Shown: in pieces, positions 1 to 50,660 of the stretch
Layout: every line of letters starts with the position of its first letter
How positions within the stretch are numbered: the first letter of the stretch is position 1
Assembly (NCBI GenBank): GCA_011365025.1
Contig: RDOF01000023.1
Location: 1 to 50,660, forward strand
DNA length: 50,660 bases
Source of the DNA: Candidatus Thorarchaeota archaeon
GTDB lineage: Archaea; Asgardarchaeota; Thorarchaeia; Thorarchaeales; Thorarchaeaceae
Direction: 5' to 3'
Notes under the pieces: model-generated
Database searches by the model: none
Told to the model about the DNA's origin: nothing
What the model saw: the letters and a program-made list of their open reading frames with translations, nothing else
Position numbers and translations under genes: made by a program

Positions 1-525
1 GGATTCATCTTCGGTGCCAATTACACCAATGAAGGCGTTGGTTTCAATGTAGCTTACACCAACGATTGGGTTGACACGGTCCCAGCTGAGATATTGGCTG
101 ATGGGATGTATTCAACTGGGACGGACATTATCTTTACAGCTGCAGGTAGGTCCAGTCTGGGTGTATTTGATAGTGTTGGGAACAACAACGAAACTTACGG
201 GCCGCTGTGGGTTATCGGATTTGACAGTCCACAGATGTATCTAGGAACCGCTGATCCCGATAATCCAGTTGCGCCTACACTGTGCCTTACGTCGATGTTG
301 AAAAGAGTTGACATAGCTGTGTATGCTATGATTGAAGATGCATACGAATCCACCTTTACCGGTGGGGAGAAGCTCTTCAATCTTGCAAATGGTGGCGTGG
401 ATTACGAAATTAACGAGGCCTTGCTAGTGCTCCCTGCACCCGTTATTACCCAGGTTGAGGCACTAAGGGCAGATATAATCTCAGGCAGCGTTGTGGTGCC
501 TGACACCAAGTACTGGCTTCCTTGA
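1..525 (+). CDS. BMP-family ABC transporter substrate-binding protein (3' end)
   Basis: The frame is open from the first base, so this is the last 174 residues of a longer gene cut by the window edge; the internal TTG at 94 is not its start. Visible landmarks fit the basic membrane protein (BMP/PnrA-like) family. They are a stretch beginning GFIFGANY, the segment DIIFTAAGRSSLGVF in the position where the family reads an uncharacterised-cofactor-free nucleoside pocket, WVIGFDSPQMYLG, then LTSMLKRVDIAVYAMI near the C-terminus. Family members are surface lipoproteins that deliver nucleosides or related ligands to an ABC importer. The N-terminal lipobox and the permease genes would lie outside the window, so the substrate is not determined. 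Confidence 0.85.
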   Translation, partial: GFIFGANYTNEGVGFNVAYTNDWVDTVPAEILADGMYSTGTDIIFTAAGRSSLGVFDSVGNNNETYGPLWVIGFDSPQMYLGTADPDNPVAPTLCLTSMLKRVDIAVYAMIEDAYESTFTGGEKLFNLANGGVDYEINEALLVLPAPVITQVEALRADIISGSVVVPDTKYWLP

Positions 526-702
526 TATTGAACGAATTGCATCTTCCTGCACAGAAGTCTAGTTTCGTCCTGAAGGAGGATGCTTCTTCTATGTAGGGCT
601 CTTTTCTTCTTGGGTACGCTCGCTAAGAATCAGGGAGTTCTCAAGACCGGCTTGAGTTAACCTTTTGTGAAAGGAATCCATACTGAATAGCCTATTACAT
701 CG

Positions 703-942
703 GTGGTGTGGTCTTTGGTAAATGAAGTCATTGTACTTGTGACCGTAGAAGCAGGGAAGGTCAGCGACGCTGCTACTGTAATCAAGAGTATCGATGGAGT
801 ACAGAAGATATACATCGTTACTGGACCCTACGATATAGTGGTTATAGCAGAGATTCCCGAACGCTCGAAATTCCGAGGTCTCGTCGATAGCATTCACGAA
901 GCGCCAGGGATTGGAAGAACTGAGACCTGCATAGCAATCTAG
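703..942 (+). CDS. Stand-alone Lrp/AsnC ligand-binding (RAM) domain protein
   Basis: This 79-residue protein consists only of the alpha/beta RAM (AsnC_trans_reg) fold. It has a beta strand NEVIVLVTVEAGK, a helix, the strand VQKIYIVTGPYDIVVIAEI with the typical TGPYD motif, and a closing helix and strand. There is no helix-turn-helix, so it cannot bind DNA alone. Stand-alone RAM proteins are common in archaea; they oligomerise, bind amino acids or similar effectors, and may modulate full-length Lrp regulators. Starts at GTG 703 or GTG 706 are equally possible, and TTG 715 is another option. It appears monocistronic. Confidence 0.85.
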   Translation: MVWSLVNEVIVLVTVEAGKVSDAATVIKSIDGVQKIYIVTGPYDIVVIAEIPERSKFRGLVDSIHEAPGIGRTETCIAI

Positions 943-1166
943 TGGTCACAGCGTTTTCCAATCTATCAGCGGAGTGTAGCGTTACGCCGAATGCTCAATA
1001 CCCATCAAATCGGTCCTGACCGAGTCTACAGAGGTGAATACTGTGGCTCGACTGGTGTTATTGACATCGTCGAAACAAAATCCTAGGACGCGCGCCCATG
1101 TAGATTTTCCACAAGGAAAACATCTCATGACTGGAGTTTTAAGCTCAGAACACACTCTGAGGGAAC

Positions 1167-1964
1167 ATGGCATCTGTAAGAGTCATACCCACCGAGTTTG
1201 CAGTTGCAGGCGAAAAAATCGTTGGCGATTTTGTGGTTCCCAAGGACGGTGCACCATTCCCTGGTATTTGCAAATTTCATGGACTTCCAGGCGGCACCGA
1301 CCAAGTGAGTGGAGTTGCAACACGACTTGCTCAAGCTGGATTTGCTGTTCTGACCTTTGATTTCAGAGGGTTTAGGCGGAGTGAGGGGCTCTTTCGTCTT
1401 GCAGGAGAGATAGCAGATGCCAAGGCCGCAGTCACACATCTCATAGAGTCAGATTTAGTCCTTGATTCTTGGGTTGGAGTCTATGGGGCGAGCTACGGTG
1501 GGGCTGTGGCGATTTGTGCCGCAGCTGTGGACTCACGTATCAATGCCCTTTGCACAAGGGCCCCTGTCTACGACACACTATGGTTTGCGGAATCACCTAT
1601 GATCCGTCCGGCTGTGAACCTAATCTTGGAAACTGACCCGTCACAAATACGCGGCATTGAAGAGCCAGAAATCCAAGAGCAAATCCTAGGTTGGATGCTG
1701 GAGGACGCAAAGGTCTACAATCCTCTTAAGGAGATATGCAAAATATCACCCCGTCCAGTCTTGCTTGTTCACGGGAGTGATGATGCTGGCATTGACCTAG
1801 CCGGTGTTAAACGCCTGTATGAACTGGCCGGTGAACCTAAGAACCTAGTAGTAGTTGAGGGGGCAGACCATGAACTCACTAACCCCTCTGCCTATGAGAT
1901 AACTGTCAAGACTGTAGTCGATTGGTTCTCGAGGCAGTGGAATCAAAACCACCGCCAGTCGTAA
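1167..1964 (+). CDS. Alpha/beta hydrolase (dienelactone hydrolase/peptidase S9-like)
   Basis: A 265-residue cytoplasmic hydrolase with the complete alpha/beta hydrolase signature. An HG oxyanion motif sits near residue 38 (KFHGLPGG) and the nucleophile elbow GASYGG has Ser109. A DFRGFRRSEG segment follows strand 4, an acidic loop HGSDDAG is in the usual position for the catalytic Asp, and GADHE near the C-terminus provides the His. The length and motifs suit a small-molecule esterase or a dienelactone-hydrolase-like enzyme; the substrate cannot be inferred. No signal peptide is visible. A short CTCAGA/TCTGAG inverted repeat (1144-1161) lies just before the ATG. Confidence 0.88.
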   Translation: MASVRVIPTEFAVAGEKIVGDFVVPKDGAPFPGICKFHGLPGGTDQVSGVATRLAQAGFAVLTFDFRGFRRSEGLFRLAGEIADAKAAVTHLIESDLVLDSWVGVYGASYGGAVAICAAAVDSRINALCTRAPVYDTLWFAESPMIRPAVNLILETDPSQIRGIEEPEIQEQILGWMLEDAKVYNPLKEICKISPRPVLLVHGSDDAGIDLAGVKRLYELAGEPKNLVVVEGADHELTNPSAYEITVKTVVDWFSRQWNQNHRQS

Positions 1965-2050
1965 CAGCAGGCTATTTCATTCAGGCAAACCATTGCGCCA
2001 AACTCTGGGCTTAATTGAATACCTTGAACACTGATCGCGAGGATTTCCAC

Positions 2051-2227
2051 ATGGGTTTGATTAAGGATGATTGGCTAATTCCACTGGGTGGTCTTTCCCT
2101 AGCTACGGCATTGTTGATGGACAGGTTTCTTGTTGGAAATGGAATTCTCGATTTTGTCATCGGGGTTCTCATTGGCGTTTCTATGGTACTGAATCTAATG
2201 GGCCTGTACAGGTCCCGACGTCAATAA
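2051..2227 (+). CDS. Small two-TM membrane protein
   Basis: A 58-residue protein with two hydrophobic segments: one about residues 9-26 starting WLIPLGGLSLATAL, and one about 31-52 with VIGVLIGVSMVLNLMGLY. It ends in a basic RSRRQ tail. The charge pattern puts the C-terminus inside. ATG 2051 is chosen because the upstream in-frame TTG (2015) would add only a short polar stretch. The WLIPLGG...ALLMDRF pattern looks like a conserved small membrane protein family, but I cannot name a function. Confidence 0.6.
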   Translation: MGLIKDDWLIPLGGLSLATALLMDRFLVGNGILDFVIGVLIGVSMVLNLMGLYRSRRQ

Positions 2228-2279
2228 TCTCCTTGAAGAGCCATCAACTGCATTGTGAATCGTCTCATGTCAGTATTCA

Positions 2280-2834
2280 CTAGTAAGTGAAGAATAATGC
2301 AGAGGGGCATGTTGTTAGGATATGCTCCACAGAATCGCCCCAGACGATTAGAACTCTGGAGTACAGATATGTCCCCTGTTCAATCGATGGCGAGAATACT
2401 CGTTCACTGGATTGCCGGTACCTTATCACAAGGCTCTCCCCCGGATTTATTGGAGGACACTGCTCCCATTCTTCTGCTGGACTCAAATTGAGCGTAATTA
2501 GTGGGCTTATGGTGTTGTTGAAATAGATGGTGACCCGTAGGGCATCAAATCCTTCTACAGCAGCAGCGCCGTTATTTGTTATATTCACTCTAACGTGGAC
2601 ACCAAACGGAGGACCATCAGGCCCCACCATAGGCATGAAATCTTGGCTATACCACGCGGTTGCCCATACCTGGATTCCGCTATCAATTACAGTTTCCTGT
2701 TCATTGCCCGGAGGTGTTTCTGGGGGTGGTACCTGCGGAGGCCCCATGTTCAGAATGCTGAATACTGTAACTGCACTTCCTAGTCCAATAATGGCAACCA
2801 TAATCACTAATGCTGCCACGTTCTTATTCTGCAA
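2280..2834 (-). CDS. Membrane-anchored extracytoplasmic protein, unknown
   Basis: 184 residues: a single N-terminal hydrophobic helix (about residues 6-29), a Pro-rich spacer (PPQVPPPETPPG), then a beta-rich domain with VRVNITNNG and RVTIYFNN strands that resembles an Ig/CARDB-like sandwich. No charged cytoplasmic domain follows the helix, so most of the protein should be outside the cell. N-glycosylation sequons (NIT, NNT) fit an archaeal surface protein. The opposite strand holds several open frames here, but their composition is poor. No enzymatic motif is visible. Confidence 0.7.
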   Translation of the reverse strand: MQNKNVAALVIMVAIIGLGSAVTVFSILNMGPPQVPPPETPPGNEQETVIDSGIQVWATAWYSQDFMPMVGPDGPPFGVHVRVNITNNGAAAVEGFDALRVTIYFNNTISPLITLNLSPAEEWEQCPPINPGESLVIRYRQSSERVFSPSIEQGTYLYSRVLIVWGDSVEHILTTCPSALFFTY

Positions 2835-2913
2835 CTTATTTCACTTAGATTGTCCATAATTTGGATATAATACCACAGATTAGAACACCCAAATCCTTGA
2901 ACCAAACGCAGCT

Positions 2914-3222
2914 TTACACAGGGCTATACTTGAATAGGCTTCCTCCGCTGTCAACCTTCATTGCCTGTACGACTGCCCTGCCATCATGCTTGGTGACTTT
3001 GAGCAGTTCCTCTTCGAATCTAAGCGTGAACTCCTCACCCTCCTTCATGCCCTTTAGAACACTCTCCCCCATGGGCCCATTTAGATACTCCCCATATGCT
3101 CTTGCCATCTGGATGAGAACAAGATCTTTCTCCTCCTGCACACCCAGAAGGAAGTACTTCCCATAGGCCTTTCTGATTATGTACTGCTTCACGCTGGATT
3201 CCTCTTCTCCTGTGCGTGACAC
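2914..3222 (-). CDS. Hypothetical soluble protein
   Basis: A 102-residue charged protein beginning at GTG 3222. It contains a YIIRKAYGKYFLLGV segment and an Asp/Glu/Lys-rich middle (GMKEGEEFTLRFEEELLKV) that predicts a mixed alpha/beta fold. There is no signal peptide, membrane helix or Cys motif. It is divergent from the large repeat protein at 3539 across a 316-base gap. I do not recognise the family. The amino-acid composition is typical of a real gene, unlike the overlapping frames on the plus strand. Confidence 0.6.
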   Translation of the reverse strand: MSRTGEEESSVKQYIIRKAYGKYFLLGVQEEKDLVLIQMARAYGEYLNGPMGESVLKGMKEGEEFTLRFEEELLKVTKHDGRAVVQAMKVDSGGSLFKYSPV

Positions 3223-3396
3223 GACCGTACCTCCACTCTCGTATGTTACCTCAATATTACATAACTGCCTCTTAAATCAAGTTGAGACGTCTCCTTACAG
3301 CTCAACAAACCCCGTTGTGTCCATTTTGAAGGAGAATTGAATGATTTACGGACCGGTTGAAGTATTTTTTGAAGAGTCGGCAAGAATCTCGAAAAT

Positions 3397-3417
3397 GGGG
3401 CCTTATTAATAAGCCCC
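3397..3417. promoter_or_regulatory. Near-perfect palindrome in divergent intergenic region
   Basis: Four G then CC-TTATTAATAA-G then four C: the inner 12-mer CTTATTAATAAG is a perfect palindrome, and the outer GGGG/CCCC arms pair with one extra C. It lies in the 316-base gap between the divergent genes at 3222 and 3539. The core could be a box A or an operator overlapping one. The rest of the gap (3223-3538) shows only T-rich runs and a purine-rich GAGAGAGGA just before ATG 3539. Confidence 0.45.
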
Positions 3418-3538
3418 TGTGACATACCGCCAACACCAACGCGAGGAAAACTAGAGCCGGCATAGACAGTGTCCACCGAGAGAGAAAGCACTGTTTGACA
3501 TTTCAGGATGTTCTTCGTCGCACTGGAGAGAGAGGAAT

Positions 3539-6500
3539 ATGCATAACAAGCACAAGATTGGTCTTCTGGGGGTTTCATTTGCTCTTTTCGTTCTCTTACT
3601 CATTTCCGCAGCATGGGCCCCTACTACAAATCGTTTGTATGCTAATCTTGATGTGCAACTGGATGCGCCGGAACCCCTCAATGTGCTCTCCACAGAATCT
3701 GGTCCACCGTTGGCAGAGAACGACAGCTATGCCGTTGATGAAGACACTGTGCTAGTAGTCGATGCCCCGGGCGTTCTCTTCAATGACGTTGCTGCTGACC
3801 CCCTAACTGCACTCATCGATGCGCCCCCATCCAATGGTGTTGTTGTGTTGAATGGAGATGGATCATTTCAGTACACCCCGGCGTCTGACTTCAATGGGAT
3901 TGATTATTTCACATACAAGGCTACAGACGGGGTGGACGAGAGTAATATTGCATATGCAACCATTACAGTCAACTCTATCAATGACCCCCCTCTGGCGAAT
4001 GAGGATGGCTATCTGATTTACGAAGATGAATTGCTTGTGGTGGACGCACCTGGGCTCTATGGCAATGACTGGGATGTGGACGGTGACGCGCTGCTAGTTG
4101 ACTGGTACTCGAACCCCTCTAATGGTATACTAGCCATCCATTCGGACGGTGGTTTCACCTATGTGCCTGACCCCAATTGGTTTGGGACAGACTTCTTTAT
4201 CTATTCAGTGACTGACGGAATTGCAGTTAGCAATCTTGCCACTGTGGCAATTGATGTGATTCCTGTCAACGATGCACCAATAGCTCTGGACGATTCTGCG
4301 GCTACTGATGAGGACTTATCAGTAATTATCGATGTTTTGGCTAATGATTGGGATGTAGACAGCAATGCGCTTTGGGTCGTGTCAGTGACTTCACCAACTT
4401 GGGGCAGTGTCATAATCGATCCTGACGGAACCCTGACTTACACACCTACGCCAGATTACTATGGACCTGATTCCTTCACTTATTCTGTGGGAGATGGGAT
4501 GGGCGGGCTCTCTACTGCTACCGTTTCTGTCCTGGTAAACCCGGTCAGCGATGCTCCTGTGGCGAATGACGATGAATACACAATAGATGAAGACGAATTG
4601 CTTGTGGTGGACGCACCTGGACTCTATGGCAATGACTGGGATGTAGACGGTGACGTGCTGGTAGTTGACTGGTACTCGAACCCCTCTAATGGTATACTAG
4701 CCATCCATTCGGATGGTGGTTTCACCTATATGCCGGATCCAAATTTCTGGGGCATGGACCTCTTTCAGTACTCTGTGACTGATGGTGATTTGGTCAGTGG
4801 CATTGTTACTGTGACAATCTTTGTGAATGGAATCAATGATCCGCCTGTGGCGGTTGATGACTTTGCGTATTTGAACGAAGGCACCTCGGTTATAATTAGT
4901 GTCCGAGCAAACGACTATGATGTTGACGGCGATTCTATCCACGTTGTTTCAGCCACTACACCATTACATGGCACGGTGACAATCAACCCTGATGGGACCA
5001 TAACCTATGCTCCTGAGCTGGAGTTTTACGGATCTGACTCATTCAGCTATACGATAGATGATGGGCATGGCGGTACTGCCATTGGGGCTGTAACAATCAC
5101 CGTAAATCCTGTAAATGACGCTCCTGTTGCAGCTAATGATGATTACGCTACCGATGAGGATACGATGCTCCTAGTCGAAGCTCCAGGAATACTAGGCAAT
5201 GATTGGGATGCAGATGGTGATTCCTTGACCATTACTCTAGTAACAAACCCCTCGAATGGTATTGTAGCTATCAACCCTGATGGCAGTTTTACTTACGCCC
5301 CTAATGCGGATTTCTGGGGCCAGGATTTCTTCGAGTATTCCGTTAACGATGGGGATTTGATAAGTAATGTCGCTCGAGTGATGATCACTGTGAACGGTGT
5401 CAATGATCCGCCTGTTGCTCGTGATGATTCAACATATACAGATGAAGACACACCAGTTGTCATCAATCTAAGAGCAAATGATTGGGATTCAGATGGCGAC
5501 CCGCTCCACATTGCATCGACGACAGAGCCGTTGCACGGTACAGTTGAAATTAATCCTGATGGCACGGTGACCTACTATCCAGCCGCGAACTACTTTGGCT
5601 CCGATTCATTTTCTTATACAATAGATGATGGAAATGGTGGCACCGATGTCGCGATGGTGAGCATTGCGATACTCGCAGTGGATGACTCCCCTGTTGCAGT
5701 GAATGACTACATCACGATAGACGAGGACACTTCAATCATCATCGATGTTTGTGCTAACGACTACGACGTGGAGGGTGATGCATTCTACGTCGGGGCATAT
5801 GGTTATTCGCCGCCGCAGCCCTACGGTCAGGTGAGTTTTGTGGTTGTCGGTGGTGTGAATATGCTCAGATACACACCAAATCCCAACTGGTATGGGTCAG
5901 CATGGTTCGTCTACGACATCTACACCTCCGCTGGATGGCAAAACAGAGGATATGTCTATATCACCGTAAATCCAATCAATGATGTGCCGGTAGTTGTGGA
6001 TGATTTGTATACAATCAATGAAGATATTGTTCTACAGACGGGTATAGCAAACGGTGTCCTTGCCAATGATACGGATGTTGATGGTGATACACTCACGGCC
6101 ACACTGATTTCAGGACCCTCTCATGGCGTCCTGACATTTAATGCAGATGGCTCGTTCACATACACCCCAGAGCTCAACTGGTATGGGACGGACTCGTTTG
6201 TGTATGAAGTATCAGATGGCACCCTGACCGACATAGCAACAGTGAGCATCACAGTGAATCCCGTGGATGACCCCTCAGATGCTGTAGATGACTATGTCAC
6301 GACGGATGAAGAAATGCCAATCAATATCGATGTCCTAGCAAATGACTATGATGTGGAAGGCGACTACTTCATGTTCTTCGGATATGGATGGTCTCCGCCG
6401 CAGCCCTATGGTCAGCTGGAACTTGTGTATGTTGATGGCGTGAAGATGATCAGGTACACGCCAAATCCGAACTGGTACGGTGAAGCGTGGTTTATCTACG

Positions 6501-8188
6501 ACATCTACAAAATCATTGAATCAACATTGTACTATCAAGATCGGGCTTACGTCTATGTCACTGTCAATCCAATTCCTGATGCACCCGAGGTGCAGGATGA
6601 CTCCTATTCAATATTTGAGGATGCAGTTCTCTATATGGATACCGCGGAAGGGCTTCTGAAAAACGACTTTGATGTTGACGGTGATGTACTTGAGGCTGTA
6701 TTGGGAACTGGTCCCGCAAATGGGGTCCTCGCACTGAATGCAGATGGTTCATTCACCTACACTCCCAACGCGAATTTCTGGGGTGTTGACACTTTCACAT
6801 ATTACGTTACTGATGGCGTCCTTGAGAGTAATTTAGCAACTGTGACCATTACGGTGCTATCTGTAAACGATATACCGGTTGCTGTAAACGACGCCTACGA
6901 AACCGATCAGAATGTTCCCTTGATTGTGCTAGCACCAGGCGTCTTGGGGAATGATAGCGACATAGACCATAACCAACTCACGGGCGTTTTAATCGAATCG
7001 CCCTTGAATGGTGATCTTTTGTTCAATTCAGATGGGTTCTTTGAGTACACTCCAAATCCAGGTTGGTATGGCATTGATATCTTTACATATCAGGCATTTG
7101 ATGGAACAGACTACAGTAACGTTGCCACGGTTACTATCACAGTCATTCTTGTCAACACTCCGCCGGTTGCATTTGATGATGCATATGTCACTGAGGCTTG
7201 TGGCACATTAGTCGTGTCCGGCATTGGAGTCTTGGAGAATGACGTCGATAATGAGGGCGACCCTCTTGAAGCCCTGCTTGTTGATGAACCAATGTACGGA
7301 ATCCTCATTCTCGACCCAAGTGGCTCTTTCACCTACACCCCTGACGTGGGATGGTATGGAACTGATACTTTTACGTATCAGGCATATGATGGACTGGAAT
7401 ACAGCGGAATTGCTACGGTGACAATAACGGTGGTCGATGTAATGCCTCCAGTGACCACCATTAGTCTTTCTGGGGATGAGGGTGAATATGGCTGGTATCA
7501 CTCTGACGTAGAGGTGATGCTTTCCGCAACCGACGACTGCTCCGGTGTTGCCGAAACCGTGTATAGTCTAGACGCAGTAACATGGATGACCTATACTAAC
7601 CCATTCATCCTTTCAGACTCCGGTGAGTTCACGATTTACTACTACTCCTCAGATTTGGCAGGAAATGTAGAGGAAACGAAGACCTGCACCATAAAGATTG
7701 GTACCCCGACACGTGACTTCGTGACGGGCGCAGGTTGGATCTTGGACTCCAACGGAGAAAAGGGGCATTTCATATTTTCAGTGAAATACCACCGACATGG
7801 CGATTTGAAGGGATTTGCATTCTATGCGTTCGAAGATGGCGAGTATGCATACCTCTTGGTCTGCACAGACTGGGTTGGTTTGGCTATTAGTGACAACTAT
7901 GCTCTAATGGAAGGCAAATGCATCCTTCTCCGATATGGTTACGAAACTAGGGAGCTCGTGTGTCTTTCTGACTACTACTTCAGGATCGAAGTCTGGGATA
8001 ACGGCAAGGGCAGGGACGACGTCTTCAGGATTCGAATCTATGACGAGTCGGGAGCGATCTTCTATGAAGCCGGATTCGATCCGGCTGGTGAACTCCAGCA
8101 TGGGAACATAAAGATTCACGACCGTGGTCCAAAGTGCATTTGCAAGGGCTGGCTCAAGAAACATCATTGGCACCACTGTCACTGGTGA
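3539..8188 (+). CDS. Giant secreted cadherin-like (tandem-95) repeat protein
   Basis: 1549 residues. An N-terminal signal peptide (about 1-27, hydrophobic FALFVLLLISAAWA) is followed by 13 consecutive repeats of about 92-100 residues from about residue 60 to 1300. Each repeat begins near DDxYxTDED and carries LxNDxDxDGD, GxxxxNPDGSFTYTP, GxDSFxYxVxDG and an ATVTITVNxVNDxP linker. These are hallmarks of Big_9/cadherin-like tandem-95 repeats with Ca-binding-type acidic loops. Repeats 8 and 10 are a variant with PPQPYGQ. An OmpL47-like domain (about 1302-1385) and a beta-rich C-terminal domain (about 1388-1530) follow. The protein ends in a Lys/His/Cys/Trp-rich tail with no membrane anchor. Likely role: long extracellular adhesin or surface stalk. 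A GAGAGAGGA sequence precedes ATG 3539. Confidence 0.93.
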   Translation: MHNKHKIGLLGVSFALFVLLLISAAWAPTTNRLYANLDVQLDAPEPLNVLSTESGPPLAENDSYAVDEDTVLVVDAPGVLFNDVAADPLTALIDAPPSNGVVVLNGDGSFQYTPASDFNGIDYFTYKATDGVDESNIAYATITVNSINDPPLANEDGYLIYEDELLVVDAPGLYGNDWDVDGDALLVDWYSNPSNGILAIHSDGGFTYVPDPNWFGTDFFIYSVTDGIAVSNLATVAIDVIPVNDAPIALDDSAATDEDLSVIIDVLANDWDVDSNALWVVSVTSPTWGSVIIDPDGTLTYTPTPDYYGPDSFTYSVGDGMGGLSTATVSVLVNPVSDAPVANDDEYTIDEDELLVVDAPGLYGNDWDVDGDVLVVDWYSNPSNGILAIHSDGGFTYMPDPNFWGMDLFQYSVTDGDLVSGIVTVTIFVNGINDPPVAVDDFAYLNEGTSVIISVRANDYDVDGDSIHVVSATTPLHGTVTINPDGTITYAPELEFYGSDSFSYTIDDGHGGTAIGAVTITVNPVNDAPVAANDDYATDEDTMLLVEAPGILGNDWDADGDSLTITLVTNPSNGIVAINPDGSFTYAPNADFWGQDFFEYSVNDGDLISNVARVMITVNGVNDPPVARDDSTYTDEDTPVVINLRANDWDSDGDPLHIASTTEPLHGTVEINPDGTVTYYPAANYFGSDSFSYTIDDGNGGTDVAMVSIAILAVDDSPVAVNDYITIDEDTSIIIDVCANDYDVEGDAFYVGAYGYSPPQPYGQVSFVVVGGVNMLRYTPNPNWYGSAWFVYDIYTSAGWQNRGYVYITVNPINDVPVVVDDLYTINEDIVLQTGIANGVLANDTDVDGDTLTATLISGPSHGVLTFNADGSFTYTPELNWYGTDSFVYEVSDGTLTDIATVSITVNPVDDPSDAVDDYVTTDEEMPINIDVLANDYDVEGDYFMFFGYGWSPPQPYGQLELVYVDGVKMIRYTPNPNWYGEAWFIYDIYKIIESTLYYQDRAYVYVTVNPIPDAPEVQDDSYSIFEDAVLYMDTAEGLLKNDFDVDGDVLEAVLGTGPANGVLALNADGSFTYTPNANFWGVDTFTYYVTDGVLESNLATVTITVLSVNDIPVAVNDAYETDQNVPLIVLAPGVLGNDSDIDHNQLTGVLIESPLNGDLLFNSDGFFEYTPNPGWYGIDIFTYQAFDGTDYSNVATVTITVILVNTPPVAFDDAYVTEACGTLVVSGIGVLENDVDNEGDPLEALLVDEPMYGILILDPSGSFTYTPDVGWYGTDTFTYQAYDGLEYSGIATVTITVVDVMPPVTTISLSGDEGEYGWYHSDVEVMLSATDDCSGVAETVYSLDAVTWMTYTNPFILSDSGEFTIYYYSSDLAGNVEETKTCTIKIGTPTRDFVTGAGWILDSNGEKGHFIFSVKYHRHGDLKGFAFYAFEDGEYAYLLVCTDWVGLAISDNYALMEGKCILLRYGYETRELVCLSDYYFRIEVWDNGKGRDDVFRIRIYDESGAIFYEAGFDPAGELQHGNIKIHDRGPKCICKGWLKKHHWHHCHW
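4028..4160 (+). repeat. Recently duplicated segment, copy 1 (repeat 2 of the cadherin-like protein)
   Basis: These 133 bases match 4595-4727 with 5 mismatches by my count (about 96%). The offset is 567 bases, exactly two protein repeats. Other repeats in the gene are far more diverged at DNA level. Confidence 0.9.
4595..4727 (+). repeat. Recently duplicated segment, copy 2 (repeat 4 of the cadherin-like protein)
   Basis: Partner of 4028-4160. The shared protein segment includes ELLVVDAPGLYGNDWDVDGD and continues through SNGILAIHSDGGFTY. The two-repeat offset implies duplication of a repeat pair or gene conversion. Confidence 0.9.
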
Positions 8189-8248
8189 CCCTCGGGTTAT
8201 GTTCCCATCAACGAATCAGAAGGCGTTTACCTGCAGAAAGATTGTGAT

Positions 8249-9022
8249 TCAGAGTTCGGTCCGAAGGAATTGAATGGTTCGTTCGAAGAGATCATTCATG
8301 AATCTCTCGTCGCTCAGCATAGGATGGCTTGCTCCCTTAATTATCCAAAGATCCTTCCTCTTCGAGGAGAGACCGTCATGGATTCTCTTTGGACTGTCTG
8401 CACTCATCACCTCATCTTCCTCTCCCTGAATTATGAGCGCAGGACAAGTGATATTCCCAAGCGCCTTCTTCAAACGCTTCAGTCCGTCCTGGATAGTGAA
8501 TCCGAGAGAGGATGGAATCCATTCATACCCAATCCACCCCTTCTCTCTCAGCCAATCTGGCACAGGAGCTGGATATCTCTCCGGAATAGCTCGTCTAATA
8601 CCCGGTATCTTGCTGATGATGGGGAGAAGTGGTAGAAGTCGATTGCGAGTGCTCCACGGGGCGGCCCAGGTCACCACAGCACCAACTTCCTTTCTCTCAG
8701 ATGACAGAAGCAACGCAAGGAGGCCACCCATGCTGTGTCCCACCACAGACATACAATCACACTTCTTTGACAATTTGTCCAATCCGCTATGTGCATCCGA
8801 AAGCCAGTCGTCCAAGGTCACTCCAATTAGGTCTTCAGGCTTTGTCCCGTATCCTGTCAATGACGGGAGCCATACAGTCATGCCTGTTTCCTCATGCAGG
8901 CGGTTCGCAAAGCCCTTGAAGTCCCACGTTGTGCCTCCCCCGCCCCCATGAAGCAGTAGACATCCCTTCTCATTTCCATCGATGAAGAGTGGTTCAGCTC
9001 CAGGAATGAAGTCCCTGCTCAT
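8249..9022 (-). CDS. Alpha/beta hydrolase, carboxylesterase/lipase-like
   Basis: 257 residues resembling Est30-type carboxylesterases and monoacylglycerol lipases. It has an HGGGGG oxyanion loop (residues 25-30), nucleophile motif GHSMGG with Ser97, acidic loop GEEDEVMS and catalytic His in GASHPML. A cap region rich in Pro/Trp lies at about 130-175. There is no signal peptide. Its ATG overlaps the stop of the upstream transporter gene by 4 nt (ATGA at 9019-9022), so the two are translationally coupled. A hydrolase acting on an imported substrate is a reasonable guess. Confidence 0.9.
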   Translation of the reverse strand: MSRDFIPGAEPLFIDGNEKGCLLLHGGGGGTTWDFKGFANRLHEETGMTVWLPSLTGYGTKPEDLIGVTLDDWLSDAHSGLDKLSKKCDCMSVVGHSMGGLLALLLSSERKEVGAVVTWAAPWSTRNRLLPLLPIISKIPGIRRAIPERYPAPVPDWLREKGWIGYEWIPSSLGFTIQDGLKRLKKALGNITCPALIIQGEEDEVMSADSPKRIHDGLSSKRKDLWIIKGASHPMLSDERFMNDLFERTIQFLRTEL

Positions 9023-10380
9023 TCATTTGCGGCCTCCAAGCGTCCTGCTTCAAGCTCCTTGAAATCGGGGTCTATGTCTATGTATCGAAGAATTAATGCT
9101 GCAATAAGAAGGAAGGGAGCAAACACTGGTCCCCACCACATGAGCCCCCAAAGCTCACCATCAGTAAGAATGACCGACAACTCCATGAATGCACCAAGAA
9201 CAACGGCAGATGCAGCTTGGAACATGTTGAGTGGCACCCCAATGAATCCCGTGTAAATCCCCGCCCGACTCTCTCCAGTGACCAACTCATCGACTTGGGC
9301 GATGTCTGCAGGAACAACGTAGCTCATCAAGTAGTAGATTGCCATCCCTGCCCCGACCGGCAAAAAGAACATGATAGCAACCGGGGTGTACCCAAAGGCT
9401 GCTCCAAGGTCACGCAATATTGGTGTGAGCGGCATGATAATCGCTAGCATTATCAGTCCTATCATCAGGGACTTCTTCTTTCCGAGCCGGCGGATACCCA
9501 GTAGCCAGAGATAGAAACATACGATCGTAGACCCCAGCATTGCAAGAGCTGGTGGCATGAGAGCTTCAATGGTATCCAGTAGAAGAACTTCTTGGATAAA
9601 GCCGACCATCTGCTGAGTGAGTGCAATAAAGGCAAAGGATAGGAATCCAACGGCCAACGTCCATCCAACGAAAGTGCGATTGGCGATTGCTGTCTTAGTT
9701 TCGTCCTTGAGGCTTCTCTTGATTATGGTAATGTCACTCTTCTCCCTGACTACGGTCATGGACGGCAGCATGAACAGGAGTGTGATAAGGCAGAATGTGA
9801 TTAGCAACGTCAGGCCGGTGTCGCTAAGTATAGACGGGTCGCCAACGAATAGGAGTGGTGTCATGAATCCAAGTATGGCTCCTCCTGAGTCTGCTGCGAA
9901 GTTGAAGGTGTTCAGAAGGCCCGATACCAGCGGTCTCTCTTCCTCATTGGTGACTTCAGGCAACCATGACTGGTGCGCCGTCATGGTGAAGGCATAGAAG
10001 AACTTGAATAGACAAAGCAGGGCGAGATAGTAGGCGAAGAGAAGAACTTCCAGAGTGTCATCGGCAGTGTTGAGAAACCAGTTTGGAACGAAGAGTAAGA
10101 AACCCGAGAGGATGATGCCCGGCGTGCCTATGACAACGAAGGGCTTTCGTCTTCCCCATCTGGTTTCCAGCCGATCGCTATAGTATCCTGTTAGCCAATG
10201 AGTGAGTCCAATGACTACATATGAAGCTGACACAGAGATGCCATTCAGGAACCAGTTCAGGTCGAATCTGGTCCCGTATACATAGAAGGCAGTCATCTGA
10301 ATCATGGTCATAAGAAAGGACGGCCCAAAGCGCCCCATTGCATACCCAGTCTTCTTCCAGAGCGGAAGCATAAGCATCAC
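9019..10380 (-). CDS. MFS transporter, GPH/MFS_2 cation symporter type
   Basis: 453 residues with about 12 membrane helices. The loop GYYSDRLETRWGRRKPF near residues 66-82 is the diagnostic signature of the glycoside-pentoside-hexuronide:cation symporter (MFS_2) branch. The first helix segment is amphipathic (KKTGYAMGRFGPSF). Such proteins import sugars or related solutes with Na+ or H+. It is first in a two-gene operon with the downstream esterase-like hydrolase (4-nt overlap). The start MMLMLP allows three closely spaced ATGs; the first is used. The substrate is unknown. Confidence 0.88.
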   Translation of the reverse strand: MMLMLPLWKKTGYAMGRFGPSFLMTMIQMTAFYVYGTRFDLNWFLNGISVSASYVVIGLTHWLTGYYSDRLETRWGRRKPFVVIGTPGIILSGFLLFVPNWFLNTADDTLEVLLFAYYLALLCLFKFFYAFTMTAHQSWLPEVTNEEERPLVSGLLNTFNFAADSGGAILGFMTPLLFVGDPSILSDTGLTLLITFCLITLLFMLPSMTVVREKSDITIIKRSLKDETKTAIANRTFVGWTLAVGFLSFAFIALTQQMVGFIQEVLLLDTIEALMPPALAMLGSTIVCFYLWLLGIRRLGKKKSLMIGLIMLAIIMPLTPILRDLGAAFGYTPVAIMFFLPVGAGMAIYYLMSYVVPADIAQVDELVTGESRAGIYTGFIGVPLNMFQAASAVVLGAFMELSVILTDGELWGLMWWGPVFAPFLLIAALILRYIDIDPDFKELEAGRLEAANE

Positions 10381-10495
10381 ATCCAGCTAGATTTTCGTGA
10401 TAACTATGCTACTAATCAGTTAATCGCCTGAACTAGTAATAGACTCCTGCCATAGTGTTCGAAATTACGTAGCAATAGTGCGTTGATGCACTCTG

Positions 10496-10505
10496 TTATA
10501 TTTAA
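10496..10505 (+). promoter_or_regulatory. Box A (TATA) element of the nitroreductase gene
   Basis: TTATATTTAA centred about 26 nt upstream of ATG 10526. This is the archaeal TBP-site distance for transcription starting at the ATG, so the mRNA is probably leaderless. It also decides the start in favour of 10526 over the upstream ATG-like codons at 10514. Confidence 0.65.
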
Positions 10506-10525
10506 GGCCCTGTGTGTATTGCTTC

Positions 10526-11041
10526 ATGAATGTCCAGGACGCAATACTCGCGAGAAGAAGTATTCGGGAATTCAGATCAGACGCGCTTCCCTCGAATACC
10601 ATTGACAGTCTTCTAAGAGCCGCAATGGCTGCACCGTCTGCTGGGAATCAAAGACCTTGGCAATTCATTGTGGTAACAAAGCGTGAAGGCATCGATGCGA
10701 TAATCGAGGCATATCCGTATGCGAAGATGATTAGGAGCGTCCCCGCGGCAATTGTTGTTTGCTTTGACAAAGCTCTTGAGAAGTATGAGGGATACTGGAC
10801 TATGGATTGCGCAGCTGCGGTGGAGAATATACTTATAGCCACGACAGGAATGGGATTGGGATCGCTTTGGCTCTCAGTGTATCCTGAGGAGGAGTATCAC
10901 AATATGGCGATTTTGCATGAGAAACTGAACATCCCAACCAATGTGATTCCGTTCTGCATTGTTCCGGTGGGATATGCTGCCAAAGAACCTGAAACAAGAG
11001 ATAGGTTCGAATCTCTGAAGATTCACTATGAGAAATGGTAA
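10526..11041 (+). CDS. Nitroreductase-family FMN oxidoreductase
   Basis: 171 residues from ATG 10526. It shows the family N-terminus (DAILARRSIREF, where Arg-Arg-Ser contacts FMN phosphate), APSAGNQRPWQFIVV in the flavin pocket, a central hydrophobic helix with MDCAAAVENILIATTGMGLGSLW, and a C-terminal VPVGYAAKEPE segment. These are the standard markers of small NAD(P)H-dependent nitroreductase homologues, which act as dimers on quinones, nitro compounds or unknown physiological acceptors. Monocistronic with its own box A. Confidence 0.92.
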   Translation: MNVQDAILARRSIREFRSDALPSNTIDSLLRAAMAAPSAGNQRPWQFIVVTKREGIDAIIEAYPYAKMIRSVPAAIVVCFDKALEKYEGYWTMDCAAAVENILIATTGMGLGSLWLSVYPEEEYHNMAILHEKLNIPTNVIPFCIVPVGYAAKEPETRDRFESLKIHYEKW

Positions 11042-11180
11042 AATCCGGCCCCTCAGCCAAGTTTGGGCTCATGCCCATATACTACATTCTCTCTTTCACG
11101 CCTTTGCCAGGGATGTGCAAATTCGAACACAACTAGATACATATCAGGCGGTTACCTTGATTTCTTGAGTTGCGTTCGTT

Positions 11181-11849
11181 TTGAGGCGTAGAATACTTGT
11201 TGCAGCCGCCGTTGTTTTGGCTGTAACACCCATAATCCTTATTCCAATATTAATGGCCCCCCGCTTCGAATGGGGCATCGAAGTAGGGGATGAGCTTCAG
11301 TTCGGCATAGGCGTATTCGGAACATACGGCATCAATCCCGGAATATCGATTTACCCCGTTCCCTTTGTGGAATATAACAACACGCGAATTATTTGCAAAA
11401 TAGTCAATCTTCCGGCAGTCGGTGGGATCTATACTGCCGACCAGTTGATTACATTGGTTCAAGAACTCAAAATAGAATGCGAATTCACAAATGGAATTGA
11501 AATCCCTCCCGAGGCCATTGATGGCTATTATACCTCGCAAACGAAAGCCTCAATATGTACAGTATTGTCTCGGGCAATTCTCCCTGTGGGGGGATGGGAT
11601 ACCATCAACGGTTTCTTTCCTGAAGAACCAGAGAATCCTTGGGCCTGCTACACATACGTGTCAAAGAAACTCACAGAATGCATGTTCTTTGGCTACAGGT
11701 CCGCAAACATTGATGCGGGCTGGGGATGGGGCGCACACCTGAATTTGACAACAGGCATGCCCTTCACTGTAACCCACTGGGAGCAATCATTTACTCCAGG
11801 ATACATATGGCTGGACTATCGAGTTGAAATTTCATCATTGCTGAGTTGA
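11181..11849 (+). CDS. Membrane-anchored extracytoplasmic protein, unknown
   Basis: 222 residues starting at TTG 11181 (no ATG is available). A basic MRRR is followed by a hydrophobic helix (about residues 5-27), then FEWGIEVGDELQFGIGVFG, which opens an extracellular beta-rich domain. The EW-x-GD-x-F/L start after a TM helix recurs in archaeal surface proteins I associate with Asgard genomes, but I cannot name a family. Sequons NNT and NLT are present, and Cys residues suggest disulfides. It converges with the membrane gene on the other strand and overlaps it by 15 nt. Confidence 0.65.
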   Translation: MRRRILVAAAVVLAVTPIILIPILMAPRFEWGIEVGDELQFGIGVFGTYGINPGISIYPVPFVEYNNTRIICKIVNLPAVGGIYTADQLITLVQELKIECEFTNGIEIPPEAIDGYYTSQTKASICTVLSRAILPVGGWDTINGFFPEEPENPWACYTYVSKKLTECMFFGYRSANIDAGWGWGAHLNLTTGMPFTVTHWEQSFTPGYIWLDYRVEISSLLS

Positions 11850-12317
11850 ACTATTTCTTTCCCTGAAGAATTCTCCCAGCGTGAACAGGATTGAAAGAAT
11901 GAATAGAATCAACTGAAAGAAGCAAAGCATGTGATACCACATGAAAATACCATAGGGAACAAGATGGGGCACATCGAGTGCCCATCCCAATGAAATATCG
12001 AATCCCAGTACCGGCCATGGTAGCATTGTTGGCAATAGGATACGAAAGAGTACGTCTTTGCCTGGTTTTCCTATCTGCCTCATCACTATTGCAATGCCTA
12101 GGTATATCATTGACAATCCCAGAATATGATACACGAAAAATGCCGGAGTGGGAAGAAAGACGATAATATGTACTGCAGGTGAACCGTAGTAGAAGGTCAT
12201 GCTAGCCACTTGCTGGAGGCTAAGCCAATAGAGCAAAGGTCCTAACAGTAAATATGAAGCACTTAGAAAAGAAACGAAGTAAGTATACTCCTTTGGGCCT
12301 AGGTTACGATCTTCCAT
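11835..12317 (-). CDS. Polytopic membrane protein, unknown
   Basis: 160 residues from ATG 12317 (GTG 12326 is a 3-codon-longer alternative). Four or five hydrophobic helices are visible, including YFVSFLSASYLLLGPLLYWL, IIVFLPTPAFFVYHILGLSM and a C-terminal helix with FFQLILFILSILFTLGEFF, then a polar tail. No catalytic motif or charged transport signature stands out. It ends inside the convergent neighbour (15-nt overlap). Confidence 0.65.
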   Translation of the reverse strand: MEDRNLGPKEYTYFVSFLSASYLLLGPLLYWLSLQQVASMTFYYGSPAVHIIVFLPTPAFFVYHILGLSMIYLGIAIVMRQIGKPGKDVLFRILLPTMLPWPVLGFDISLGWALDVPHLVPYGIFMWYHMLCFFQLILFILSILFTLGEFFRERNSSTQQ

Positions 12318-12420
12318 TCCCACCACAAGAAGAACTCACTCTGTTCTATATCAATCTACTTTTAGTTGAATATTTGCAGAGAAAGCGGCAGATGACTCCA
12401 ATTCAAAAACCATCCATACG

Positions 12421-14223
12421 TCAATCCTTTCCTATTCGCCGACTCTTCAGTTCCTCAACAACCTTTGCATCTTTTTCTTTGTCAGTTCGTCTAAGAAGGT
12501 CGGCATACTCTGTAAGACTGATCTCATTCAACCTAATATCATCGGGATTCTTTTTGGGAAGGTCCCGAATGAGCTCGACTGAGATGTCATCTCTCACCCA
12601 AGTACTTCCTGGCATCTCGAACCCCTCGGCATTGAAGATAACATTCTGGCCATCAGCAGTGAAGAAGATGTCGTTTCTCCACTTGGTCAGACGGAATTCC
12701 TTGTTGTTCATTGTCGAGAGAAGATGAAGGTGCCCATTCCGAATCATAGGAGTTGAGTACATCCTAAAAACGAAGAAGTCGTACCCGTACACGCCCAAGT
12801 ATTTCTCCCACTCCGATTCGTTCGGGCCGGCTGCGTCAGCTGGGCCGCTGTCATAGTCCAGTATCGTGACCTCACCGTAAGGTCTTACGAGTTTGATGGT
12901 TGTTGGTCTGCCTAGGCTATCTCTCCGAAACTCAACAAGGGGGAATTCTTGGGAGGAGAACTGAGTTTCTGAGTGGGGCGTGAGCGTTACCTCCTGGCCT
13001 CCAATGTTGAAGGAGAGGTACCCGTCGTTATTCTTCACATCGATGTCCAGCATGCGTGAGATGTACTTGCCCTCAAGCCGCCACAAAGATGCAGCATCCA
13101 GTGTAGTTTCCTTTGGCAAAGCAATCGCCTCAATAACCGATAGATCCTCAGGAACCTCTTTCATCACTCTCTCCAGAACGGGTCTTCTAATCTTCTCAAT
13201 CAGCTCTCTCACAAAGGGAAACACATTCTCTGCCTGATTGACCTGAATCAGCCAGCCGACTCCAAGATGGGGGTAGAACTGGTGGAGGCCAATGTACCCG
13301 GGGCCATCGCCAAAGAAGCTGAGTTGGAGCTGGCCGCCATGCCTGAACTTGATAACTCCAATGCCCATACCAGTGGCCATTAGCTGGTGTGGGTCTTGAT
13401 ACGGAATGGTATACATCTCGTTCAGGATCTCTTTGCTAAGAAAGCGCTTCCCGCCCACCATGCCCTCGTTGAAGTGCATCTGGAGGAATTTCGCCATGTC
13501 GTGCACACAGGAGAATTGTGCCCCGGCGCCTAATTGGGGGATATGTATCATCTCGTCGGATGTCCTAACGTCACCAACATATCCTCGTGCCATGTTCTCT
13601 CCCGCTAATGCTTCAGTTCCAAGAACCGTGCTTCGGGTCATTCCCAAGGGCTGGTAGACCTCTTTCTTCATGAAGTTCTCGAACTTGGAACCGGTGATTC
13701 TCTCAATGGTGTAGGCTGCTAGATCAAAGCCAATGTTGGAATAGGAGAACCGGCTACCAACGGGGTACTTCTGCCACATGTTGGCAATACCGGAGATGTA
13801 ATCACTGAAGGAGATGGCTTTGCCCTTGGCATCGTAGAGCTTAGCATTGTGCTGGAATCCTGCCCAGTGTGTCAGGAGGTGGCGGAATGTAATTCTCTTG
13901 CGCTCTTCATCGCCGTATCTCGTTCTCCAAGAGAATTCAGGATAATAGTCAACAAGGAGGTCGTCAAGGGAGAGGAGCCCTTTTTGCATGGCACGAAGGT
14001 AGGCTGTAACGGTGTAGGCCTTCGAGAGGGAGCCTATCATGAAGAGGGTTTCAGGGTCGACTTCTTTCGTTTCCTCTCGGTCGATATGACCAAATCCCCG
14101 AGACCAGATAGGGCCGGCCTTGTCGACGACTGCTATCGAGCAGCCAGGTATCTTATACTTGTCAAGACTGGCAACAATGTACCATGCGGCGTCCTTTTCC
14201 ATGGCTTTAGCTACGTCCGACAT
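12421..14223 (-). CDS. Serine hydrolase of the class C beta-lactamase/PBP-like family
   Basis: 600 residues. The N-terminal about 380 residues form a beta-lactamase-type domain: GSLSK gives the SxxK motif (Ser65, Lys68), HLLTHWAG follows, and YSN is at 161-163. The usual third motif (HxG/KTG) is unclear: HGG occurs but is followed by an odd FFGDGPGY. The last about 200 residues are beta-rich (GGQEVTLTPHSETQF and onward), like the C-terminal domain of some esterase-like members. There is no signal peptide or membrane helix, so it appears cytosolic, which is unusual for a family that mostly acts outside. Possible activities: D-peptidase, esterase or transpeptidase. Confidence 0.88.
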   Translation of the reverse strand: MSDVAKAMEKDAAWYIVASLDKYKIPGCSIAVVDKAGPIWSRGFGHIDREETKEVDPETLFMIGSLSKAYTVTAYLRAMQKGLLSLDDLLVDYYPEFSWRTRYGDEERKRITFRHLLTHWAGFQHNAKLYDAKGKAISFSDYISGIANMWQKYPVGSRFSYSNIGFDLAAYTIERITGSKFENFMKKEVYQPLGMTRSTVLGTEALAGENMARGYVGDVRTSDEMIHIPQLGAGAQFSCVHDMAKFLQMHFNEGMVGGKRFLSKEILNEMYTIPYQDPHQLMATGMGIGVIKFRHGGQLQLSFFGDGPGYIGLHQFYPHLGVGWLIQVNQAENVFPFVRELIEKIRRPVLERVMKEVPEDLSVIEAIALPKETTLDAASLWRLEGKYISRMLDIDVKNNDGYLSFNIGGQEVTLTPHSETQFSSQEFPLVEFRRDSLGRPTTIKLVRPYGEVTILDYDSGPADAAGPNESEWEKYLGVYGYDFFVFRMYSTPMIRNGHLHLLSTMNNKEFRLTKWRNDIFFTADGQNVIFNAEGFEMPGSTWVRDDISVELIRDLPKKNPDDIRLNEISLTEYADLLRRTDKEKDAKVVEELKSRRIGKD

Positions 14224-14347
14224 GGCGGGTCGTCTACCTAAGCGGCGAATAAGAGTATTGGTCGAAGAAAATGGAGTAGATCATCGCCATGAGATCCTTT
14301 ACTGCTACCTTATTACTGCCTGATTGCAGCGAGTGCTCTAGTCTGTT

Positions 14348-15370
14348 TCACGAAAGCCGAATTATTTCTAGTCCATCTCTCCCATCTGCCACAAAGACAA
14401 GATCACCGACTACTACCAAATCAAAGGCATTTCCACCATCAAAGAACCTCGCTATTTCCATGGGATTTGTTCTGTCACTCACATTAAGAATGATTAGCCC
14501 ATTGTCATAATTTGCCGTGTAGACGATGTTCTCCACCACAAACTCCCCGAAGACCGAGGTGCTTCTATCAAAGATGCCAACCTGCTCTATCAATGTTGGA
14601 TCGCTCACATTGAGAATCCGGAGTTCTCCCCCACCAAGACCATGATTTCCTACATAGATGAATCCCCCACACATGAACGGGTCCCAAAAGTCCACGCCGC
14701 TGAGAACGAGTTCTCCAACCTGCGTCAAGTAGGAGAGGTCACTAACATTCAGGAGTTTAATCCCAGTGTAGTCCTCATGATGATTAGTTATGCAAGCAAG
14801 GTCGCCGTCCACATGTACTTGAGTGCAGGCTCCTGATGTGCTCCTGCCAGCAACGTATTGCGGACTAGTCGGATCTGAGATGTTCAATACTTTTAGGCCG
14901 TAGTTCCAGTCTGCAACGAAGGCAAGGTCACCAACCACTTGTACATCACAGATGGTACCACTACCAAAATACTCGCCAATCTCCACCGGATTCAGAGAAT
15001 CACTCACGTTGACTATCTTCAGTCCCTGAAAGAAGTCTGCAATGTAGACAATACTGCCCACGATTTCCATTTCCATCGGTTCGCCTCCGGTGCTGAATCT
15101 TGAGAGTTCCGTGGGACTTGTTGGGTCGCTGATGTTGATAAGGACTAGAGACCCCCCACTATCGGTACTGTCTAGGACGAAGGCAATCTCACCCTCCACT
15201 GCAACGCGACTTGCTCGCTCTCCAGTATCAATCTGGCCTATCTCTTCCAGTCGAAGTTCAGACGGAGTTGTTGGAAGGAGCAGGGGAATAGTGGCGACGA
15301 CGCCTACCATTAGCACCACCAAACCAAGCCCTGCTGCTATTAGTCGTTGTCTAGCCAAGAAGACACCCAA
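14348..15370 (-). CDS. LVIVD-repeat beta-propeller surface protein
   Basis: About 340 residues from TTG 15370 (TTG 15358 is possible). A longer frame to 15487 would run deep into the GNAT gene. A TM anchor (LIAAGLGLVVLMVGVVATIPLLL) is followed by about seven LVIVD blades. Each has a variant of GxxxDVxVVGDLAFVADxxxGLKVLNISDPTSP, ending EIIRLS. LVIVD repeats form extracellular propellers of unknown ligand. Several NIS/NVS sequons fit surface glycosylation. TTATTAAA at about 15386-15393 could be its box A. Confidence 0.85.
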   Translation of the reverse strand: MGVFLARQRLIAAGLGLVVLMVGVVATIPLLLPTTPSELRLEEIGQIDTGERASRVAVEGEIAFVLDSTDSGGSLVLINISDPTSPTELSRFSTGGEPMEMEIVGSIVYIADFFQGLKIVNVSDSLNPVEIGEYFGSGTICDVQVVGDLAFVADWNYGLKVLNISDPTSPQYVAGRSTSGACTQVHVDGDLACITNHHEDYTGIKLLNVSDLSYLTQVGELVLSGVDFWDPFMCGGFIYVGNHGLGGGELRILNVSDPTLIEQVGIFDRSTSVFGEFVVENIVYTANYDNGLIILNVSDRTNPMEIARFFDGGNAFDLVVVGDLVFVADGRDGLEIIRLS

Positions 15371-15405
15371 ATCAAGCGTAAAACGCGTGTTTAATAACCG
15401 CCCTC

Positions 15406-16011
15406 TCAGCGCAATGAAAGCGTAAGGAGGTACCATCCCAGTCCCTCCAAGGGTTCGGGCGCCTCCCTGTAGCCCCTCCCCCTGCACAGCGCGATGGCTG
15501 CGGGATTGCCTGTGTAGAAGACTATGCCCGCGAATCCACGCCTTCGAGCAAATTCTTCAAAGAAGGAAAAAAACTGACGACCATGCCCTCTGCCCCTGTG
15601 CTCGGTCTTCAACCAGACCTCGTGCAACTCAATAAGATTTTCCCTCTTTCCTCCGAAGGCCCCGTGGAGCTTCTCACTGTCTTCATCCTCTCTAGAATCG
15701 TCAGGCACCAACTCATCAGTGGTCGTTTCGTGCCAGATGGCATGACCAATGATTTCATTGTCCTGCATCCATACAATGAGGTGATTCGGGTCTCGTTCTA
15801 AGTATCTTCTTTCATCTACTCCTAGTTCCCCTGGAGTAGTATCGGGAACTCCACGTGATTCGTAGAATTGGTGCAGGTCAACTAGTGTCTTGTAGTACTC
15901 CTCAAAGGTCGATGTGTCATACCCCACGACGAATTCTAGAATTGAAACCAACTCCCAATTGATGCAATCTCCAGAAGATGCTTTGGAATCAAGCCTAGTA
16001 TCAAATAGCAC
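15406..16011 (-). CDS. GNAT-family N-acetyltransferase
   Basis: 201 residues with a C-terminal GNAT fold. The acetyl-CoA binding motif A is HRGRGHGRQFF (His138 to Gly144), preceded by the strand ELHEVWLKTE and followed by the motif B strand GIVFYTGNPAAIALCRGRGY. An acidic insert (residues about 98-115) separates the strands NEIIGHAIWH and LIELHEVWL. The acceptor substrate cannot be told. Its tail reaches the upstream edge of the LVIVD gene, with about 35 nt between its stop and the chosen TTG start, so co-transcription is likely. Confidence 0.88.
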   Translation of the reverse strand: MLFDTRLDSKASSGDCINWELVSILEFVVGYDTSTFEEYYKTLVDLHQFYESRGVPDTTPGELGVDERRYLERDPNHLIVWMQDNEIIGHAIWHETTTDELVPDDSREDEDSEKLHGAFGGKRENLIELHEVWLKTEHRGRGHGRQFFSFFEEFARRRGFAGIVFYTGNPAAIALCRGRGYREAPEPLEGLGWYLLTLSLR

Positions 16012-16228
16012 CTTCCCTGTAGCAAATTAAGGAAATCTCAAAGCGGCTTTAAAACTTGGCTTTGCTTCGTTATCATACGCGGTTGTTTCTGCAAATGTTT
16101 TTCTGCTTTGAAACCGAGTTCTACCTGAGGGAGGCACTATAGGCGAAGACTCGAGTTCAACTGCATTTCCCGGAGAGGATGAGCTGCGAGCCAAGACAGG
16201 AAGAAGGTTTCGCATAGGAGTCATCCTA

Positions 16229-16807
16229 ATGCTCTCGCCGCTGGTTCTACTTCTCGCCATCTTTCTTGTTCAGAGCTTCGTTCCACCATGGATATCTCTT
16301 GTTATTTTCTTCCTCTTTGTTATTGAATTCCTAGTGGGCTTTGTGTTTTTCATGTACTTCGTATTGGGAAGCAAGCTATTCTTTCACAGTCTTGACCTCA
16401 TGAGGAAAACTTCTCCAGACGAATTGATTCTAAGAGGCAGGTATGCAGTAGCCAAGAAAGGGTCTGTTTTTCTCGTTGCGTACTGGGGCTCAAACGCACT
16501 CTTCTTCATCGCGTTCTTCCAAACCTTCCCAGCAGAACAGCTGAAGCTGAGGATTCCACGTACAATCTGGAGATGGGAATACACTGTTTCCATAGGCGAA
16601 GTCAAAGTCGCGAGAAGGTTGGGAGAATATACTGTGCCCGACTCCGAGGATGACTTCATCACAGGAGAAGGCATCCTCTACTCCCTACTGATTGAGAGCA
16701 TGCCTCCATTCGAAACGCTGCAGTATCCCTCGCGAGACCAACTCCTTCAGATAGCCAGTACGCTAGCAGATGAAGCCTCCGACCTTAGCCTTGGAACCAT
16801 TAGGTGA
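16229..16807 (+). CDS. Membrane protein with cytoplasmic C-terminal domain, unknown
   Basis: 192 residues. Two close N-terminal helices (about 2-20 and 23-46, LFVIEFLVGFVFFMYFVLG) and a third about 80-95 (SVFLVAYWGSNALFFIAFF) precede a polar domain with IPRTIWRWEYTVSIGEVKVARRLGEYTVPD. No family recognised. It is divergent from the GNAT gene (217-base gap, no clear structure beyond T-rich stretches) and upstream of an ICMT-like gene. Confidence 0.65.
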   Translation: MLSPLVLLLAIFLVQSFVPPWISLVIFFLFVIEFLVGFVFFMYFVLGSKLFFHSLDLMRKTSPDELILRGRYAVAKKGSVFLVAYWGSNALFFIAFFQTFPAEQLKLRIPRTIWRWEYTVSIGEVKVARRLGEYTVPDSEDDFITGEGILYSLLIESMPPFETLQYPSRDQLLQIASTLADEASDLSLGTIR

Positions 16808-16998
16808 TCATGAATACCGCTGACATGAACGCTTCACAACATATGAGCCATGATTCGACAGTGTTCAATCACCGGTTTCTGGCGTTCTAAATCATGGACG
16901 CGTTGTTCTAATCCATGGGATTATAGTCAAAACTGACCCATATTCTATTAGTAGTTTCTCTTCTAGAGAGATGATATCAACCCATATGGTGTATTCAA

Positions 16999-17721
16999 GT
17001 GGAGCAAATCACTACTGATGCAAATGCACAAGATCGGGAGAAAGAGGTGGCAGATGGCAAAAGTCGTTGGCGAACCCGAATAACGAACCTTATCGCAGCA
17101 GTCCTCCCCTTTGCTACATCGATTCCTCCGCTGGCTGCTTGGGGCGCTCTCATGGCCATCCCTCTCATCGGATACCTTGCTCTCCTGATTGTGTCTGGGC
17201 CTGCTCAGTTCTTCGAAGCGTTGCTCCTCCTCTTCTTCGGTGGCTTTTTGTGGGAGCTTGCTGTTTCAATCATTGGCCTGACTATTCTCGTCTGCTCCTT
17301 CGCGTACATGAGAATCGCACGGAAAGAAGGCCTAATCATCTCGGGCCCATATCGATGGGTGCGTCATCCACAGTATCTTGGTGCTATCCTTTTCACTCTC
17401 ACTCTGACAACTCGAAGCCACTGGATTGCAACACACACCTTTGGAATGAGTTGGATCTCTCCGGACCTCATGATTGCGATATGGTTCGGTACAATGTTCG
17501 CATATGTCGTCCTTGCGCTGGTTGAAGAGCTTCATCTTGCCAAGAAATTTCCTTCGGAGTATGAACAATACCGTGTGAGTGTGGGATTTCTCTTCCCCTA
17601 TGCACGGTCAAGAAACCGTGGCCTGGAGATTTTCCTTTCCGTCTTGGCTCCTGCGATAATCCTCTTCGGGTTTATTCTTGGAGCGGACCTCCTGCTATTT
17701 CCACCCATATTTCCTACATAG
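16999..17721 (+). CDS. ICMT/PEMT-like membrane methyltransferase homologue (paralogue 1)
   Basis: 240 residues from GTG 16999 with five or so membrane helices. The isoprenylcysteine carboxyl methyltransferase/phospholipid methyltransferase signature is complete: SGPYRWVRHPQYLG (His123-Pro124) for SAM binding, then EE at 176-177 and FPSEYEQY at the C-terminal side. ICMT enzymes methylate prenylated cysteine; bacterial and archaeal homologues also methylate lipids or small thiols, so the substrate is open. It shares length and an extended similarity (IWFGT, AYxxLAxxEExHL) with the gene at 42579-43331. Confidence 0.85.
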   Translation: MEQITTDANAQDREKEVADGKSRWRTRITNLIAAVLPFATSIPPLAAWGALMAIPLIGYLALLIVSGPAQFFEALLLLFFGGFLWELAVSIIGLTILVCSFAYMRIARKEGLIISGPYRWVRHPQYLGAILFTLTLTTRSHWIATHTFGMSWISPDLMIAIWFGTMFAYVVLALVEELHLAKKFPSEYEQYRVSVGFLFPYARSRNRGLEIFLSVLAPAIILFGFILGADLLLFPPIFPT

Positions 17722-17839
17722 GCCCAAGAACGGAAAACCAGTTTAGGCAGCAGTTCAGGGTTGGAAACTACCGCATTCCATATCTGAGGGTTCTCCCTTT
17801 TTGCACAGGAAGGGATGGCTCTTGTACAAATTCTCCAAC

Positions 17840-18280
17840 ATGAAAAATCGGGAAGATGTAATTGCCCTTAGATGGCCAAGGGCATGCCTGTCTTGTGGAG
17901 TTGATGTGCCTGCAAATGCCTATCCACGTAACGCTATCGTTGGGCTATTTCATGTCGATAAGAAACAAAGCAGAGGCGACAGAAGAGAGACCCAAGTTCT
18001 TCTGAAACTCCCGGGATTCTTCTACATATGCCATTCCTGCTCCGATGAGATTACTTCTGCCTTGGAAATGCCTCCGAAAGGACTTGAGAAGCTAGTAGAG
18101 AACCTTGATGGGAGTCCATGGGTTGAATTCATTGAATTGGAAAAATCCGGGCATGTGAAGATTCCTGATGGTTCATTCAAGGAAAAGCTTCAATGTGAAA
18201 ATCCCGACGCGTGGCTCAAGCCAAAGGATTGTCCCATGAGTATTCTGAGGGAAGGAATAGCTCGGGAGAGGAGTATCTGA
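17840..18280 (+). CDS. Small two-CxxC (zinc-ribbon-like) protein
   Basis: 146 residues from ATG 17840; an upstream TTG at 17801 would add 13 residues. CLSC (Cys16, Cys19) and CHSC (Cys64, Cys67) are separated by 44 residues and probably bind one zinc. The C-terminal half is acidic and lysine-rich, without membrane segments. Its stop is immediately followed by the ATG of the next gene (18281), so the two are translated together and probably function together. Confidence 0.7.
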   Translation: MKNREDVIALRWPRACLSCGVDVPANAYPRNAIVGLFHVDKKQSRGDRRETQVLLKLPGFFYICHSCSDEITSALEMPPKGLEKLVENLDGSPWVEFIELEKSGHVKIPDGSFKEKLQCENPDAWLKPKDCPMSILREGIARERSI

Positions 18281-19288
18281 ATGTCTGATGAGTGGTACGC
18301 GCTTGGGGTATCAGGCGCCAAGAGGTTCAAGGAGGCCAGAAAGTGCTTGCTACCCAACGAGAGTGTACAGTCCGCTTGCGAAGTGAAGCAGGGTTTTCTC
18401 GTTTTATCAGACCGACGAATTGTGGTTCTATATGAATCCAAACTGATGGGATATGAAATTGGCCATGTAGTTCCCTATGATTGCCTGGTTGGATTTAAGC
18501 AGGTAAAGCCAGACAGAAAAGACCTCCTTGGAGTCGCCCTCGATCAGTACGGCTGTCATCTGCCAGAAAGAAGAAGTCTTGCTCTCAGAGCACCAATAGT
18601 CAAACGTGGAGAGAATAAGACGGATGTGAAGAAGCGCTTTCAATCCGCAGTGGACAGATGCTCTCAAGCGGCGGGCGAAATCAAACTTACGCAGTCGATT
18701 GCATCCGAAGCCCCTCCGCCCCGAAGTTATAGCTATCTTTCGGATTTACCATCTAGTCTGACCTACAATGCGCTTCTTGATCTCAATGCGGTTCTTGAGG
18801 ACTGGCCCGTCTACAACGAACTTCATCAAAAGACGCAGAAGTACCTTGGCGATAATCCATTTCTTCTTGAAGAATCACTTAGGGATGGAAGCGACAAGGA
18901 GAGCGGCGTTCTATTTGCGGCTGGCCACTCGGGGTATATTTGGGTTCGAGGCAAGAAGAAGGGTCGTTTCATTAAGGGGCTGCTTGCAGACAGTGTTGAC
19001 TGGCGAAATGTCCGGTGTTTTGCTTACCGATGGCAAAATGACAGAGGGATAATCGACGCCACGTATTGCCTCACCAAGGATGGCAAGGAATCCACAGTGC
19101 AGTATCTTTGGAACCCCCCATTCAAGGGAGATGTACCGAAATATCCGTGGTTGTTGCAGCCACTGAACGGGCCCTGGATATTGGCCGATGTGGCCTACAA
19201 ATACTCTGGGCATGCAATACCAGCATCCTGGACTGGTTCAGAGGAGTCAATAAAGTCTGCATCATATCACCAAAGATACTACTACTAA
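18281..19288 (+). CDS. bPH-like domain protein
   Basis: 335 residues, no membrane helix. The N-terminal about 110 residues resemble bacterial PH-type domains: LLPNESVQSACEVKQGFLVLSDRRIVVLYES shows the dE...G.LvlTdrRl pattern. The remainder (about 150-335) is a second alpha/beta domain with many Trp/Tyr residues (YIWVRGKKKGRF, LWNPPFKGDVPKYPW). It starts directly after the stop of the CxxC protein. A role in protein or membrane recognition is plausible; no enzyme motif is visible. Confidence 0.7.
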   Translation: MSDEWYALGVSGAKRFKEARKCLLPNESVQSACEVKQGFLVLSDRRIVVLYESKLMGYEIGHVVPYDCLVGFKQVKPDRKDLLGVALDQYGCHLPERRSLALRAPIVKRGENKTDVKKRFQSAVDRCSQAAGEIKLTQSIASEAPPPRSYSYLSDLPSSLTYNALLDLNAVLEDWPVYNELHQKTQKYLGDNPFLLEESLRDGSDKESGVLFAAGHSGYIWVRGKKKGRFIKGLLADSVDWRNVRCFAYRWQNDRGIIDATYCLTKDGKESTVQYLWNPPFKGDVPKYPWLLQPLNGPWILADVAYKYSGHAIPASWTGSEESIKSASYHQRYYY

Positions 19289-19343
19289 GACACCTAACTC
19301 CAGAAGTCTAATCGCTGAGAAGGATTAGATTAATGAGGGACCT

Positions 19344-19901
19344 GTGACATCAGAAGCTAGCATAAAGAAGACACGCCTTCAGCGAACCGAGGGGAATGTG
19401 GTATACAATATTCTTACTTGTGCGCCTCTCATCATCGTTTCTTTTTTTGCTTCGCGCGTTGTGGGAATCTGGTATCCGGCTGCTGCCGACGTCGTCTTTG
19501 GTGTGCTCGTTATACCATCAGGCTGCTTCTATTTGTGGTTCATTGGATGGTTAATCCGTGGCCGATGGTACTTGGAGTATGACGAGAGCACTCTACTCTA
19601 TCGCACGATTCTATTCAGCTATCGGTGCGAGTGGAAAGACGTGGATAATGTTCGCAGCTACAAGAGCGAGGCATTTATGGGAAAATACCATGACACTTTC
19701 GTCATAGAGGTGCTTGGCAAGACCATGGAGTTCTTCCTCCCTGATTTTGGCCTTAGCACCAAGAAGAAGGCTGTATACTTCATTGAAGCTATTACAGAAA
19801 CATGGGGAAAGGCAAATCCCTCTGCAGCAACCAAAACGAAAGGAGAAAGAGCTGAACGAATTGCAGATGATGCCGATGACGAATTCGATGAAGAATCCTA
19901 G
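19344..19901 (+). CDS. Two-TM protein with bPH-like cytoplasmic domain
   Basis: 185 residues from GTG 19344. Two helices (about 22-42 and 48-70) are followed by RGRWYLEYDESTLLYRTILFSYRCEWKDVDNVRSY, cut here in the middle of a beta-sandwich typical of bacterial PH (bPH_) domains attached to two helices. The tail is highly acidic and basic in blocks (TKTKGERAERIADDADDEFDEES). It follows the CxxC and bPH-like pair on the same strand after 55 nt, so three genes may form one unit. Confidence 0.65.
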   Translation: MTSEASIKKTRLQRTEGNVVYNILTCAPLIIVSFFASRVVGIWYPAAADVVFGVLVIPSGCFYLWFIGWLIRGRWYLEYDESTLLYRTILFSYRCEWKDVDNVRSYKSEAFMGKYHDTFVIEVLGKTMEFFLPDFGLSTKKKAVYFIEAITETWGKANPSAATKTKGERAERIADDADDEFDEES

Positions 19902-20004
19902 ACACATCTCATTCCTCCCGGCTTTATAGTTCCATGGCTCCCCAAAAGACATAAGTCAACACAGCACAATACGCTCTTTGTTTCAGTGTTATGAGGGAAA
20001 TTTA

Positions 20005-21498
20005 GTGAGCAAAACCACTGACGATTCCTTGGATCTGTTTCAAAAGGGACATGCCTACTGGATTGAGGGGGACGAAATCGAAGCAGAGAAGGCTTTTCGA
20101 CAGGCGATTGAGTTGCGTCCGGATTTTGAGGACGCGCTATGCCATCTTGGCGTAGTTCTGTTTTCTACAGGGCGAACGGACGAAGCTGAGAAGTTGGCGC
20201 GGCAGGCAACAAGCATCAAGCCTGACTATCTAAAGGCTTGGAATCTTCTGGGCAGAGTTTATCGTGACCGGCGAGAGTATGAGGCGGCAGTAAATGTGCT
20301 AAAGAAAAGCCTCACTATGGACCCGAAATATATCGATGGATGGATTGAGCTCTCCGTTACTTACCATCAGCACGAAGAGATGGGCAAAGCGAAAGAGGCA
20401 ATTCAAGAAGCCATAAGGATAGGCTCCGATTCCGGAGAAACCTGGTTGAGGGTTGGGACAGCTCTTGTAATGATGGACCGATTCAGTGAGGCTGAGGATG
20501 CCTTCAAGAAGGCTATCGAGCGTAGCCCAAAGAATGCTGAAGCCTGGTCTGAGTTGGGTCGGCTACAGGGAAAGTCCGACCGCCTAGAGGCTGCACTTGA
20601 CTCTCTGCGGAAATCGACCAAGTTGGACCCGAAGATCGGAAAGACTTGGTATCGACTTGGCTCCATACTACTGAGTCTGGGCAGGATGAAGGAGGCAGAA
20701 GACGCCTTTCGTCAAGCTACTATCAACACTCCCAAAAATCCTGAGGCTTGGTGCAATTTGGGTGCTGCCTTGGTCAAGCTAGGTCAACTTGACGAGGCAG
20801 AAGAAACCCTGAAACGTGCAGTTGAAATCAGACCAGACTATCCCTTGGCTTGGAGCAATCTGGGAATACTGCTCAAATCAAAGGACATGCTTGAGGAGGC
20901 TGAGAAGGCCATGCAAAAAGCTCTCCTCTTCTCTCCTGATAATGCTCAGAACTGGGCAATTCTTGCTGACATTCTCAAAGAGCTTGGGCGTCCGGACGAA
21001 GCAACGAAGGCGATACAGCGGACTGCAGAGATTGAGGCAGAGAACGCCACGTCTTGGTATGAGCTTGGCTTGATGCTAAGGGACATTGGAGACCTCAAGG
21101 GTGCTGAGGGAGCTTTTACTTCAGCTACGCAGATTGATCCTGACTTGAGTGAGGCTTGGGGCAATCTGGCTCTTGTTCGTATTGAACTTGGAATGTCCAA
21201 AGATGCCCACGTGGCGGCCGAAAAGGCTGTTCAAATGGCACCGAAAGATGAAACTGCTTGGAGGACTCTAGGTAGGGTGCTTAAGGAGATGAGTGCGCTT
21301 TCAGAATCTGAGAAGGCTTTCAAGACTGCTGTTACGATAAAGGAGGATTACTCTGCGGGTTGGTGCGATTTAGGCGAGGTGCTATTTCTTCAGGACAGAC
21401 TGGGGGAGGCAGAAGAGGCATTCATGCTAGCGCTACGCCATGACCGTACGAATGAAGTAGCTCGTAATCGTTTGAGGAAGGTGTTGGAAAAGCAATAG
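20005..21498 (+). CDS. TPR repeat protein
   Basis: 497 residues from GTG 20005 (TTG 19978 is a 9-codon-longer alternative). The protein is almost entirely tetratricopeptide repeats, about 14 units of 34 residues. Each has W/A at position 4, LG at 7-8, A/G at 20 and P at 32 (for example AWSNLGILLKSKDMLEEAEK). No catalytic domain or signal peptide is present. TPR solenoids are protein-binding scaffolds; the partner is not identifiable. Monocistronic. Confidence 0.95.
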   Translation: MSKTTDDSLDLFQKGHAYWIEGDEIEAEKAFRQAIELRPDFEDALCHLGVVLFSTGRTDEAEKLARQATSIKPDYLKAWNLLGRVYRDRREYEAAVNVLKKSLTMDPKYIDGWIELSVTYHQHEEMGKAKEAIQEAIRIGSDSGETWLRVGTALVMMDRFSEAEDAFKKAIERSPKNAEAWSELGRLQGKSDRLEAALDSLRKSTKLDPKIGKTWYRLGSILLSLGRMKEAEDAFRQATINTPKNPEAWCNLGAALVKLGQLDEAEETLKRAVEIRPDYPLAWSNLGILLKSKDMLEEAEKAMQKALLFSPDNAQNWAILADILKELGRPDEATKAIQRTAEIEAENATSWYELGLMLRDIGDLKGAEGAFTSATQIDPDLSEAWGNLALVRIELGMSKDAHVAAEKAVQMAPKDETAWRTLGRVLKEMSALSESEKAFKTAVTIKEDYSAGWCDLGEVLFLQDRLGEAEEAFMLALRHDRTNEVARNRLRKVLEKQ

Positions 21499-21570
21499 CC
21501 CCAGTATGGGATCATCAATTTCTAAACTAAGGTCCGTACCGGAACAAGCAATATTTCAGCCTGCGATTGT

Positions 21571-21846
21571 TCAATATCTGCGCCTTCCTAGTCTATATTT
21601 CCGGCCGCCTCTCCTCCTGCAAAATCCTCTGCTTGGTCTAGAAAATGAATAGGGTGTTGGAGTAAATTCAGTACCAAGTACAGGAAATGCCAATTCTCCA
21701 TATGGGGCTCTCTCTTTGCGAGCTGCTGGCCTAAACCGGGAGCATACAAAGTCCTCAGGGTTTACAGGATTTCCATTCAGCATACAGACGCCATTGACCA
21801 AATGGCCACAGTCTTCATGGGTTGGGCTTTCAGACTTGGCAACCAA
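21571..21846 (-). CDS. Small Cys/Arg-rich protein, unknown
   Basis: About 91 residues if started at TTG 21846. The segment DCGHLVNGVCMLNGNPVNPEDFVCSRFRP has a Cys pattern C-x7-C-x13-C with conserved-looking Gly/Pro, suggesting a small metal- or disulfide-stabilised module. The tail is Arg/Gly-rich (RRRGGRKYRLGRRRY), possibly nucleic-acid binding. A longer frame to 21972 runs through the promoter-like sequence CATATACACATAATTATTATG, so the shorter start is preferred. It is not a confident gene. Confidence 0.45.
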   Translation of the reverse strand: MVAKSESPTHEDCGHLVNGVCMLNGNPVNPEDFVCSRFRPAARKERAPYGELAFPVLGTEFTPTPYSFSRPSRGFCRRRGGRKYRLGRRRY

Positions 21847-21994
21847 GGCGATCACATAATAATTATGTGTATATGCACAAATTAAGTATTGGGTCTTGCA
21901 TGCCTGCCTTCTCGGACAAAGACTTCGGTATTCTATGTGCTGCTGGGAAGCATCTATGCATCTGCTGCCCAATGAGTGGCAAATGCTGCGGCTT

Positions 21995-22447
21995 CTACAC
22001 CTGCTCCTTAGATAGAATCTCCTTAGCAGGGAGAATGATTGCTAGCAAATAGAGTATGGCACCTACAACGAAGGTGATCATACTCCCTCCAGTATATCCA
22101 ATGAATACTCTGTATCCAATGAGCATTCCCCATAGCATTCCACCAGAAAGTAGCAAGGCCCACCAAGACCACTTCTCTCCTTTCTCGTATCCAACCTTGG
22201 TAACGATAATCATCAGCAATGAAACGATGGTCATTGCTACGCCGAGCAGTTTCTTTGTAATGATATACATCTCTGCGTATGCGGGGTTTGCCGCCAGGTA
22301 ATCCGCAAAGCTCTGCCCTGTATAGAATAAGAAGTCACTTACAAACATGATTTCTGTGATGAATATCCACAGTAGGGAAACGACCAAGGCAAACACACCC
22401 ATGGCCATCATGATTATGGAACCTATCTTCAAGTATGATTTTACCAT
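21995..22447 (-). CDS. Four-TM membrane protein, unknown
   Basis: 150 residues. Hydrophobic helices are at about 8-30 (IGSIIMMAMGVFALVVSLLW), 66-84, 94-110 (WWALLLSGGMLWGMLIGY) and 120-140 (ITFVVGAILYLLAIILPA). No functional motif is visible. A TTATTAA sequence about 90 nt upstream (near 22528) is the nearest box A-like element. Confidence 0.7.
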   Translation of the reverse strand: MVKSYLKIGSIIMMAMGVFALVVSLLWIFITEIMFVSDFLFYTGQSFADYLAANPAYAEMYIITKKLLGVAMTIVSLLMIIVTKVGYEKGEKWSWWALLLSGGMLWGMLIGYRVFIGYTGGSMITFVVGAILYLLAIILPAKEILSKEQV

Positions 22448-22582
22448 TCTCTTTCCTCCGATGGGGGTCCGGTATCCCTACCCACGCATCAATTCCCTAA
22501 TCACGGACGTTGAATATATCTCTTTGTTATTAATCCGCTGTCACAATCAGGCAGAGGCTGTTTTCTTTGAGCAAACACATTT

Positions 22583-23452
22583 CTAGGGCTTTAGGAATCT
22601 GAAGTATTTCCCAATGTTTCTTACACTAATATGTAGCCTCGGAACCCTTGTTCTGTATTCTTGGAAGGAATCTCCAAATCTCTGTATCAATTCTCTCTCT
22701 TCGCGTATTGTCTGATACCAGAAGGTGGCATAGACTATTAGGAATATTAGAATAGAGTACACGGAGAACCTGAATGCGAGTCCAGCTAGACCAAGTAGCA
22801 CGCCCCCGAAATATGCTGGATGACGGACTACCGAATAGATTTCATGCTCCTGAATCTCTGATTCCTCAGGGAAGTAGAGATAGACCACGGTCATGTAGTC
22901 TATCCCAAATGTCAAAATGGAGCTTCTCACGGTCAACGCGCCTAGCAGAATGAAGAATCCCGAGAACGAAACTCGCAGAAGGATATCAAGAAATAATGGG
23001 GTTCCGACCAAAGGAAGTAGCGACTGTGACCATTGGACTGTGAGTGGGTTCACTGGCGTGCCGGGTGGCAGCGATCGAATAGAGGTGAACTGATGGAAAA
23101 CAAGGGGCGGAACAAGGAATACTCCTATCACACCTGTTTGGATCATCCTCTGGTAGGCAAGGTCACCGTATTTCGCCTTCATCTCATCTCTTTTCCTCCA
23201 GAGTTTCCCAATCAGTATGTGCGCCATCACAAGCATTAGCAAGCTTCCTAAGATGGGTAGGAATGGTTCTATTGGCACAAGTACCTCCACAGAACCGAAG
23301 AGGCGCGGCACGATATCCAACAGAATCAGGAAGCAATAGCCAATGATTGCAGCAAAGAGGCCTCTGATAGGCAGGAGAAAAATACGTCGACCAGGATATG
23401 CAGGAAGTTTTTCGCGGAGCTTATCCATTCCTTTCAGTTTCATTTGAGCCAC
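22583..23452 (-). CDS. ICMT/PEMT-like membrane methyltransferase homologue (paralogue 2)
   Basis: 289 residues with about six to seven helices. Near the C-terminus EIYSVVRHPAYFGGVLLG carries the SAM-binding His211-Pro212, followed by REERELIQRFGDSFQEYRTRVPR. These are the two conserved parts of isoprenylcysteine methyltransferase/phosphatidylethanolamine methyltransferase-type enzymes. It has a longer N-terminal membrane region than the other two homologues in the window and is clearly more diverged. The substrate (prenyl-cysteine, lipid headgroup or other) is not decided by sequence. Confidence 0.8.
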   Translation of the reverse strand: MAQMKLKGMDKLREKLPAYPGRRIFLLPIRGLFAAIIGYCFLILLDIVPRLFGSVEVLVPIEPFLPILGSLLMLVMAHILIGKLWRKRDEMKAKYGDLAYQRMIQTGVIGVFLVPPLVFHQFTSIRSLPPGTPVNPLTVQWSQSLLPLVGTPLFLDILLRVSFSGFFILLGALTVRSSILTFGIDYMTVVYLYFPEESEIQEHEIYSVVRHPAYFGGVLLGLAGLAFRFSVYSILIFLIVYATFWYQTIREERELIQRFGDSFQEYRTRVPRLHISVRNIGKYFRFLKP

Positions 23453-23607
23453 TTCTTGGATTCATCGTGGAGCTGAACGCTCTAATATCCTGTTTCCTTC
23501 TCAGATTACAGAGACCGCCATCCCCATCACGAGTTAGCTCACTTCGCATTCTAGCGCAATTCCTTCTTTCGAAAAAGAGTAATTTTGCTGCTTAGACGAG
23601 CTAGGTC

Positions 23608-23617
23608 AAATATACAT
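23608..23617 (+). promoter_or_regulatory. Box A of the first CPBP protease gene
   Basis: AAATATACAT centred about 26 nt before GTG 23638. It supports a leaderless transcript and the GTG start over ATG 23647. Confidence 0.55.
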
Positions 23618-23637
23618 CAACTTCAAAAAGCAGAACG

Positions 23638-24522
23638 GTGGTTCAGATGATAGAAGTGGAATTTGCCGAGCCAGGACCCGAAGAACGAAGAGAATCGCCT
23701 TCACTTCTCTCAAATCCGACTTCTCTGGCAGTATTCTTTTTCTCAATATCGCTTGTCTTCAGATTAATTGACATCTTCATCCTGAATATGGGGGATACCG
23801 ATTTCGGGATCCTGCCATCGAAAGTCATCCCCCTCATACTAATACTTGCTTTCCTTCACCACACCAAACAAGGTATTTCTGCGGTTGGCCTACATGCGCA
23901 TCTTGTCCGCGCAGGCGTATTTCTCGGTTTGGTCGCCTCTCTGGTCTACCTTGGAATTAGCGTCGGAGGTGTCTTTGTTAGTCTGGGCCTTATTGGAGCA
24001 AATCCAATCATTTCACTCTACAAGTTTGACTATCTCGGCCAAGACTTGATCTACCAAACGGCAAATGCAATAATGGAAGAGGTGCTGTTCAGGGGTTTGA
24101 TGCTCCGCTGCTTCATGACGCGTTTCAGTCTGCACAAAGCCAATTTCCTGCAGGCTTTCTGTTTTGGCCTTTGGCATGTTGTATGGCCCATAAACACACT
24201 ACTCGCAGGCTACATCTCACTTGAGGGTGCGATGCTTTGGAGCATTGAATACACACTCTCCGGCACCATAATGGGCTTTGCCTGGGGATACATGTTTTTG
24301 AGAAGCGGCACTCTTGTGGCTCCGATTCTGAATCACTTCGTCATCAACTTCTCAAGTGCTTACGTAATCGTTGAGGGGCTGGAATCAGCTTCATCAATGA
24401 TAGAAATGGTGTGTCCGATGGCGGCCGTATTGGGCGTTTTTCTAATAGTCATATTGCTTACTCGGAGTGACAAAGTGAGTCGCGTTACACCTTGGTCCAG
24501 TCCCCAAATTAGAGAATCCTGA
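23638..24522 (+). CDS. CPBP-family intramembrane metalloprotease (Rce1/Abi-like), copy 1
   Basis: 294 residues with about eight helices. All three family motifs are intact: EEVLFRG (Glu147, Glu148, Arg152), FGLWH (His180) and HFVINF (His233, Asn237). These form the active site in the membrane. In eukaryotes the Rce1 branch cleaves the aaX residues from prenylated CaaX proteins; most prokaryotic CPBP members have unknown targets. The gene is divergent from the ICMT-like gene (185-base gap). This pairs homologues of two steps of CaaX processing, but shared regulation is only a guess. Confidence 0.9.
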   Translation: MVQMIEVEFAEPGPEERRESPSLLSNPTSLAVFFFSISLVFRLIDIFILNMGDTDFGILPSKVIPLILILAFLHHTKQGISAVGLHAHLVRAGVFLGLVASLVYLGISVGGVFVSLGLIGANPIISLYKFDYLGQDLIYQTANAIMEEVLFRGLMLRCFMTRFSLHKANFLQAFCFGLWHVVWPINTLLAGYISLEGAMLWSIEYTLSGTIMGFAWGYMFLRSGTLVAPILNHFVINFSSAYVIVEGLESASSMIEMVCPMAAVLGVFLIVILLTRSDKVSRVTPWSSPQIRES

Positions 24523-24682
24523 AGAAGACAACTGGGGGATGGAGTGACTGGAACTGTCGTGAAAACTTTCCAGCTCCTTCTCTCTCTCTCCCGATTCCCA
24601 ATTTCGCAATATCATTTCCTTAATCCCACGGAACTTCATCACAGTTTCCATGGCAAAAGCGCTCTGGATGTGTACACCCAAA

Positions 24683-26005
24683 TTACGCCTTGCTCTTTCT
24701 CCTACGCCAAGCACTGAAGACAAAAATTCCGACCGAGATGCTGGTAGCAGCCGCCATAATCAGAATGATTGCATCTATGGTTGGAAGCATGCCTATGTGA
24801 GTCATCACCAGAGTTCGAATCTCATTGTTCACCGCATTGATGTCATCCCATTCAGTTGAAGTACTATCCAGTATTGCATTCACATTTGAGAGCCTAACAT
24901 AGCCTACCTTGGTCGTTGGATTGAAGAACATCTCAGCAGTAAATCCAATGGTGGAACCGCCATGTCCCAGAATTCCATGATTTGCGACTTCTATTCCCAA
25001 ACCATAGCCAAACCTGACAAGGTCCTTTCGTAGATTCTTAAGCAAGCCATTTGGACCCGTGTTCTCAAACATCATGGCAAGAGTGTCTTGCTGCAGTAGT
25101 TGAAATCCATCAAACTGCCCGTTGTTCATCAATGCAATGAGGAGGTTTCCCATATCTCTTGCCGAGCTTCTTAGCATATACTGCCCATTCCAAATGGGAA
25201 TCTCTGTATTTGTAGAATCTCCAGACATACGTGTATATGGAATGGCATGATGGTCCGAGAACTCAGAGGCATTGAATCCAGTATTATTCATCCTCAACGG
25301 AGTGAAGATGTTCTCCTGCATGTACTGCGGGGCTGTCTGGTTTGATACTAGTTCCAAGAGGTAGTTCAAGATTTTGTATCCAGTGTTGGAATAGCCATAT
25401 TGGGTATTTGGCTCAAAGGCCCAATTACTACTACTATACAGCACTCCATCCAATGGAATGCATTTGGCTAGATATGCGCCAAGAGAGATTCCAATAACAG
25501 AGTCGTAGTAACCTCGGACATAAGATCTATACTCAGGAGTATAGCCTCCCTCCCAATCATAGCAGAACTCGGAATAAAGCGTAGCGGTCAGTCCTGAACG
25601 ATGCGAGAGGAGCATCCGGATAGTGATATTTGTATCCGGGTAATCTGGATGTTCCATATTGAATGGAAGGTGATCGTTGACATTGTCATCCAAACCTATG
25701 ATTTCGTCCTCATAGAGTTGAAGGATTGAGATTGCTGTGAATACCTTCTGTATGGACCCTATCAGGAATGTCGTATCAGAGTCTATCTGTTCACCATATC
25801 CCCTTGCCCAGTCTATCTCGGTGCCTGATACCACACAGCAGTGAAGGGATGGTATGTCGCCTTCTGCTGCTATCCGTTCCACTTCCATTTCAACACTGGA
25901 TGAAACAAGCGCCGATCCCGCTGCTACGCTGAACGTAACTAATGCACCAACAACGAGAACAGAGACGAGAACTACCAGTGTTCTTCCTTTCTTTTTCATG
26001 AGCAA
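24683..26005 (-). CDS. Membrane-anchored serine hydrolase (class C beta-lactamase/D-peptidase-like)
   Basis: 440 residues: N-terminal signal anchor (VVLVSVLVVGALVTFSVAAG, about 10-30), an extracytoplasmic beta-lactamase-type domain, a C-terminal TM (IDAIILIMAAATSISVGIFVF) and a basic tail RRRKSKA. All catalytic motifs are present: GSIQK (Ser84, Lys87), YSN in YGYSNTGYK and GHGGSTIGF as the HxG motif. Three or more N-x-S/T sequons occur. Probable outside-facing peptidase or esterase. ATG 25999 is an equally good start. The 160-base convergent gap before it holds no supported gene. Confidence 0.92.
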   Translation of the reverse strand: MLMKKKGRTLVVLVSVLVVGALVTFSVAAGSALVSSSVEMEVERIAAEGDIPSLHCCVVSGTEIDWARGYGEQIDSDTTFLIGSIQKVFTAISILQLYEDEIIGLDDNVNDHLPFNMEHPDYPDTNITIRMLLSHRSGLTATLYSEFCYDWEGGYTPEYRSYVRGYYDSVIGISLGAYLAKCIPLDGVLYSSSNWAFEPNTQYGYSNTGYKILNYLLELVSNQTAPQYMQENIFTPLRMNNTGFNASEFSDHHAIPYTRMSGDSTNTEIPIWNGQYMLRSSARDMGNLLIALMNNGQFDGFQLLQQDTLAMMFENTGPNGLLKNLRKDLVRFGYGLGIEVANHGILGHGGSTIGFTAEMFFNPTTKVGYVRLSNVNAILDSTSTEWDDINAVNNEIRTLVMTHIGMLPTIDAIILIMAAATSISVGIFVFSAWRRRKSKA

Positions 26006-26162
26006 AGCAAACCTATCTCTTCCTGAAAGCTAATTGCTCTTAAATGCCTAATAATCCTGATATTCTCGGCATCAGATTGCTGAGAACCGGCAACTGCTTT
26101 GAATGCTTCACTTGTTTCGGCAGGATGGATGAAACAGGGTGGTTTGGCATTTCAATGATGCA

Positions 26163-26579
26163 TTAGAATCCGAGTAACTCTCGAACCTTTTTATCCAAGT
26201 CCTCTGGGTCAACAAGATCTACGCATTCAAATGCCTCACCCAGCAGTTTCTTAGCCTCGTCATGATAACCCTTTGGGGCAACGATGAACACCTGTATATT
26301 GTATGCCTTTGCTCGAAAGAGCAGGTCACTAGGTCGAATTCCTCGGTATTCATCATCGTCGATGGGGAGTGGCTCCTTGGTGTCCTTACACATCTTTAGA
26401 GGTGGTATTACCTTGTGGAGGTATCCAATTATGAGATCCACCTCGTTTGGTTCAATAAGTGATGCCTGCTTTCCATGACCATCCCATTCGTTTGCCAGAG
26501 GTAGGGTGCAAAATCCATTTGCGACAATTGCAGTAAGTAGTCCTGAGTCTGTTCCTTCGAAATATCCCACAGTTTTCAT
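26163..26579 (-). CDS. Hypothetical alpha/beta protein
   Basis: 138 residues from ATG 26579, chosen over the longer frame to 26648 because the extra N-terminus is Arg-rich and runs through a box A-like TTATTAA. The sequence starts KTVGYFEGTDSGLLTAIVANGF, with a middle EVDLIIGYLHKVIPPLKMCKD and a strand-helix IQVFIVAPKGYHDEAKKLL, suggesting a small Rossmann-like or receiver-like fold. I do not recognise the family. It is divergent from the PadR gene. Confidence 0.65.
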   Translation of the reverse strand: MKTVGYFEGTDSGLLTAIVANGFCTLPLANEWDGHGKQASLIEPNEVDLIIGYLHKVIPPLKMCKDTKEPLPIDDDEYRGIRPSDLLFRAKAYNIQVFIVAPKGYHDEAKKLLGEAFECVDLVDPEDLDKKVRELLGF

Positions 26580-26683
26580 ATTTACCAACTGAATAGTATT
26601 CTCGGCCTTGGTTAATAATCTCTTGGCTCTGTGACGAAAGCGCCGCAAATGCGTATTTGCTGCAGGTCGACTTCTTGCTAAGG

Positions 26684-26740
26684 TTTATATTCGAATAATC
26701 ATCAGTATTGATATCAATGGTGATATCAGTATTGATACAT
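26684..26740 (+). promoter_or_regulatory. Promoter and operator of the PadR regulator gene
   Basis: A box A-like TTTATAT (26684-26690) is followed by two identical 13-mers ATCAGTATTGATA at 26701-26713 and 26725-26737 (24 nt apart, about two helical turns). Between and within them are the perfect palindromes ATTGATATCAAT (26707-26718) and TGATATCA (26721-26728). The spacing and symmetry fit a dimeric winged-helix repressor bound at two sites on one DNA face just downstream of the TBP site. Autoregulation by the PadR protein is the simplest reading. Confidence 0.65.
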
Positions 26741-26755
26741 AATGAAATTGTGACT

Positions 26756-26764
26756 AGGAGGTGA
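26756..26764 (+). promoter_or_regulatory. Strong Shine-Dalgarno site of the PadR gene
   Basis: AGGAGGTGA ends 10 nt before ATG 26775. It is one of the few full-length SD sequences in the window and fixes both the start and a leadered mRNA, which leaves room for the operator. Confidence 0.75.
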
Positions 26765-26774
26765 AAGAACAAAG

Positions 26775-27314
26775 ATGCGCAGACCAAGAACACATCGTCA
26801 TTGGAGCAGGCGAACATCATTTGCTCCAAAGGGATACCTAAGATACCGCGTCCTGAATATGCTCAGTGAGAAATCCATGTCGGGAGCCGAGATTATCAGA
26901 GAGGTTGAGGAAAACACTGGGGGTCGTTGGAGGCCAAGCCCCGGTTCTGTCTATCCTCTGCTTTCCTGGCTCTTGGATTCGGGTTATACACGCGAGATAG
27001 CGGACACCGATGCTGGTGTTCGTCGCTATGAGCTGACCGATCAGGGTAAGAAGTTGCTTGAAGAACATGAACAGCAAAGAGAGCAAGACAAGGGGACTCG
27101 ATTCTTCGGTCCGCAGTTTGAAGACTGGGAAGGACCTATGCCAGAAGAGGCACGTGAGCTGCTTGAGAGCTGGCACAAAATGCGACATGCCGGCTACAAA
27201 CTTCGCCGGAGAGTCAGAGAAAGCTATTCAGAGGCTCTGGTGAAAGAGGCGAAGAAACTCGTTGATGCCTTCGTGGATGGGATAACTCGTCTCACTGAGA
27301 ATAAGGGAGAATAG
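26775..27314 (+). CDS. PadR-family transcriptional regulator
   Basis: 179 residues. A basic N-terminus is followed by the PadR winged helix (about 20-95): YRVLNMLSEKSMSGAEII, GRWRPSPGSVYPLLSWLLDSG (recognition helix) and the wing RRYELTDQGKKLLEEH. The long C-terminal part (about 100-179) is Glu/Lys/Arg-rich and predicted helical, as in PadR-s2 dimerisation domains. It faces an ABC exporter operon encoded convergently just downstream. PadR proteins often control drug or lipid exporters, so those genes are likely targets alongside its own operator. Confidence 0.92.
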   Translation: MRRPRTHRHWSRRTSFAPKGYLRYRVLNMLSEKSMSGAEIIREVEENTGGRWRPSPGSVYPLLSWLLDSGYTREIADTDAGVRRYELTDQGKKLLEEHEQQREQDKGTRFFGPQFEDWEGPMPEEARELLESWHKMRHAGYKLRRRVRESYSEALVKEAKKLVDAFVDGITRLTENKGE

Positions 27315-27410
27315 TTATCTCGGTGGAGTGAGAATACTCGCTTCACCTTCTATTTCTACCAAGGTGAAGTAATCCCTGTGGCGCAGCATCGTCATTGGTG
27401 TCTTTTGCAG

Positions 27411-28187
27411 TTACTTCCTCCAACAGAATCTGCAATATATCATTAGGCCTGTGACGAGAAGTATCACGGAGAGGGATACCAAGAGACTAAGATCAAGGAT
27501 ATTCCATGGATTATATCCGATGAATTCCGGATTCAAAAGGCGAGCTGCTATCATGTTGTTTCCTGAAGAAAATGGGCTAATGCGAGCTATTGGCTTTAGC
27601 AAATCTGGAAGCTCTGCGTAAGGGATGGCCGTGCCGATAAAGTAGTTGGCAAGAACAATCGCAACTCCTACGTGAGCAGCAGCCGATTCGGTCTTTACAA
27701 AACTACCAACCATCAGTCCAATTCCTGCAGCAGCAATCGCGATGAAGAAAGCAATGCCGACCGCCCAAAGCAAATCCATTATCACTATCGTAAACTCAGC
27801 ACCAAAAAGAACCCCTACCAGAATAATCGCTATGCTGCCAAGGAATGAAAATCCCATTACGGTCAAGATTCGACCAAGGCTCTCAAACCATGGGCTGACT
27901 GGCATCGAGGATAGTTTGGAATAAAGCCCGTGGTCTCTATCCCCCGCTATGGATCCTGCCAGATTACTAACTCCCACCGATGAGATAAGAAGGACAACCA
28001 TCGCTATTACGGTATATGCCCTCAAACTGGGCATTATTTCGGCCGGCACATCCTGAAACATCACAAAGGGGAGCAGCAACAAGAAGAACATTGGGATGAA
28101 CACGGATGACCCAAAGATGGCTTTGTCACGTAGGAATATCTTCATTGACCTTGACATCGATGCAATGCTCTGACTCATCCTGTTCAT
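27411..28187 (-). CDS. ABC-2 type exporter permease
   Basis: 258 residues with six helices and an N-terminal cytosolic helix (MSRSMKIFLRDKAIFGSSVF). The layout and the stretch SSVGVSNLAGSIAGDRDHGLYSKLSSMPVSPW are typical of ABC2_membrane permeases (DrrB/NodJ-like), where the ER/DR-x-G-x-x-x-K motif contacts the ATPase. ATG 28187 overlaps the ATPase stop by 4 nt. Exports an unidentified hydrophobic or lipid-like substrate. Confidence 0.9.
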   Translation of the reverse strand: MNRMSQSIASMSRSMKIFLRDKAIFGSSVFIPMFFLLLLPFVMFQDVPAEIMPSLRAYTVIAMVVLLISSVGVSNLAGSIAGDRDHGLYSKLSSMPVSPWFESLGRILTVMGFSFLGSIAIILVGVLFGAEFTIVIMDLLWAVGIAFFIAIAAAGIGLMVGSFVKTESAAAHVGVAIVLANYFIGTAIPYAELPDLLKPIARISPFSSGNNMIAARLLNPEFIGYNPWNILDLSLLVSLSVILLVTGLMIYCRFCWRK

Positions 28188-29140
28188 GCAACTTCACCTC
28201 GGATTGACATTTCTGTTAGGTGGTAGAAGACATCTTCTAGGCTCGGAGGTTTCGTTTCAATACTATTCAGTTTGAAACCGGCATCTTGCAGCGAATGGGC
28301 AATCTTTGGAATGAGTTCCGTTGGGCTATGAGTGAACACCTCAAGCCCCTCTCCATTCTCGGCAACAATACAATCCTGATCCAAGCCTGCCAGGATTTCA
28401 AGTAGTTCTTGAGACCTTGGAATTGCGTCAACCAAGACCTTGCTCTCCAGACACGCCATATCCTTGAGATTCTCTGGACTATCTTCAACCACTATTCTCC
28501 CATCGACCATGAACCCCACCCTCGACGCTGACTCGGCATCTTCTCCAATATGAGTCACGAGAAGAATGGTTGTCCCCTGCTCACAAATTTCAAGCAGGAG
28601 TGATAGGAAATCCTTTCTAACATTTGGATCAAGCCCTGTGGAAGGCTCATCGAGGAGCAGGACCTTGGCATCTCCCAGCAATGCAGTTGCTACTTCGAGC
28701 TTCTTTCTCATACCTCCACTGTAGTGTGCGACTCTCTTGTCAGCATGTGGAACTAGCTGCATCATCTCCAAAACCTGTTCGATTCTCTCCTTGGCCTGCT
28801 TCTTGCCAAGGCCTAAGAGACCGGCAAAGTACTCAAGGTTCTCTCTCCCAGTAAGAAAGTCGGAGCAGAAGTCGTCCTGCGGGACATATCCAATGAGGCT
28901 CTTTGCATCGACATTACACCTCCCGATGTCACGACCGTGAATCTCCACGTGACCGGAGTCCAGCGGATTTGTACCAGCGATTATGGAAAGCAGAGTACTC
29001 TTTCCCGATCCGTTGGGTCCCATTATGACATAGAACTCGCCTGCTTCAATCTGAAGGCTGACCTCATTCAATACACGGGTTCCATTGTAACTCTTGCTCA
29101 CCCGTTCGAGCTTCACAGAGATTGTTTGATTAGATTTCAT
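28184..29140 (-). CDS. ABC exporter ATP-binding protein (DrrA-like)
   Basis: 318 residues. Walker A GPNGSGKST (41-49), Q-loop Gln88, signature YSGGM (140-144), Walker B VLLLDEP (160-166) and H-loop His197 are all present. The C-terminal about 90 residues (LESKVLVDAIPRSQELL and following) form the extension seen in DrrA/CcmA-like exporters. A CTTAATA box A at 29164-29170 lies about 26 nt upstream of ATG 29140, so the operon mRNA is probably leaderless. It is coupled to the permease by a 4-nt overlap. Confidence 0.95.
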   Translation of the reverse strand: MKSNQTISVKLERVSKSYNGTRVLNEVSLQIEAGEFYVIMGPNGSGKSTLLSIIAGTNPLDSGHVEIHGRDIGRCNVDAKSLIGYVPQDDFCSDFLTGRENLEYFAGLLGLGKKQAKERIEQVLEMMQLVPHADKRVAHYSGGMRKKLEVATALLGDAKVLLLDEPSTGLDPNVRKDFLSLLLEICEQGTTILLVTHIGEDAESASRVGFMVDGRIVVEDSPENLKDMACLESKVLVDAIPRSQELLEILAGLDQDCIVAENGEGLEVFTHSPTELIPKIAHSLQDAGFKLNSIETKPPSLEDVFYHLTEMSIRGEVA

Positions 29141-29163
29141 GGTTATAGCAAAGATTCATGTCC

Positions 29164-29170
29164 TATTAAG
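29164..29170 (-). promoter_or_regulatory. Box A of the ABC exporter operon
   Basis: Minus-strand CTTAATA centred about 26 nt before ATG 29140. No PadR-type ATCAGTATTGATA copy is visible next to it, so direct PadR control of this promoter is not supported by an identical site. Confidence 0.5.
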
Positions 29171-29254
29171 GGGGGAAAGTGTTCTGCAAAACAGAACAAC
29201 TCCCTTGTCTAAATGCTGACATGCATTCTTGATAGCATACGGAAGTGAAACATC

Positions 29255-29881
29255 GTGGAAGAAGTCGATAGGGTTCTCGAGGCTCTTAGTGTTGTAGAGC
29301 GATATGAGGAGTATCTCTTCAGAAGAGCTTGGGGGCGGGCGCTGGTGGTCATTGGGACGATATTTCCCTTGGGTATGTTCGTTCTCTTTAACGCAGATCT
29401 TCTGGCCCTGCTAACAGGAATGAATGCTGATGTGGTTCGACTGTATGCAAATGTACTAACTATTGTTCTTTGCTGGGGTTTGGTGACCTATAGCTTCTTT
29501 GGAGCTTGGAGAACAATACGGAAAGAACCCAAACAGGAATCAGAGGGCATATTGCATGCTCCACTCATTGCCATAGTATGGTTCATATCCTTCTTGTTGA
29601 CTAGCCTAGCTCCTTCGGACTTGGCTCTTATTGCAGTCCTCTGGGCGGCCAGTGTATCCTGTCTGCTATCCTTTGTGATTCTTCGGTTGACTCACTCCCA
29701 CGGCCAAGAAGTAGTCCTCCTGTATTTGGGAGCTGTACTTGGACTGGCCTCGTTCCTCGTCCTAGCCTCCCAAGATGCAACAATCTCAGGACTTCTTGTT
29801 CCACTCATCTTCTCAGTCTGCTTCATCACGGCAGGAATAATGATGCATAGGCAGGCATCTGAATCTCTCAAAGCAAGATGA
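29255..29881 (+). CDS. Six-TM membrane protein paired with a winged-helix gene
   Basis: 208 residues from GTG 29255. An N-terminal amphipathic helix with EEVDRVLEALSVVERYEEYLFRRAWG is followed by six hydrophobic helices, arranged as three pairs. The C-terminus is basic (MMHRQASESLKAR). It precedes a small winged-helix regulator by 15 nt, an arrangement seen again at 43465-44117. It may sequester or signal to that regulator; no sensor domain is recognisable. Confidence 0.75.
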   Translation: MEEVDRVLEALSVVERYEEYLFRRAWGRALVVIGTIFPLGMFVLFNADLLALLTGMNADVVRLYANVLTIVLCWGLVTYSFFGAWRTIRKEPKQESEGILHAPLIAIVWFISFLLTSLAPSDLALIAVLWAASVSCLLSFVILRLTHSHGQEVVLLYLGAVLGLASFLVLASQDATISGLLVPLIFSVCFITAGIMMHRQASESLKAR

Positions 29882-29896
29882 TAACACAAGAATAAG

Positions 29897-30238
29897 GTGG
29901 GAATCGTACTGAAAGACCCTCTTGACCTATCAGAAAAGGAAAAGGTCTTCCAGTCACAACCACGTTTCTCAATTGTGTATCTTCTTTTTCTTAAAAGACG
30001 AATTGGCTTCATTCAGCTGAAAGAGCTTCTAGGTCTCACACCTGGAAATCTTGACCATCATCTGAAGAAGCTGGAGGAAACCGGCCTAATATCAACTCGT
30101 CGCGTGTTGTCGTGGAAACCCCTTGTGATTATAGAGATCACACCAGAAGGAGTGAATATCTTTCGAGAGTATGTTGTGAAATTGAGAACCCTCTTGAAGG
30201 ACATTCCAGAGAAACTTCTTCGTACAGAAGACGTTTGA
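29897..30238 (+). CDS. Winged-helix transcriptional regulator (HTH_34-like)
   Basis: 113 residues from GTG 29897. The winged helix covers about residues 22-95: FSIVYLLFLKRRIGFIQLKELLGLTPGNLDHHLKKLEETGLI, cut after the recognition helix (here described, not quoted in full), then the wing KPLVIIEITPEGVNIFREY. The GNLDHHLKKLE segment is the typical recognition helix of the MarR/ArsR-like HTH_34 group in archaea. It is co-transcribed with the upstream membrane protein (15-nt gap). Confidence 0.85.
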   Translation: MGIVLKDPLDLSEKEKVFQSQPRFSIVYLLFLKRRIGFIQLKELLGLTPGNLDHHLKKLEETGLISTRRVLSWKPLVIIEITPEGVNIFREYVVKLRTLLKDIPEKLLRTEDV

Positions 30239-30273
30239 ATGACCAGGCAGGAAAGGCGTGCCCCAATAGCATC

Positions 30274-31248
30274 CTAGAGGTCTGTATACTTCGTTTCCCA
30301 GGGCGGTCCTGGAGCCAATTGCAACCTAACTGGCTTCGTTTCTGCAACCCATGACCAGATGGTGATCTCCTCATATCCATCCGAATACTGGCAGATGCCG
30401 TTTGCGGGGTCACTGCAGAACTCCTTTGCTTTGTCAAGAGTGATGTTACCCTTGTATTTCTCATACCAGTCTTTTGTCCTATTGAAGTGCTTGTAGACTA
30501 TGTTCTCTCTATTCCATCCTTTGTCCAACTCCCTTGTTCCCTCTAGCCTGAAGAAATTTGTGACAACCTCGATGCCCTCCTCCAGATATGCTGCGGTTGT
30601 CTTCTCTGGGGAAGCCTCGACTCTGGCAATAGTTCCGGCACTATCGGCCACCAGGAAGGCAACGGCTTCGGTATGAGGGATGCGTTTCAAATAGTCAACA
30701 GTCTCATTTGTGGTGGAGAACTTGTCCAATGCCCACCGAGTTGAGATATTCATTCTGATGCCCGGCTTTGCCGATCCCTTGTACATCGCGATATACGCAC
30801 TGCCAATGGTCAATCCCTCATCATTCTGCCCACCATACCTCCCACAGTCGCCAAAACTGAATCCAATGCTTCTGCGTCCACCATCTGGTTCTGAATGAAT
30901 AACAAGCAGCGCATCAATATCATCTTTGATCCAATCCATCTGCCTAGCAAAGAGAGGACTGCCACTTATCGTGTCTTCTCCCTTAACCGCAAAAAGCGTA
31001 CAGCCAAACAGAAATGCGGGGGCAAGATGCGTGGAAATCAGGGATTCATACTTTGTTCCAGATGCCTCAGAAACCCCTCTGATCTCCTCCAGAATGTCCG
31101 GAGCAAATCGTTGGGCTGCATGTTCACATTCCCATGCGAATTCCAAGTGTTCCTTATTCGGAATGAATTTTCTATACCAAGAGCTCAAGGTTTCTCCAAA
31201 AGCGAGTCCCATTTCTCGATATGTGCCATTGACTCGAATTTCTCTCAT
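30274..31248 (-). CDS. C45-family/acyl-CoA:6-APA acyltransferase-like Ntn hydrolase
   Basis: 324 residues. The motif FGCTLFAV places a nucleophile Cys83 after Gly82, where family members self-cleave to expose an N-terminal cysteine. ARQMDWIKDD, GRYGGQNDEGLTIG and NFFRLEG are further conserved family segments (isopenicillin-N acyltransferase, C45 peptidase). Members hydrolyse or transfer acyl groups on amides; the physiological substrate in archaea is unknown. No signal peptide is present, so cytosolic. The stop lies 35 nt from the end of the convergent winged-helix gene. Confidence 0.88.
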   Translation of the reverse strand: MREIRVNGTYREMGLAFGETLSSWYRKFIPNKEHLEFAWECEHAAQRFAPDILEEIRGVSEASGTKYESLISTHLAPAFLFGCTLFAVKGEDTISGSPLFARQMDWIKDDIDALLVIHSEPDGGRRSIGFSFGDCGRYGGQNDEGLTIGSAYIAMYKGSAKPGIRMNISTRWALDKFSTTNETVDYLKRIPHTEAVAFLVADSAGTIARVEASPEKTTAAYLEEGIEVVTNFFRLEGTRELDKGWNRENIVYKHFNRTKDWYEKYKGNITLDKAKEFCSDPANGICQYSDGYEEITIWSWVAETKPVRLQLAPGPPWETKYTDL

Positions 31249-31425
31249 GTGCTCACGTCATCTATTGGTTTCGAGTAAGGCACGTTAGCCCTCGAGTGGG
31301 TATTATCTTCATCACTCGAGAGTGCCGAGCTTCTTCCAGCATGATAAGTTCAGGAGTTCCGAGCCAGCAACCTATTTCTGGGAGCGTTCCCAGTTCTTCA
31401 CATTCCTCTGGCAGAGATACAAACT

Positions 31426-32757
31426 ATGGCCAAGGAACAGAGGTTGAAGCATTTGGAGCTCTCTTTAGCATCGAAGAAACTTCCCCCGTCCGCAACACTC
31501 GCCATGAATGAGCTTATTGCCGCCAAGCGGGAAAGTGGAGAGATGATCTACCATATGGGATTCGGTCAATCGCCCTTCCCTGTTCACCCACTAGTCCGAA
31601 AGGCTTTGTGCAAGAATTCGTGGCGACAGGACTATCTCCCAACACAGGGGGTCCATCATCTCAGGCAGACGGTATCAGAGTTTTACAGGACTCTATTCTC
31701 TTTAGAGTATACACCGGAGCAAATTGTCATCGGGCCTGGCAGTAAGCCTCTGATGTTTGCCGCACTAACCGCACTAAATGGACCAATCTTTCTACCTGCG
31801 CCATCGTGGGTAAGCTACCAGCACATGGGTCACTTCCTAGACAGAGACGTGTACCATGTAAGAACGACCTCTGAGGACTCCTACCGTCTGACGCCTGAAA
31901 CCCTTCAGAATTCAATCAAGGAGAATACTCCTGACAAAAGCAAGCAGAAAGTCCTTGTACTGAACTACCCCTGCAATCCCACAGGGCACAGCTTTGATGC
32001 CAGCCATCTGAAGGAACTGGCTGAAATCGCGAAAGAGAACAACATGCTGGTTCTTTCAGACGAGATTTATGCATTGACTCATTTTAGGGACCACGAGCAC
32101 CAAAGCATGGCCAAGTTCTATCCTGAGGGCACACTCATTACGGGGGGACTCTCTAAGGATAGGTCTCTAGGAGGCTACCGACTTGGAGTACTTCTGCTAC
32201 CCGCTGGTGAGAAAGAGCTGCTTCGTGCCATCTTGGCTATTGGTAGTGAGATTTGGTCCAGCGTGGCTTCTCCAATTCAGTATGCAGCAATAGAAGCATA
32301 TCGAACTGATACGGGGCTTGTTGAATACATTCGAGACTGTGCAGGGGTCCATGAGATTGTCACAAGGTACAGTTACCAACGCTTACGGAATGCTGGAGTA
32401 TCATGCCCATATCCGAAGGGCGGATTCTACCTATTTCCTGATTGGAACAGCCAGCGCGCCTCTCTGAACTCGCTCGGAGTGACAACGTCAAACGAACTTG
32501 CGCATTACCTATTGAAGGAGTATCTCGTTTCCAGTCTTCCTGGTTCGGAGTTTGGAATGCCTCCTTCGGATCTCTGCCTGAGACTGGCCACAGTCGACTA
32601 TGATGGGAGTATGGCGCTACGAAGATTCCGGAGGGATCAGACTGCTGCCCACCATGCTCCTGAGAAGTTCGTTTTAAAGGTAGCACCATCCGTCGTGGAG
32701 GCTTGCAACAGACTGGAAAGGTTCTCCTCGGCGCTTGATACGGGCAAAATGGGGTGA
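31426..32757 (+). CDS. PLP-dependent aminotransferase, class I/II
   Basis: 443 residues, fold type I. Visible cofactor residues: Tyr131 stacking on PLP (PSWVSYQ), Asn184 in NPTG, Asp212 in SDEIY, Lys244 in GGLSK forming the Schiff base, and Arg252 in GGYRLG. The N-terminal region HMGFGQSPFPVHPLV is the substrate lid. The C-terminal part has FYLFPDW, and a tail of about 60 residues extends past the usual end (RLATVDYDG...), without a known domain. The substrate is probably an amino acid but not resolved. An RNase H-like gene starts 9 nt after its stop. Confidence 0.92.
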   Translation: MAKEQRLKHLELSLASKKLPPSATLAMNELIAAKRESGEMIYHMGFGQSPFPVHPLVRKALCKNSWRQDYLPTQGVHHLRQTVSEFYRTLFSLEYTPEQIVIGPGSKPLMFAALTALNGPIFLPAPSWVSYQHMGHFLDRDVYHVRTTSEDSYRLTPETLQNSIKENTPDKSKQKVLVLNYPCNPTGHSFDASHLKELAEIAKENNMLVLSDEIYALTHFRDHEHQSMAKFYPEGTLITGGLSKDRSLGGYRLGVLLLPAGEKELLRAILAIGSEIWSSVASPIQYAAIEAYRTDTGLVEYIRDCAGVHEIVTRYSYQRLRNAGVSCPYPKGGFYLFPDWNSQRASLNSLGVTTSNELAHYLLKEYLVSSLPGSEFGMPPSDLCLRLATVDYDGSMALRRFRRDQTAAHHAPEKFVLKVAPSVVEACNRLERFSSALDTGKMG

Positions 32758-32766
32758 GGCTACGGT

Positions 32767-33165
32767 TTGTCCCTTGTCATCCAGACTCACGGCTCGTGCG
32801 AGGATGGATTGGGAAAATGGTCATACAACATTGACTACAGGAACGCAGAAGGAGGATGTGAATTACTCCAATCTGCCGAGGGCGAATCCAAGGGCACAAC
32901 ACTCAGACAGATGCACCTGATGGCGATTCTGAATGCATTGAGTCATGCAAAGTCTCTGGAACTCGGTGTTCCAATTCTCCTGAAATCCTCATGTCATTGG
33001 TGTGTAAAATGCATCCGACGCGATTACGACTGTGTTTCAGGTGACGAACACAAGCGTAACAAGGTTTCTCGGGGGTATGTCCAGTATCTCCAAGAGATCT
33101 GGTGGAAACTTGGCGACCTCGAAGTCACTTTTCTTTCCGATGCTGAAGGTCGGAGTCCACCCTAA
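32767..33165 (+). CDS. RNase H-fold protein lacking catalytic carboxylates
   Basis: 132 residues from TTG 32767. The order of elements matches RNase HI. A first strand reads LVIQTHGSC where the enzyme has a strand ending TDGSC. The helix TTLRQMHLMAILNALSHAK sits where RNase HI has a helix starting RMELMA. Strand and helix VPILLKSSCHWCVKCI replace one containing TDSQYV. A helix plus strand VQYLQEIWWKLGDLEVTFL closes the fold. The three metal-binding acids become His8, His50 and Ser74, so ordinary RNase H activity is not expected. Six Cys (11, 31, 76, 79, 82, 89) could bind a metal. It is nearly contiguous with the aminotransferase gene. Confidence 0.65.
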   Translation: MSLVIQTHGSCEDGLGKWSYNIDYRNAEGGCELLQSAEGESKGTTLRQMHLMAILNALSHAKSLELGVPILLKSSCHWCVKCIRRDYDCVSGDEHKRNKVSRGYVQYLQEIWWKLGDLEVTFLSDAEGRSPP

Positions 33166-33178
33166 TCTGGAGAGCCCA

Positions 33179-33379
33179 CTAGTTCTCAAGATCGTCCTCA
33201 GTGAGACCCTTCTCCTTAACACACTGTGGGCATATCAAGTCGTAGTCACTGGTCATCCTGTGACAGAATGAACAGATTGCCCGCCTGCACCACTCGCAAT
33301 CGAAGAAGGTGTTGTCATCGCTGGCGTCATGTCCGCAATTCGGACATATCTCCTCAGGGTTTCTCTTCTCACTTGGCAT
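33179..33379 (-). CDS. Small eight-cysteine zinc protein with FYVE-like spacing
   Basis: 66 residues. Four CxxC pairs occur: Cys12/15, Cys28/31, Cys36/39 and Cys50/53, with spacings x12, x4 and x10 between pairs. This matches the cross-brace pattern of FYVE zinc fingers (x12 and x4 between the first three pairs), except for a shorter last loop. The basic R-x-H-H-C-R phosphoinositide motif is absent: the second pair reads DCEWCRR. Probably two zinc ions in a cross-braced mini-domain for protein binding. Convergent with the RNase H-like gene (13-nt gap). Confidence 0.8.
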   Translation of the reverse strand: MPSEKRNPEEICPNCGHDASDDNTFFDCEWCRRAICSFCHRMTSDYDLICPQCVKEKGLTEDDLEN

Positions 33380-33472
33380 ATACTCTCACCACGTGTTGGT
33401 TTCAATATTCTCCATTTAATCCAAGATAAGAGGTTTCGCAAAATGCTGAGGGGTACCCCACACACAATTCGT

Positions 33473-33480
33473 TAGATATT
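33473..33480 (+). promoter_or_regulatory. Box A of the Lrp-like regulator gene
   Basis: TAGATATT centred about 28 nt before GTG 33505. It favours the GTG start over the internal ATG at 33517. Confidence 0.4.
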
Positions 33481-33504
33481 TGTTGCGCCTATGATAGCGG
33501 CATT

Positions 33505-34428
33505 GTGGTTGTCATTATGGATTCAGTTGACAAGGGCCTTCTAATGGACTTGACGAAGAATTGCAGGATTACCTTTGAGTCATTGGCTCAGAAGTATAAC
33601 CTTTCTCCAAATGCAATTAGACGGCGTGTTCTCAATCTGATTGAGACCGGAGTTATCGAGGAGTTCACGGTTTATCTCAGCCCTGCCATGGTTGGCACTG
33701 AGCATATCTATGCCCTTCTCTCCACCGACGGTTCGCGAGGTGATGACCTAATAGATGAGATCGGTGAGCATCCCAATATTCTTCTTGCTGGCTTCCTCTC
33801 CACTGATACATGCTCAGTGTATGCAGATTATACTGACAATGCGGACTTGGCGAAAGTCCTAACTTACCTCCGTAACCGAGAGGGAGTCACAGAAGTTAGA
33901 GTCCATCATCTACTGATAGAGCACGGCGAACGAATTGCCTTCAAGAAGATGGACCTAAAGGTCTTGGCGTGCCTCTATGAGGATCCCCGGATGTCAGCTG
34001 CAGAGATTTCAAGTCGTACTGGAATAGCGACTAAAAGGGTTCGCCGCCTGCTCTCAGAGCTTAGCGAAGGAGCTGCTCTCTATTTCACCATCAGATGGAA
34101 CCCGAATGCAGCAGATGCTGCAGCGTTCATGTCAGAGATTGAGTACAATGAGTCGGACACAAGTGCCCAAGGTGTTCTTGATGAGCTTGAGAAACAATAT
34201 CCTACTGAGTTGTGCAGGGAGTTTTGCTGGATATCGGCCACGGAACCTACTCTGTTCGCGGTATTTCTAGTTGACCATTTGCGGAGAGCAGAGCACATCA
34301 CACATGAAATTAGAAAGAATCCCTCTATCGCATCTATCAGCACCCTCCTACCCTATCCTACAAAGAAGTACGATGGCTTGAGGAGGCAAAGACTGAGGGA
34401 GATGCTAGAGGGAGCCAATTTGCTGTAG
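33505..34428 (+). CDS. Lrp/AsnC-type regulator with duplicated HTH-RAM-like architecture
   Basis: 307 residues. HTH 1 (about 8-60) reads DKGLLMDLTKNCRITFESLA with recognition helix SPNAIRRRVLNLIETG. A RAM-like alpha/beta segment (about 60-140) follows. HTH 2 (about 152-205) has LKVLACLYEDPRMSAAEISS with ATKRVRRLLSELSEG, then a second alpha/beta segment (about 205-285). Tandem HTH-effector modules in one chain are known in archaeal Lrp-like proteins but are less common than the single form. ATG 33517 is an alternative start. Monocistronic. Confidence 0.88.
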   Translation: MVVIMDSVDKGLLMDLTKNCRITFESLAQKYNLSPNAIRRRVLNLIETGVIEEFTVYLSPAMVGTEHIYALLSTDGSRGDDLIDEIGEHPNILLAGFLSTDTCSVYADYTDNADLAKVLTYLRNREGVTEVRVHHLLIEHGERIAFKKMDLKVLACLYEDPRMSAAEISSRTGIATKRVRRLLSELSEGAALYFTIRWNPNAADAAAFMSEIEYNESDTSAQGVLDELEKQYPTELCREFCWISATEPTLFAVFLVDHLRRAEHITHEIRKNPSIASISTLLPYPTKKYDGLRRQRLREMLEGANLL

Positions 34429-34616
34429 ATTGTATTCAGCCACTATTCGAGATTGCTTCGCCGCCGTGCCTCTTTTGCCCATGCACCTGTTGGAAAGGAG
34501 TCGATTTTGTAGCGGATTTGGTCGATTTCAGAGAGTACTTTCTCACGCGGAATAATATGGTAACGGATGTATCTATCCACCGACTGAAACTCGAAGAAGA
34601 TTCAGAAGGTGAAAAC

Positions 34617-35537
34617 ATGAATGAACTACTTGAAACCACAGAGATACTATCCAAGCCGATGAGTGAAGGAAGATCTAGGCTCTCGCGACACCCCTGGATC
34701 AGTCTTGCCCTTCTCGTAGGACTTCTAGTGGCTTCTGTTATTCTATCGCGACTTATTGAATATGGCCTGAACCAGATGGGTATAGTCACAGATTTAATCG
34801 CAGAAACAATGATTGGCCTAGTGATTGGTGCCTTGGTCTACTTCGTGCTAGTCCCATATGGCCTTGGCTTACCACAAAGAAAAACATCTGTGAGAAAATA
34901 CCTTCAAGTCATTGGTATTCGTAGACCGAAGTCCTATAGGAGTGCCTTACTGCTCATCGTGCCATGCACCCTCTTCCTCTTTCTGAGTTGGTTCTTGGCC
35001 TCCGTATCCTACAACTACTTCGTGCTTGGCAGGTCCTGGTCAGTATTCATGAGCGAGTTGTTCATGATATCACGAGCTCTTCCCCCTCAGAATTGGGCAA
35101 TGATCACGTCAATTGGAGTCTATGTTGAAGAAGTCATGCTAAGGGGCATCCTAATCAAGATGCTCTCGGAAAGGCACTCGGAACGCACCACAATTGTGCT
35201 GTCGGCCGTAGCCTTCGGATTGATTCATCTTCTCAACCTGCTAAATGGCCCTCCTTCTATTGATGTGTTGATAGGGATATCAGCGCAGGTCACCTACACA
35301 ACGATATACGGTCTATTCTATGGCTATCTGTTCATCAAGACCGGCAATCTGATTCCGAATATCGTGCTGCACTATATTGGGGATGCTTTCATTGGTTTCT
35401 TCTGGTACACACCTGGGATTTCCTTCCTTTTGTTCACAGCATTGATGCTAGTGTTCTACATCGGTCCGGTTCCGACTATTCTCTCAATCCTATGGGTGAA
35501 GTTCGCCTCTGACCGATGGAGTGCCAACGAGATGTGA
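34617..35537 (+). CDS. CPBP-family intramembrane metalloprotease, copy 2
   Basis: 306 residues from ATG 34617; a GGTGA sequence 4-9 nt upstream supports this over the upstream TTG 34518 and ATG 34557. About eight helices. Motifs EEVMLRG (Glu171, Glu172, Arg176), FGLIH (His204) and NIVLHYIGD (third motif, with Asp in the Asn position) are present. The Asn to Asp change in the last motif occurs in some family members, so activity is likely but unproven. It is followed 4 nt later by the NTF2-like gene. The 188 bases before it (34429-34616) hold no other gene I can support. Confidence 0.88.
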   Translation: MNELLETTEILSKPMSEGRSRLSRHPWISLALLVGLLVASVILSRLIEYGLNQMGIVTDLIAETMIGLVIGALVYFVLVPYGLGLPQRKTSVRKYLQVIGIRRPKSYRSALLLIVPCTLFLFLSWFLASVSYNYFVLGRSWSVFMSELFMISRALPPQNWAMITSIGVYVEEVMLRGILIKMLSERHSERTTIVLSAVAFGLIHLLNLLNGPPSIDVLIGISAQVTYTTIYGLFYGYLFIKTGNLIPNIVLHYIGDAFIGFFWYTPGISFLLFTALMLVFYIGPVPTILSILWVKFASDRWSANEM

Positions 35538-35541
35538 TAGT

Positions 35542-35934
35542 ATGGTGCCGAACGATATCAATAGGATTTCTGCAACCATTCGTGACTTTGCCACAAGCTT
35601 AACGGTGAGCGACCTTGGATTGTTGATGTCGATCTGGCATCCGGAGGCGAGGATACATTATGTCACCAATGGGACTCTATCCTCCGCCTCCCTCTCCCTG
35701 TTGGAGGAACTATATCGGCAACAAGCTGCGCTTGGAAGAATTGCTAATTACAGAATTGCATTGATAGATTGTACGGGCTCTGTAGCAGTCGCCAAGGTGG
35801 AGTTCTCTGTGAGTGACTCGCAGTCTATTACCAAGTACACAGACTACTTGATCCTGATGAAATTCTCAGATGAAAAATGGCTTATTACGAGCAAGTCCTT
35901 TCACGCGCAACGGTCTAAATCTGGAGTAGATTAG
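35542..35934 (+). CDS. NTF2/SnoaL-like protein
   Basis: 130 residues from ATG 35542. The cone-shaped NTF2-like fold is indicated by an N-terminal helix RISATIRDFATSLTVSDLGLLMSIWHPEARIHYV, shortened here, and strands AVAKVEFSVS and YTDYLILMKFSDEKWLITSKSFH. This order is typical of Lumazine_bd_2/SnoaL-type small proteins. Such domains bind small molecules or act as isomerases; no catalytic residue set can be assigned. It lies between the CPBP gene (4-nt gap) and the permease (1-nt gap), so a three-gene operon is likely. Confidence 0.8.
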   Translation: MVPNDINRISATIRDFATSLTVSDLGLLMSIWHPEARIHYVTNGTLSSASLSLLEELYRQQAALGRIANYRIALIDCTGSVAVAKVEFSVSDSQSITKYTDYLILMKFSDEKWLITSKSFHAQRSKSGVD

Positions 35935-35935
35935 T

Positions 35936-37567
35936 TTGAGAGGTAAGTGGCCTTCTATCGCAAAGGCGGAGTTTCTTGTCCTAACATCACGGTTCCGAAA
36001 GCAGCGGTACAAAATAATCGCCATTGCAGTGTTGCTCAGTTTTTGCTGGGCCACAATCCTCTCCCCTGCAGTTATTTCGCTTGTCCTTGAATTGTTCTTC
36101 ACAGGGCTTGACTTGGAACTCTTTCTCTGGTCCCCTGGAACGATGCGATTATTGATTATGGCTTTGTGGCTGATGCTAATCGCTTTTCCAATTACTAATG
36201 CACTAAGTGACATCACGACCGCTCAGTGGGAGATTCTTCTCAGCAATAATGCAAGTACCTTTGACATACTTGTCGGTACCTACATTGGCAGTAGTCCAGT
36301 CTACGGGCTGGCCATTCTTGTTTTTGCACCGGTTATCATCGCGCCACTTGTAATTGTCTGCAAGGTGACCTTCTTGGGGCAAGCTCTACTCTACATATCT
36401 CTGCTATTCATTGTATTAGGTGCCCTATGGTTCTCTACATTACTATGCACAGCTCTTCAAGCCAAGCTCGGGAGTTCGATGAGAGGAGATGATATTGCCA
36501 AGGCTTTGGTCGTGGGGTTTGCGCTTGTTGCTGTCATTTCCGTGTATGGCTTTCTTTTCTTTGGACAGTACATGGTCGAAATTGTCGGACTTGACCTCTT
36601 CCGAGTATTTCCATTCACTTGGGGCGCCGACATCATCATCTGGATTGCTTTGCTTTTCAATAATGCCGGGCTAAGTCAGTCGCATATTGCGTCAGTGGAG
36701 TCAATGCTTGGATTCAATCTGGCCACGAACGTTCTTCTTCTCTCTGTCTTCTCTTTTGGATTGGTAGTGCTAGGAGTGAAGTCAGCCGACCGTTTCTTTA
36801 CTCTGGGCAAGGGCCAACGATCTGAGAAAGTCACCACAGCTGGAAGAGAGAACGTTATACTGCGAGTGATACGGCGTCTCTTTGTGGGTTCAGCAGGGGT
36901 ATTGATTGTAACTGCAATGAAAGACTTCGGAAGAAAGACCCAGAATGCATCGAAGCTTGCCTATGGTATAGTGATGGCTGTCATTCTGCCCATTATGATA
37001 CGCCTTGGAGTTGCAGGCTTCACAGATCCTGAGGGGCTCTTTGTGGTTTCCGGCCTTGTTGTAAGCATCATGCTGTCTATGGCTGGAGGTATGACCTTTG
37101 GGGGCATAGGTTTCCTTGATTCACGCAATCAGCTATGGATGTTGAAGAGTGCGCCCAATGGAGTCAACCGATTCGTAAGGGCTCGGGTGGCCGAGTCAAT
37201 GCTATTTGCTCTGCCAATGGCCATAATCGCCTCTCTCGCGGTTTCTTTTGTAATGGGACTTGGCATTATCGAGAGTGTCCTGGTTCTTACATGCGCATAT
37301 CTCTCGCTTACTGGAACTATTATGATTGCAACTGGGTTAACCGCGAATAATCCCAACTACGAGGACACAAAGAGCAAGGCCTTCAAAGACAATACGGGTG
37401 CGACCGTGATTTGCATCATGATTATCACGCAGATGACCCTGCTTCTGCTCATCGAAGCCGGCCTACGGAATCCGTTGGCCATGATCTTCGCACCCGGTTT
37501 CTCCCTGTTGGTGGTTGGAATTCTTTTCACAATTGTAGGCACAAGGAGGTTGTCCCGACCCGAATGA
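35936..37567 (+). CDS. ABC-2-like exporter membrane subunit (about 12 TM)
   Basis: 543 residues from TTG 35936 with about twelve hydrophobic segments, including a repeat-like two-half organisation. Each half begins with a cytosolic amphipathic segment (SIAKAEFLVLTSRFRKQRY; later VIRRLFVGSAGVLIVTAMKDF). The loop LDSRNQLWMLKSAPNGVNRFVRARVAES resembles the coupling loop of large ABC-2 permeases. No ATPase gene lies adjacent, so the partner must be encoded elsewhere. Last in the CPBP/NTF2/permease group. Confidence 0.72.
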   Translation: MRGKWPSIAKAEFLVLTSRFRKQRYKIIAIAVLLSFCWATILSPAVISLVLELFFTGLDLELFLWSPGTMRLLIMALWLMLIAFPITNALSDITTAQWEILLSNNASTFDILVGTYIGSSPVYGLAILVFAPVIIAPLVIVCKVTFLGQALLYISLLFIVLGALWFSTLLCTALQAKLGSSMRGDDIAKALVVGFALVAVISVYGFLFFGQYMVEIVGLDLFRVFPFTWGADIIIWIALLFNNAGLSQSHIASVESMLGFNLATNVLLLSVFSFGLVVLGVKSADRFFTLGKGQRSEKVTTAGRENVILRVIRRLFVGSAGVLIVTAMKDFGRKTQNASKLAYGIVMAVILPIMIRLGVAGFTDPEGLFVVSGLVVSIMLSMAGGMTFGGIGFLDSRNQLWMLKSAPNGVNRFVRARVAESMLFALPMAIIASLAVSFVMGLGIIESVLVLTCAYLSLTGTIMIATGLTANNPNYEDTKSKAFKDNTGATVICIMIITQMTLLLLIEAGLRNPLAMIFAPGFSLLVVGILFTIVGTRRLSRPE

Positions 37568-37587
37568 GTTGAGAGTAGACACATCCT

Positions 37588-37596
37588 AAATATATG
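37588..37596 (+). promoter_or_regulatory. Box A of the AAC(3)-like gene
   Basis: AAATATATG about 34 nt before ATG 37626. A TAGGAGGTTGA sequence (37605-37615) looks like an SD, but it would be only partly transcribed if initiation is 26 nt after the box A. Which signal is used is unclear. Confidence 0.45.
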
Positions 37597-37625
37597 CGGG
37601 AGTTTAGGAGGTTGATTGAAGGAAA

Positions 37626-38447
37626 ATGGAGTCCTGGGAAAAGGAAAAGGAAGTTGTCGATTTCACAAAAGAACCAGTTACTAAGAGTCGACTACTAGGA
37701 GACCTGCGAAGCATTGGCTTAAGGGCCGGCGAAGCTGTAATAGTGCACTGCTCAATGAGTCAGATTGGTTGGGTCGTCGGGGGAGCAATGACCGTAATCG
37801 ACGCTCTGATGGATGCGGTGACAAAAGACGGGCTGATTATAATGCCGTCTTTCACCACAGAAAATGGGGAGCCCAGTGGTTGGAATTACCCCTCTGTTCC
37901 TGAGTATTGGTGGCCCGTTATTAGGGAAACAATGCCTGCCTACATACCCGAGCTTAGTCCGACCCGAGGATTAGGAAGAATTCCAGAGTTATTTCGTATC
38001 TTCCCTGGTGTAAGCAGAAGCAATCACCCGCAGCTCTCTTTTGCTGCTTGGGGCAATGATGCTGAAGAGATGCTCAAAGATCACAAAATGGACGATTCAT
38101 TTGGGATGAGTAGCCCCCTTGGAAAGCTCTACAAGTTTGATGGCAAAGTCCTGCTCATCGGTGTTGGCCATCTGAATAATTCCTCCCTTCATCACGCAGA
38201 AGTCAAAGCTAACATTCCAAATGCACCATGGAAGCCAAGAGGTGCAGCTGTACTAGTTAACGGAATCCGTATCTGGAAGACATGGAATGAACTCGACTAT
38301 AGCGACCATGATTTTGTCGACTTGGGGGCCGCATATGAGTCATCCATTAACTACAGGCCTAAACTAATTGGGCAGGCTGAGAGTAGGCTGTTCTCAATGA
38401 GAAACCTGGTGGATTACTCGGTGATATGGATGAGGAAGAATCGCTAA
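37626..38447 (+). CDS. AAC(3)-family (antibiotic N-acetyltransferase-like) protein
   Basis: 273 residues. It has the family landmarks: VIVHCSMSQIGWVVGGAMTVI near residues 38-58, IIMPSFT, and NHPQLSFAAWG followed by SPLGKLYKFDGKVLLIGVGHLNNSS around the acetyl-CoA/substrate site. AAC(3)-type enzymes acetylate the 3-amino group of aminoglycosides, but FrbF/YokD-type relatives act on other amines. In an archaeon a biosynthetic or detoxifying acylation is more likely than drug resistance. Box A and an SD-like sequence precede it. Confidence 0.85.
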   Translation: MESWEKEKEVVDFTKEPVTKSRLLGDLRSIGLRAGEAVIVHCSMSQIGWVVGGAMTVIDALMDAVTKDGLIIMPSFTTENGEPSGWNYPSVPEYWWPVIRETMPAYIPELSPTRGLGRIPELFRIFPGVSRSNHPQLSFAAWGNDAEEMLKDHKMDDSFGMSSPLGKLYKFDGKVLLIGVGHLNNSSLHHAEVKANIPNAPWKPRGAAVLVNGIRIWKTWNELDYSDHDFVDLGAAYESSINYRPKLIGQAESRLFSMRNLVDYSVIWMRKNR

Positions 38448-38481
38448 AGCTAGAGCCTAAGCGCAAGAGGTACGGAGTCGG

Positions 38482-38903
38482 GTGATACCGCTGTTCCACT
38501 TTTTTGGGCAATGCTATGCGCTGTTAGCAACCGGAGAACTCCTTTGGAATGGCATCGTTCACATTCCACTGATGTTGATCTCTGCCTATGGATTTGTCCT
38601 TTCATTTCGCTCTGGCTCGAAGTCCTCAATATTTCATTTGTCTGAAGAGGAGATTATACTGGAATGCCCATCTGGAGTCGTCTGATGCTCTCAGTCAATT
38701 CCGATTCTCATCAATCGATTCCACAACTGATAATTGAATCGAGGATTTGCCGTATCTGCCTACAAAATAGCCCTGTAGGCATCTTCATAAGGACAGATGC
38801 AAATTACCTGACGATAGCAAAGAATCGGACTGTCCCAAGGACCATCGCTCGCTTTGAGCTTGAAATTCGAGGTTTCATCACCTTCTTTGAAAGTTTGGAT
38901 TGA
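38482..38903 (+). pseudogene. Probably frameshifted small TM/bPH-like gene
   Basis: Two overlapping open frames look like parts of one protein. The first (GTG 38482 to TGA 38685) has two short hydrophobic segments, then FHLSEEEIILECPSGVV, a start typical of a bPH-type sheet. The second (38664-38903) continues with PQLIIESRICRICLQNSPV and TIARFELEIRGFITFFESL, strands and a helix. The break lies near 38664-38690. Alternatively they are two unrelated spurious frames. The following 118 bases to 39021 hold only the TFB promoter. Confidence 0.35.
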
Positions 38904-38991
38904 TTTTGACTGTCGATGATACTGGCAGGCAGTTCATCCTAATGCGAAATGGATAGTTCTCATCATCTCTCGGGTGAATCAGGAATTCGAT

Positions 38992-38999
38992 TCTATAGC
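38992..38999 (+). promoter_or_regulatory. Possible box A of the TFB gene
   Basis: TCTATAGC lies about 26 nt before GTG 39022, matching a leaderless start at the GTG. ATG 39031 is the alternative start. Confidence 0.4.
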
Positions 39000-39021
39000 A
39001 TTATCAAACCAGATAAGCTGA

Positions 39022-40002
39022 GTGAATCCAATGACGGTGACTCAAACTAAGGGCCCTCAACAAGGTCCCTCTGCAAAGGTATGCACGCAGTGCGGAGGAA
39101 AAAGCCTCGCCGAAGACAGAGCAAGAGGAGAATTAACTTGCACTGCCTGCGGCTTTGTGCTGGAACAGAGTATTGCTGACTTGGGTCCTGAATGGCGTGC
39201 GTTCACGGCAGAGGAGAGAGACAACAGAGCTCGAACCGGGGCGCCCATGTCTTTGGCTATCCCTGACAAAGGCCTTTCAACGCAAATTGGGTGGGGCGAA
39301 CGAGATGGTGGAGGGCGAGTATTGAGTGGAGAAGCTCGGACCATGTTCTACAGAATGCGGAAGTGGCAGTTTAGAAGCCTGTCATACTCGTCGAAGATGC
39401 GCAATCTCGCGCAGGCTATGAACGAGATGGAAAGACTTTGTTCGCAACTGGGAATCCCTCGGAGTATTAGAGACACTGCAGCCTTCGTGTATAGAAAAAC
39501 CCTTGAGAAAAGGCTAGTCAGAGGCCAGAAGATTGATGCTATTGTCGCAGGTTCAGTCTACCTGTCCTGCCGAATGCACCATGCCCCAAGGCAAATGGAT
39601 GAGATTGCCTCTGAAGCGAAAATTGATAGGCGAAGCCTGGGGGCGGCAATCCGCAAAATACTCCAACATACTGACATAGAATTGCCCCTGCCTTCTGCAA
39701 AAGCGCTCTTGCCCCGAATATCGTCGGATCTTGGCCTCAGGGGTGGAACTATTCAAAGGGCCATTTCAATCATAGATGAAGCTCAAGAAATCGGGCTGAC
39801 ATGCGGAAAATCGCCAGCTGGCATTGTGGGTGCAGCTCTTTACATAGCCTCCATCATTGAGGAAGACCGACGCACTCAGAGAGATATTGCACAAGCTGCG
39901 ATGATTACTGAAGTGACAATTAGAAATCGTTACAAACAACTCGTCAGCACGCTAAAGATCGACATTGGGAACATGCCTGGTTATTCGGCTTGGGGTAGGT
40001 GA
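39022..40002 (+). CDS. tfb: Transcription initiation factor IIB (TFB)
   Basis: 326 residues. The N-terminal zinc ribbon has Cys21-x2-Cys24 and Cys40-x2-Cys43. The B-reader/linker region DLGPEWRAFTAEERDNRARTG is followed by two cyclin folds (about 110-205 and 210-305), each with the A-x(2)-VAG/VGAALYI motif (AIVAGSVYLSCR, GIVGAALYIASI). The C-terminal HTH ITEVTIRNRYKQLV recognises the BRE. TFB binds TBP-DNA and recruits archaeal RNA polymerase. Length and motifs are canonical; archaea often have several TFBs, so this may be one paralogue. Confidence 0.97.
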   Translation: MNPMTVTQTKGPQQGPSAKVCTQCGGKSLAEDRARGELTCTACGFVLEQSIADLGPEWRAFTAEERDNRARTGAPMSLAIPDKGLSTQIGWGERDGGGRVLSGEARTMFYRMRKWQFRSLSYSSKMRNLAQAMNEMERLCSQLGIPRSIRDTAAFVYRKTLEKRLVRGQKIDAIVAGSVYLSCRMHHAPRQMDEIASEAKIDRRSLGAAIRKILQHTDIELPLPSAKALLPRISSDLGLRGGTIQRAISIIDEAQEIGLTCGKSPAGIVGAALYIASIIEEDRRTQRDIAQAAMITEVTIRNRYKQLVSTLKIDIGNMPGYSAWGR

Positions 40003-40020
40003 TTCGCGTCTATTTGGGCT

Positions 40021-40608
40021 CTATTCACCACGAATTTGGCCTGCCGCTCGAATTGGAATGAACCCTGAGAAGGCAAGGTTCCTCTTCTTGTCCATATTAT
40101 TGAGTGCCTTTTCGCATCCCAACCTCTTTTCTACATTCTCCATGAACTTCTGATGTTCTTCATGCCACACTAGACTGTCCTCATCAGAAAGAATGTGAAA
40201 CACAAAACAGGTCTTCTCAGGGGGCTTCTTCTCCTTCGTTCTTTTGGAGGAACGAGAAGCGGCCTCTTGCGCCAAGTTAGCTATAAGCTGCAAGTGCGCA
40301 GCAGCAGATTCGAGAAAGGCGGCCGCCCGTCCGGCATCAGCTCCTAACTCCTTGCTCCTGTCAATCACGATCTTTTCATTCAGCTTGTCATTCAATCGAT
40401 AGTATTTCACAGACCTGCCAATAGACTCGATTCTTACGGTGAGTAACTCCGCCTCAACCATCTTTGTGAGATGATGGCTTAGCGTGCTTCGATTTACTTG
40501 CGCCGGCCTCTGAAGGTTATTTGCAGTTGCCTCTCCTCCAATTAGTATCTCAAAGTAAATCCTTGAACGTACGGGGTCTGCAAGCACTTCTGCTATCTGC
40601 GTCATCAA
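40021..40608 (-). CDS. ArsR-type winged-helix regulator
   Basis: 195 residues. The N-terminal ArsR-like winged helix (about 1-75) has the helix AEVLADPVRSRIYFEIL, recognition helix NRSTLSHHLTKMVEAELL and wing IESIGRSVKYYRLND. A helical middle (about 80-125) is followed by a C-terminal domain VFHILSDEDSLVWHEEHQKFMENVEKRLG of unknown role, with Cys and His that could sense metal or redox. It is divergent from the shortened serine hydrolase across a 121-base gap containing a TTTCGAA palindrome, and convergent with TFB (18-nt gap). Confidence 0.85.
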   Translation of the reverse strand: MMTQIAEVLADPVRSRIYFEILIGGEATANNLQRPAQVNRSTLSHHLTKMVEAELLTVRIESIGRSVKYYRLNDKLNEKIVIDRSKELGADAGRAAAFLESAAAHLQLIANLAQEAASRSSKRTKEKKPPEKTCFVFHILSDEDSLVWHEEHQKFMENVEKRLGCEKALNNMDKKRNLAFSGFIPIRAAGQIRGE

Positions 40609-40690
40609 TCTGCTCTGCTTGCTGAATCCTGATAGTCTTCGCAGGAGCTACTTCAAAGCGCAGCCTTACAAGTTCGATGACGCCTAATTA

Positions 40691-40716
40691 TTTCGAATAA
40701 TTCGAAACATTTCGAT
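40691..40716. promoter_or_regulatory. Putative operator: TTTCGAA-TAA-TTCGAAA palindrome plus half-site
   Basis: Perfect 7-base arms at 40691-40697 and 40701-40707, followed by a third half-site TTTCGAT at 40710-40716. It lies between the divergent ArsR regulator (start 40608) and the serine hydrolase (start 40730), 14-39 nt before the latter. Palindromes of this size in such positions are typical ArsR-type dimer sites. The AT-rich arms also overlap any box A here, so binding would block transcription. Confidence 0.6.
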
Positions 40717-40729
40717 AAATTAGAAAAGG

Positions 40730-41386
40730 ATGAATCGGATGAATGAAAGGTTTGATACAAAGGAATTAGCTGCTCTTCTCGTGGACTTGTCGAAGAAGGA
40801 CGAGTTCTCTGGCGTAGTATTGATTGCCAAGGACCATCAAGAAGTATTCAAGGAGGCGTATGGCTACGCTTCAATAAGATACAATATTCCGAATCGAACA
40901 GACACTCGTTTCAATCTTGGTTCCATTAACAAGATATTCACTCGTACTGCTATCCAACAGCTTGCCGAGAAGGGCAAGCTGCATCCAGATGACCATGTTG
41001 GACGTTTCCTCCCTGATTTTCCAGAGGCGATAGCTGCCAAGGTGACCATCAATCACCTGCTTACGTTTACATCGGGGTTGGGACACTACTGGAATGATCG
41101 TTTCATCATGTCAATGGCAAATCTCCGTAGTATTGACGATTTCATCGCGCTCTTCATTGACGACCCCCTCTCATTTGAGCCAGGTACACAGGAGCAATAC
41201 AGCAACTCCGGATACGTCGTATTGGGCATGACTATGATTGCTGGTGGCGCGCCCGGTGTGTCTGCATTTCTAATCAATTACATTGACCAAGGATACACTG
41301 CCATTATCCTTTCGAATTACGACCCAGAAGACGCTCAGGTTGTGGAGAGGAGAATCACAGACTATATGAAATCGATTCGCGGCTAG
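40730..41386 (+). CDS. Shortened serine hydrolase of the beta-lactamase family
   Basis: 218 residues, about half the usual domain length. The N-terminal part is normal: GSINK gives Ser65 and Lys68, HLLTFTSG follows, and YSN is at 157-159. Right after GYVVLGMTMI the sequence jumps to AGGAPGVSAFL, which corresponds to the GHGGGAPGxxA strand normally about 100-150 residues later. It then runs to a normal end (GYTAIILSNYDPEDAQ). The frame is intact, so either a precise in-frame deletion or a functional miniature. The third-motif His is replaced (AGG). No signal peptide. Confidence 0.75.
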   Translation: MNRMNERFDTKELAALLVDLSKKDEFSGVVLIAKDHQEVFKEAYGYASIRYNIPNRTDTRFNLGSINKIFTRTAIQQLAEKGKLHPDDHVGRFLPDFPEAIAAKVTINHLLTFTSGLGHYWNDRFIMSMANLRSIDDFIALFIDDPLSFEPGTQEQYSNSGYVVLGMTMIAGGAPGVSAFLINYIDQGYTAIILSNYDPEDAQVVERRITDYMKSIRG

Positions 41387-42438
41387 TTTGTGTTTTCAAA
41401 CCTGATGGCTAAGTCATAGTCGCAGTTTCTACATCTCCCCTCGGAATTTGTCCCCACGTTTCTTGATGTCAACCTAAGCCTCTCGTAGCACAGAGTACCG
41501 CAATTGGGGCAGACTGTATCTTCAAGTCCTCTCATTCCAACATTCCCGATGTAGACATACTCCAATCCCGAACCCTGAGCCATGTCCTTCGCCTCCAGAA
41601 GCAACTCAAGTGAAGTAGAAGGTTCTGCATACTCGAAGGCGGGATAGTATTTGTTTAGGTGCCAGGGAGTCTTTGGTCCCACGTTTTCCACTATCCATGA
41701 AGCAATGGATTCGAGACAGCCCATGTCATCACTGAGTTTCGGAACCACGAGTGTTGTAAGCTCGACGTGGACACCTTCTTTCTTCATATGTATTATATTA
41801 TCGAGGACTGGTTGGAGCGCAATCCCGCATATCCTTCTAACCTGCGGTTCGCAGCCCTTGATATCGACATTGGCTGCATCCATACCAGCATCAATCAGAA
41901 GTTCGAGGGCTTGTGGCGTCATGTAACCATTTGTGACAATCGTATTGTAAAGTCCTCGCTCTCTTGCGATTCTGAACACCTCGAGATTCCACTCAAGCAT
42001 GAGAGTGGGCGCCTCACTGAAGGAAATGGAAACTCCTTCACTGCCACTCTCTTGGGCCATTTGTACGAATTCTTTCGGGCCGATGTAACGAGTCAATTCT
42101 GGCGTGGGTTCTTGTTTGGAGATATGGAAGTTCTGACAAAACGGACACGAGGCGTTGCATCCCCAGCTTCCCACTGTGAGCGCCTTTGTTCCCGGTGCGA
42201 AATGAAAGAACGGTTTCTTCTCAATGGGATTGCTGTTTATAGAGGAAACATTCCCATAGACAAGGGTCTTGAGATTGCCCTTATCGTTAACCCTAGTTCC
42301 ACAGATTCCCAGGTCATTCTCGTGGATCAGACATCTGTGAGAACAGGTTAGGCATCTTATTGCATCATCTTCCCTTCGTTGGAGGAGAGCTTCATGAATG
42401 ACTCGTGGGTTGAAATCGTCAACTTGAGTTTCGTTCAT
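41383..42438 (-). CDS. amrS: AmmeMemoRadiSam system radical SAM enzyme (AmrS-like)
   Basis: 351 residues. An N-terminal Cys module CLTCSHRC...GICG (Cys29, 32, 36, 46) and YGNVSSINSNPIEKKPFFHF are hallmarks of this family. The radical SAM cluster is WGCNASCPFCQN (Cys94-x3-Cys98-x2-Cys101). Next come SFSEAPTLM, DAANVDIKG and HLNKYYP (TPWHLNKYYPAF). A C-terminal zinc ribbon (CPNCG and CRNCD) ends it. Partners Memo and AMMECR1 are not in the window. The reaction is unknown; the family is near-universal in archaea. It overlaps the convergent hydrolase gene by 4 nt. Confidence 0.92.
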   Translation of the reverse strand: MNETQVDDFNPRVIHEALLQRREDDAIRCLTCSHRCLIHENDLGICGTRVNDKGNLKTLVYGNVSSINSNPIEKKPFFHFAPGTKALTVGSWGCNASCPFCQNFHISKQEPTPELTRYIGPKEFVQMAQESGSEGVSISFSEAPTLMLEWNLEVFRIARERGLYNTIVTNGYMTPQALELLIDAGMDAANVDIKGCEPQVRRICGIALQPVLDNIIHMKKEGVHVELTTLVVPKLSDDMGCLESIASWIVENVGPKTPWHLNKYYPAFEYAEPSTSLELLLEAKDMAQGSGLEYVYIGNVGMRGLEDTVCPNCGTLCYERLRLTSRNVGTNSEGRCRNCDYDLAIRFENTN

Positions 42439-42578
42439 TAGGACTCACCTCAAGCATAATTCAGTCTCCCAGATTATAGCAGTTGTCCTACGAGTCCTTC
42501 TACCCTTTAGTGCAGAGCAGGCTCTCGTTCGTGACAACTTTGTATACTTACCTTTGAATCACGTACATAGACACAGAA

Positions 42579-43331
42579 TCATGGATGCATGAGTTCGGCC
42601 AAGTAAACTGTCCCAAATAGGAGGAGAATGGCCAAAATGATTGTAATGGCAACATTCGTAATCATCCTTTTTGTCTTCAGAAATGGGAAGATGAAGCCGG
42701 TTTCACCTCTATACTCATTATACTGCTCGCCGAACTTGCTGAATAGATGACTCTCTTCCATACTTGCCAACAGGATGTAGGCAATGAGAGTACCAAACCA
42801 GATAAGGAATGTCCACTCGGGGCCGAGCCAACCTAGGTCTCCCAAGGTTTCTCTGAAGCTTCTGCTCGTCAGGTTGGCGGTGAAGACAATAACTCCCAGG
42901 TACTGAGGGTGTCGTACAAAGCGATATGGACCTGATGTGACAAGCCCCTCAGGCTTTCTGAATCGCAGATAAAGGACTGAGTAGAGCAGAATAAACAAGC
43001 CTATGCAGGATACAACTATCTCAGGGATACGGTTTCCTCCAAAGAGAAATGTGTTAATCGCCTCCAAGAAATAGAGATTGCCCCTCTCAGTCACCAGCGG
43101 TGCATCAATAGATCCCAATGAGAAGAACATGACAAGCAGATAGAGCAGAAATGGCAGTGTCATGAGACCTCCCCAGATGAACAAAGCGGGGACAGATTGG
43201 AAGAAGACCATCAGCCAGCCAGCTGTGTCAAAGAACCTTTCTCTCAGTGGTTTATTTCCTTCTGGATTCTTGGATGAAACAACATGTTCTTCATCCTTCT
43301 TTTCTTGATCGTTTCCAACAAGCATAATCAA
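42579..43331 (-). CDS. ICMT/PEMT-like membrane methyltransferase homologue (paralogue 3)
   Basis: 250 residues with an acidic/basic cytosolic N-terminus of about 35 residues, then five helices. SGPYRFVRHPQYLG carries His141-Pro142, and MEESHLFSKFGEQYNEYRGETGF forms the second conserved segment. It is clearly the closest relative in the window of the 16999-17721 protein, sharing W-x-G/S-P, WFGT, AYILLA and NLTSR/TLTTR stretches. The pair are probably lineage paralogues. The substrate is unknown. Confidence 0.85.
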   Translation of the reverse strand: MIMLVGNDQEKKDEEHVVSSKNPEGNKPLRERFFDTAGWLMVFFQSVPALFIWGGLMTLPFLLYLLVMFFSLGSIDAPLVTERGNLYFLEAINTFLFGGNRIPEIVVSCIGLFILLYSVLYLRFRKPEGLVTSGPYRFVRHPQYLGVIVFTANLTSRSFRETLGDLGWLGPEWTFLIWFGTLIAYILLASMEESHLFSKFGEQYNEYRGETGFIFPFLKTKRMITNVAITIILAILLLFGTVYLAELMHP

Positions 43332-43408
43332 ATCACACGACAGATCATGGCGTGAGATACAAAAGGCATTGTTCTAGAAGCAACTCCGCATTAGATTCTA
43401 GTCATCAA

Positions 43409-43417
43409 TTAATATAC
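43409..43417 (+). promoter_or_regulatory. Box A of the two-gene membrane/winged-helix operon
   Basis: TTAATATAC lies about 52 nt before ATG 43465, giving a leader of about 25 nt. AGGA at 43451-43454 is correctly spaced as an SD for ATG 43465, which supports that start over TTG 43456. Confidence 0.5.
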
Positions 43418-43464
43418 CGCGGCGCTATCTCTACCTAGTTGAAGAAGAATAGGACTTGAATCCA

Positions 43465-43821
43465 ATGGCTGATGAGAGAACCACTGATGAGTTCGAAATG
43501 GATGAGGAGACCGCTGAGAGACTCATTGGGCTCAACGAGCTTATTGAGGAATTGATGCGTGATGCTTCTAGCCTCTCTAAAGACTTGATTGAAGGGATTG
43601 GTGCAATAGGAGGAGCGGCCGCCATCATGTTCACCATTGTGACTATAGAGGCGCTCCTATTAATTGTGAATTTATGGAGAGGGCCTCTCTTCATTGCAGT
43701 GTTTCTGCTCTTCGGGATACTCCCTATGATCTTCTTTGGAACTAGAATGCTCCTGAAGTTCTTTGAGTTGCGGAGAAAATACCAGCGAATCTACGAGATA
43801 AATAGAGAACTCGAGATGTGA
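43465..43821 (+). CDS. Two-TM membrane protein with coiled-coil-like ends
   Basis: 118 residues from ATG 43465. A strongly acidic N-terminus predicted helical (ERTTDEFEMDEETAERLIGL) is followed by two hydrophobic helices, about 50-68 and 74-93 (GPLFIAVFLLFGILPMIFFG). A charged helix LLKFFELRRKYQRIYEINRELEM ends the protein. Its last codon overlaps the GTG of the winged-helix gene (43818), so the proteins are made together. It probably anchors or regulates that regulator at the membrane. Confidence 0.75.
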   Translation: MADERTTDEFEMDEETAERLIGLNELIEELMRDASSLSKDLIEGIGAIGGAAAIMFTIVTIEALLLIVNLWRGPLFIAVFLLFGILPMIFFGTRMLLKFFELRRKYQRIYEINRELEM

Positions 43822-44117
43822 AAAACTTGTCCGGACCAAGAGAGCCAGTCGACATTGCATTCGAGATACTGAGTGCAATTGAGAACAGTGACCGGACAAC
43901 TCGGTGGGACCTCACAAAGATACTTGGCAACACAAGGCAGGTATATCACTGGATTGACAACTTCCTTCTGAAGGAGAAGCTTCTGATTGAAGAGAAGGAG
44001 GGGACGACTTCTGTCTATTCATTGACGGACAATGGCAGGTTGCTGTTAAGACTCCTCAGAAACGGAGTTGTCGTCAAGTCGATGCTCAGATTGGGCGGAA
44101 AACGGCTTCGGTCCTAG
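43818..44117 (+). CDS. Small winged-helix regulator
   Basis: 99 residues from GTG 43818, overlapping the previous stop by 4 nt (GTGA). The winged helix is clear: VDIAFEILSAIENSDRTTRWDL, then KILGNTRQVYHWIDNFLLKEKLL as recognition helix region, and the wing GTTSVYSLTDNGRLLLRLL. The TRWDLTKILGNT segment is a recurring archaeal motif for this group (PF14947-like). It likely regulates transcription while coupled to its membrane partner. Confidence 0.82.
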   Translation: MKNLSGPREPVDIAFEILSAIENSDRTTRWDLTKILGNTRQVYHWIDNFLLKEKLLIEEKEGTTSVYSLTDNGRLLLRLLRNGVVVKSMLRLGGKRLRS

Positions 44118-44203
44118 CCATTTCCGACGCATCCAGAGGATGAAAAAAGCATTGCTTCAATCGGCAGTTAAATATCGGTTGTCCAATATATGCCACGTGA
44201 AAA

Positions 44204-44557
44204 ATGATGACCGAATCGGATTCTCCAACCTTCAATGATATCCTCGCCATCGTCGCGAATCTGGTGCCTGACATTCCCGAGCCCAGCAAGATTATGGCGG
44301 AGGTCGAAGGGAAGGACATGATTCTATGGCTTGAGGGTTGGTGTGATGGTTGTATAGCTGGAAAGGGATTTCCACCAAAAGGAGAAGGCATGTTGCAAGA
44401 GAAGCTGAATCACCTTAGGGAATTGACACCGGGATTTCTCGAAGACAGGGCAAGGAAACGCGGCATGGCTGTGCAGTGGTCAGGCTTTCTTCCTTTGAGC
44501 GATAAGAAACACCTCTACGGGGTCTCTTGGGGAATATTCCGTAAGAAAACCACATGA
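44204..44557 (+). CDS. Hypothetical protein with WCDGC motif
   Basis: 117 residues; ATG 44204 or 44207. A central MILWLEGWCDGCIAGKGFPP contains Cys47-x2-Cys50 in an aromatic setting, reminiscent of redox or metal sites, but the thioredoxin fold order is not evident. The rest is soluble and charged, ending WGIFRKKTT. Its stop directly abuts the stop of the convergent flavoprotein gene (no spacer). No family recognised. Confidence 0.65.
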   Translation: MMTESDSPTFNDILAIVANLVPDIPEPSKIMAEVEGKDMILWLEGWCDGCIAGKGFPPKGEGMLQEKLNHLRELTPGFLEDRARKRGMAVQWSGFLPLSDKKHLYGVSWGIFRKKTT

Positions 44558-45124
44558 CTACTGCATATATTCGGAACCTAGCGATTTGCCCAGCTCGTAC
44601 GCTTCTTTCAGCTTGTCGGGCTGTGTTGAAACATGAACATCCCCCTCCACTCCCTCTACATTGGAGCAGTATACCAGGGGTATGTATTTGACGCCAAAAA
44701 CTGGACAGACCCGCTCAAAAAATGACACCATGGTTTCATAGTGATACCAGTAAGTCAGGATGGATACAAAGGTCTTACCTCTCCACCATTCCTCTGGTCC
44801 CACCGCCAACGCTTCCATTCGGTCAAGAACCGTTTTGAGTTGTGAAGTCATATAGCCCCAAAACATTGGTGTGGCAAATATCACTACATCAGCCTCAATG
44901 AAGGCAGAGCGTATCTCTTGCATATCATCTGTTATTGCACAGATATGTCCCTCTGCTGTTGAGCAGGTCATGCATCCCTGACAATGTGCAATGTTCATTT
45001 CATTAACATGGAAGTTCCAAAGATGCTCAGCGCCACTCTCTTGAAGACCCTCTGCAAGGCTCATGGCCAAAGTACTCGAGTTGCCATCCTTTCTCGGGCT
45101 TCCGTGAAGGATCATCGCTTTCAT
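44558..45124 (-). CDS. Iron-sulfur flavoprotein-like NAD(P)H:FMN reductase
   Basis: 188 residues from ATG 45124, supported by GGAGGAAAGG about 10 nt upstream; a frame to 45154 adds 10 residues. Flavodoxin-like fold: MKAMILHGSPRKDGNS binds FMN phosphate, then FATPMFWGYMTSQLKTVLDR. A compact Cys motif Cys48-x2-Cys51-x2-Cys54-x7-Cys62 matches the [4Fe-4S] site of archaeal iron-sulfur flavoproteins (Isf). Such enzymes reduce O2/H2O2 or transfer electrons from ferredoxin. The partner is unknown. Confidence 0.88.
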   Translation of the reverse strand: MKAMILHGSPRKDGNSSTLAMSLAEGLQESGAEHLWNFHVNEMNIAHCQGCMTCSTAEGHICAITDDMQEIRSAFIEADVVIFATPMFWGYMTSQLKTVLDRMEALAVGPEEWWRGKTFVSILTYWYHYETMVSFFERVCPVFGVKYIPLVYCSNVEGVEGDVHVSTQPDKLKEAYELGKSLGSEYMQ

Positions 45125-45193
45125 GGGAAACCTTTCCTCCAAGGTGGGCGACATAGCGATGGTTGTAGATTAGATTTTTCATAGGAGTATCAC

Positions 45194-45606
45194 TCAGGAA
45201 TCATTTTCATACTCCTCTCTCCGAAGAGCCCTAGCCCCCTTTTGGTTGAGTATTGCTCTTCTTAGTAGTACACCGTGAGTCAAACACCACGGAATGTACA
45301 GAATGATGAGAAACACGACTACCAGTACAATTCGGGAGCATAGTCTTTGAAAGGAAATAAAACGAGGGCGACAAGAACGTATACCAGAGGCCTGACGAAG
45401 AATGATTTTGGCTCAACCCTCCGATTCCCCAGCAGGGCTTGGCTTGCGAATTCGCGAGAAAACGAGGGCTTGATGGAAGTTGAATTCGCTTGGTCCCTTA
45501 GAACGCTCTTCGAGAACCGATAAAGCTGATGGGTTCTAGCAAACCGCCATATGAAGAAGACAATTACCGAGAATCCAATCAGAGCTGCGGTTTCTTCTAG
45601 CATCAT
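45194..45606 (-). pseudogene. Probably frameshifted three-TM membrane protein gene
   Basis: The frame from ATG 45606 encodes two helices (AALIGFSVIVFFIWRFA; FFVRPLVYVLVALVLFPF) and stops after KDYAPELYW at 45319. In the adjacent frame, overlapping this stop, an open stretch to TGA 45194 encodes RIVLVVVFLIILYIPWCLTHGVLLRR and a charged tail ending REEYENDS. Together they read like one three-helix protein broken by a single-base frameshift near 45320. Alternatively a second gene starts at an internal GTG. Confidence 0.45.
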
Positions 45607-45808
45607 TAACCAAATCCATCACTTGCAATTTCCCATAGGTCAATCCTAGCATTAGGACGGTGTTTCCAGGCGCTAGAGGCTTCTTACTGATCTGCTGGAA
45701 CTTCTCGGAATCGAGGTGGAATATCTTCATTACAGTGATGAGGCCTCGTGTCTTCCCGTCTGGATTACTTGTGGGGCAGTCCCAAGTTCTCACCTGAGCG
45801 CACTTCAT
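45536..45808 (-). CDS. Uncertain small ORF upstream of the broken membrane gene
   Basis: 90 residues from ATG 45808. The first about 70 residues (CAQVRTWDCPTSNPDGKT, KIFHLDSEKFQQISKK, GNTVLMLGLTYGKLQVMDLV) look protein-like. The last 20 overlap the next frame and are not. It may be the true N-terminal part of the downstream membrane gene after another frameshift, or a separate soluble protein. Not recognised. Confidence 0.35.
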   Translation of the reverse strand: MKCAQVRTWDCPTSNPDGKTRGLITVMKIFHLDSEKFQQISKKPLAPGNTVLMLGLTYGKLQVMDLVNDARRNRSSDWILGNCLLHMAVC

Positions 45809-45918
45809 TCTCTATTCAGTATTTTGGGCTGAGCAACATGCCTAACCACCACAAGCCTTTTGGGGTTGACATGGTTTCAGAAACGACCTAGCTTGACTGT
45901 CAAGGTGATGGTATCAAA

Positions 45919-47118
45919 ATGGCGAATGCAACTACCCAGAGTCTATCAGAGAATCATGTGGGCTCGTTTGCAAAGAACGAGATTGGCCCACTGATGAACT
46001 ACCTGCTTCTTCCTTTGATGATGAGCCTGCTATTCCTTCAAGCAATCAGGGAGTTCATTGGACAGATTTACTTCCAGAATCTTGGTGCGATGTCCCTAGG
46101 ACCCTCTGTCCTTCTGGTATTTCTCCTGCTCTCTCCAATTGTCGTGGTTATCCTTCGAAAGCTGCGATCAGAATCTCTTTTGATGATTAGTGGGGTTGGT
46201 GTAGTCCTGTTTCGTTTCATCATGCCTTTTGTTCAATCAAGCTCGGCATTCTACATGCTATCTGCTGGCTTAGTAGTTGCATTCTTTGGTATATACCTCC
46301 CAGTTGCCCTCTCAATTCGATTTGAAGGCATGCCAGATTCGCTCCCCTCCGGTTCTGCTTTATTCAGCATAGGCCTCTGCTTTGCTATTGCCGTAGATCT
46401 AATGTGGAGGACTGTTGGTGCAACATGGGACCTATCTACCGGCCCCTTTGGGCTCTTTATTGGTCCTTTGCTTTGTATCATAACTGCGCTTTTCCTATAC
46501 AGGGGCTATACTGCAAGGAACCCACTCTCATCAGAGCTGCCCGCCTCTCGAACGACGTCCAAAGCCAAGGCGGCTTTTTACGGGCTTGGGTTCGGAGGTG
46601 TGATGTTTGCAGTCCTCACCTTTCTAGCATATCCCAACGTTGTCGCCCGATGGACCGTCAGCTCCTATGAGATTGCTGCTATTTCTATCGCCCTGGGTCT
46701 AATTGCATACGCCATATTATCGGTTCATGAAACTGGAGAACATCTACTGATGCGCCGGGAGTTCATTCTGATCATCAACCTCCTGGCGATTGTAGCGGGT
46801 GTTGACCTGGCCTATTTGTTGTCGCCCGTGGCAGGTTTCTTAGCTGGTGCAAGCATCTTTGCATTCGTGCTTGACCTAAGATTGCTCTGGGGCTATCTCG
46901 AAAAAAGCAACGCCAATCTTACCGACTATGTAGTCTTTCACTTCACCGGAATGCTAGTCCTGTTATTCTTTACACTATTCTATGTACTTACTCTGATTGC
47001 AGGCATGCTGCTTCCTGCACTTGAAGGATTAGCCCCCTACCTGATTCTCATCTCGTTTGCGCTTGCTGTGGTACCGTCGCTGATCGTGGGATTCAGCAGG
47101 AAGGAGGTGCTGGTGTGA
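45919..47118 (+). CDS. Polytopic membrane protein, PGAP2IP/CWH43 N-terminal-like
   Basis: 399 residues with about 11-12 helices and few charges. A segment around residues 225-250, GLGFGGVMFAVLTFLAYPNVVARWTVS in its span (here paraphrased: GxGFGGVMF then VVARWTVS at 241-248), matches the order of GAAFGS...VSRWAVSG that I recall from human CWH43. The gene overlaps the next by 4 nt (GTGA), exactly as if the eukaryotic fused protein had been split. Function by analogy: membrane platform for lipid-anchor remodelling, unproven in archaea. GGTGATGG precedes ATG 45919. Confidence 0.75.
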   Translation: MANATTQSLSENHVGSFAKNEIGPLMNYLLLPLMMSLLFLQAIREFIGQIYFQNLGAMSLGPSVLLVFLLLSPIVVVILRKLRSESLLMISGVGVVLFRFIMPFVQSSSAFYMLSAGLVVAFFGIYLPVALSIRFEGMPDSLPSGSALFSIGLCFAIAVDLMWRTVGATWDLSTGPFGLFIGPLLCIITALFLYRGYTARNPLSSELPASRTTSKAKAAFYGLGFGGVMFAVLTFLAYPNVVARWTVSSYEIAAISIALGLIAYAILSVHETGEHLLMRREFILIINLLAIVAGVDLAYLLSPVAGFLAGASIFAFVLDLRLLWGYLEKSNANLTDYVVFHFTGMLVLLFFTLFYVLTLIAGMLLPALEGLAPYLILISFALAVVPSLIVGFSRKEVLV

Positions 47119-47963
47119 AAAGCGCAGCTCTCTTCAGAATTGCTGCTGTCCTCTCAGTCATCCTCTTGATTGGGACTGCATCAGGCCTGGTCTTGTCACT
47201 AACTCCCGCACCTAATACGGCACCAAGCGACACACTGACAGTCATGACCTACAACATCTACCAGGGGTACACACCTGATGGACAGGTGAATCTTGAGCGA
47301 ATACGAGATACAATACGTGATTCAGGAGCTGACCTTGTGGGTCTTCAGGAGTCGGACTCCGGGCGTGTTGGTTCGATGAACATGGACTCGGTTCTCTGGC
47401 TCTCCACTCAGCTTGGAATGCACAGCTATTTTGGGCCACCTACAAGCGAGCAAATCATTGGTGTTGCACTTCTCTCAAAGTACCCAATAGCGAGTGCTAG
47501 CTATCACATGCTAAGCTCCGAGGAACTTCCCAGAGTCCTGCTCGAAACCGTGGTTCGTATTGGCTCCCTAGATCTGAATGTCTTTGTCGTACATCTCGGA
47601 CTTTCATATGTTGACCGAACAACGCAGGCTGATGAGGTTACGGCAATAATGAATGGGGTTTCTGGATCTAAGATTCTGATGGGTGACTTCAATACACTTC
47701 CCACAGGGGCGCCTGAACTGGGTGTTGAGAGTCCAGACGATACCATATACCAGGATATCTCAACGTATCTCAATGACACCTGGACCGCCGCTGGTAACCC
47801 CCTTAACCCTGTGAATGGGTACACCTGGCCAAGCACCGAACCCTACGAGCGAATTGACTACATATGGGTAAGTTCAGACATTTCCGTCCTGTCATGTGCT
47901 GTCGTTTCTAGTGCCACCGGAAGCGACCATTTGCCTGTTGTCGCAGGCATTCAACTTCCGTAG
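47115..47963 (+). CDS. Exported EEP-family phosphodiesterase, CWH43 C-terminal-like
   Basis: 282 residues from GTG 47115 with an N-terminal signal anchor (about 5-30). The DNase I-like (EEP) active site is complete: Asn47 in MTYNIYQG, Glu79 in LQESD, His160 in VVHLG, Asp191 and Asn193 in GDFN, Asp248 in RIDYIW, Asp271-His272 in GSDHLP. Stretches GADLVGLQESD, MDSVLWLSTQLGM, YFGPP and LSKYPIASASYHMLSS follow the CWH43 C-terminal (PGAP2IP_C) domain closely. The domain would act outside the membrane, on lipid phosphodiesters or phosphoinositol-like heads by inference. Translationally coupled to the membrane protein. Confidence 0.9.
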   Translation: MKSAALFRIAAVLSVILLIGTASGLVLSLTPAPNTAPSDTLTVMTYNIYQGYTPDGQVNLERIRDTIRDSGADLVGLQESDSGRVGSMNMDSVLWLSTQLGMHSYFGPPTSEQIIGVALLSKYPIASASYHMLSSEELPRVLLETVVRIGSLDLNVFVVHLGLSYVDRTTQADEVTAIMNGVSGSKILMGDFNTLPTGAPELGVESPDDTIYQDISTYLNDTWTAAGNPLNPVNGYTWPSTEPYERIDYIWVSSDISVLSCAVVSSATGSDHLPVVAGIQLP

Positions 47964-48052
47964 ATGAAGACCTCCGGATTTGGACTCTAAGGTGAGTTCT
48001 GAATGACAGATGATACCATCATCTAATCTCGCCTGTATTCAGTATTCATCTG

Positions 48053-48214
48053 ATGTGGATGCCCATCAAGGAGAACGCAAACAATCCTTCATGGGACAAA
48101 GAGGCCCTACTGGAGGGCATAACCGCGTGCATTGCCCATCCTCTCTATCATCCCCAGTCATATGAACCCGGACGCATCTTCGAGAGAGTGCGCAACTACA
48201 CAAGGGAGAACTAG
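48053..48214 (+). CDS. Short ORF (53 aa) after the CWH43-like operon
   Basis: ATG 48053 (or 48059) to TAG 48214. The product has good protein-like composition: NANNPSWDKEALLEGI, then IAHPLYHPQSYEPGRIF and a closing ERVRNYTREN. It is amphipathic and charged, without membrane segment. It lies 89 nt after the EEP gene on the same strand, in the 312-base gap 47964-48275. No family recognised; a decayed gene end is the alternative. Confidence 0.45.
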   Translation: MWMPIKENANNPSWDKEALLEGITACIAHPLYHPQSYEPGRIFERVRNYTREN

Positions 48215-48275
48215 ACTTATCCTGCATGCCTGTAACCCCTTGACTCAGAACCAACCACCTTCTAATGACTGAATC

Positions 48276-49613
48276 CTAGGATTGTGTTTCGAACTGCTTC
48301 CTTCCAAGGCTGTAACCTACCAGTAGCACTATCACTCCAAGACCCGCAAATCCTGTCGCTGGCAGGGCTCTGTACAGTAGATATTGTCCAGTGTTGCCTG
48401 GGTCAAAGACTCCCATTACAATGTCTCTGTTTACACTTGCTTGTCCTCCGCGTTCAGTGAAAACCACGCGTCCCCCGGCATAGAGTAATCCAGAAACATA
48501 TAGTAGCCCATTGGAGCCCACATGTACCACATTTTCATTGTGCATATACCAGTAGCTGTCCAATATCATTCGTCTCCAATCTGCCTCGCCATCGGAGTTC
48601 AAACGTACAAGAGACCTTCCGGTTTCGTTGTAAGGCGTTTCTTTCTTGAGCAACACAAAGACTTCTTCAGCGAACCCGGGTGCAATTGATTCGATTTCAA
48701 CGGAGTCGCCCGATAATCCACTGATTGTGCTGTCTATCACTGTTTCCCAAATGTGCTCCCCTTCAGCGGACCACTTGTGAATGATTGGGTCATCGCTCGA
48801 CCAGTCATATGTGAAGATATTTCCCTCATGATCAATGGTCAATTTGGATGCAAGCGTGGTGTTCAAGGGAGTCTGAAATGGATTCGGTGTTCCGTCCAAA
48901 TTCCATCTCGCAATTCCATGCGTAATATTTCGTGCCAGAATGTATCCGTCCGGATGGAATGCCAAGCCAGTATGTTCGAATAGGGCAATGTAGTCATAAT
49001 CTACATTAATCCAAACAATTTCCCCCTCAGGGGTGACCTTCATCAGGAACGTGTGCAGTTCCCATTTTTCTTCGATTAGCCCCTCACGATAACCATAGAC
49101 GTACATGTTCTCTTCTGTATCAACGACTATCCTGAAGCCTTTCTCAGAATAGCCAGTATCTATTGTGTAATTCCACAGCTTGTCGCCATCAAAGCTCCAC
49201 TTGGCAACGATGATATCATTCGCAGGATGATCTTCTCCAACGATGTATATGCCATCATTCCCTAGACACATGCCCCAGACAAGGCTGTACTGCCCCTCGT
49301 ACCAAATCCTACTCCAGACCAAATTGCCCATCGCATCCCATTTGGCTATGATAATTCCATTTATCCAAGCTGTGAAGTCGAACAAGGCATTACCAACAAC
49401 ATAAACAGAGTTGTCCGCTCCTAGGGCGGAATCTGTCATGGCATCACGTGAGGGAGAATAGAACGAGTTGTTGACTAGGGCAGGAAGTAGATTATCGGAG
49501 AAGTCACCCTCCTCATCTCCAGTCTGTGCTTGAACCTCAAAGAATGAAGTATTCGCACACATTATGATAAGAAATACCAACACACAGAGACATCCCACAG
49601 TCTGCTTATTCAT
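48276..49613 (-). CDS. Secreted beta-propeller (SBBP-like) protein with C-terminal anchor
   Basis: 445 residues. Signal peptide about 1-29 (GCLCVLVFLIIMCANTSFF), six to seven blades with WDAMGNLVWSRIW, KWSFDGDKLWNYTI and KWSAEGEHIWETVI repeats (W-x-x-x-G-x-x-x-W), then a C-terminal TM (GFAGLGVIVLLVGYSLGRK) and a short basic tail. Such surface propellers bind ligands or other cell-envelope proteins. Many N-x-S/T sequons are present. ATG 49613 overlaps the stop of the upstream membrane protein by 4 nt. Confidence 0.88.
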   Translation of the reverse strand: MNKQTVGCLCVLVFLIIMCANTSFFEVQAQTGDEEGDFSDNLLPALVNNSFYSPSRDAMTDSALGADNSVYVVGNALFDFTAWINGIIIAKWDAMGNLVWSRIWYEGQYSLVWGMCLGNDGIYIVGEDHPANDIIVAKWSFDGDKLWNYTIDTGYSEKGFRIVVDTEENMYVYGYREGLIEEKWELHTFLMKVTPEGEIVWINVDYDYIALFEHTGLAFHPDGYILARNITHGIARWNLDGTPNPFQTPLNTTLASKLTIDHEGNIFTYDWSSDDPIIHKWSAEGEHIWETVIDSTISGLSGDSVEIESIAPGFAEEVFVLLKKETPYNETGRSLVRLNSDGEADWRRMILDSYWYMHNENVVHVGSNGLLYVSGLLYAGGRVVFTERGGQASVNRDIVMGVFDPGNTGQYLLYRALPATGFAGLGVIVLLVGYSLGRKQFETQS

Positions 49614-50647
49614 TGAGATTGCCCCTCCTCGATTTGAGTCGCCTCAAGTACGGAGTCCTCTATTCTTTCAGAAGGATAGATTTTCTTTGTGAGGACTATT
49701 CCTCCTACTATACCATACAGAGAGAGCACGGCTATTGATACAAGGCCGAAAACTCCTGGAAATGCTGCAGGGGGTTCAGTCAACAGGATGCCTGTTAGCG
49801 CCAGAAGGATGATGCCGAATGCTCCGGAGAGATATGCAATTCTCCCCCTTGAATTCCTACTTAGCAAATGGAATGATATGAGTGAAATTCCGAGTCCGAA
49901 TGCTCCAATGCCCAGTATAAACAGCGTCCTGACAAGAGCGACCATCTGCAACATAATTGCCTCTATTGAGAGCCAGTAAATGTTAAGGAACCATGATGAA
50001 GCCAAGTATCCGCCACTGGACCAGAGTTCTCCTCGTGCTAATAACAGGACCACCAGAAGTGAACCTAGAGATAACGCCAGCAATACAAAAGCAAGTGTTA
50101 GCAATAGCTGCAAAATAATGCCCGTCTTTGAGGTGTTCATATTCCATTCATGCCATGTTGCGAAAACACTAGGAATTGCCAAGAGGACTGACAATAGGAG
50201 TGCAAGATAGAATCCAATTCCGATAATGTCTGCAGTATGCCAGCCTACCAGTAAAGTATCTGGTCGAGCAAAGGAAACTACTTCCAAGAGGAAGATGAAA
50301 TAGATAATCACGCCGGCGATACCCAAAAGACCGGATATTGTCGCCAAGGATGCACCTCGACTTTCTGTCGATTCTTCTATTGGCTGCTCACGTAGCATCA
50401 CTATTCCTAGGCCAAGATACAGAGCGGCAAAGAACAACGGGAGAAGAATGCTGGCAAATCGGAATATATCGAAGAATGGCCCGGGCAAGAAAACACTGGC
50501 GGCGGACACCCCTAGGATAGCAGTGAGAATCGATATGCCTACAATTGGAGTCGGTCTCTCACTCTTCTTCAAGAGGTATGAGAGAATCCCTATTCCTCCT
50601 CCGTAGAGGAGCATCTTGCCTATGGCTTCAAAATACAGGTATACCAT
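49610..50647 (-). CDS. Polytopic membrane protein (about 9-10 TM), unknown
   Basis: 345 residues, rich in hydrophobic helices from residue 10 (MLLYGGGIGILSYLL) to 315 (VFGLVSIAVLSLYGIVGGIVL), with an acidic C-terminal tail (SVLEATQIEEGQSQ). It is upstream of and overlaps the beta-propeller gene by 4 nt, so they form an operon. Only 13 bases remain before the window edge and contain no in-frame stop, so a longer N-terminus cannot be excluded. No motif recognised. Confidence 0.72.
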   Translation of the reverse strand: MVYLYFEAIGKMLLYGGGIGILSYLLKKSERPTPIVGISILTAILGVSAASVFLPGPFFDIFRFASILLPLFFAALYLGLGIVMLREQPIEESTESRGASLATISGLLGIAGVIIYFIFLLEVVSFARPDTLLVGWHTADIIGIGFYLALLLSVLLAIPSVFATWHEWNMNTSKTGIILQLLLTLAFVLLALSLGSLLVVLLLARGELWSSGGYLASSWFLNIYWLSIEAIMLQMVALVRTLFILGIGAFGLGISLISFHLLSRNSRGRIAYLSGAFGIILLALTGILLTEPPAAFPGVFGLVSIAVLSLYGIVGGIVLTKKIYPSERIEDSVLEATQIEEGQSQ

Positions 50648-50660
50648 ATAGTTCCCTTCA

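What the first reader, a model, noticed from the sequence alone, without database searches (positions are those of the whole stretch)
45919..47963. Split CWH43: a two-gene archaeal counterpart of the eukaryotic GPI lipid-remodelling protein
Directly seen: a polytopic membrane gene whose stop overlaps by 4 nt (GTGA) a gene for an exported EEP enzyme. Residues 241-248 of the membrane protein (VVARWTVS) and the preceding GFGG segment resemble the CWH43 N-terminal PGAP2IP region as I remember it. The EEP protein follows the CWH43 C-terminal domain over several blocks (GADxxxxxESD, WLxxxLG, YFGPP, LSxYPI, HLLS-like). Unlike human CWH43 as I recall it, where GDFN is lost, the archaeal enzyme keeps the full catalytic set (N47, E79, H160, D191, N193, D248, D271, H272). 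Established: CWH43 exchanges or remodels lipid moieties of GPI proteins. Inference: an archaeal lipid-anchor or inositol-lipid remodelling system, possibly ancestral to it.
Basis: partly seen in the sequence, partly recalled or inferred. Interest (0 to 1): 0.85.

Follow-up and report, generated by a model that had tools for sequence, protein, structure and literature searches.

The report
Archaeal two-gene relative of CWH43
Two overlapping genes in an Asgard archaeon encode, as separate proteins, the transporter-like membrane part and the enzyme part of a relative of CWH43, a eukaryotic protein that swaps the lipid on membrane-anchored proteins; this makes the origin of that process in our archaeal relatives open to test.

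The parts
45919..47118 (+). Gene A: 399-aa polytopic membrane protein, PGAP2IP-type membrane subunit with a predicted MFS fold
45937..46512 (+). First six-helix half of A (residues 7-198), equivalent to the first MFS half / PGAP2IP first TM domain; no direct Pfam PF23022 match in the window protein
   Evidence: homology to fused proteins
46561..47097 (+). Second six-helix half of A (residues 215-393); residues 216-358 match PF23021 6TM_2nd_PGAP2IP (23.7 bits, E 4.9e-5, cut-off 27)
47103..47109 (+). GGAGGTG, ribosome-binding-like stretch 5 nt before the start of gene B
   Evidence: read directly
47115..47118 (+). GTGA: start codon of B overlapping stop codon of A (4 nt)
47115..47963 (+). Gene B: 282-aa EEP phosphodiesterase of the PGAP2IP type with an N-terminal hydrophobic anchor; outside location inferred
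47139..47195 (+). N-terminal hydrophobic segment of B (residues 9-27), in the place of helix 13 of the fused proteins
47220..47960 (+). EEP catalytic domain (residues 36-282) with N47, E79, H160, D191, N193, D248, D271, H272

Best explanation
The two genes encode the two halves of an archaeal homologue of the CWH43 C-terminal region (PGAP2IP), made as a translationally coupled pair. Protein A is a 12-helix membrane subunit with the MFS fold. Protein B is a two-metal EEP phosphodiesterase held on the outer face by one N-terminal helix, which matches helix 13 of the one-gene version. Most likely mechanism: A binds, and perhaps flips, a phospho(glyco)lipid of the archaeal membrane and presents its headgroup-phosphate bond to B. 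B then cleaves that bond or exchanges the lipid, as CWH43 is proposed to do with diacylglycerol and ceramide on yeast GPI proteins. Shown here: homology, split layout, catalytic residues, predicted folds, conserved pairing. Inferred: complex formation, outside location, lipid substrate, exchange chemistry.
Against: A itself stays below Pfam's cut-off for PF23021 and has no PF23022 match; in the wider set of split partners 11 of 27 match PF23021 at E 0.1 or better and 16 do not. Four fused proteins of the commoner type show no PF23021 or PF23022 match at E 0.1, so they join only through profile comparison. No eukaryotic CWH43 sequence could be compared directly. GPI markers are nearly absent by Pfam models: Gaa1 1 of 227 over cut-off, GWT1 0 of 227. 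The six genomes over the PF23021 cut-off (G033, G034, G035, G037, G056, G057) show no peptidase C13 match and none is in the Frag1 list. Archaea are not known to make ceramide anchors (recalled). The nearest biochemically tested EEP relatives remove phosphocholine/phosphoethanolamine from GlcNAc, not lipid. Ten neighbouring window ORFs gave no lipid gene over cut-off; one methyltransferase-like ORF is just below.
Confidence: 0.6

Rival explanations
1. The pair is a scavenging system: B cleaves outside phosphodiesters (nucleic acid, nucleotides or similar) and A, an MFS transporter, imports the product. No lipid is involved.
For: A has an ordinary MFS fold and one of 27 family members touches MFS_1 at E 0.0013. 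B's fold class includes many nucleases (fused homologue: TDP2, LINE-1 endonuclease and ExoIII rows). PF03372 scores B as high as PF23226 does (78.4 against 78.8 bits). The EEP chains among solved structures that B touches at E 1 or better bear only general family names (best E 0.0044).
Against: B falls far below the ExoIII models (25.7 against a cut-off of 99 bits), while PF23226 rings in only 1 of 14 control genomes. B keeps a hydrophobic anchor, and in 31 of 31 long frames fetched the membrane and EEP parts are one polypeptide. Mammalian PGAP2IP is in the ER and Cwh43 acts on GPI lipids.
Confidence: 0.17
2. B removes zwitterionic or other phosphodiester-linked groups from surface or lipid-linked glycans, like bacterial GlcNAc-PDase; A moves the glycolipid substrate or the product.
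For: Fossa 2023 places Asgard EEPs in the same cluster as GlcNAc-PDase and Cwh43/PGAP2IP, and its tested members hydrolyse GlcNAc-6-PC/PE (sections read).
Against: [quoted passage not shown] the Asgard/Chloroflexota subgroup was not tested and differs in size and domains.
Confidence: 0.13
3. B is a polyprenyl- or dolichyl-(pyro)phosphate phosphatase that recycles the glycan carrier on the outer face (VanJ-like), and A returns the carrier across the membrane.
For: A weak match of B's residues 207-279 to the VanJ model (28.7 bits). VanJ as a membrane-bound outside EEP enzyme is recalled.
Against: 28.7 bits is far below the VanJ cut-off of 700, and the match covers only the C-terminal quarter of B.
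Confidence: 0.07

Closest known systems
Eukaryotic PGAP2IP / CWH43 C-terminal region (Pfam PF23022 + PF23021 + PF23226)
   Same: Same order of parts: two six-helix halves, described as an MFS pair in human PGAP2IP, then an EEP domain. PF23226 match over cut-off, PF23021 match below it.
   Different: Two polypeptides instead of one; archaeal; substrate unknown. Yeast CWH43 also carries an N-terminal PGAP2-like part, of which the window proteins show no Pfam match.
Fused Asgard membrane-EEP proteins (e.g. L006 in G056)
   Same: Homologous over both membrane halves and the EEP; same catalytic residues.
   Different: One gene; the link runs through the helix at 400-423 of the P0133 model, where the window has a gene boundary.
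GlcNAc-PDase and the Asgard/Chloroflexota EEP cluster of Fossa 2023 (PMC10704324)
   Same: Same EEP cluster as Cwh43p and PGAP2IP; metal-site residues of the same kind.
   Different: Tested enzymes are of the Clostridia group, mostly single-domain; the sections read (5, 8, 10, 19) describe no split partner gene.
MFS lipid transporters (Spns2; LplT as recalled)
   Different: No transport shown; sequence similarity to MFS_1 is marginal (1 of 27 members).

Membership tests
PGAP2IP / CWH43 C-terminal region | C-terminal EEP domain of the PGAP2IP type (PF23226) | tested here: met
   78.8 bits against cut-off 27, though the general EEP model scores 78.4; PF23226 rings in 1 of 14 control genomes
PGAP2IP / CWH43 C-terminal region | Second six-TM domain (PF23021) | tested here: inconclusive
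   Window 23.7 bits, E 4.9e-5, cut-off 27; 10 of 12 close members match at E 1 or better, 11 of 27 in the wider set at 0.1; fused relatives L006-L010 pass
PGAP2IP / CWH43 C-terminal region | First six-TM domain (PF23022) | tested here: inconclusive
   No direct Pfam match for the window; passes in 5 of 8 fused Asgard proteins, with which A aligns through both halves (profile columns 39-388)
PGAP2IP / CWH43 C-terminal region | Membrane region is an MFS pair, as stated for human PGAP2IP | tested here: met
PGAP2IP / CWH43 C-terminal region | Membrane and EEP parts on one polypeptide | tested here: not met
   Two ORFs with a 4-nt overlap; hence called a split homologue, not filed as a plain member
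PGAP2IP / CWH43 C-terminal region | Function in lipid remodelling of GPI proteins | not testable with these tools
   No assay; GPI markers nearly absent by Pfam models
EEP phosphodiesterase superfamily | Two-metal catalytic residues (N, E, H, D, N, D, D, H) | tested here: met
   All eight present; conserved across the 144 rows, one row at 271/272 apart
Major facilitator superfamily | MFS fold | tested here: met
   (predicted model)
Major facilitator superfamily | Match to an MFS sequence family | tested here: inconclusive
   MFS_1 in 1 of 27 members at E 0.0013; none in the window protein
GlcNAc-PDase (Clostridia group) | Secreted single EEP domain without membrane segments or partner | tested here: not met
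   B has an N-terminal hydrophobic segment in the place of helix 13, although cleavage as a signal peptide is not excluded, and it is paired with A
GlcNAc-PDase (Clostridia group) | Hydrolysis of GlcNAc-6-PC/PE | not testable with these tools
   needs an enzyme assay

The most novel reading that the evidence does not exclude
Asgard archaea run a lipid-anchor or inositol-lipid exchange reaction on the outer membrane face with an MFS-fold presenter and a separate EEP exchanger, and the eukaryotic CWH43/PGAP2IP machine of the ER descends from this archaeal system. The window's two-gene module would then be a living split form of a eukaryotic GPI-remodelling enzyme, from before or beside its use on GPI.
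Probability: 0.22. Interest if true: 0.88.

Novelty: new variant of a known kind. Interest (0 to 1): 0.62.

Why it matters
The role of the EEP domain of Cwh43/PGAP2IP is described as still vague, and whether mammalian PGAP2IP has any role in GPI biogenesis is described as yet to be determined. A natural two-protein version, with a tethered enzyme of 282 residues separate from its membrane partner, makes both parts easier to express and assay apart. The spread of fused and split forms through Asgard genomes also makes the archaeal origin of a step in eukaryotic lipid-anchor remodelling testable, beside the recent claim that GPI-anchor synthesis is Asgard-derived.

Tried and rejected
Considered and rejected: (1) B as a generic ExoIII-type nuclease: 25.7 bits against a cut-off of 99. 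(2) B as VanJ: 28.7 against 700. (3) The split as an accident of one genome: 31 of 31 short-frame EEP places with upstream DNA held have a polytopic gene upstream. (4) A link to a full GPI pathway: Gaa1 5 of 227 genomes at E 1e-3, 1 over cut-off; GWT1 3 of 227, 0 over cut-off; peptidase C13 in 23 of 56 genomes of G056's class (19 over cut-off), but in none of the six genomes over the PF23021 cut-off. (5) Co-occurrence of the EEP with Frag1/PGAP2-family genes: 62 both, 54 EEP only, 36 Frag1 only, 75 neither, odds ratio 2.4, p 0.002; not corrected for kinship or genome completeness, so not used as support. (6) Inositol-1-phosphate synthase is in 210 of 227 genomes, so it does not discriminate.

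Led nowhere: by sequence A meets no MFS chain among solved structures (one match, E 1.3, a tRNA deaminase; one match, E 0.0075, a complex I chain). The third protein search, with fused Asgard proteins, found 12 proteins and none with a eukaryotic name, so no eukaryotic CWH43 sequence entered any alignment or tree. The viral contig scan found nothing. The 50 rows shown for the fused model concern its EEP part, so an MFS fold of the fused membrane half rests on homology. Fused proteins of unnamed origin outside the Asgard set (P0135-P0137, P0139-P0144) align with A's family only weakly (E 1.4e-4 and 0.0024), and some subgroup pairs not at all (Kari-type with the PGAP2IP-like fused group 0.13). 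That script planned six controls; two were not found in the files and four ran, as single sequences, which makes them weaker profiles than the families. Papers: 8 searches; no title or abstract listed concerns a split archaeal CWH43, which is an absence in this open-access library only (one search listed 40 of 195 papers).

Full report
WHAT IS THERE. Gene A (45919-47118, 399 aa) and gene B (47115-47963, 282 aa) lie on the + strand and overlap by GTGA. A GGAGGTG stretch 5 nt before B's GTG start fits translational coupling. A has 12 hydrophobic segments by a simple hydropathy scan; B has one at residues 9-27 before its catalytic domain, and the scan also marks 141-159 inside the EEP domain. The nearest named relatives are Thorarchaeota contigs: L001, where A is 77% identical, and L002, 42%. 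No whole genome is held for the window.

PFAM EVIDENCE. B matches PF23226, the PGAP2IP nuclease-like domain, at 78.8 bits (cut-off 27), level with the general EEP model at 78.4. A matches PF23021, the second PGAP2IP membrane domain, over residues 216-358 at 23.7 bits, E 4.9e-5, below the cut-off of 27. In A's family of 12 (11 relatives and itself), 10 match PF23021 at E 1 or better, best 3.8e-6. In a wider set of 27 split partners, 11 match at E 0.1 or better and 16 do not. This is weak for A alone, so I looked for intermediates.

THE LINK THROUGH FUSED PROTEINS. P0036, of unnamed origin, is one protein with PF23021 (48.1 bits) and PF23226 (71.9 bits), both over cut-off. A scan of 227 Asgard genomes for PF23021 rang in 12 and passed the cut-off in 6. 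All six lie in one class of 58 genomes. That class holds a 53% match to a protein named Kariarchaeaceae; I searched only that class with it, so this names the class only tentatively. Of 8 fused frames from that scan, 8 pass PF23226, 5 pass PF23021 and 5 pass PF23022; L006 scores 111, 107 and 43 bits. These 8 were picked by PF23021. Of 4 fused frames found through PF23226 instead, 4 pass PF23226 and none shows PF23021 or PF23022 at E 0.1. Profile comparison joins A's family to the membrane half of the 8 over 322 columns at E 7.1e-16. A repeat by subgroup gave A's family E 2.9e-25 to other split partners, 2.3e-21 to the commoner fused group, 4.6e-8 to the group with the strong Pfam matches, and 4.8e-4 to the three Kari-type partners; the two fused groups join at 2.1e-19. 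Four unrelated polytopic proteins gave 0.042 or worse against all groups. Some pairs do not join directly (Kari-type with the strong-Pfam fused group 0.13).

DISTRIBUTION. PF23226 rang in 116 of 227 Asgard genomes, 113 over cut-off, and in 1 of 14 control genomes. Of the 150 places listed there (more were not listed), 106 lie in open frames of 550 aa or more, 9 in 400-549 and 35 under 400. I held 31 different long frames, and 31 of 31 have 7-13 hydrophobic segments before the EEP domain; for the other long frames, fusion is inferred from length. I examined the context of all 35 short ones. Four (L063, L076, L080, L083) run into a contig end. The other 31 all have a gene with at least 5 hydrophobic segments, or the 352-aa membrane-protein-like ORF of L081, directly upstream on the same strand (L081 by its internal ATG). 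In 21 of the 31 the overlap is the same 4 nt as in the window; in the others the distance is -49 to +6 with the first possible start codon. Upstream frames in L048, L051, L056 and L061 are short (152-310 aa); at least L048 is cut by its contig end. Homology of the upstream gene with A was tested by profile for 15 of them and by tblastn for L001-L003. The split layout is thus common and conserved, beside a commoner long-frame layout. Some genomes hold two fused genes side by side (L084, L085).

TREE. A quick tree of 144 EEP domains puts 30 fused rows, 28 from Asgard genomes and P0133 and P0134 of unnamed origin, on one branch (SH-aLRT 94). The window sits in a starred group of 7 split rows, two pairs of them identical. 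Most other split rows (L047-L062 bar L052 and L053, L064, L065, L014) lie in a 50-row branch (100). L046, L052 and L053 fall with the Kari protein P0086; L016 stands apart. Fused and split need 3 changes on it, with stand-alone hits of unknown gene context left out. L063 and P0031 were labelled split although their upstream DNA was not seen, and P0138 fused although its partner is another enzyme domain. The root is a midpoint, several branches are long and no eukaryotic row is present, so which layout came first is open.

MECHANISM. Shown: homology, layout, catalytic residues and predicted folds. Inferred: B faces outside, A and B form a complex, and A presents or flips a phospholipid whose phosphodiester B cuts or exchanges. 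The model is yeast Cwh43, by which diacylglycerol or phosphatidic acid on GPI proteins can be exchanged for ceramide or ceramide-phosphate, and which also uses lyso-GPI anchors (passages read, PMC4962981). A review says the role of mammalian PGAP2IP in GPI biogenesis is yet to be determined (passages read, PMC7125958). Against a GPI-specific role in these archaea: Gaa1 and GWT1 are nearly absent by Pfam models, and the six genomes over the PF23021 cut-off lack detected C13 peptidase and Frag1. A 2026 Nature paper nevertheless calls GPI-anchor synthesis unambiguously Asgard-derived, by other methods (passages read, PMC12872458).

KNOWN AND NEW. Known: EEP domains of Asgard and Chloroflexota proteins cluster with Cwh43p and PGAP2IP, and that group differs in size and domain organisation from the clostridial one (PMC10704324, section read); PGAP2IP is MFS plus EEP. 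The protein database already marks all three PGAP2IP domains on P0133. Not found in the searches: the two-gene form, its conserved 4-nt coupling across Asgard genomes, or a description of full three-domain PGAP2IP homologues in Asgard archaea. I rate it a new variant of a known kind.

Noticed in passing
window 42579-43331 (-): A 250-aa membrane protein weakly like isoprenylcysteine carboxyl methyltransferase / phospholipid methyltransferase families (23.9 and 21.2 bits, cut-offs 24 and 25), near the CWH43-like pair.
   Followed up: no
227 Asgard genomes; L070-L073: Frag1 (PF10277; the family of PGAP2, as recalled) rings in 98 of 227 Asgard genomes, 47 over cut-off, and in 0 of 14 control genomes. 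The N-terminal part of yeast CWH43 corresponds to PGAP2.
   Followed up: partly
P0138 (810 aa): A protein of unnamed origin that fuses a type I phosphodiesterase domain (PF01663, a broad family that holds the GPI ethanolamine-phosphate transferases, as recalled) to a PGAP2IP-like EEP domain (32.3 bits, cut-off 27).
   Followed up: no
L084 (G053) and L085 (G054): Two fused membrane-EEP genes stand side by side on the same strand, about 1 kb apart, in two genomes; G052 has two EEP places at a similar distance.
   Followed up: partly
G046:C11:581290-581868 (near L012): A fused-type gene whose EEP frame carries one in-frame TAA; broken gene or assembly error, left as it is.
   Followed up: no
P0044, P0053, P0069 and 22 more rows: A well-supported EEP group (SH-aLRT 100) holding proteins named Odin-, Hod- and Hermodarchaeal, seen only as stand-alone proteins; whether they have a membrane partner gene was not tested.
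   Followed up: no
window 40730-41386 (+): A 218-aa beta-lactamase-family ORF matching profile positions 6-154 of 329; it looks short for the family.
   Followed up: no
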